Below, in pieces: positions 1-30,644 of a stretch of 30,644 nucleotides of DNA; within the stretch, counting starts at the first letter, position 1, and each line of letters begins with the position of its first letter. The notes beneath the pieces were generated by a model. It did not search any database. It saw only the letters and a list, made by a program, of their open reading frames with translations, and was not told where the DNA came from. The stretch is from a virus. Location of the stretch: the IMG/VR virus record IMGVR_UViG_3300035670_000938, positions 1 through 30,644 of that record; one strand, written 5' to 3'. A program made the translations under genes and the position numbers.

Positions 1-51
1 AGTTTGTTAATGTCCAGCTTGATTTTTGATCCTATTTGAACGTCAGCCATC

Positions 52-67
52 TGGTAATATCCTATCA
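52..67 (+). promoter_or_regulatory. Extended -10 promoter, probably for a leaderless mRNA
   Basis: TG at 52-53, one base, then TAATAT at 55-60 fit an extended -10 element. Seven bases separate the hexamer from ATG at 68, so transcription would start at or next to the start codon. No Shine-Dalgarno sequence precedes ATG 68, which agrees with a leaderless transcript, a common arrangement in actinobacteria. There is no good -35 element. The call is an inference from spacing. Confidence 0.4.
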
Positions 68-382
68 ATGACAGTTAGTAAAAGCAAGGCAGAGTGCATC
101 GTGCTTGAGTGCGAAGACAAGCCGATGCGCGGCAAGCGCACCTGCAAAGAGCATTCAGATTTCTTCAAGCGCGTCAAAAATGAGCTTGAGGACAATCCAA
201 TGCTTATTTATAACCAGCGGTCAGACAACCCGAATCGCACCCTGATAGACAAAGATACCGGGAAACGCAAGAGATCGCGAGGAAAAAGCCTCCCGGTCTG
301 TTGCGTACCCGGCTGCTTTGAGCTAAGGGTGCCGCCCGATCCTTACTGCGATTCGCATCAGGATTATGCGGGCGGCGATTAG
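68..382 (+). CDS. Small protein with two identical Cys3-His zinc-binding repeats
   Basis: The 104-residue protein has two copies of the exact spacing C-x4-C-x10-C-x2-H: Cys10, Cys15, Cys26, His29 and Cys78, Cys83, Cys94, His97. This resembles the small zinc fingers of phage HNH-associated and DNA-binding proteins, but no HNH catalytic motif is visible. A basic stretch (KRKRSRGK) precedes the second finger, which fits nucleic-acid binding. ATG 68 is preferred over an in-frame TTG at 26 because it lies 7 bases after a -10 element. The gene runs opposite to the structural operon, and its TAG directly abuts the TAG of the leftward gene ending at 383. Family and target are unknown. The exactly repeated metal-ligand spacing is strong evidence that the gene is real. 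Confidence 0.7.
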   Translation: MTVSKSKAECIVLECEDKPMRGKRTCKEHSDFFKRVKNELEDNPMLIYNQRSDNPNRTLIDKDTGKRKRSRGKSLPVCCVPGCFELRVPPDPYCDSHQDYAGGD

Positions 383-781
383 CTACAGCTTGTCAATCAG
401 ATAAATAACTACGACGATCACAGTGCCGAGAACGGCATTGGCCGCCAAAAATGACCTACGCAGTGAATCTTTAACCTCTTTACGGGCAAGATCAGCGTGG
501 TCAGCTGTTTCTTCGTGTGTTTCTACTTCATGAACGCGCTCGCTCAAGTCAGCAATATCTTCTCTGACTGCCGAGATCTGTGCAGTGACCTCGTTATGAG
601 CACGAGCGTTTTCTTTTCGCGCATCTTTCATGTCAGCGCGAATGACATCAATTTCTCGCTGCAAGAAACTCCTTAACATTTCTACTTCTTCCGCGCTCAT
701 AGGTACTAAGTTTACTTCTTTCTCCGCTTTTGCGGGGGCTAGTGGAGCAGCAACAAAATTAATTTTATAAGGATCAATCAT
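383..781 (-). CDS. Coiled-coil protein with C-terminal membrane anchor, possible holin
   Basis: The 132-residue protein has a charged helical middle (about residues 30-105, heptad-like with many Glu, Arg and Ala). It ends in one strongly hydrophobic segment at about residues 111-129 (core VLGTVIVVVIYLI) followed by DKL. No signal peptide is visible. The layout is that of a tail-anchored membrane protein with the coiled coil in the cytoplasm. It is the last gene of the leftward structural operon, directly after the tail fibre genes, where actinophages often carry holin or lysis genes, so a holin role is plausible. A single transmembrane helix with a long coiled coil would also fit a phage membrane protein of another kind. 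The hydrophobic anchor is seen directly; the function is inferred from position. Confidence 0.6.
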   Translation of the reverse strand: MIDPYKINFVAAPLAPAKAEKEVNLVPMSAEEVEMLRSFLQREIDVIRADMKDARKENARAHNEVTAQISAVREDIADLSERVHEVETHEETADHADLARKEVKDSLRRSFLAANAVLGTVIVVVIYLIDKL

Positions 782-803
782 TCTAATCAGTCAGAGAAAA
801 CGT

Positions 804-1199
804 TTACGAGAGAAAAATGACTCTTGCGCTAACCATGTCGTTTCCAGATGCTCCAGCAGGACCGGGAATCCCCTGTGGGCCTTCTGGACCGGGATCACCC
901 TGATCTCCCTTGTCTCCGCGAGGAATCGTAAAGTTAAAAATTGCAGCAGAAGAAGTTCCAGAGTTTGTTATTGAAGCCGAACTACCAGCGGCTCCGGTAG
1001 TAACTGTTCCAACAGAAATTGTGGCTGACTCGCCAGCAGGCCCAGTGCTTCCAGTTAATCCCTGTGGGCCTTGAGGCCCGGAAATTCCAGTTCCTGTATC
1101 GAAATCCTGAGTAGAAGTAAGAAACTCAAGCTCTTTCAGCTTGCGCTCATGATCGTTAAGAATCCCGACAAGATCTTTATCTTTAGGTGTAAGGCTCAC
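804..1199 (-). CDS. Collagen-like minor tail protein
   Basis: The 131-residue protein has two Gly-X-Y tracts, at about residues 40-56 (GISGPQGPQGLTGSTGPAGE) and 94-118 (GDKGDQGDPGPEGPQGIPGP and onward). They flank a Ser/Thr/Ala-rich beta segment ending in FNFTIPRG. Such collagen-like tracts form trimeric stalks in phage tail fibres. The N-terminus is short and charged and could dock to the tail tip. The start is GTG at 1199, and its GTGA overlaps the TGA of the hub gene, so the two are translationally coupled. It lies between the hub and the membrane-anchored protein. It is probably a small fibre or a fibre-tip accessory; the receptor is unknown. Confidence 0.75.
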   Translation of the reverse strand: MSLTPKDKDLVGILNDHERKLKELEFLTSTQDFDTGTGISGPQGPQGLTGSTGPAGESATISVGTVTTGAAGSSASITNSGTSSAAIFNFTIPRGDKGDQGDPGPEGPQGIPGPAGASGNDMVSARVIFLS

Positions 1200-2662
1200 T
1201 GATAATAAATTTGTAGATCATTTACAAATTCGTTTCCTTCGGAATCAATACTAATATTAATTCCAAAAATTCTCACTAGCTGAGAGTCATCAATTCTAGG
1301 TTCTTTTCGCGCTCGAATGTAAACCTGATCTCCGATTTCATAATCAATAAATGGTTCAGGCACTGAAGAACCAATTGTGTAAGGAAACGGAGTAATTGAA
1401 TAAGTAACTTCTGGAACGCTTGTAAATACGTATTCAGCTGCTGTGTAATAACTCAAAACATTAGGATTAGGCGCGTTTTGATTAAGATTTAATACATCTT
1501 CAAACAAGCCATACTTAGAAAATGATCCTGAAGCGGTAGCGAGCATAACTGGTGCTACTCCATTAGCTCTACCGATAAGATTGTTGGCAAGCTTGTCTGT
1601 AGTCGTTCTTTTTGTGAAGTTTTTGAGATTAGAAGGCCCCCAGTTATAGGAGAAGTAGACATTTTCTTTTTTGGTTCCTTTTTTCCTATAGACATTTAAC
1701 TTTCGTGTCTGAGGATCTACTTCTATGTCTGGGCCATTTTCTTGCTCAGTTAGCGAAATAATTGCTTCGCCAAACGACTGATCTTGCTCGATCTTAAAGC
1801 TTTTCTGAACTGCGGCGGCTGAAGGGGTGATAGTTGTTGTTGATTCGTAAGTGCCGCCGCTCATCAGCGTTAGGGTGCTTGCACCACTCATTAACGGAAG
1901 CGGATAAGCACCTACGCCACTTGGAAAAGCACCACTGGGAATGGAGTAATAAGGAGCGATAGTTGCCAGATTGAAAGTTCCTGAAGCTGTGAACGGGGCG
2001 CTAGGAGTATTCTTTGTTCCGTTGACAGATACGACGAATCCATTGATCGAGCTTGTTTTGTTGGTAGATACGTTGCCAGAAGTTGTAATGGTGACTACTG
2101 GATCTCCAGAAGAAACTTTTTCTCCCGGCGCAAGCAACGGTTTTATTGTCGATCCGCTGGCAACAGTTTCCGTAATCACCTGCTGTCCGCCCGGATTTAT
2201 CTCAGTCAGATTTGCAATCTGAATAATTCCACTAGGACAAGTAAAGCTTGTGCCTGTTGGAGTTGTCATCGGCGTTCCATCGCTTTTGCCGAGAATGATG
2301 TCGTGGTCATACTGGGTAGTCCACATAACCTCCTGCTTGGCGATTCTGTTGTTTAGTCTTTCAAACCAGCCGACGCAACTAATCGACATAGTTTCTTCGT
2401 CAACATTTTCTTCAATCTCGTTGACGTAACCTGACCAGACGTTTTTAAAAACTCCGTCCGAGCCTCTCCTGTAAGCGATGATTCCTGTCGAGACTACTTC
2501 AATTTCTGAGGCTAATCCTCCTGAAAAGGGATAAGTAAAGCTGGCGCTGCCCGGCTTATTAAGCCCTACGCTTAAGGCTTTATCCCTAGCTTCAGAAAGC
2601 TCTCCGATAGCTGACAAATTGCTGGAATTTACTAATGTGAATTTCCATTCAACAATAGCCAT
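1196..2662 (-). CDS. Tail hub / minor tail protein, Siphovirus Gp37-like
   Basis: The 488-residue protein has the layout of Gp37-like (ReqiPepy6-type) tail proteins, which form the hub closing the tail tip (Tal-like). The N-terminal part (residues 1-120) has the alternating beta pattern of hub domain 1, with VWSGYVNEIEE and SISCVGWFERL. The segment GPDIEVDPQTRKLNVYRKKG (about 309-328) and the C-terminal IDYEIGDQVYIRAR and LVRIFGINISID segments are typical of the family. Between about 125 and 290 sits an extra Gly/Ser/Thr-rich insert with a hammerhead-like pattern (LAPGEKVSSGDPVVTI, then SINGFVVSVNG). The ATG overlaps the stop of the Dit gene (TAATG), so translation is coupled. No lytic motif is visible in it. 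Confidence 0.7.
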   Translation of the reverse strand: MAIVEWKFTLVNSSNLSAIGELSEARDKALSVGLNKPGSASFTYPFSGGLASEIEVVSTGIIAYRRGSDGVFKNVWSGYVNEIEENVDEETMSISCVGWFERLNNRIAKQEVMWTTQYDHDIILGKSDGTPMTTPTGTSFTCPSGIIQIANLTEINPGGQQVITETVASGSTIKPLLAPGEKVSSGDPVVTITTSGNVSTNKTSSINGFVVSVNGTKNTPSAPFTASGTFNLATIAPYYSIPSGAFPSGVGAYPLPLMSGASTLTLMSGGTYESTTTITPSAAAVQKSFKIEQDQSFGEAIISLTEQENGPDIEVDPQTRKLNVYRKKGTKKENVYFSYNWGPSNLKNFTKRTTTDKLANNLIGRANGVAPVMLATASGSFSKYGLFEDVLNLNQNAPNPNVLSYYTAAEYVFTSVPEVTYSITPFPYTIGSSVPEPFIDYEIGDQVYIRARKEPRIDDSQLVRIFGINISIDSEGNEFVNDLQIYYQ

Positions 2663-4401
2663 TAGATAAATGTATCTCTAAAGTAAATAGTTACTGTTGG
2701 ATTTGAATTCTCAGTGCAAGTTATGTAAAGAGGATTCTCGCCCGGACCAATTTTTATCCATTCACTATCTTTATTTAACTGACTAAAACCACTTCCTAAA
2801 AACTGATTATCATCTGCATCATAAAAGTTAATAGTTCGATCTCTTGTATTGATCAAGATATATTCGCCAGATCCAATAATTTCGTATGGCGAAGTATTAT
2901 CTGAAGATTTCGGGTTAATTAGTGTCTTGTTATTTAAATTAACTGAAAACTTACTAGAAGACCCTAGTCCATTAATTTCAGAATCAGCAGTTGTCGAGTA
3001 TGAATTAATTTCTGAAGAAGTTACGTTGTAATTAGTTCCGTATTTATTTTCGATTGTTAACCCAGCAGTTGCTCCAGAGGCAGTTGCATTTATGGGGCCT
3101 TCAATTTTGATAATCGGATCAGCGTAATAACTGCCGCTGTTGTTTACATTAGTCATGAATACTTCATTTTGAAAGTACCCCGTAGCAGCTCTGTAATGAG
3201 AAAGAATTGCAGAAGCACTTAATACCTTGCTGTAAACAGCGGCTTCGGCTATTTTCCCATCGAAGAAATCAGAACCTGCGCCCAAAGCTCCAATCATTAG
3301 TGTCCCCGGAGTCACCCATGTTCCAGAAGCTGTCTGCGGATTTGAAGCATGTGCAACACCGTTGACATACAAATTAATTACATAATTAGCCCCAGCAGCT
3401 TCAAATGTAACTGCTACATGTTTCCAAGATGCTGTTCCAATTCCAGTTGAAGTAAAAGAAACAGAAGCCGAGTTGTTTACATTTACTATCATTGTGTCGT
3501 TATTTGCGCCCATTTTTATGGACGGCCTATCTGCCCCACTGGCTCCGAAGATTGTGTCGAGAGAAGTGTTTGTGTCTCTGTTTACCCAAGCTTCGAGAGT
3601 GCAAGCACCACTTGCTACGAACGGGTTATAAGAAGTGCTGACGTAATCATTCGTTCCATCAAAATCGTATGATCGTCCGCCGTCAACTCCGCCTGCTCCA
3701 CTAGGCGTAGGGGAATTTTCATAAGTACCAGAGCGATTAAAGCCAGAAGAATCACTAGCTGTAGTGCCACTTTGTTCATTCAGCCTCAAGTACATTGAAG
3801 GCGATGATTCAGCAACAGAAGCTGGATACTCTCTGACCCAAGAAGTTTCTTTGTTAAATGTTGAAACAAATCTAAAATCGCTTGCGCGCAAAGTGATTTG
3901 AAATTCTCTTTTAAACTCAAAGCCTTGCTGAACTTCGCTCATTGTGATTGGCTGAGTTTTTTTGCAGTTAATTTGCAGGTCTCTGCTTCTAGAAGTGCCT
4001 CTTAAAACTAGAGGAGCTTCTTCGAGAACAGCAAAAGTGCTTTTTAAACCTTCCTGCATTTCTCTAAGTTTTCCTAAAGTTCCAGCCCGGATAAACCCGT
4101 TCAGAACAATTGTTCTGCCCCCGTAATATGAATTAAAAGCTGTTTCACCCTCATCACCGGGATTATTTTCTCTAGCATCCCTGATGTCCGGGTCAGCAAG
4201 ACCGTCAATAGATGTAATAACTATTGAATCTTGCCTGCCTCTACGGTTTAGAACAACGTCATTGAAAGAAATCTCATTTTCAATTCCGCCAACGCGAGTG
4301 CGGTCTTCTGCTGTTACGTATCGATTTGTAAGGCCATCGATCTGTCCTGCTACGTAATTATCAGAACTAGATAGGCCAGCTACAGGATCATCTGGAGCCA
4401 T
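2662..4401 (-). CDS. Distal tail protein (Dit) with inserted LamG-like lectin domain
   Basis: The 579-residue protein appears to have three parts. Residues about 35-195 have the Dit N-terminal beta pattern (ISFNDVVLNRRG, YGGRTIVLNGFIRAG, FKREFQITLRASDFRF). Residues about 201-410 are a LamG/concanavalin-type jelly roll: SMYLRLNE, DSSG, YDFDGTNDYV, CTLEAWVN, WKHVAVTFE, INLYVNGV, and FFDGKIAEAAVYSKVLSASA. Residues 415-579 continue as the galectin-like Dit C-terminal half. Dit forms the hexameric ring joining the tail tube to the tip, and proteins with carbohydrate-binding inserts are known as evolved Dits that help bind cell-wall glycans. It sits between the collar fibre and the hub, the usual place. 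ATG 4401 follows AAGGAG. Domain identities are from pattern recognition. Confidence 0.75.
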   Translation of the reverse strand: MAPDDPVAGLSSSDNYVAGQIDGLTNRYVTAEDRTRVGGIENEISFNDVVLNRRGRQDSIVITSIDGLADPDIRDARENNPGDEGETAFNSYYGGRTIVLNGFIRAGTLGKLREMQEGLKSTFAVLEEAPLVLRGTSRSRDLQINCKKTQPITMSEVQQGFEFKREFQITLRASDFRFVSTFNKETSWVREYPASVAESSPSMYLRLNEQSGTTASDSSGFNRSGTYENSPTPSGAGGVDGGRSYDFDGTNDYVSTSYNPFVASGACTLEAWVNRDTNTSLDTIFGASGADRPSIKMGANNDTMIVNVNNSASVSFTSTGIGTASWKHVAVTFEAAGANYVINLYVNGVAHASNPQTASGTWVTPGTLMIGALGAGSDFFDGKIAEAAVYSKVLSASAILSHYRAATGYFQNEVFMTNVNNSGSYYADPIIKIEGPINATASGATAGLTIENKYGTNYNVTSSEINSYSTTADSEINGLGSSSKFSVNLNNKTLINPKSSDNTSPYEIIGSGEYILINTRDRTINFYDADDNQFLGSGFSQLNKDSEWIKIGPGENPLYITCTENSNPTVTIYFRDTFI

Positions 4402-4411
4402 TTGCTACTCC

Positions 4412-5527
4412 TTATTTGATTCTAATGATCTTGTTAACGACTAGGTAAGGCTGCCTAATATCTACGTTTGTAGGTGTCTGGTTTCCGATTGACATCGGTG
4501 TTCCTGAGAATCCGTGGCTGTGATCACCAGATCCAGTAACGTTACCGCTAACGTTAATTCCTAGATTTTGCCTATAAATTGTGAAATTTGTGCCACCCTG
4601 CAAGGCAATTGCAGTTCCCTGACTGGCAGCATTATAAATAGGATTAAATGTTGTTGAGCCACTACCAGAGAATCCGTGGCTATGCCCGCCAGCGCCAGTT
4701 ACTGAACCTCCGGGCGTGAAATCAAATTTTGGAATATTTCCAGTAGTTAGCGAAACAGAGGCATTGCCGCTTGCTGCGCCGAGAGTGTTTGAAGTCGAAA
4801 GTCTGGAAACAGAACCACGATCAGTTTCCATGTTGTCAGGACCAGCAGAAACTCGACCACGAAAGTCTGGGATTCTAAAGTTTCCTGATGTTTCACCACC
4901 TGTATTGAAGCGGGTGCTTACAACAGTGAAAAGAGCCGAGTAAGTGGATTGAGAAAGCTCGCGACCGTCGCAAAGAATCCAGCGATCACTGACTGGATCG
5001 CCAGTTCCTGAATAATCCATAACTGTTCCGATTGGCGGCATAATTTCCGTTACATCAGAATTAAGCTTTGCGTATGTAACTTGGTTTGCTGCAATTTTTG
5101 CGCTTGTAACAGCGTTTGAAGCAATATCAGCTGTGTTTACTGTTGCATCTTTAATCTGACTTGAAGTAAGAGTGTCGTCGATAATTGAAGTTCCATCTAT
5201 CGAGTTTGTTTGACCAGAAACAGAATCCCAATAGATTTTCTTTGTGGCAATGCGACTTTTTGTGTCAGTAAGCGTGATTGTGTAAAGACCTTGATCGGCC
5301 CAAAATTCAATCAATCCATTTGTGCCTGTCGTGCCACTTGTAGGAGTTGATGCAGCACTAGGTCCGCTATAGATGATCGTGTCTTCTTCAAGCCCTGATG
5401 TTGAATTGACTTTCTTAACTACCCAGTCAACATCTTTCAGGGAAACAAGAATTGCATCTCCACCGAGAGAAAGATTGGTCGTATCCGAACGAATAACGCT
5501 GTATGAAAAATAACTTCTGGACGCCAT
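4412..5527 (-). CDS. Tail fibre with phage tail collar domain
   Basis: The 371-residue protein has an N-terminal beta domain (about 1-105). It is followed by a helical repeat stalk (about 113-160: QIKDATVNTADIASNAVTSA and AKIAANQVTYAKL) of the kind that trimerises in tail fibres. A collar domain (about 163-226) shows PPIGTVMDY, WILCDGRELS, FRIPDFRGR and AGPD. The C-terminal part has two copies of HSHGFSG, at 282-288 and 336-342, 54 residues apart. Such His-x-His motifs bind metal inside trimeric phage fibres in known cases. The protein probably contacts the host surface. It directly follows the tape measure gene (14 bases). Confidence 0.8.
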   Translation of the reverse strand: MASRSYFSYSVIRSDTTNLSLGGDAILVSLKDVDWVVKKVNSTSGLEEDTIIYSGPSAASTPTSGTTGTNGLIEFWADQGLYTITLTDTKSRIATKKIYWDSVSGQTNSIDGTSIIDDTLTSSQIKDATVNTADIASNAVTSAKIAANQVTYAKLNSDVTEIMPPIGTVMDYSGTGDPVSDRWILCDGRELSQSTYSALFTVVSTRFNTGGETSGNFRIPDFRGRVSAGPDNMETDRGSVSRLSTSNTLGAASGNASVSLTTGNIPKFDFTPGGSVTGAGGHSHGFSGSGSTTFNPIYNAASQGTAIALQGGTNFTIYRQNLGINVSGNVTGSGDHSHGFSGTPMSIGNQTPTNVDIRQPYLVVNKIIRIK

Positions 5528-5541
5528 CTAAAAAACTAATC

Positions 5542-8500
5542 TCACTTTCTAGTTCTCTTCTCAAATGCAATTCTACTAGCTAGAGCAGTTACATCGAGTG
5601 GCCTATTGGCCTCATTGACTGTGATATTAATATCGCCCTGATCAATATTGCTGCCAGAGGGATTGACAACAAATTCTCCGGCGTGAAGCTCGAACATGCC
5701 GCCCCTAGTGACGTAACCGCCTGTAGCCATCTGCGGAATACCATCGAACTGAGGCAGGACATCGCCCAAGCCGTTGAAGATTGCTGCCCTAAACCTTGTC
5801 CAAGCTGTGGTTGAGAAAGCCTGTGGCTGATTTGCAAGGCCATTCAGCTCTGCCAGATTTGCGGTGTTTTCCACAACAGCAGAGGTGTTGTTAACGAGAG
5901 AATCGATAAACTCGTTAAACGCCGGAGCAGCATCTGTTCCAAGAGTTGCTGTTAGAGCGTCGATCTGGGGTCCAAGAGTGATAAGCAGGTTTGCAAATGC
6001 AGCCGGGTCTCCACCTTGGAAAGCAGCGATAATCTGATTAATAAGATCAATTCCCTGCTGACCAAATCCACCCTCTTCAATTGATTTTGCAAACGTTCCT
6101 TCAGGATCATTGAGAGCGGCAAGAATTGTCGAAACAAGATCCTGACCCTCTGTGACAAGAGCATTTCCGGTTGCCTGAGCGACTGCAATCTGTCCCGCAG
6201 TGTCAGGTGTTCCGGCAATTTTGTTTACATTAGAGAGAATTCCGCCAAGTGTTCCCAAGCGTCCTGTTGTCGCCTGAGTTCTTGACTGAATAGCCTCAAG
6301 CTGCGCCTTGCGGTACTGGATCGTTAGAGCCTGAACATCCTGAGTATTTTCCTCGATTGATTTGCGCAGATCATCAAGTTTTTCCTCAAGCTGTCTTCTT
6401 TGCTCGTCGTTTAGATTTGTCCGATCAACTGCATTTAGCTCATTGAAGGCATTTTGCAGATCGGCACCTCTTGTCTGAAGGTTTGCTCTTCTGACACCAA
6501 TTACGTTATTTTCGTAATTGCTGTTGAGGACGCCAAGAGTTCTTTCTGCGAGGGCGGCACCCCTGTCCAGAATTGCCCTAGCCGAATCTCCCTTAGAAAG
6601 CTGACTCTCGATGGCAGAAATAGTTCCTGTTACGACTTCTGCCTGAGCCTGAGCTGCTGCTAGTGCTGCTTCTGCAACTCGAGTCTCAAGGTCATCTACG
6701 AGGCTCTGGAAGCGAGGATCTGCGGCGGCCAGTCTCTTGGCCTCTTCTAGACGACTGGTAAGGGTTGCGTAGTTTGAGCGTGCGGTTGCTGCTGCTGTCT
6801 CGAGAGATCCTCTAATTGCTGCAACAGGATTGCCAATATTCAGGAGAGCGCCGCCGAGTGATTCAATTGAGTATCCGAGATCAGCGAGACTCCTTTTCAA
6901 GCTTTCAAATGCGCTGATTCTCTCGTTAGCTCTAACTGCTCTGTTGGTTGCCTCTTCAAAAGCAGTCTTTTCGTTTTCGATGCGATTTCTTTCGGCTTCA
7001 AGAATTTCGTCGTCTTTTTCACCGATCTGCTTGAGAACATTCTCTAGCTCTGACTGAAGCTTGCCTCGCTCGAGAGCGTCCTTCTTTGTTTTCTTGAGCC
7101 TGTCCTCAATTCTTTTCTTTTCTTTCTCAAGCTGTTTAATTTTCTTTTTCTGTCCTTCATCTTCATCGTCTTTATTAAGCCGCTCAAGTTTTTTGTCAAT
7201 TTCTGCAATTGTCTTTGTGTCTTTGTCAATACTTGTCTTGAGTTCAGCAGGACTCTTGAATTTTTGAAGTGAAGCTTCAAGGCTTGCATAAGTGTCCTGA
7301 TACTGATTTCTAAGACCAATAAGATTGTCGCGCAGAGTTTTTTGCGCATTAGCCTCTAGAAGAGCAAGCTTTTCAGGATCGACCTCATCAGCTGTCGGTG
7401 TTCCGCTTACAAGCTTGCCACCGACATTCTTAAGTCCTTCTGCGGCGAGTCTGAAGGTTCTTGTAGTGGCATCAAAACTGTTCTTGATTGCGTTGTAGAA
7501 GTCTCCGAGAACTCCACCAGTTCCATCAGTTCCAGTGAGAACGCTTACCGAAGCGAGAAGAGTCTGAATATCTTTGCGATTCTTGAGATTGTCGAGCGCT
7601 TTCTTGAGCTTCTCAATTTCCTTCTTCTGCTTGTCGTCTTCTTTGCCTTCCTCAAGCTCCTTAATGGCTTTTTCTACTTCTTTGATTTTTTTAGTAATAC
7701 GCTCAGGAGTCAGAAGCCTTCTTGTCTGAGTATTAATCTTGTCAAAGACTTTTTCGATAAGCGTGTTGAACTCTTCAAATCCAGATGTAAGAGTCGGAAG
7801 TGTTCCAGCGATAACTTCGAAAGGGTTGCTTCTGAAAGATCTAGGGATCTGCGGAACTCCGCCACCCTTGAAAGAAGTCGGGCCACCAGTGAATCCCAAC
7901 ATTCCCTTCAGGCGATCAGCAGTAGTTCCAGCAATGCCAGCCACCATATTCTGCTGACGTCTATTCAGCACCCACTCGCCAGCGTGAGCCATAATCGGAA
8001 CCGCCTGTCCTTCTGGTCCGTCAATAGCTCCACCAGCAGCGTATTTCTTAAGACTATTTCCAACTTTCATTTTGTCATATTTTCTCTGAGCTGCTCTTTC
8101 TTTTCTCGCTAGTTCTAGCCTCTTTCTCTCTGAAGCTTTTCCTCCTCTAGCGAGGGCAAGGTGAACGTGATCTGTGTGATCACCAACGGCTGCAACGCTC
8201 TGACCATTCTTGATAGCTCCAAGAGGGTCATAGAAAAGTTCAAGAATATTTCTTCCGTATCTCTTGAGAGCAGCACGGAAGAAAGCTGCCATCTGAGCGG
8301 GTGATCCATAAGCATCGAGAGCACGGCCCTTGTAATGCCAAGAGCTTGGCGTGTGTACGCCGTCGCCCGGATATCCCTCATTGGTTGAGGAAATTGTCAG
8401 ACCAAGGCTTCGAGCGAGAGCTATTGCTTGGCGTAATGAGCCTGCAACGCCCTTACCAACACTTAGATCTCCGCCGCCAGTTACATCAACGGGTGTTTCT

Positions 8501-11500
8501 TTTTCAATTTTTTCATTTGCGGCTTTGCGGAATTTATCAAGGCCCTTGCTGACCATATCTCGCATAGCTTTACTGCCGCCCCTGATCTTGGGCATCGCAA
8601 TTTCTTCAGCTGCTGCACCAGCACTACCGGCTCTCCCTGAGAAGCTCACATAAACATTTGCTAGACCGGGCAGACGTAGCTTGTTAGCTGCTGTCTGCCA
8701 AATATCAACAGCACGAATCTTGCCGCCAAGACCGGGGCCACCAGATCCAATATCAAGCTTCTTCAGGTTTACGCTCTTGCCCTTATAACTGACCTTGATC
8801 ATGGTCTTGTAAGGAAGTCCGCCGAGAGCGTTGCCGATGCCGCCGTTTATTCCAAGCTCAGCCCAGTTATATGGTTGTCTTGACAGAGCATCACTCTTAT
8901 AGCCTTGTGCGTCGTTATAAACAGAAGCTGTGTAAACGCCGTCTCTGCCTCGTCCTCCTCGCGCAAGGCCCGGAGAGTTTCGCGGCCCTCCAGCGTGATA
9001 GCCGCTAGTCCTGTCGAACATATCGTCGAGACCAAATCCATATGTCTGACGAAGAGCAGGCTCAACAATTTTCTGCTGGCCCCAGTTAAGAACTGCTTCT
9101 CCACGACCAAGCATTGTGGGAACCATGTCGCGCCCACGCTCGCCTCGATTACCAATCCAGCCGCCTCCAGCACGACCGACAAATCCGCCTTCAGCCTTCT
9201 CTTCCTTGCGGATTTTCGGAACCTCGATTGTAAGATCAACGCCGTCTGCACCGACTGACTTAAGGGCGTCGTTAAGCGTTGTCTTTATGTACTTCGCGCC
9301 CTTATAAATTGCCATAGCAGCGTTTTCCATCTGATTAACGACAATATTTGAGACGTTAAGCATCTGGTTTCTTACGATGGCTGCTATGCCAAGGAAGTTA
9401 GTGCGGAAGCTGCGCCGCATACGCGCTATGTCCTGCTGTGCGCCGTTGACGAACCTATCTATGCTCCTGCCGCCGTTTTTGCGGATTTCTCCAAGCTTCT
9501 CTGTTACATAGTTGGCGGAATCTTTTGCCTGACGACGAAGCGTGCGCCAGTAGTTAGCAAGTTTTCTAGTGATTTCATCAGAAAGCTTGACCGTCTCAGG
9601 ATTAAATGAAGTCAGGAAATTTTCTGCATCAGCATTTGTTGCTTCAGAAGGCTTGTTGTTACTTTTTGCCCTTCCTCTAGTGACTCTCCTGCCTCGAGAA
9701 TCTACGCGCCTAGATCCTCCACCAGCAGCCCTTTCTCCAGAGCTAATGTCATCTCTCTCGGCTTCTCTTCTCGCCGCAGCAGCTTCTCTTTTTTGACTGG
9801 CTTCTTTTTCAGCAGCAGTCTGATAATTAATTTTTCCTACTTCTAAGAAGCTCGGAGCAAGATCATTAAATTTGTCAATCAGGAAGTCAATTCCGTCAAA
9901 AACAAATTTAAGAACATTGTCGAATACGCCCTTAACCTTGTCGGTGGCTGAGATAAAGAGTTTTTCAACAACTGATCCGAGAGCCGAGAACGGAGCAGCC
10001 AAAATGTCAAGTATTAATCCGCCAATACCTTGGAAGATTCTAAGAATACCTTCAGCAAGCTGGTTAAAGCCTTTTGCAAGTTGTTTGTTGTCGCCAGTAA
10101 AAAGTCCAACTATTATGTTGTAAAGACCAACAATAGTATCTACAATGCCAACAATTAATCTGGCAAGAGAGCGAATAACAGCGCCAACTACTTTAAAACC
10201 AGTTAAAAGAACGCCACCAAAAAGCGCAACAAGAATTTTAATTGCTGGAATTAAGACATCAGCAAGAACGTTGCCAATTGCTTTGAGCTTTTCTACAAAG
10301 TCTTCTCCGCCAGCATTGCCGCTGTCAAAAATTTCTTTTACGTCACGAATGACAAGATTTACTTCGTCTTTAATTGCTGAGAAGACACCAGAAATTGAGC
10401 TTGTAAAAGCTCTCCAAACGTCATCAAGCCTTCCTGCAACTGCAAGAAGAGCAGTGATTGCTGCGGTAATTGCGACAATAGCTGCAACTACCGGACCAGA
10501 TCTTAATCCTTGAAGCCCGGCTAATGCAGCTGCCCCGCCTCTAGTTCCAGCTATTCTGGCTCCAACTGAAGCTACTCCACGTACAGCTCTAGTCTGTCTA
10601 AGTCGGCCAACTCCCCTTGAGACTGTTTCTCTAACTCTTCCCAGTCTTCCTCTTCCGGGCGCATCAACAGGAACGACAGTCGGGCCGCCTCCATCTGCTG
10701 CCTCGCCAGCGGCTCTCCTGCCCGCTGTAGTGCCGGGAACACCAGTGTCCTGAGCTGCCTGCGCAGTGGCAATCGCTTGTTCTGTTTTTGCAATTCTTTC
10801 TCGAATTGATTCAAACTTTTTGAGCTGTGGAAAGAGCTGAGTTAGTTCAGAAAGAATTTTTCCGAAAACAGTAGTTTTAGTTGCAGCCCTGATCAGGAAT
10901 CCAACTGTGCTTGTAATCGGTGAAAGCGCACCGAGAAGGCGACCAAAGACCGAGCCGACGAGAGCTACGCCGACGACAAACTTAACAAGAGCTTCAAACG
11001 GCTCAAACGCGTCAATAAGCTTGACAATCGCATCCGTCAGAGATGTGACCGTTTTAAGGAAGAACCCAAATGCCGGTACGACAACTCTCGTAAGGAATGT
11101 GACAAAGTTTCTGACTGACTCAAGACCCTTCGGGCTAAAGAGATTGTCAATCAGATCTGCAATTGCAACAAGAAGAGGCTTAAAAAGCGGAAGAGTTTTT
11201 GTTCCGAAGTCAAAGAATCTCTTGAAGAACTCATTTGCTCTCGTGCCGGGAGTTCTAATTGCTTCAGCAAGATTGTTGAAACCTTCAGTTAGCTGATCGA
11301 GGATTGTGTTACCAGCAGTAATTCCTCCTGCTCCCTTGGGATCGATAAGAGCAAGAATTACGTTTCCTATCGACAGGAAGAGATCGACAAACTTGATCAG
11401 AGACTGCGCTCCGAGATCGAAGAAATCAGCAAGCGCGTTCTTACCTTCGACTGAGCTTGTGAACTCGCCCAGCTTCTGGACAAGATCGTTCACATATTCA

Positions 11501-13686
11501 AGGATCGTTCTGAATGCTGGCGCTCCAGCCTCAGCGATATCCAAGAAGACACGAGAAAGCGTAATAGCGATCTGCGTGATTGGCCTAAGATTCGTAGTGA
11601 ACTGCTTCGAAAGATTCAGAATCCTCGAGATAGTCTCAGGAGACAGAACAGCCTCAAAGATTGACCTGAACGAGTCTCCAAGAGTCTTGCTAGTAGATTT
11701 CCCAACCTCAATAAGTTCTTTGCTGCCAAGAATGTTTGTGATTCTTTTAACAGCAAATGTAAAGGCATTAGTAAGCGGACCAGTAATCTGCTGGGCGAAC
11801 TTGCGCCACCTCTCTTGCAGCACAACAAGCGCATCAAAAAGTCGTTTTTCTGCCCTAGAAAGATTGCCAACGAGGAAATTAAGCTTGCCAGCAGCGGCGC
11901 TTACGCTCTGACCAGCTGCATCTCCGGCCTGACGCGCCTGATCAAGAGCGCGCCGAGCTTCTTCAAGCTGCTTCTTGGCCTGTGTTACTTCCGGTGATCC
12001 TTCAATTCCTCCACGAGTTCGAGTTCTAAGATTGTCGCGAGTTCTGCCTAGCTGATTTGCCGCTTCCTCAGCAGCAATTTCGGCCTGAGAAACAGCAAAA
12101 CTTCCTGCTCCAGAAGTCAGCGCTTCGTTCAGATCTTCTCTGGATTTCTGCAATCCGAGAGTCTGCTTCCTTTCGGAGAGAATTAGATCTTCGAGAGCCT
12201 CACGAGCTTTTTTACGAGACTCAGTTACTTTATCCTGAGCTTCCTTGACTCTTTCTGTTGCTGCGACGACCTGATCAAGACCGTTGGCCTGACTGCGAGC
12301 TGCCTGACCACCTGAGTAGCTGGCCTGCTGCTGCTGAAGATTCTGCTGCTTGACAGCCTGATTGATCGCCTGAAATCTGTTGAGGAAAGTGGCAATAATG
12401 CCAAGAGCAGGAAGCGCTTGAGCAACACCAGCCGTCAGCGCTCCACCTATAGCTCCGCCTGCGGCTATTGCAGATGAAACTAATCCTGCGAGCGCGCCAG
12501 CAGCAATGGCTGCGCTCAACGCTAATTGCTGAAGAAAGACAGCAATAGCAAGAACTAAAAGACCACGAACGATGTTGTCGAAGGCAGCAATTCTCTTGCT
12601 GGCTTTATCTGCACCGTCAGAAAAAGCGTCGAAGGCCCCATTCAATAGAGCCATGATCCCAGCTGTTCTTATCAGGCTCGTGTTGTCGATATCAAATTCG
12701 ACCGGAACCTTTATGCCAAGTCCCTTTTCTAGAAGTTCCTCTGTAGCTTTGAGCCTTGCCACAGATCCTTCATCTATATCGAACTCAAGCTCTCTACGAA
12801 TGTTTACTTGTCCTACAAGATCTTCTTGCAGGCTTTCAATCTCGGCAATTGCGCTTTCTCTATCGACCTGAAGACGAGCTGTAATTACAGGATCTTGCCT
12901 TGTTTCTGGGCTAGTGAGTTTTTTGTCAATTTGCTGTACGTCGTTTTTGAGATCTATAAGGCGCTTAGTGTCTTTCTCAAAAGCATCAACATCATCTTTG
13001 CGTATTTTCTGACCGCGACGAACTGCTTCATTCGCATCATCTTGAGAAATTTCAAGATTTTTATTATTTTCAATTAGCTCATTAACTCTTTTAACTGAGT
13101 CTCTATAAGCTTCATCTTCGATTGAAGATAGTCTTTTTCTGGCCCTGCCCTCTTCTTCAATTAATTCAAGAACTTGTGCTCGTGAAGCAGCTTCATCCAG
13201 AGTAGCCCTAGAAAGTTCTCTTCTTAAAGCTAAAGACCTTTGTTCTTCTTTGAATGCTTCGGCAGTTGCAAGTGACTGATCTGCTGTTACATCTTTCTGC
13301 TTTTCCTGAGCTTCAGCAAGGTTTAGAGTTGCCTCTTCAAGAGCTTCAAGTGCCAAAAGCTTTTCAGCATCATTATCATTAGATTTTGTAGCTACTCTTG
13401 CGTAATTCTCTGCTGCCCTTTTTAGGGTGAGCTGAGCAGAAGCGACATCTTTTGTAAGTTTTATCTCTTTTTCTTTTTGCTTGTTTGCATCAATCGATGC
13501 TTTAGTGGCTCTTTCTTCTTCTTCTCTTAACCTCCTAGTCGCTTGGGTCAGATCGTCATAATCTGACTCAGCCTGCTGGAGAACTCGACTGAGCTGCTGA
13601 TTGTTTCCGATTGCCTTCTCAAAAGCGCCACGAGTATCGTCTCGCGCTTTGAGAATTAGTTCAACTATGTATCTCTCATCAGCCAT
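5542..13686 (-). CDS. Tape measure protein with peptidoglycan-degrading modules
   Basis: At 2714 residues this is the largest gene. It sets tail length; at about 0.15 nm per residue (rule of thumb) the tail would be near 400 nm. Residues 1-330 are charged coiled coil. Hydrophobic segments lie at about 370-435, 1052-1086 and 1145-1198, as expected for a protein that enters the membrane during DNA injection. Residues about 1590-1680 look like a double-psi beta-barrel (RAVDIWQTAANKL around Asp1661), and 1730-1850 like an M15/LAS metallopeptidase with S-x-H-x-x-G-x-A-x-D (Ser1782, His1784, Asp1791) and His1840-x-His1842. A GGx...GE[AWF]V[LV]N motif occurs three times (Glu1530, Glu1904, Glu2671). 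Coiled-coil segments are also found at about 1960-2200 and further on. The start follows AGAGAAG, 8 bases after the chaperone stop. Confidence 0.93.
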   Translation of the reverse strand: MADERYIVELILKARDDTRGAFEKAIGNNQQLSRVLQQAESDYDDLTQATRRLREEEERATKASIDANKQKEKEIKLTKDVASAQLTLKRAAENYARVATKSNDNDAEKLLALEALEEATLNLAEAQEKQKDVTADQSLATAEAFKEEQRSLALRRELSRATLDEAASRAQVLELIEEEGRARKRLSSIEDEAYRDSVKRVNELIENNKNLEISQDDANEAVRRGQKIRKDDVDAFEKDTKRLIDLKNDVQQIDKKLTSPETRQDPVITARLQVDRESAIAEIESLQEDLVGQVNIRRELEFDIDEGSVARLKATEELLEKGLGIKVPVEFDIDNTSLIRTAGIMALLNGAFDAFSDGADKASKRIAAFDNIVRGLLVLAIAVFLQQLALSAAIAAGALAGLVSSAIAAGGAIGGALTAGVAQALPALGIIATFLNRFQAINQAVKQQNLQQQQASYSGGQAARSQANGLDQVVAATERVKEAQDKVTESRKKAREALEDLILSERKQTLGLQKSREDLNEALTSGAGSFAVSQAEIAAEEAANQLGRTRDNLRTRTRGGIEGSPEVTQAKKQLEEARRALDQARQAGDAAGQSVSAAAGKLNFLVGNLSRAEKRLFDALVVLQERWRKFAQQITGPLTNAFTFAVKRITNILGSKELIEVGKSTSKTLGDSFRSIFEAVLSPETISRILNLSKQFTTNLRPITQIAITLSRVFLDIAEAGAPAFRTILEYVNDLVQKLGEFTSSVEGKNALADFFDLGAQSLIKFVDLFLSIGNVILALIDPKGAGGITAGNTILDQLTEGFNNLAEAIRTPGTRANEFFKRFFDFGTKTLPLFKPLLVAIADLIDNLFSPKGLESVRNFVTFLTRVVVPAFGFFLKTVTSLTDAIVKLIDAFEPFEALVKFVVGVALVGSVFGRLLGALSPITSTVGFLIRAATKTTVFGKILSELTQLFPQLKKFESIRERIAKTEQAIATAQAAQDTGVPGTTAGRRAAGEAADGGGPTVVPVDAPGRGRLGRVRETVSRGVGRLRQTRAVRGVASVGARIAGTRGGAAALAGLQGLRSGPVVAAIVAITAAITALLAVAGRLDDVWRAFTSSISGVFSAIKDEVNLVIRDVKEIFDSGNAGGEDFVEKLKAIGNVLADVLIPAIKILVALFGGVLLTGFKVVGAVIRSLARLIVGIVDTIVGLYNIIVGLFTGDNKQLAKGFNQLAEGILRIFQGIGGLILDILAAPFSALGSVVEKLFISATDKVKGVFDNVLKFVFDGIDFLIDKFNDLAPSFLEVGKINYQTAAEKEASQKREAAAARREAERDDISSGERAAGGGSRRVDSRGRRVTRGRAKSNNKPSEATNADAENFLTSFNPETVKLSDEITRKLANYWRTLRRQAKDSANYVTEKLGEIRKNGGRSIDRFVNGAQQDIARMRRSFRTNFLGIAAIVRNQMLNVSNIVVNQMENAAMAIYKGAKYIKTTLNDALKSVGADGVDLTIEVPKIRKEEKAEGGFVGRAGGGWIGNRGERGRDMVPTMLGRGEAVLNWGQQKIVEPALRQTYGFGLDDMFDRTSGYHAGGPRNSPGLARGGRGRDGVYTASVYNDAQGYKSDALSRQPYNWAELGINGGIGNALGGLPYKTMIKVSYKGKSVNLKKLDIGSGGPGLGGKIRAVDIWQTAANKLRLPGLANVYVSFSGRAGSAGAAAEEIAMPKIRGGSKAMRDMVSKGLDKFRKAANEKIEKETPVDVTGGGDLSVGKGVAGSLRQAIALARSLGLTISSTNEGYPGDGVHTPSSWHYKGRALDAYGSPAQMAAFFRAALKRYGRNILELFYDPLGAIKNGQSVAAVGDHTDHVHLALARGGKASERKRLELARKERAAQRKYDKMKVGNSLKKYAAGGAIDGPEGQAVPIMAHAGEWVLNRRQQNMVAGIAGTTADRLKGMLGFTGGPTSFKGGGVPQIPRSFRSNPFEVIAGTLPTLTSGFEEFNTLIEKVFDKINTQTRRLLTPERITKKIKEVEKAIKELEEGKEDDKQKKEIEKLKKALDNLKNRKDIQTLLASVSVLTGTDGTGGVLGDFYNAIKNSFDATTRTFRLAAEGLKNVGGKLVSGTPTADEVDPEKLALLEANAQKTLRDNLIGLRNQYQDTYASLEASLQKFKSPAELKTSIDKDTKTIAEIDKKLERLNKDDEDEGQKKKIKQLEKEKKRIEDRLKKTKKDALERGKLQSELENVLKQIGEKDDEILEAERNRIENEKTAFEEATNRAVRANERISAFESLKRSLADLGYSIESLGGALLNIGNPVAAIRGSLETAAATARSNYATLTSRLEEAKRLAAADPRFQSLVDDLETRVAEAALAAAQAQAEVVTGTISAIESQLSKGDSARAILDRGAALAERTLGVLNSNYENNVIGVRRANLQTRGADLQNAFNELNAVDRTNLNDEQRRQLEEKLDDLRKSIEENTQDVQALTIQYRKAQLEAIQSRTQATTGRLGTLGGILSNVNKIAGTPDTAGQIAVAQATGNALVTEGQDLVSTILAALNDPEGTFAKSIEEGGFGQQGIDLINQIIAAFQGGDPAAFANLLITLGPQIDALTATLGTDAAPAFNEFIDSLVNNTSAVVENTANLAELNGLANQPQAFSTTAWTRFRAAIFNGLGDVLPQFDGIPQMATGGYVTRGGMFELHAGEFVVNPSGSNIDQGDINITVNEANRPLDVTALASRIAFEKRTRK

Positions 13687-13694
13687 TTACTTCT

Positions 13695-14087
13695 CTATTT
13701 ATGGTAATCAATAACCTCTTTGACTGTGCTATTTTCATCACTTGTTATGCCTACTTGTTCAAACAATTTTTCTTGGCCCTTTTTGGCTGAAGCAAAAAAT
13801 GGATTGCTTTCGTCTATTTCTTCTTCTTGCTGATTAATTTTGCCTTCAAACACGCTTGCAATGACGCTGTTGAAATTAGATTCAATTTCGTTAATTGCTT
13901 TCTCTCTGGTTCCTTTATCGTCGTCATAGTTTGAGTTAGCCCAGAGAGCAGAGATCATTTGATCTTTTCTGCTCTCTAGGCTCTCAATAATGCGCCGCTT
14001 AGTAAAAGATTCGTAGAACTTTTCGAATCTTTTCCACGGCCACTCGAGCAACTCTTCCACAGTTTCTGAGTGATAAGAGGAATACAT
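13695..14087 (-). CDS. Tail assembly chaperone, downstream (T) part
   Basis: This 130-residue reading frame is expected to be made mainly as the C-terminal extension of the upstream chaperone by -1 frameshifting at 14192-14198. The -1 frame is open from a TAG just before the slippery site through to TAA at 13695. The fusion would have 211 residues from the upstream frame plus 165 from this one, 376 in total. Motifs such as VEELLEWPWKRFEKFYESFT, KRRIIESLESRKDQMISALW and ANSNYDDDKGT are typical of actinophage T-type chaperones. These proteins coat the tape measure while the tail tube assembles. An ATG exists at 14087, but no strong ribosome binding site precedes it. It lies 8 bases upstream of the tape measure gene. 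Confidence 0.85.
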   Translation of the reverse strand: MYSSYHSETVEELLEWPWKRFEKFYESFTKRRIIESLESRKDQMISALWANSNYDDDKGTREKAINEIESNFNSVIASVFEGKINQQEEEIDESNPFFASAKKGQEKLFEQVGITSDENSTVKEVIDYHK

Positions 14088-14119
14088 CTCGAGTGCATCG
14101 ATAACAGTTGCGCGTGCGC

Positions 14120-14824
14120 CTACTTGCGCTTCTTGCTCGCTTCCTGAGCGCGTGTCTGAACGCGCTTCTGAAGACGACCCAGAGAGTCGCGAAAAAAACT
14201 ATCGAGTGCCTCATAATTCTGGTCAATAAAGACCTCGATAATTTCCATACCCTGCTCATCGGTAAGTCCACCTTCATCAGGCGGAAGCTTCATGATCTCA
14301 GCAACTGCGGGGCGCTCGTAGTCCGGCACATTTAGCCAGATGCAGTACGAATTCACGAGGAAATCAGGCGCAACTGCAAGCAGCTTTCCTACGGCCTGAA
14401 CAAATGTGTCAGCCTCACGGAAGTCCTGCGGGGCAAAAGAGCCTCCACCGGGAGCAGCAAACAGATTTCCAAGGTGCATTCCGTCAGGGCCTGAGAGGGC
14501 CTGATCGAGCACATCGCCAACCAGTGAGAACCACTGCATCTTGGCAATGAAGCTCAGCGGCTTCTGCACATACTCACGGGCGTAATCATCCTTGCCGATC
14601 ACCCATGTCTTAGGCTCAGCCTTGGGCTGAAGAATGTCGAGAATGTCCTCATCCTCTTCGTTCTCCTGCTTGGGCGTGCCATTGTTCTCCGGCTTAACCG
14701 GATCTGAAGCGGCCTTAGTCTGGGCCTCTTTTACGTGATCGAGAGAGGAAAGATCAGCTTCTGTGAAGCTGGATGTCGTCGTCTCTGTCTCTTCTGTGAA
14801 CATTTCCTGCTGTCCTTCAATCAT
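14120..14824 (-). CDS. Tail assembly chaperone, upstream (G) part
   Basis: The 234-residue acidic protein has a disordered, Glu/Thr-rich N-terminus (1-70) and a helical core (about 80-211). It ends in a basic tail (KRVQTRAQEASKKRK) read only when no frameshift occurs. Position between the tube gene region and the tape measure gene, plus the overlapping -1 frame, identify it as the G-type chaperone of the lambda gpG/gpGT system. It binds the tape measure protein and recruits tube subunits. ATG 14824 has a near-perfect Shine-Dalgarno sequence (AGGAGGG), the strongest in this part of the operon, fitting high expression. The sequence AGT TTT TTT CGC near its end (codons 209-212) carries the slippery heptamer. 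Confidence 0.88.
   Translation of the reverse strand: MIEGQQEMFTEETETTTSSFTEADLSSLDHVKEAQTKAASDPVKPENNGTPKQENEEDEDILDILQPKAEPKTWVIGKDDYAREYVQKPLSFIAKMQWFSLVGDVLDQALSGPDGMHLGNLFAAPGGGSFAPQDFREADTFVQAVGKLLAVAPDFLVNSYCIWLNVPDYERPAVAEIMKLPPDEGGLTDEQGMEIIEVFIDQNYEALDSFFRDSLGRLQKRVQTRAQEASKKRK
14148..14165 (-). other. Hairpin downstream of the frameshift site
   Basis: GCGCGT and ACGCGC form a perfect 6-bp stem around a 6-base loop, starting 26 bases after the slippery heptamer. It could stimulate frameshifting, although the distance is longer than the usual 5-9 bases. A smaller CGAC/GTCG stem (about 14175-14189) lies closer. Confidence 0.4.
14192..14198 (-). other. Programmed -1 ribosomal frameshift site T-TTT-TTT
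   Basis: On the minus strand the upstream chaperone frame reads agT TTT TTT cgc, a perfect X-XXY-YYZ slippery heptamer. Slipping back one base puts ribosomes in the frame that ends at 13695. A TAG in that -1 frame lies immediately before the heptamer and no stop occurs after it, so the open -1 window begins exactly at this site. Confidence 0.85.
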
Positions 14825-14854
14825 TAGACCCTCCTAAGGTCGTGCGGTAATTAA

Positions 14855-15601
14855 TTAACTTCCTCTAAAAGTTGGGAATGGCAGTTTCACCTTGTTGTCA
14901 TCAATGCTGCGAGCAACGTTCTTAATAGCTTGATTAAGAACAGCGTTAGACGCAGCTCTTGACTTTTTAATTAGATCAAGATTATCTTTTTGACCGGCAA
15001 AACTATAAGTTTTGTAAGTAATTCCACCAGCTTTATATTTGAAGTAAGCCTGATTGCTTTTTTCTGGATTTTGAGCGGCCCAAGCAGTTGTGTCTTTAGC
15101 GTAAATTCTTCCCGGTGGCTGATAAATAGCTGGAACAATAGTGTTTCCAACAAGTTCTTTTCTGAATTTACCTGTTCCCTTGAACCAATAACCGGCATGA
15201 GGAACTCCTTCGCCCACCGTTACAGAGGCTTGGTAATAACCACCTCCGGTAAATTCCCTAAGACGAGGTTGAGCTGAGCCTTCTCTAACTCTTTCCACGA
15301 TCTGATTAGATTGAACGCTCAGGAATGTGTACGGGCCTCCACCGGGCGTATATTTAGTTTCCCTGAATTTGACACTTCTGATTAATTCGCCTGTGCTTCG
15401 ACTTTTATCTGTTCTTGCAACAATTCCCTGTCGAAGAACATTTTCTGCTTTTTTGGCAGCAGTTCTAGCGTTAGCGGCAAGGTTATCTTTGAAAGCGCCG
15501 TTAACCGCACGAAGTTTTGAATTAAGAACGATTCCACTCGGATCTTTAATCCGAGCACCATTCTCGTCAATAAATTCTGTATCGAAAAGATTTCCAGCCA
15601 T
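14855..15601 (-). CDS. HK97 gp10-like tail completion / minor tail protein
   Basis: The 248-residue protein has the features of HK97 gp10-type neck and tail completion proteins. It has an N-terminal helical region (about 25-65, AAKKAENVLRQGI), a TGELIRSVKF strand and the VPHAGYWFKGTG motif (about 133-144). That last motif corresponds to the conserved H/Y-x-x-W-x-x-G-T-G end of the family. C-terminal residues 190-235 are helical and basic. Family members sit at the head-tail joint or tail terminus. Here the gene lies after the major tail protein rather than before it, so the exact structural position is uncertain. A 155-base structured spacer precedes its start. Confidence 0.55.
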   Translation of the reverse strand: MAGNLFDTEFIDENGARIKDPSGIVLNSKLRAVNGAFKDNLAANARTAAKKAENVLRQGIVARTDKSRSTGELIRSVKFRETKYTPGGGPYTFLSVQSNQIVERVREGSAQPRLREFTGGGYYQASVTVGEGVPHAGYWFKGTGKFRKELVGNTIVPAIYQPPGRIYAKDTTAWAAQNPEKSNQAYFKYKAGGITYKTYSFAGQKDNLDLIKKSRAASNAVLNQAIKNVARSIDDNKVKLPFPTFRGS

Positions 15602-15620
15602 AACTATCCAGACACAGCAA

Positions 15621-15650
15621 AGCCGTCGAGGAAATTAATCCTCGACGGCT
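15621..15650 (-). terminator. 11-bp hairpin between tail tube gene and next gene
   Basis: AGCCGTCGAGG and CCTCGACGGCT pair perfectly around an 8-base AT loop. On the minus strand the stem is followed only by two T residues and then GCTGTGT, so termination is likely partial at best. It may lower expression of downstream genes after the highly expressed tube gene, or protect the 3' end of that transcript. Confidence 0.5.
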
Positions 15651-15667
15651 TAGTGAAGTTGAAGTAA

Positions 15668-15718
15668 AAGCGGCCCATGTAAGTCTCTTTAATGACTCCG
15701 AGTGGACGAGGACCGCTT
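15668..15718 (-). other. Long-range stem in the same spacer
   Basis: On the minus-strand RNA, AAGCGGUCC pairs with GGGCCGCUU (9 bp, one G-U wobble) around a loop of 33 bases. The 3' arm is followed by TTTTACTTC, so it could act as a weak terminator in front of the second hairpin. Confidence 0.35.
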
Positions 15719-15756
15719 TGCGTGACCCCGGCTCGAATATTTACTTCAAATGGTTC

Positions 15757-16380
15757 TTATGCAGTCTCCTGATCGAACATAGTGAAGAAACGAGCCTTCG
15801 GATCAGTAACGTCAAAGTCAGGCAGCACACGGAACTGGACGGGAACAGAAATCTGCTCACCAGTCTTGTTGTGCGTGACTGTTGACTCCTGCGGCAGGCG
15901 CTGAACCTTGCGGAACGAATAAGCGCGAATGTTGCCATTCGGACGCTGGAACAGAACAGCAAGACGACGACGAGTGTACGAAGTCGGAGCACCAAAGGAA
16001 ATCTCTTCCTCACCGGCACCATTTGTTGTTACCGAAGTACCCTCCCAACAAACCTCAAGCTTCTCAGGTGTGAACTCAGCAAGCTGAGTACCAACCGAGA
16101 CTTCCCAGTTTGTAGGCAGGGAGTCAATGTCGCCATAAATCTGGTCAACATCGAATGTCTCCTCAGTGTTGTTCACTGAGATCTGAATGCCAGTCTTGGT
16201 GGCACCAAGGTCAACCCAGCCAGTCTTAGCGTCGTACTGCTCGTTGCTAACGCCAGATGACAGGTAAATGATGTCGCCAATCTCCGTGGGTGCGGCAACC
16301 GAGATATCAGCGTAGAGCAGGCGAGCTGCGCCACGGATGAAGCTACGGTCGTTAACATCTGTGCGGAAAAAGTCGGCCAA
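15757..16380 (-). CDS. Major tail tube protein
   Basis: The 207-residue protein matches the pattern of actinophage major tail proteins: IRGAARLLYADIS, then WVDLGATKTGIQISVNNTEE, FDVDQIYGDID, and the C-terminal PVQFRVLPDFDVTDPKARFF. It forms the hexameric rings of the non-contractile tail tube. No ATG or GTG is available in frame near the beginning. The only sensible start is TTG at 16380, preceded by AGAGGGGGTG at good spacing and one base after the stop of the upstream gene. TTG is unusual for such an abundant protein. A 155-base spacer with two hairpins follows it. Confidence 0.88.
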   Translation of the reverse strand: MADFFRTDVNDRSFIRGAARLLYADISVAAPTEIGDIIYLSSGVSNEQYDAKTGWVDLGATKTGIQISVNNTEETFDVDQIYGDIDSLPTNWEVSVGTQLAEFTPEKLEVCWEGTSVTTNGAGEEEISFGAPTSYTRRRLAVLFQRPNGNIRAYSFRKVQRLPQESTVTHNKTGEQISVPVQFRVLPDFDVTDPKARFFTMFDQETA

Positions 16381-16381
16381 T

Positions 16382-16684
16382 TCAGTTCACCCCCTCTGAG
16401 TGAATAAGTCCGCTATCAACAGCGGATTGGTTTACAAAATCGTCAGAAACTTTGTCTGACTCTTGCCAGTCTTTAATAGCGGACTGGACCGCTTCGGATT
16501 CAACTTCCGAAGATTTATCGAGAACGAATCCAAGGCTGTGCAAATAATGCACTTCATCCTCACTAAGAATTACGGGAACTCCAGCTAGAACTTCCTTTTC
16601 TGAGGTTTCTCCCTCAAAAATAATGCGATCAATCTGGTATTCCTCAGACTTAATATTTTCGCCTGTGTAGGTATAAAAGTTCAT
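16382..16684 (-). CDS. Small acidic protein before the tail tube gene, unknown
   Basis: The 100-residue protein is acidic and Ser/Val rich. It starts MNFYTYTGENI and carries ILSEDEVHYLHSLGFVL at about 48-64, a segment that looks like a short helical recognition domain. I do not recognise a family. ATG 16684 lies 7 bases after the stop of the upstream gene; an in-frame TTG at 16705 would overlap that gene. Neither has a clear Shine-Dalgarno sequence, so reinitiation is likely. Its place between the tail terminator candidate and the tube gene suggests a virion or assembly role. Confidence 0.6.
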   Translation of the reverse strand: MNFYTYTGENIKSEEYQIDRIIFEGETSEKEVLAGVPVILSEDEVHYLHSLGFVLDKSSEVESEAVQSAIKDWQESDKVSDDFVNQSAVDSGLIHSEGVN

Positions 16685-16691
16685 AATACAA

Positions 16692-17330
16692 TTATGCCTG
16701 ATCAATAGAAGGATAGTCGAGATTTATTGACGAATTAGACGGTTTATTTGATTCTTTCAAAATCGTGTAATCAAGTCTCGCGGCCTGCCAAAACCAGTCC
16801 TCGCCATACCCTGTTGAGTCTTTCTTTTTGAACACTTCAGAAAGATTTACTGTCGGCATATCGCTAAACGCAGTAACAATTCCGTTAAGAGTTTGATTAC
16901 TCACTAGGCAAAAATGTGCCGCCTCAGCTGTGCGAATACAACGCCTGTTTACAGCTGATTCTCCCTCTGTAGGAGAAGCCTTGACCATAATCTCGACAAA
17001 AAGCTGATTAATAAAAATATCTGTGTGATCCATGTAGTCGTTTTCATCAGAAGATGTTGCTGACATGGCCCAAACTGAACAGTTTGGATAATTTTCAACA
17101 GGAGAATTAATCAGCGATGGTCGATGACCTTCATAAAACTCAGAATCTTCAACATGATCAATAATCAGCTCTTCATAGGGGCGTCCGGTTTTTGTCGCAA
17201 ATTGCTGATCGGACTCATCCATAACAACTTTTACCTGATCAATTGCGTCATTGAGATTCTGGAAAAGAATGTAAAAAGCCTCACGCTGAATCTCTTCGAG
17301 ACCGATAATTGGCGAGCTAGTAAGAGTCAT
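16692..17330 (-). CDS. Tail terminator-like protein
   Basis: The 212-residue protein has an N-terminal helix, then NYPNCSVWAMSA, a DIFINQLFVEIMVKAS strand and a helix with NRRCIRTAEAAHFCLV. It ends in WFWQAARLDYTILKE. The strand-helix order, with a central beta strand of the type LFVEIMVKA, resembles the tail terminator/completion proteins (lambda gpU, SPP1 gp17 type) that cap the tube and join it to the head. It precedes the tube gene by one small gene. Its ATG overlaps the stop of the preceding gene (ATGA). The assignment rests on gene order and pattern only. Confidence 0.5.
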   Translation of the reverse strand: MTLTSSPIIGLEEIQREAFYILFQNLNDAIDQVKVVMDESDQQFATKTGRPYEELIIDHVEDSEFYEGHRPSLINSPVENYPNCSVWAMSATSSDENDYMDHTDIFINQLFVEIMVKASPTEGESAVNRRCIRTAEAAHFCLVSNQTLNGIVTAFSDMPTVNLSEVFKKKDSTGYGEDWFWQAARLDYTILKESNKPSNSSINLDYPSIDQA

Positions 17331-17821
17331 GAGAAAGAAGTTGAACCGAACGGGCGCGGAAACTCCTGCGGAGAAGGAGTCAGGAACGGATCGTTCTGTG
17401 TGCTGCTAGAAGCACGGGGAGCGCGAGAAAGTCTGTTGTAGTCAATAAGCGGAAGAACCTCAGGCTCAAGCTTTTTAATCTCGCTAAGCAGATAAGTGCG
17501 AAGATTTCTTAATTCTGCTGTGCGCGAAGGATAAGCCACATCTTCTGATGTGCCAGTGGCAGTGGTAGAAATCGGCTGCGACATCCAGAAATCGATGCCC
17601 GGATTAATAAGTTCAAGAGCAATTAACTTTGATGTGTAGTCAATAACGACTAATGCCATCGTGTTTTCTGCTGGAGGAGTTTCTCCGAAAATTCTCTCCT
17701 TTACGACATTAATAGTGTCCTGAAGAAGAGTTTCTCCATAGCGAGAGTCCTTTTGCAGGGCATCCCAAGTAACCGGCATGATCGCCTTGGTGCGATCAGC
17801 GATTTCGCCAGTAACCGGCAT
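17327..17821 (-). CDS. Head-tail connector candidate
   Basis: The 164-residue protein begins with a helical region (TKAIMPVTWDALQKDSRYGE and onward, through about 45). A beta segment ALVVIDYTSKLIALELI follows, and TAELRNLRTYLLSEIKKLE forms a helix around 103-121. A Pro/Ser-rich tail closes the protein (SPQEFPRPFGSTSFS). I do not recognise a named family. Its place after the capsid genes and before the terminator-like gene, with TAATG and ATGA overlaps on both sides, is that of a head-tail adaptor or stopper. Function is inferred from order. Confidence 0.5.
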   Translation of the reverse strand: MPVTGEIADRTKAIMPVTWDALQKDSRYGETLLQDTINVVKERIFGETPPAENTMALVVIDYTSKLIALELINPGIDFWMSQPISTTATGTSEDVAYPSRTAELRNLRTYLLSEIKKLEPEVLPLIDYNRLSRAPRASSSTQNDPFLTPSPQEFPRPFGSTSFS

Positions 17822-18090
17822 TACTTAGCTGCCGCTGTCGTCTTTTTCTTAGCGACTGGCTTCTTGGCTGGAGCCTTCTTAGGCTCCTCAAGAGGCTCTA
17901 GAAGATTAGAAAGCTCACCCTTCGCGGCGCGCTCTGCGTCACGGGGGAGCATCTGGTCCTCGGAGATGAGTGAGCCAGCGGTGTAGCTCACCCCCTCCGA
18001 TTCCCAGAACTCAATACCGTTATTAGCGGTACGAAGACGAATAGGACGAGGAAAAGAAACGTCAACCTTCGTTTTATATGACTTAGGCAT
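17821..18090 (-). CDS. Small protein with Lys/Ala/Pro-rich tail, head-tail region
   Basis: The 89-residue protein has a short beta-rich N-terminus (VDVSFPRPIRLRTANNGIEF) followed by an unstructured basic tail with a run of Lys, Ala and Pro (about 69-89, KKAPAKKPVAKKKTTAAAK). Basic low-complexity tails of this type often touch DNA or acidic surfaces. It lies 27 bases after the capsid gene and overlaps the next gene by one base (TAATG). It may be a head-tail connector component or a minor capsid protein. No family recognised. Confidence 0.55.
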   Translation of the reverse strand: MPKSYKTKVDVSFPRPIRLRTANNGIEFWESEGVSYTAGSLISEDQMLPRDAERAAKGELSNLLEPLEEPKKAPAKKPVAKKKTTAAAK

Positions 18091-18117
18091 CAGTCTCTCT
18101 TCCTCGTCCGAAATTCA

Positions 18118-19179
18118 TCAGTCCTCGGTGTCAGCCGACAGGAAGCACTCCGGGTGAATGATGCGCACGATACGTGCAGCGCCCTCACGCAGGTAGCGGT
18201 TCTTTGTCATGTGATCGAGGATGACCTCGCTCTGCGGGCCGGGGAGCAGGCTGGTTGAATCGTAACCAGCGCTGATCTCAACGCCACCATTGAGCGTGTC
18301 AGCGATGTTCTCGCCCTCGACGTTGTACTCAGTTGTGATGAGCACCTTGTTCTCGGGGAGGTAGCGCGTGTGCGCGGCCTCTGAGCGATCAGCACCTGAC
18401 TCCTGCGGGCGATAACCGGCGTCGTGGACAATGAACTGCGTGCCAGCAGCAAGAAGCTGAGCAACCTGATCAAGCGTGGCACGGAACGGCTGACCATCAG
18501 GCACGTTGAAGTAGCCCTTCAGAGACTCGCTCTGAATGATCTTCTTGGCAGTAGCCGAGGTCAGGTGGATACGAGTACCGAGATGACCTGAGTCATCGGC
18601 AACAACCTGCTGCCAAGCCTCAAGATCCGTGACCGGATCTGAGTTAGCGGTATCGCTCCATGAGGTGGAAACAGTCGGCTTGTGACCGGGCAGGAAGCCA
18701 TAGTCAATAGCAAGCTGGCTGTTAGTACGCGGGTAGGTAATCGTCAGCGAACCGTTGACGAAAGCCTGCCAGCGCATCCACTCAGTAAGGCGCTCAAGAC
18801 GACGGCGCAGAATCTGTCCGCGCTCGACAATCGCGAGTCCCTCTGAGTTGCGGATCATCTCATCCGAAGATGAGAGGCGCATGTACTGCTCTGAATTGAT
18901 GCGGTGCATCTCCTCGAGCTGAGCCAGCTCGATGATCGCCTCGCGGCGCTCGCCAACCGGCATGTCGATGAGTGCGGGCATCGCGTTCGGAGCCTTGAAC
19001 TGACCGATTCCGAACGAGTATGTGCGAGCAACATCCATGCGCGCCATACGTGAGTTGATGTTGACTGACGGAGCAATCTGCTCACCAAGGAAGGGAGCCT
19101 GCTCGAGAGCCGTATCAACCTGCTCATTGATCAGGGTAGTAAGAACTGCCTGATCATAAATGTCGAATTTATGAGACAT
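18118..19179 (-). CDS. Major capsid protein, lambda gpE-like
   Basis: The 353-residue protein fits the lambda E-type capsid family (HK97 fold). Supporting segments are TALEQAPFLGEQIAP, MARMDVARTYSFGIGQFKAP, a long charged helix (about 84-135 with MRLSSSDEMIRNSEGLAIV), WMRWQAFVNGSLTI, IHLTSATAKKIIQS and the C-terminal GPQSEVILDHMTKNRYLREG with VRIIHPECFLSA. It follows the decoration protein and the protease/scaffold in the same order as lambda C-Nu3-D-E. Its length is close to that of lambda gpE. Codon choice is noticeably C/G-ending compared with neighbours, as expected for an abundant protein. Confidence 0.88.
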   Translation of the reverse strand: MSHKFDIYDQAVLTTLINEQVDTALEQAPFLGEQIAPSVNINSRMARMDVARTYSFGIGQFKAPNAMPALIDMPVGERREAIIELAQLEEMHRINSEQYMRLSSSDEMIRNSEGLAIVERGQILRRRLERLTEWMRWQAFVNGSLTITYPRTNSQLAIDYGFLPGHKPTVSTSWSDTANSDPVTDLEAWQQVVADDSGHLGTRIHLTSATAKKIIQSESLKGYFNVPDGQPFRATLDQVAQLLAAGTQFIVHDAGYRPQESGADRSEAAHTRYLPENKVLITTEYNVEGENIADTLNGGVEISAGYDSTSLLPGPQSEVILDHMTKNRYLREGAARIVRIIHPECFLSADTED

Positions 19180-19197
19180 TAGTGTTCAAACCCCCTA

Positions 19198-19596
19198 TCA
19201 GACAAATTCGCAGGTGGAGAGAGCAGCAACAAGGTCGCTCTCGTAATCATCAAAGTCCACAATGTTTGCGCTGTTAAACGAAACATTGCGTCGGAGCATC
19301 GCGACAGGCTCGCTAGAAGCGGCGGTGTCGTCAGCGAACTCCACTGTGTCGAACAGAATTCCGGCGATGTCGCCAGTTCCTGTGTACTGCGAGTAAGTGC
19401 CGTCACCATTGTCCTTCAGGATTGTTCCCTGAACGAGGTAGCGGCGACCGGCGTAAGGCGAACCTGAAGCGGCCTCGGTCACTCCATCAGCAGTGACAAC
19501 AACGGAATCAATCACGCTGGTGTCAAGCGGGTAGGAGACGATCTCGGGCTTCGGCAGAGCCTGACGCTGCCAATTTGTTGTAACACCAAAAGGCAT
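19198..19596 (-). CDS. Head decoration protein, lambda gpD-like
   Basis: The 132-residue protein contains GRRYLVQGTILKDNGDGTYS, GDIAGILFDTVEFAD and SEPVAMLRRNVSFN. This is the beta pattern of the lambda D-type head decoration family, which trimerises on the capsid surface and stabilises it after DNA packaging. Position between the protease/scaffold and the lambda E-like capsid gene agrees exactly. The start is ATG 19596, 18 bases after the protease stop. Confidence 0.8.
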   Translation of the reverse strand: MPFGVTTNWQRQALPKPEIVSYPLDTSVIDSVVVTADGVTEAASGSPYAGRRYLVQGTILKDNGDGTYSQYTGTGDIAGILFDTVEFADDTAASSEPVAMLRRNVSFNSANIVDFDDYESDLVAALSTCEFV

Positions 19597-19614
19597 TCTT
19601 TAACAGCTCCCTTC

Positions 19615-21852
19615 TTAAAGCCCGAGGGCCTTCTTGACCTCCGACACGCGATCATCAAGAGCAAGCTCTTCTGAAGCGTCAGCCGGGGGCGGGTTATCAT
19701 TGCCTGAGACAAGCGCCTGATCGCTAAGAGCGACCTGACCCTCATCGTCCTTCAGGGCGTCGAGCGCCCTATCGAGAATCTCAACGGCGGTAAGCTTCTC
19801 CTTCTCCTCTGAACCATCAGAGAAGACGACGACAGCGGGACCGCCATCGTCAGAGAGCATTACCTCGCGATAAAGCTTGAGGAAACCGGGGCGCTCCTTC
19901 AGCCCCATAGCCTCAAGCTCCGAGATCCTCGCATCAGCATCAGCTTCACGCGTCTTAGCGGAAAGCTGAGCATTCTCTTCGAGGATTGACTGGAACACGG
20001 CCCGCTGCTCGTCCGAGAGATCGAGCCGATCCAGTTCCTCACCATGCAGAGTGGACAAATTATCCTCCTCAGTAGTGATTTCTGGAACTTCCGAGAGACG
20101 AATCTCGCGGAGTTGCTGAGCCGCTTCCAGATCGCTCATAGGAGCAATCTGGCGAGGAGCCGCAGAATTTTCCACGGGGGCTTGTGCTTCCTCCTCGTCC
20201 ATAGCGATCCAATCCTCGATGCCTGCCAGCAGAACACCTTCCGATGTTCCGTCAGAAGTCACCTCGAACGGGACTTGCCATGAAGTTTCCGCGATGCTAT
20301 TACGCACCGTGAAGATTTTTTGATCGTTTGAGTAGAGAACATCAGTGATCTCATACCCGTCTGGAAGTTCTAGTTGTGCAGAAAATGCTTCTGTAGCCAG
20401 ATCGCGGAGCTGATCTTCGTACTGAGCAGATTCGATGGCAGCCTCAAGCTCTTCGAGATCATCAAACTGCTCGACCTCTTCGGTAGCAGTCTCAGTCTCC
20501 GTTTCGGCAACCGGAGCATCCACAACAACGGTTCCGTCATCAAGCTGAACGGCAGGATCAACAACAAGAACATCTGCGGCGCGAGCGCCAACAGTAAGAG
20601 CTGTTTCTGTCCACTTGCCGTCGTCAAGCTTGTAAAGACGGATTGCAAGAGCCGGATTCTCAGGAGTTGCCTCAACTGAGTACTCAGAATCAGGAAGACC
20701 GTAAACGCCGTCTTCCATAACGTGCTCGACACGACCAACGTGGCGAGCCGGAACATCTGAGTCAGACTCAAAGCTGACGATATCGCCTTCCTTGATTGTC
20801 ATGCCGCTATCGCCGGGAGCAAGCTCGACTGAATCCTGAGAGAAGTGCATAACTTCAACCTCTTCATCAATCTTGTCGCTGGCGGCGAGGAACGGGCCAA
20901 GGCCATCGATAAAAGGACGATTTGTGATTGCTACGTGCTCCAGTGAAGCACCGTACTTTTTGCCACGAGAAACAATTGACCACGGAATTCCACAAGAAAC
21001 GTCTGAGTAGGTACCGCGAAGAATGCGCTCCTTGACCTCAGGCTCTGTGAACTCCATTTTGGCGACGAGCTTGGCTTCACCATTCTCGTCTTCCTTGATC
21101 CACACGTCACGGACATAACCTGTGTTTAGGCGAGTGATGTTTTTATGATCATCACTGTCATCCGAAAGTGGAATCTGCACATTGCTGACAGCGCCCTTAC
21201 GGAAGTTGTCAACGATTTCAGAGAGAGAAATAATTCCCTCTTTAGCGTTACTAAGGCCGTCCTTAACGACCCGCAGTGGCTTCTTTACAAGGCCACTCTT
21301 GGTAGGAATCACGCCCCACTCGCCAGTACGGAGAATCTCCTTGACGACGTAGCCCTCTTCCTCCTTGTATTCATCACCAGAAAAGTGAATTTCAGCAAGA
21401 GATTTATCAGAAGCAAACTCTGCGCTCTCTTCAACTTCTGGCGACTCAGTTACTTCAGTCTCCATAGTTAATTCCTGTGTGTCAGGCTGCACATCTGACA
21501 TGGCAGCGGCTTTAGACTTGGCGGCTTTACCCATTCCAAGCTGATCGCGGCGCGACTGGGCTTTCTTGTAAACCCTGCGCACAGCTTCAACTGATGTCGG
21601 AACTGGCTCGCCCCAAGCAGCAAACATGAGCGCAAAGCGCGTAGGCTCACCGTTCGGTTTTTTGAGAGGCGGAACATCGGAACGTCCGGCGAAACGAAGC
21701 GCCCAACGTACCCAACGTTTTTTATCAGCCTCTGAAGCTTTTGAATAATTCTTTACACCCGGCTTAAGGTTGGCTCCTTCTGTGCGCTTATAGAAAGCAC
21801 GACCAGCGGCGGTGAGGCCACCCTTGGGGTTTTTGTATTTCTTCTTAGCCAT
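19615..21852 (-). CDS. Prohead protease fused to scaffold-like C-terminus
   Basis: The 745-residue protein has several parts. Residues 1-95 hold a basic phage domain (NPKGGLTAAGRAFYKRTEG, RWVRWALRFAGR, DUF6321-like). Residues about 155-325 are the protease: His236 (DDHKN), Ser286 in YSDVSCGIPW, and LEHVAITNRPFIDGLG (about 304-318), the pattern of Mu gpI/HK97-type maturation proteases. Residues 350-425 (GDIVSF, GLPDSEYSVEA, LAIRLYKLDDGKW) look like a small barrel domain found in other actinophage proheads. The rest is acidic, with a coiled segment (about 620-680) suited to scaffolding. Such proteases cut the scaffold and themselves inside the prohead. No separate scaffold gene is present, so this C-terminus is the likely scaffold. 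The ATG overlaps the upstream gene by 8 bases. Confidence 0.8.
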   Translation of the reverse strand: MAKKKYKNPKGGLTAAGRAFYKRTEGANLKPGVKNYSKASEADKKRWVRWALRFAGRSDVPPLKKPNGEPTRFALMFAAWGEPVPTSVEAVRRVYKKAQSRRDQLGMGKAAKSKAAAMSDVQPDTQELTMETEVTESPEVEESAEFASDKSLAEIHFSGDEYKEEEGYVVKEILRTGEWGVIPTKSGLVKKPLRVVKDGLSNAKEGIISLSEIVDNFRKGAVSNVQIPLSDDSDDHKNITRLNTGYVRDVWIKEDENGEAKLVAKMEFTEPEVKERILRGTYSDVSCGIPWSIVSRGKKYGASLEHVAITNRPFIDGLGPFLAASDKIDEEVEVMHFSQDSVELAPGDSGMTIKEGDIVSFESDSDVPARHVGRVEHVMEDGVYGLPDSEYSVEATPENPALAIRLYKLDDGKWTETALTVGARAADVLVVDPAVQLDDGTVVVDAPVAETETETATEEVEQFDDLEELEAAIESAQYEDQLRDLATEAFSAQLELPDGYEITDVLYSNDQKIFTVRNSIAETSWQVPFEVTSDGTSEGVLLAGIEDWIAMDEEEAQAPVENSAAPRQIAPMSDLEAAQQLREIRLSEVPEITTEEDNLSTLHGEELDRLDLSDEQRAVFQSILEENAQLSAKTREADADARISELEAMGLKERPGFLKLYREVMLSDDGGPAVVVFSDGSEEKEKLTAVEILDRALDALKDDEGQVALSDQALVSGNDNPPPADASEELALDDRVSEVKKALGL

Positions 21853-22258
21853 CTAGATCTGAAGCGTTAAAAACGATTCTCTCTAAATCTTCATTACTAA
21901 TACTAAGCAATAGATCGGCAACTTCCTCAGTAATTACATAATTGTCTGAATAATTGTCCGATCCGGCAACGCCTCTTTTATTCCGCCATTTAGTTGTACC
22001 CATAATCATGTCTTTGAGTGTGGCGCAAATTGCTTCAGTTCTGCCGGGACCAAAACGCTTCATATTGTCCCGAACGCAGGCGGTAAATGGCTTGGGCTTT
22101 TTCGCGTAATACTTAAGAAGATTGCGAAGCCTGTATCGAGCCTGAGGTCCAACGTCCCTAGCTGCGAATAAAACATCGAGCTGCTCGTCGATGTAATCGT
22201 TCATAAGAGAATCTTTGCGCGCTTCCTGAGCTAGGCGAAGTTCTTTATTAGGCTCCAT
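21845..22258 (-). CDS. Conserved phage protein with PFTACVRDN motif, unknown function
   Basis: The 137-residue, mostly helical protein carries KPFTACVRDNMKRFGPGRTE, followed by ICATLKDMIMGTTKWRNKRG, at about residues 56-95. I recall similar segments in other large actinophage genomes, but know no function. The N-terminus is charged and helical, and the C-terminus (115-137) acidic. It overlaps both neighbours (11 and 8 bases), so it is translated with the zinc-ribbon protein before it and the protease/scaffold after it. A role in head assembly or DNA packaging is possible from position only. Confidence 0.65.
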   Translation of the reverse strand: MEPNKELRLAQEARKDSLMNDYIDEQLDVLFAARDVGPQARYRLRNLLKYYAKKPKPFTACVRDNMKRFGPGRTEAICATLKDMIMGTTKWRNKRGVAGSDNYSDNYVITEEVADLLLSISNEDLERIVFNASDLDG

Positions 22259-22472
22259 TTAGAAAATCCTCAACTACATTTCTGGCTGGAGAAAAAATCC
22301 AACGACATTTTGGGCATTTATAAATCGGGTTAGTCTCAGAAAGAAATTCTTCCACCTGACCCATCGGAACATATTGAAGAATGTCGTGAGTTCCTTTGCA
22401 ACGGGGGCATTTCATATACCGCCCGTCTTTAATCAAAGACTCTTGATTACTCCGCGTTGCGTTAGTAGCCAT
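22248..22472 (-). CDS. Zinc-ribbon protein, first gene of the structural operon
   Basis: The 74-residue protein has Cys22-x2-Cys25 (CPRC) and Cys53-x2-Cys56 (CPKC), a clear zinc ribbon, with a short C-terminal helix. ATG 22472 is preferred over GTG 22475. The upstream AGGA is weak and about 15 bases away. It is the first gene after the divergent control region and overlaps the next gene by 11 bases. Zinc ribbons of this kind bind nucleic acids or proteins; in this position it could be a late regulator or a packaging accessory. No family name can be given. Confidence 0.7.
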   Translation of the reverse strand: MATNATRSNQESLIKDGRYMKCPRCKGTHDILQYVPMGQVEEFLSETNPIYKCPKCRWIFSPARNVVEDFLNGA

Positions 22473-22514
22473 CACTGAAAATAAATCCTAGTACCAATTA
22501 CAGATGGATTGGGT

Positions 22515-22615
22515 GCCTATTTAGTCAAAGTTATGTCAATCGAATAATCAGAATCGTCGCTAATTAGTTTCTGAGTGTTTAAGTCTTGTAAGCATTGTGT
22601 GTTGGCTAAATAGGC
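22515..22615. promoter_or_regulatory. Inverted 14-bp operator-like pair in divergent control region
   Basis: TTGACTAAATAGGC on the minus strand (22528 to 22515) and TTGGCTAAATAGGC on the plus strand (22602-22615) match at 13 of 14 bases and face outwards, 73 bp apart. The right copy contains the -35 element of the rightward promoter, so a bound protein could control both directions. On the minus strand a second TTGAC lies 11 bp upstream (22539-22534). No good leftward -10 is seen, which suggests that late transcription needs an activator or another sigma factor. Confidence 0.55.
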
Positions 22616-22631
22616 AAAAGTTCGCTACAAT
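22602..22631 (+). promoter_or_regulatory. Sigma-70 type promoter for the rightward small gene
   Basis: TTGGCT (22602-22607), an 18-base spacer and TACAAT (22626-22631) make a fair sigma-70 promoter. The -35 lies in the inverted 14-bp motif. The expected start is near 22638, leaving a leader of about 60 bases with GATC-containing palindromes before the ribosome binding site. Confidence 0.6.
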
Positions 22632-22700
22632 GGCCCAGATCAGCTAGGATCTTTGTTAGTTGATCATGAACCACAGTCCCCTTTCGAAGGTGGTATGAAC

Positions 22701-22925
22701 ATGAACAAGTTCGAAGATAATCCGTTTGACGGAGAGCTAGAGGTCATCGCAACTTTGCGAGACCGGGCTATCGAGGCAGCGGCCATGCAGGAGATGACCC
22801 GTGAAGAACTAATCACGGCGCTTCAGTATGCGCTTGCTCAGGGCATTGACATCAATGCTCTAAGTTCTGCTTCGGGACTTACCCCGAATCAAATTCGGGA
22901 ACTTCCCAATCTAGTTATTTCTTAA
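22701..22925 (+). CDS. Small HTH-like protein opposite the late operon, possible regulator
   Basis: The 74-residue protein is acidic and helical. Its C-terminal half (about 40-70: YALAQGIDINALSSASGLTP, then NQIRELPNL) reads like a helix-turn-helix, with an ALSSASGLTPNQIREL helix pair resembling phage repressor or sigma-type HTHs. AAGGTGGT at 22687-22694 is a near-perfect Shine-Dalgarno sequence. ATG 22701 has better spacing than ATG 22695, so the exact start is uncertain by two residues. It is the only rightward gene within more than 20 kb of leftward genes and has its own promoter next to the start of the structural operon. A role in controlling that operon is an inference. It converges on the LuxR-type gene ending at 22935. 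Confidence 0.7.
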   Translation: MNKFEDNPFDGELEVIATLRDRAIEAAAMQEMTREELITALQYALAQGIDINALSSASGLTPNQIRELPNLVIS

Positions 22926-22937
22926 ATCAAATAACTA
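22912..22937. terminator. AT-rich convergent hairpin between two genes
   Basis: TAGTTATTT and AAATAACTA form a perfect 9-bp stem around an 8-base loop, spanning the stops of the two converging genes. It could act in both directions, but the stem is AT-rich and the tails lack long T runs, so efficiency is uncertain. Confidence 0.45.
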
Positions 22938-23198
22938 CTCGGCTACAACGCGCTCATCTTGGATGGGCTTGTAGCCACCATCGCTTTTTACGATCACTCC
23001 TGCGTCTACAGAAAGTACGCAGAGATGCGTAAGCGACTTCGCTCCAACGCGCTCTTTGGCAGAAGCTAAGTTCTGCTTAACGCTGGAGTAAGAAAGAAAC
23101 TTCGCTGAGGCGATCTCTTCAAGAGTAGATCCGCTTGCGTACATCGCAAGTAGTTCTAGCTGCCTCGGAGTAAGGGTATTAATAGGGTCGTTAGCCAT
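22935..23198 (-). CDS. LuxR-type (GerE) helix-turn-helix protein
   Basis: The 87-residue protein is almost entirely a GerE/LuxR DNA-binding domain: LTPRQLELLAMYASGSTLEE, IASAKFLSYSSVKQNLASAK and ERVGAKSLTHLCVLSVDAGV correspond to the four helices. No receiver or ligand-binding domain is present, so it is a free-standing DNA-binding module. The Leu-Thr-x-Arg-(E/Q) start and the small residues of the turn are conserved. It is translated with the zinc-ribbon protein before it (8-base overlap), in a group next to the late control region. It may bind the inverted motif there or host promoters; neither can be shown from sequence. Confidence 0.8.
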   Translation of the reverse strand: MANDPINTLTPRQLELLAMYASGSTLEEIASAKFLSYSSVKQNLASAKERVGAKSLTHLCVLSVDAGVIVKSDGGYKPIQDERVVAE

Positions 23199-23418
23199 TT
23201 CCTATTCTCAAACTTGAACGTCGTCTTTCTCTAAATCTAAGAATATTAGATTTCTCGAGAAACTTTTTCTTGTTAATAGGATACCGATCCACGACAAATT
23301 GTTCACGACACATATTGCAGGCAATAAATTTCACTATAAATTCATCGTCTTTGCGCTCTCGAGTAATAAATTTCTGAGGGCTATTGCAGTTTGGGCAATT
23401 AATAAGCGGGGCCTTCAT
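23191..23418 (-). CDS. Small zinc-ribbon protein
   Basis: The 75-residue protein has Cys8-x2-Cys11 (CPNC) and Cys34-x2-Cys37 (CNMC) separated by 22 residues, a typical zinc ribbon. A very basic C-terminus follows (KKKFLEKSNILRFRERRRSS), suggesting nucleic-acid contact. ATG 23418 follows GGAAAGGGAG and lies inside the end of the preceding gene (20-base overlap); its own end overlaps the LuxR-type gene by 8. It forms a coupled trio with its neighbours. Specific function is unknown. Confidence 0.7.
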   Translation of the reverse strand: MKAPLINCPNCNSPQKFITRERKDDEFIVKFIACNMCREQFVVDRYPINKKKFLEKSNILRFRERRRSSLRIGNG

Positions 23419-23602
23419 TACGCTCCCTTTCCTCGATGAACTTTTCTGATTGCTGAATAATCATTCTCCAAGCATCGTGATTACCGCTCAGTAAGCATTT
23501 GTGAAAAGTGTCAGTCACGATTACGGTTGCGGGCGCAACTGTTCTATCTGTCAAAGCAGCGCCGATGTAAACAGACCAGTAATTATTATTTTCGTTTTCC
23601 AC
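23399..23602 (-). CDS. Small protein, probably leaderless, unknown
   Basis: The 67-residue protein starts MENENNNYWSVYIGAALTDR and contains FHKCLLSGNHDAWRMIIQQS; no family is recognised. GTG 23602 has no Shine-Dalgarno sequence but lies 7 bases after a TAAAAT -10 hexamer (23615 to 23610), so a leaderless mRNA is likely. GCAAGG and CCTTGC form a 6-bp inverted repeat just before the start. It heads the coupled zinc-ribbon and LuxR-type gene trio. Confidence 0.6.
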   Translation of the reverse strand: MENENNNYWSVYIGAALTDRTVAPATVIVTDTFHKCLLSGNHDAWRMIIQQSEKFIEERERNEGPAY

Positions 23603-23609
23603 GCAAGGA

Positions 23610-23615
23610 ATTTTA
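23610..23615 (-). promoter_or_regulatory. -10 element for a leaderless start at GTG 23602
   Basis: TAAAAT on the minus strand ends exactly 7 bases before GTG 23602, so the expected transcription start coincides with the start codon. There is no strong -35 element. The spacing equals that seen at 55-68, supporting a common leaderless design. Confidence 0.4.
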
Positions 23616-23685
23616 TCTGGCTAATTGCCTTGCAAAAATTATTTATCCGATTGGATCTATTTTTTGTTTTTAGTTTTTAGTTCTG

Positions 23686-23988
23686 CTATGAGATCGGAGT
23701 ATGAAGTGAAACCCAAGCAGAAACGATGCTCTGCAAAGCTCTCATCCTTCGCTCATACTCGGTGGCGCTTTCCGAATCTCCATTAACGACGAGCGAATCG
23801 TAATAAGGTTCAATGCCTTCAACTAGCTCGTTGCGAATATCTGCCAGCCTGCGATAGATGTCATTGGGCGCAGAACCATTCTGGCCAATAATCATTTCCG
23901 CATAGCTGGAAAATGAATCTGCGAATTCTGCCCTGTTGCAGGCTTGGGCTGCGATCCGGGTGAGATCTCTGCCAAGCTCTGTGTCCAT
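23686..23988 (-). CDS. Small helical protein after the phosphoesterase gene, unknown
   Basis: The 100-residue protein is helical, with MDTELGRDLTRIAAQACNRA at the start and YERRMRALQSIVSAWVSL at the end. I know no family. The upstream TGA overlaps ATG 23988 (TGATG), so it is translated together with the metallophosphoesterase and may work with it. About 80 bases with a T/A-rich stretch separate it from the next leftward gene; no convincing terminator is visible there. Confidence 0.6.
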   Translation of the reverse strand: MDTELGRDLTRIAAQACNRAEFADSFSSYAEMIIGQNGSAPNDIYRRLADIRNELVEGIEPYYDSLVVNGDSESATEYERRMRALQSIVSAWVSLHTPIS

Positions 23989-25202
23989 CACAGCTTCGGA
24001 ATGCCTGCGGTGGGCGTGATAAGGCGGGTGTCTGTTAGACGCTCACGCTTCTCGTCGAATGTCAGAAGCCACTGGGCGGGCGGATCGCCTCCACCAAAGT
24101 TCTTCTGAACCCACTCGTCCGTTCCCTTGAGCGAACCGTTACCAATCACGCGACCTGCCTGAACGACATTTGCCTGATGGAAGTGTCCGAAGATGAAGTG
24201 GTCAATGGGCATACGGTGTGAAGCCTGAATATTGTTGACTCGCCGGACGACGCCTCCCCAAGGTACGCCGGGCATACTACTGCGAATTCCATCCCCATGC
24301 CAGCAGAAAACAATTCTGCCTGCGATCTCGTGAATGATGGAACCCTTGCCGATCTTGAAGTCAACCGAATCGTATTTCTTCAAGTACTCCTTGGCGAAGG
24401 TGTAGGCAATCCAGTCACCGTTGTTGTGAGGCATTTTTGCGGCTGGCGCTTTTGTGAGCCTCGGGTGGTTTCCCTCTACGCCGATGACGTTGATGTTTCC
24501 GTAGTGAGGCAGAAGCTCCTCGACAATCTGGCCCATGAGCATTCCCATCTTGATCGCCTGCTCAGCCAGAGGAAACTCATTGGTGATCGTGATCTCGTCG
24601 TGATTGGCACCCGAACACTGATCGCCCAAGAAAGCGATGTCCAGCCCGGTCAGATGAGGAGAATTCTTCTTATGCGACAGAAGAGCGTCAATCACCTCCT
24701 GTACTCGTTCCTCCATAATTTCCCACGAGTATTCGTTCAGGAAGTTGACCGTATCGGGATCGACGTACTCACCGCCATGAAAGTCTGAGAGGAGCACCAT
24801 CTGGCGATGATGAGCGCCGTCCTTCTTCTTAGGCTCGACCGCCTTGAACTTGCGGCGAGGCTCGAGATTGGCCAGAGCGTCTTCGACAGCCGCCACCACG
24901 CGGGCGGAGTGAACAGACTCTTTCTGCTTTTTGCGCAGGGCAGCCTTCAGCTCGCGGTTCTGAGAATCGAGAATCTCTTCATTAGAGACTTCCTCTTCCT
25001 CAATGGCGGCGATGGCCTCTGGCGAGTAGTAATCGCCCTTGTGCTGAGACTTGGCGTTTGGCTTGATGCCGTGACGCTTGCAGAAGTCTGAAACTGTTCT
25101 GCGCGCCACCCCATACTTCAGACCCACTTGCTCCTGAGTCATTTGATCTTGCTCGATGAGCTTTCGTACTTCATCGAGGTGCGGGTCTAAGCGTGATGCC
25201 AT
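23988..25202 (-). CDS. HTH-metallophosphoesterase fusion
   Basis: The 404-residue protein has an N-terminal helix-turn-helix (about 22-46, TQEQVGLKYGVARRTVSDFC), a charged linker (60-130), and a calcineurin-type phosphoesterase. The metal ligands are visible in order: Asp140-x-His142 (SDFHGG), Gly193-Asp194, Gly244-Asn245-His246 (GNHPR), His302 (CWHGD) and Gly339-His340-x-His342 (GHFH). All expected motif ligands are present, so it is probably active. Related enzymes include Mre11/SbcD nucleases and nucleotide phosphoesterases, but the coiled SbcC partner is not seen here. The HTH could target it to DNA. The start has GGGGAG about 10 bases upstream, downstream of a terminator. Substrate unknown. 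Confidence 0.85.
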   Translation of the reverse strand: MASRLDPHLDEVRKLIEQDQMTQEQVGLKYGVARRTVSDFCKRHGIKPNAKSQHKGDYYSPEAIAAIEEEEVSNEEILDSQNRELKAALRKKQKESVHSARVVAAVEDALANLEPRRKFKAVEPKKKDGAHHRQMVLLSDFHGGEYVDPDTVNFLNEYSWEIMEERVQEVIDALLSHKKNSPHLTGLDIAFLGDQCSGANHDEITITNEFPLAEQAIKMGMLMGQIVEELLPHYGNINVIGVEGNHPRLTKAPAAKMPHNNGDWIAYTFAKEYLKKYDSVDFKIGKGSIIHEIAGRIVFCWHGDGIRSSMPGVPWGGVVRRVNNIQASHRMPIDHFIFGHFHQANVVQAGRVIGNGSLKGTDEWVQKNFGGGDPPAQWLLTFDEKRERLTDTRLITPTAGIPKL

Positions 25203-25262
25203 TTAGAAGTTTCTCCCCAGATATTTTTCAGAAAGGCGGTGAAGCCTCTACTGATGATAAAC

Positions 25263-25302
25263 AAAAACCGCCGCATTGTGAAGAGGCGGCGGTTTTTTAT
25301 TT
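25263..25302. terminator. Bidirectional rho-independent terminator
   Basis: ACCGCCGC and GCGGCGGT form a perfect 8-bp stem (25267-25274 with 25286-25293) around an 11-base loop. It is followed by T6 on the plus strand and T5 on the minus strand. It ends leftward transcription after the gene at 25336-25662. Just beside it lies the 10-bp palindrome CCACATGTGG (25305-25314). Confidence 0.85.
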
Positions 25303-25335
25303 TGCCACATGTGGTGGCGGATATTTTATGGCGGT

Positions 25336-25662
25336 CTAATTCGGCTCTGCGAGCTTGCTCAAAAAAGTTACCGCCACGAACTTTCCTTTTCCGTCTTCGA
25401 CAATCACAAAGCCATTGTCGTTATCCAGACTAAGGAAGCCCTTCTGATTATTACGTAGACGCGACTTGGCGCTGTCTCTGACCCACGAGGGCATCGGTCC
25501 ACTGGGTAGTAGCCGACATTCATTCAGGCTCTCTCTGAGCAACCTGATGGCCCTTGAGCGACCATTGACTTCGTTCTCCTCGCAACGCTCCCACCATCTG
25601 TCGAGAGCGTGGTCAGAGAAATAAACCACCTTGTCGTCGATCCTCTTCTTGATCTGACTCAT
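25336..25662 (-). CDS. Small protein with HAxxR motif, possibly DUF4258/RelE-like
   Basis: The 108-residue protein starts with VVYFSDHALDRWWERCEE, a His-Ala-x-x-Arg pattern like that opening DUF4258 and related small RNase-fold proteins. It ends with two beta strands, GFVIVEDGKGKFVAVTFL. If the resemblance is right it would adopt a barnase/RelE-like fold and might act on RNA, but no antitoxin-like partner is adjacent and catalytic residues cannot be assigned. No strong Shine-Dalgarno sequence precedes ATG 25662; a hairpin lies 25-51 bases upstream. It is followed by a strong terminator. Confidence 0.55.
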   Translation of the reverse strand: MSQIKKRIDDKVVYFSDHALDRWWERCEENEVNGRSRAIRLLRESLNECRLLPSGPMPSWVRDSAKSRLRNNQKGFLSLDNDNGFVIVEDGKGKFVAVTFLSKLAEPN

Positions 25663-25686
25663 GGCATTAGAAGACTCAGGGATGAC

Positions 25687-25713
25687 GCTGAGAAGCCCTG
25701 TGAGGCCCTCAGC
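25687..25713 (-). other. Hairpin between DGQHR gene and next gene
   Basis: GCTGAG and CTCAGC enclose an inner GCC/GGC stem with short bulges. No T tract follows on the minus strand, so termination is unlikely; it could affect translation or RNA stability of the next gene. Confidence 0.35.
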
Positions 25714-25733
25714 GCCCCCCTGACAGTCTTTCC

Positions 25734-26843
25734 CTACCGGCTGTAGGTCAGCTGATCGTAAGAGACCTTACGATTGCGCGGCAGTCGCCGGTTCCAGTGC
25801 TCAATGAGCGCCTGCGCGAGCTGATGATGCTTGTCGAGCAGGTGCGGGTAGTCCTCGAAGGCGAACTTCGGCATATGCTCCTTCCATCGCGCCCTGTCGC
25901 CCTCACGGGTGTTCGGGTTGCGCTGGAAGATGTACACAGCTGCATATGTGATCGCCTTGAGCGAGCGGCTACGGAACGCCAACGGATTGGTCGTCTTGTT
26001 GCCGAACGCCTGAATCAGCTCTACCAGCTCATCTGGCTTGCTGAGATCGAATCCCTGCTCAGAAGCCTTGGTGTAGAACGCCAAGCTGCTGTTCATGGAG
26101 TCGAACGTGTAGGCACCGATGCACTGAGCGGCAGTGATGGGCGTCATACGACGCTTATCGCCACCAGCCAGATGCGGAGAGATCATGTCCGACCACGGAT
26201 GGTCGTCGCTCGTCAGAGCGTCCTGAATGTAATGCTCCAGAGGAGAATCACCAGTCAGAATCGTCTGATCGCTCTTGATCTTGCGCTGCTTGCGCTGATC
26301 GGTGAACATGACCTTCGCCTGTTCGAAGGTGCGCCGCTTGACGACAACCTCGATAGGCACACGGGCGATGATGCTCCCGACAGACCGATGAGAACCATCG
26401 GTTACGAGAGCATGATCTACGCCATTCTCATCCTTGACGATGGAGACGTTGATCGGGGGAAACTCACGGCCCTCAATAAGGGCGCGAGCCACATTCCGTG
26501 CGTGTACCTTTGAATCACGAGCATCCCGCTGAAAGCCCTGCACTCGATCCTCGCCAATCGAAATGACCGGCACTTCGAGTGATGCGACCTGCTCGGGAGT
26601 GACTACGTAATAGCCTTCCTTCATCGGGAAAGGCTCAGGAGTAAGTCCGTCAGTTACGTGTCCGGGCTTCTTCCTCTTGATTGATGACTTCCCTGCGGGT
26701 GCTTCGAGATTAATATTTCGAATATCCGAAGAGAGGTCGTAGACCGTAGGCCAGTCAGCCTTAGTCATAAGTCCTCCGTTTTCTTGGGTTGTTTCTTTCT
26801 TACTGGACGGCTTCTTGGCCGCCTTCTTTTTGGTTGTGGGCAT
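25734..26843 (-). CDS. DGQHR / ParB-like domain protein
   Basis: The 369-residue protein has a Lys-rich N-terminus (about 1-20) and a ParB/DGQHR-type core (about 80-190): FQRD (104-107), then a helix NVARALIEGREFPPINVSIV and the signature VTDGSHR (Asp149, Gly150, His152, Arg153), followed by VPIEVVVKR. This core occurs in DndB, DGQHR proteins and ParB-like nucleases, which bind DNA or hydrolyse nucleotides. The remaining 180 residues are helical and unrecognised. It has its own perfect-consensus promoter and an AGGGAGGG ribosome site, so strong early expression is likely. Possible roles are DNA modification control, defence against host restriction, or replication; none is shown here. Confidence 0.75.
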   Translation of the reverse strand: MPTTKKKAAKKPSSKKETTQENGGLMTKADWPTVYDLSSDIRNINLEAPAGKSSIKRKKPGHVTDGLTPEPFPMKEGYYVVTPEQVASLEVPVISIGEDRVQGFQRDARDSKVHARNVARALIEGREFPPINVSIVKDENGVDHALVTDGSHRSVGSIIARVPIEVVVKRRTFEQAKVMFTDQRKQRKIKSDQTILTGDSPLEHYIQDALTSDDHPWSDMISPHLAGGDKRRMTPITAAQCIGAYTFDSMNSSLAFYTKASEQGFDLSKPDELVELIQAFGNKTTNPLAFRSRSLKAITYAAVYIFQRNPNTREGDRARWKEHMPKFAFEDYPHLLDKHHQLAQALIEHWNRRLPRNRKVSYDQLTYSR

Positions 26844-26892
26844 CTGCCCTCCCTTTTTGGTTTTGTCGATCCTTAATCGACCCTATATTAAT

Positions 26893-26921
26893 ATTATACA
26901 GACAGTTGATCGTCTTGTCAA
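26893..26921 (-). promoter_or_regulatory. Perfect-consensus sigma-70 promoter
   Basis: On the minus strand TTGACA (26921-26916), a 17-base spacer and TATAAT (26898-26893) match the consensus at all positions. The expected start is near 26886. The TGA stop of the upstream small gene is embedded in the -35 hexamer. It drives the DGQHR gene at 26843. Confidence 0.85.
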
Positions 26922-27157
26922 CTGCTGATCCACTCCGCGTGATAATCGCTCTCAAGCGTGTTGCGGGCGAAATCAATTTCGTGAGCCTGAGCGATGCGAC
27001 GATGCTCGATGAATTCCTTTGCGGTAATAACGAGCACGGCGTCATCTTCTGACTCGGCATCGAGATCGAACAGAGTTATTTCCAACTCGTCGATATCGGT
27101 GACGATATTGCGAACTACATTTCTGCTGAGAACGATATATCTACTGTTCTCCGCCAT
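26918..27157 (-). CDS. Small acidic protein, unknown
   Basis: The 79-residue protein contains two acidic segments (DIDELEITLFDLDAESEDDA) between helical stretches; no family is recognised. ATG 27157 has GGAAGG at good spacing inside the end of the upstream gene, so it is preferred to GTG 27166. It overlaps that gene by 17 bases, and its stop lies in the -35 of the next promoter. It is the last of five tightly packed genes. Confidence 0.6.
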   Translation of the reverse strand: MAENSRYIVLSRNVVRNIVTDIDELEITLFDLDAESEDDAVLVITAKEFIEHRRIAQAHEIDFARNTLESDYHAEWISS

Positions 27158-27599
27158 CTGACTCACCTTCCTTTTTGTCTTCGATTGCGCCGAACTGAGG
27201 GCTGCGCGACTCGAATTCTCCGGTCAGAGGCTCATTCTCCGGCTTTTCTGCCGAGATGACCTCATCGGGATCAATTTCTGCATCGCTGATCATTTCCTCG
27301 TCGGCTGTGTCAACGTGAATATTTTCTGAAGGCTTCCACTGGCCTGACTTGATGATGTTGAGAGGATTCTCGGCCCTCGCGGTCTTTTTCATGAACTCGC
27401 TTGGCGAATACTTGCCGGAATCGTCCTTGATCACTGCATCCTCGCCAAAGACCTCACGCACCATCCTCATGACTTCCTTCTTGCGAGAGTCCACGCGACC
27501 ATTGATGGCCGCGATGATCTCGTCAAGCTCCTCGTCGTACTTACCGTCTGATATGGCGCGAATCATCGCGTCCAGTCTGGGCCTTCTTTCACTGCTCAT
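27141..27599 (-). CDS. Acidic protein with N-terminal helical domain, unknown
   Basis: The 152-residue protein has a helical N-terminal domain (about 1-50, with LDAMIRAISDGKYDEELDEI and SRKKEVMRMVREVFGEDAVI) and a long acidic, probably disordered C-terminal half. No named family. It overlaps both neighbours (11 and 17 bases) in the leftward early gene group. Confidence 0.6.
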   Translation of the reverse strand: MSSERRPRLDAMIRAISDGKYDEELDEIIAAINGRVDSRKKEVMRMVREVFGEDAVIKDDSGKYSPSEFMKKTARAENPLNIIKSGQWKPSENIHVDTADEEMISDAEIDPDEVISAEKPENEPLTGEFESRSPQFGAIEDKKEGESDGGEQ

Positions 27600-27987
27600 C
27601 TTCGGGGAACTCCTTCTCGATCACGATCTCTTCCTTGATCTTCTTCCAGTCGTAGCCTCTGGCCTCCATCGCTTCCTTTGAATCTAGGATCATAGCGTTG
27701 GTGGCAAGGTCGAGGATCTCCTCTTGGCTCTTGCTGGCGCAGATGGCCTGATCTACGGCCAGAATCACGAACTCGTTGCGCTCAGTGTCGTAGGAGCCTC
27801 CGACGACCGCATAATCCACATAGTCGCCGTTCTCGTTGATGATTGAACGGACGACAGTGAATGCACTCTCAAGTTCATCATCGGTGACGTAAGGCTCGTT
27901 CTCCATCTCACGGTCCTCATCGAGAACGGTTGTGAGAAGCCGGAGAAAGTCAGTGAGCAAAAGCCAGTGTCTAGAAAATTCAGTCAT
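27589..27987 (-). CDS. Small early-group protein, unknown
   Basis: The 132-residue acidic protein has an alpha-beta pattern (YAVVGGSYDTERNEFVILAV at about 59-78, then helices with EEILDLATNAM). No known family or catalytic motif. ATG 27987 follows GGAAAGAAGG and overlaps the upstream gene by 8 bases (ATGACTGA). It belongs to the five-gene coupled group behind the promoter at 28883-28912. Confidence 0.6.
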   Translation of the reverse strand: MTEFSRHWLLLTDFLRLLTTVLDEDREMENEPYVTDDELESAFTVVRSIINENGDYVDYAVVGGSYDTERNEFVILAVDQAICASKSQEEILDLATNAMILDSKEAMEARGYDWKKIKEEIVIEKEFPEDEQ

Positions 27988-28366
27988 TGCGCCTTCTTTC
28001 CTTGTACTTCCACTTTCTTAAACCTTCAATTTCGTACATTTGCCCAGTTTCTTTAATTGCCCGCTCGAGATTGTGTCTCTCGTCGCGCAGCTTCTTGAAC
28101 TTCTTCTTCTTGCCCTTCTTCATCGCCTTGCGCTCTGCGATAAGCATTTCCTGAAGCGTGTCAGCCCAATCCATACTGTCTGAGAGGTTGTAACGCCGAT
28201 TACCGTGCTTCATAAGCCGAGCGGCGTTAGCGGCTGAGCGAGCCTCAGATTGCTTCTTGCTTTCCTTACGCGCCTTGCGGTCGAGTTTCTTGAACTCGTT
28301 TACCCATTTCTTATATTCGTCATTCTCTCCGAAAAAGTTTGAGTAAAAATCACCTTTATCACTCAT
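27980..28366 (-). CDS. Basic, helical early protein, unknown
   Basis: The 128-residue protein is Lys/Arg-rich and helical throughout. It has DRKARKESKKQSEARSAANA at about 29-48, AMKKGKKKKFKKLRDERHNL at about 81-100, and a KWKYKERRRND end. Its charge suggests binding to nucleic acid, but no fold is recognised. It starts inside the end of the FtsK-gamma-like gene (8-base overlap) and is coupled to it. Confidence 0.6.
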   Translation of the reverse strand: MSDKGDFYSNFFGENDEYKKWVNEFKKLDRKARKESKKQSEARSAANAARLMKHGNRRYNLSDSMDWADTLQEMLIAERKAMKKGKKKKFKKLRDERHNLERAIKETGQMYEIEGLRKWKYKERRRND

Positions 28367-28850
28367 TTTCTTCCTTCTTGCCGAAACTGACTACGACATT
28401 GCCCTTTGAAGGCAGGTTTGTCGGAAATCCGCCCTCGCTGGGGTCGTATTCACTGATGTAACCGTCCTTTATGAGCTGATCGACAATCTTTGCGGTTCGC
28501 TTCTTGCCGATCCTGAAGAACGTCATTATCTTGTTCTTGTTGATCTTGTCGCGATGGCTTACGTACTTGACCACCTGCGAGTAGAGAGGATCTTGCTTCT
28601 TGACCTTTGAACGCACAGGCTCTACAGATGACTGCAAGACAAGAGCGTTTTCGCCCTCGAATCGGATACGGACATAAAGCCCGCGCTTACGTGCGGTGGT
28701 AAACGCGAGAGTGCGAAAAGCAGTACGAGAGCACTCGAAGTCCACTCCCTCTTGCATTCGGTAGATGCCACCGTCAAGGATCTTGTCCCAGTCGTACTTG
28801 GGCTTGCGTCCCTTGTTCTTATTCCAGTCATATACAGCTATTTCTTGCAT
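28359..28850 (-). CDS. Protein with FtsK-gamma-like winged helix
   Basis: The 163-residue protein heads the five-gene leftward group. Residues about 90-140 (DPLYSQVVKYVSHRDKINKN, KIMTFFRIGKKRTAKIVDQL, IKDGYIS) closely resemble the gamma winged helix of FtsK, in which an (F)RIGxxRAxxIIDxMEExGI pattern reads KOPS DNA motifs. No ATPase or membrane part of FtsK is present. The middle segment (about 40-75, FRTLAFTTARKRGLYVRIRF) adds a small alpha-beta domain. It is likely a DNA-binding regulator or replication protein. ATG 28850 follows AAAGGAG and lies about 25 bases after the expected transcription start. Confidence 0.7.
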   Translation of the reverse strand: MQEIAVYDWNKNKGRKPKYDWDKILDGGIYRMQEGVDFECSRTAFRTLAFTTARKRGLYVRIRFEGENALVLQSSVEPVRSKVKKQDPLYSQVVKYVSHRDKINKNKIMTFFRIGKKRTAKIVDQLIKDGYISEYDPSEGGFPTNLPSKGNVVVSFGKKEENE

Positions 28851-28882
28851 TTTTGCTCCTTTCTTAAAAAGCTCGTCCTAAT

Positions 28883-28912
28883 ATCTTACCATGTGCTTTA
28901 TCAGGTTGTCAA
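28883..28912 (-). promoter_or_regulatory. Strong sigma-70 promoter for the leftward early group
   Basis: On the minus strand TTGACA (28912-28907), an 18-base spacer and TAAGAT (28888-28883). The expected start is near 28876. Repeated CCGTCG-like elements lie directly upstream. Confidence 0.75.
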
Positions 28913-28914
28913 AC

Positions 28915-28991
28915 CCGTCGCCGTCGAGTGGCTGTTTGGTCCGTCGCGCTCGCGTGTCCATTCCGTTCGCGGTCGGGTGTCCATTTCGTCG
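28915..28991. repeat. CCGTCG-like elements spaced about 22 bp upstream of a promoter
   Basis: CCGTCG occurs at 28915, 28921 and 28941, CCGTTCG at 28963, and TCGTCG at 28986. The last copies are in near-repeats of GTGTCCATT(C/T)CGT (28954 and 28977). Spacings of about 22-23 bp equal two helical turns, which suggests protein-binding sites facing one side of the DNA next to the -35 element. Confidence 0.4.
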
Positions 28992-28997
28992 GCCCGC

Positions 28998-29031
28998 AGG
29001 CGGATCGAGGGCCTAACGGCCTCGCCCGCCT
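28998..29031. other. Stable GC hairpin in gene-free region
   Basis: AGGCGG/CCGCCT (6 bp) extends by CGAG-GCC/GGCCTCG with a one-base bulge around a TAAC loop. TTT follows on the plus strand. For a leftward transcript it could form the 3' end of a small RNA; for a rightward one, a weak terminator. Confidence 0.45.
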
Positions 29032-29244
29032 TTAGAAGGGCCGAGCGGTTGCCACACAGTTCCCGCTCAGCAATCCCCCGTTGAACCTAGTTAACTTACT
29101 TTCCGCATCAGGGAAAGAGGTCATGTGGAGGGATGTCGGGCCTTCTAAGTGATATATGGCAGTTGCTGCTCACTTCCTGCCAATTTGCCCCCGTTGGCTG
29201 CATTCTCTTGCACCGAGCAGAGGGATTTACTACCCCACAAAACA

Positions 29245-29277
29245 TTGCCGCGTCCTTCACGGCGAAATCTGCGGCAA
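29245..29277 (-). ncRNA. Putative structured leader or small RNA, 5' hairpin
   Basis: TTGCCGC and GCGGCAA form a 7-bp stem exactly at the predicted 5' end of a leftward transcript from the promoter at 29285-29313. No gene starts for about 400 bases downstream, and another strong hairpin occurs at 28998-29031. A small RNA of roughly 280 bases, or a long leader of the early group, would fit. Confidence 0.4.
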
Positions 29278-29284
29278 CACAAAC

Positions 29285-29313
29285 AGTTTAGCTAAGATCT
29301 TATTAATTGTCAA
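29285..29313 (-). promoter_or_regulatory. Sigma-70 promoter reading left into gene-free DNA
   Basis: On the minus strand TTGACA (29313-29308), a 17-base spacer and TAAACT (29290-29285). The expected start is near 29278. The first gene in that direction starts at 28850, so the transcript has a leader of about 430 bases or is a separate RNA. Confidence 0.65.
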
Positions 29314-29780
29314 ACGGATTGGCTAACTCACCTCCTTCCTAGGCAGAAAATACCGCAGCAGATAGCTGCGGAACGTCTACTGCGGGAAAAAGGGGCGCAT
29401 TTCCGGGTTCGGGAGGAAATTAATCGTAGACATAGTGTGTCTGGGATTAATGGCCGGGGGAGGAGGCGAAAATTGTAGCTACAGGATAATCCTATCCGAC
29501 GCAGACAGCGGAGGATGAGATACCCGAAAACCCAATAACTATGGGGAGGAAATGGGTGGGGTAGTTGGTTCATCGTGGTGATGGGGGGTCTGTACCTTGT
29601 GTGTACGTGATCAGTAGCCGCAGCGAGTAGTTACTAGCGGGCGAACCTCACAAGTGCCGGGAACCGCCCCGGAAGCAGGGAAGGGTACATAGCGTGAGCG
29701 GGAATCACGCGGGAGCGCTGGAGAGCGTCACTATACAACCACTAACTAACCGCGCTACTCACGCGGGAAGGGAGTCAGAA
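29314..29780. other. Gene-free, purine-rich stretch with hairpins
   Basis: No convincing gene is present. Perfect stem CCGCAGC/GCTGCGG with an AGATA loop lies at 29353-29371. A two-part stem ATTAAT...ATTAAT enclosing AGAC/GTCT lies at 29419-29451. GGGAGGAAAT is repeated at 29411 and 29544, and TCACGCGGGA at 29705 and 29759. Long purine runs are seen on the plus strand. It may hold a 5' leader for the rightward gene, a small RNA or a replication/packaging site; nothing decides between these. Confidence 0.4.
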
Positions 29781-30227
29781 ATGGCCAAAGTCGGACGGTC
29801 ACGAAATGACGACAAAGTGGACGCCGCCCTGCGGGGCAGTCTGAAATGGGGAGACCCCGGACGGACATACCCGCTGGTGCCGGGTATCAACGGGTTTCCG
29901 CTGATGCCGAGCGTAAATCCGAAACCTCGCGAGGGTATGCGGATCAGTCGCTCCAAGTGGCGCCGGGATCGCGCAGCGACGACCGGAAACCTGGCCTTTG
30001 GCCACGAGTACGATTACGTCGAAATCGTGGACGGGGAGCGAATCGACCGGGCGACGGGTCTGCCTTGCGGATACGTCGAACCGAGCGAGGACATCCGCGA
30101 CCGCGACTGGGCGAGCCAGATGGCGTGCGAGAACCGGGCCGAGAACCGCAAGCGGATGCTCCGCAGGCAGCGGGAGGCGCTGGAAATCGCTCGCATCCGG
30201 GCAGCACGGGCAGCGCACCACAAGTAG
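29781..30227 (+). CDS. Basic protein in GC-rich right module, unknown
   Basis: The 148-residue protein has a charged N-terminus (MAKVGRSRNDDKVDAALRGS), a middle with YPLVPGINGFPLMPSVNPKP, and a strongly basic helical C-terminus (ENRKRMLRRQREALEIARIR). No family recognised. ATG 29781 has GGAAGGGAG at good spacing; an in-frame GTG at 29694 also has AGGGAAGGG and would add 29 residues. Codon use is GC-rich compared with the genes left of 28900. It is followed five bases later by a strong hairpin terminator. An open frame on the opposite strand is a shadow. Confidence 0.65.
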   Translation: MAKVGRSRNDDKVDAALRGSLKWGDPGRTYPLVPGINGFPLMPSVNPKPREGMRISRSKWRRDRAATTGNLAFGHEYDYVEIVDGERIDRATGLPCGYVEPSEDIRDRDWASQMACENRAENRKRMLRRQREALEIARIRAARAAHHK

Positions 30228-30231
30228 CACG

Positions 30232-30256
30232 AGCCGGGGGCAGCACGCCCCCGGCT
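30232..30256 (+). terminator. GC-rich hairpin terminator
   Basis: AGCCGGGGGC and GCCCCCGGCT form a perfect 10-bp stem with an AGCAC loop, starting 5 bases after the stop of the 29781 gene. Only a short T run follows (TTCTG), as in many actinobacterial terminators. Confidence 0.75.
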
Positions 30257-30311
30257 TCTGCCTGCCCTCAAACCTTCTCACGCTCTCCGCTCACACGCGC
30301 ACACGCCCGCT

Positions 30312-30363
30312 ACGGCGCACGGCGCGAGGCTTCACGGCGCACGGCTCAACGGCGCACGGCGCA
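30312..30363 (+). repeat. Pairs of 7-bp ACGGCGC tandem repeats
   Basis: ACGGCGC units start at 30312, 30319, 30334, 30349 and 30356, with a variant ACGGCTC at 30341. They form three tandem pairs, separated by one extra 8-base unit and one extra A. The pattern resembles an iteron or protein-binding array in non-coding DNA. Confidence 0.6.
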
Positions 30364-30424
30364 ACGAAACTTGTTCCCTAACAGGAGGTTCGGTTATCCG
30401 ACTTTCCTAGCGCAGTAACGCGGC

Positions 30425-30471
30425 GCGCCGGTGCTGCGATGCGGGGATCGCGTCCCGCTAGGCACCGGCGC
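30425..30471. repeat. 10-bp inverted repeat with inner stem
   Basis: GCGCCGGTGC (30425-30434) and GCACCGGCGC (30462-30471) pair perfectly. Inside them GCGAT and ATCGC form a second stem around GCGGGG. It could be an RNA structure in the leader of the next gene or a DNA cruciform site. It is too short and differently built to be a tRNA. Confidence 0.5.
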
Positions 30472-30481
30472 AATGTCTTCG

Positions 30482-30533
30482 GCGCAATACGGCGCGCCAT
30501 CCAATCGTTTGCGCAATACGGCGCAACGGCGCA
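30482..30533 (+). repeat. Direct repeats GCGCAATACGGCGC plus ACGGCGCA units
   Basis: GCGCAATACGGCGC occurs at 30482-30495 and 30511-30524, 29 bp apart. Further ACGGCGCA units are at 30518 and 30526. They continue the ACGGCGC theme of the array 130-170 bp upstream. Confidence 0.55.
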
Positions 30534-30549
30534 GGCTTTCTGCCTGCGC
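30529..30549 (+). other. Hairpin just before the ribosome binding site of the next gene
   Basis: GCGCAGGC and GCCTGCGC form a perfect 8-bp stem with a TTTCT loop, ending a few bases before GAAAGGA. It may insulate or regulate translation of the gene starting at 30568. Confidence 0.5.
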
Positions 30550-30567
30550 GACAGAAAGGATCAGTCT

Positions 30568-30644
30568 ATGGACGACTGTTTCGCAACGGCTAACGCGGCC
30601 GGAATGTCCGTTCGCGTCGGCTACAAGGGGTCGAAGGATTCGAC
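30568..30644 (+). CDS. Start of a rightward gene, cut by the window edge
   Basis: ATG 30568 follows GAAAGGA at good spacing. The 25 visible residues (MDDCFATANAAGMSVRVGYK and GSKDS) stay open to the end. Too little is present to name a family. It lies in the same GC-rich rightward module as the 29781 gene. Confidence 0.55.
   Translation, partial: MDDCFATANAAGMSVRVGYKGSKDS

Follow-up and report, generated by a model that had tools for sequence, protein, structure and literature searches.

Probable tandem promoters and a possible long untranslated leader ahead of the leftward genes of a tailed phage fragment

The combined results suggest that the gene-free stretch at 28851-29780 serves as control region for the block of leftward genes in a tailed phage. 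Here P1 and P2 would act as tandem host-type (sigma-70) promoters, P1 lying about 400 bp upstream of P2, and the P1 RNA would be an untranslated leader ahead of the block rather than a separate gene product; we put the chances of this whole reading at about even. Such a leader is most likely an ordinary one, possibly regulated, the latter suggested by candidate regulator sites near P1 and P2.

Results

Divergent gene blocks flank a gap without convincing genes

The window analysed here is the whole of virus record IMGVR_UViG_3300035670_000938 (30,644 bases), which is a fragment of a tailed phage. Its leftward genes, among them those for the capsid, tape measure and exonuclease-like proteins (Table 1), run from 28850 to the left end with one small exception (22701-22925, + strand). 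This exception encodes an HTH-like small protein against the direction of the operon, has homologues close to the same genes in at least seven relatives, and is preceded by an inverted repeat (22514-22528/22602-22616). A gap of about 930 bp (28851-29780), in which a convincing gene is absent, separates the divergent blocks, with a rightward gene (29781-30227) on its far side.

Table 1. Coordinates of the features described in this study
Feature	Position	Strand	Details
Promoter P1, TTGACA-N17-TAAACT	29285-29313	-	10 of 12 consensus matches; predicted RNA start about 29278
Promoter P2, TTGACA-N18-TAAGAT	28883-28912	-	Strict pattern match; TG before second hexamer
Third strict site, TTGACA-N17-TATAAT	26921	leftward	Upstream of gene 25734-26843
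Proposed P1 leader RNA	28851-29278	-	About 430 nt, untranslated; extent predicted from absent terminator; ends at first gene
5′ hairpin, TTGCCGC/GCGGCAA	29245-29277 (arms 29277-29271 and 29251-29245)	-	7-8 bp; head of predicted RNA
Strong GC-rich hairpin	28997-29031	-	61-nt fold -35.9 kcal/mol, z -3.0; no U-tract after it
Perfect 10-bp palindrome TAAGATCTTA in P1 spacer	29293-29302	.	Sole copy in window; possible operator
Two tandem 23-bp repeats	28944-28989	.	Just upstream of P2; repeat core nowhere else in window
45-codon ORF	29108-29245	-	AAGGA Shine-Dalgarno-like, 7 nt before ATG; probably not a gene
First gene of leftward operon	28359-28850	-	FtsK gamma-like winged-helix domain (Pfam PF09397, residues 85-138); RBS AAAGGAG
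Exonuclease-like gene	23988-25202		Leftward block
Major capsid protein (MCP) gene	18118-19179		Leftward block
Tape measure protein gene	5542-13686		Leftward block

Predicted host-type promoters read towards the leftward block

The original prediction had placed a good promoter, TTGACA-N17-TAAACT, reading left from within the gap, and the same element was recovered on the minus strand as P1. Across the window, the pattern TTGACA-N16-18-TAnnnT occurs at three sites against 0.45 expected, a number reached in 1 of 100 shuffles. Since these strict sites (26921, 28912 and 29313) are enriched, all read leftward, and in two of three cases stand directly upstream of genes, P1 is probably a real promoter. 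P2 lies 33 bp upstream of the start codon of 28359-28850, where there is also a strong ribosome-binding site. The third site has a counterpart in the related phage L003 (L003:4062), at the same place upstream of the homologue of 25734-26843; the phage group therefore appears to use host-type promoters of the same form. We consider it unlikely that P1 is a chance match or silent, with hairpins that are features of the DNA or arose by accident in GC-rich intergenic sequence. A consensus match alone proves nothing, a relaxed scan of 27000-30644 returned 4 sites against 1.8 expected, and the rank of the RNA fold (see below) is unremarkable, but the enrichment of the strict pattern, its restriction to one strand and its position upstream of genes argue for a real promoter.

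The palindrome in the P1 spacer and the tandem repeats next to P2 could be regulator sites. Two GGGNAGGG sites (29678-29685 and 29765-29772, + strand) lie upstream of the rightward gene, and the window holds one more. We take GGGNAGGG to be KOPS, the target of FtsK gamma; with an FtsK gamma domain encoded by the first leftward gene, self-regulation is possible.

The region downstream of P1 lacks a coding signal

P1 had also been predicted to read into DNA without genes, which codon use bears out: coding-like codon use was absent in every ORF tested in the gap (28851-29780), although the measure is not decisive, given that the rightward gene 29781-30227 receives a low score as well. The ORF of 45 codons (29245-29108), the best of the small candidates, begins 33 nt past the predicted RNA start and has an AAGGA at good spacing before its ATG, so that P1 might drive a small protein or leader peptide; against this, its codon-use score was lower than those of all real gene fragments of 45 codons, and we regard this explanation as very improbable.

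The predicted RNA carries two local hairpins and no U-tract terminator

The predicted RNA opens, as first proposed, with a 7-bp hairpin, which has a pair probability of 0.8-0.92 in the full 428-nt leader and a z of only -1.8 as a 50-nt fold. The very stable hairpin expected about 280 bases into the RNA was likewise found, about 250 nt beyond the 5′ hairpin and about 85 nt upstream of the P2 -35 box; in the full leader, most of its paired positions tested have a probability of about 0.9-1.0. The segment that holds it (28985-29045; -38.4 kcal/mol) ranks first in stability among 3823 steps of 61 nt along the minus strand of the contig. The RNA 28985-29278 (294 nt) folds at -124.2 kcal/mol (z -3.1 versus shuffles) but ranks only 13th among 136 segments of equal length from the same contig, in which segments within or beside genes reach a fold z of -9.6; stability alone therefore marks no functional RNA here.

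Two further pairings were rejected. A long closing helix of the RNA 5′ end with 29059-29050, present in the 294-nt fold, has a probability of 0 in the full leader, where a 13-bp inverted repeat (29032-29044/29136-29148) reaches a pairing probability of at most 0.13. The strongest fold of the gap lies outside the P1 leader, at 29340-29520 (121-nt + strand fold, z -4.2), a region that includes the imperfect palindrome ATTAATCGTAGACATAGTGTGTCTGGGATTAAT. Within the contig sample, the most extreme fold z (-9.6) belongs to 18044-18109 (- strand), where a 17-bp inverted repeat (88%) covers the ribosome-binding site of 17821-18090, right after the capsid gene; this element was not obvious by eye in the relatives.

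No U-tract terminator was found on the minus strand from 29247 to the gene start at 28850, the strong hairpin included, and without a U-tract this hairpin is therefore no mark of a transcript end. Because of this, and because the first leftward gene begins about 430 nt past the P1 start, a long leader fits the arrangement: P1 precedes the operon, and no U-tract terminator intervenes between it and the first gene. The P1 RNA, untranslated over some 430 nt, would continue through P2 into the leftward operon, with the 5′ hairpin probably protecting the RNA end and the strong hairpin probably slowing or attenuating P1 transcription rather than ending it. We infer the firing of P1, the read-through and the roles of the hairpins from what is observed, namely the sequence, the promoter match, the stability of the hairpins, and the absence of a U-tract and of a coding signal. 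Three points count against the leader: so strong a hairpin, even without a U-tract, could end transcription in some bacteria, the whole fold (13 of 136) is unexceptional for the contig, and L003 has no such leader (see below).

Alternatively, P1 may yield a small RNA in its own right, about 285 nt long, whose end would be made by termination or processing at 29031-28997 and which would target phage or host RNAs, an explanation that we hold possible but doubtful. It would suit the top rank of the strong hairpin on the minus strand, the position of this hairpin ahead of the P2 -35 box and the z of the whole-RNA fold. However, P1 is not matched by an intrinsic terminator, as the strong hairpin is without a U-tract, the window contains no Rfam match at gathering score (the best weak match in the region has an E-value of 1.1), and a conserved counterpart was not found in relatives. 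We therefore prefer the leader to the small RNA. Of the pair offered by the original prediction, a small RNA or a long leader, the leader gained from the missing U-tract and from the gene about 430 nt downstream, and the small RNA was weakened. It also seems quite unlikely to us that the transcript represents a novel, structured phage RNA (about 280 nt, absent from Rfam) with a role in trans or in the control of elongation into the leftward operon.

Relatives share structural genes and not the gene-free region

Searching with the MCP returned 32 viral loci and none in bacterial or archaeal genomes. The IMG/VR relatives, whose capsid proteins are 74-76% identical, include L003 (a 91.9 kb contig) and a 124 kb record with the loci L005 and L052, whose gene order seems continuous from one contig end into the other. 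Synteny with the relatives extends to gene 27141-27599 and stops short of the P1 leader region, so that phages at this level of capsid identity have structural genes in common but not the gene-free DNA around P1. Searches with the gene-free region in phage DNA, plasmids and MCP-related virus records gave nothing above chance, nor did searches of viral contigs for exact pieces of P1 and of the strong hairpin. When the leader was aligned locally to the L003 and L052 gene-free regions, it scored no higher than shuffled sequence did; no alignable relative of the P1 leader was found in any collection searched. Used as bait, the protein of 28359-28850 found a single match, distant and partial, and had no hit among bacterial and archaeal genomes; those of 29781-30227, 27589-27987 and 23988-25202 gave zero matches. 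At the head of the L003 leftward operon, the promoter TTGACC-N17-TACGAT directly adjoins the start codon and such a leader is absent, indicating that a long leader is not general in these phages.

Several short elements recur among the relatives. GGAAATGGGTGGGG or a near copy occurs at 29548-29561 (+) in the window, 1742-1729 (-) in L003 and about 5107-5092 (-) in L052, in each of the three related phages within a gene-free region and on the strand opposite the structural genes, with marginal alignment significance. Two relatives contain only three copies each of the motif RGGGTGGGG, which mostly cluster at the GGAAATGGGTGGGG region. ACAGAAAGGATCAG is identical just upstream of a start codon in the window (30550-30563, +) and in L052 (about 4574-4561, -). 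L003 also carries a tRNA-like element of 62 nt (925-986, -) with a T-arm and an acceptor-like stem, too short for a tRNA; it scores 21.5 bits with the tRNA-Sec model, below the cut-off, and ARAGORN finds no tRNA there.

Discussion

With its two good promoters, the region as it stands is a control region of the ordinary kind. If transcribed, the P1 RNA would be the regulatory leader in a group of uncultured phages (relatives' contigs up to 124 kb) that lacks close cultured relatives, and would be a candidate for control by RNA.

In some parABS mycobacteriophages, such as Alma and LadyBird, prophage replication makes use of a noncoding RNA (PMC7157519). The P1 RNA is similar in that it, too, would be a phage RNA without a corresponding ORF, and by analogy with those parABS mycobacteriophages that lack RepA it could be an RNA-based primer or origin of replication. 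Besides this precedent (PMC7157519), the gene-free RNA lies in a gap rich in repeats and hairpins, and gene 25734-26843 has a weak ParB-like match. However, this match has an E-value of only 4.7e-4, the L003 homologue of the gene looks weakly DGQHR-like, neither ParA nor a parABS cassette was seen among the proteins scanned (part of the gene set), and nothing ties the RNA to replication, making this explanation extremely improbable.

The put RNAs of HK022 are about 70 nt long, form two stem-loops and lie behind early promoters, putL just downstream of PL and putR about 270 nt downstream of the PR start (PMC9378689). Compared by arrangement and not by sequence, the P1 leader also has a stem-loop right behind a phage promoter, whereas its second, strong hairpin follows only some 250 nt later. 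Within about 75 nt, where a put-like pair would lie, the first stem-loop has a probability of about 0.9, and the minimum-energy fold of the full leader has no second local one. Neither the put RNAs nor the parABS origin RNA is supported as a family for the P1 RNA.

An operon headed by tandem phage promoters and a long untranslated 5′ leader is a general arrangement. The proposed leader resembles it in having two host-type promoters of the same direction, the distal of which adds a structured leader, here as predicted from sequence.
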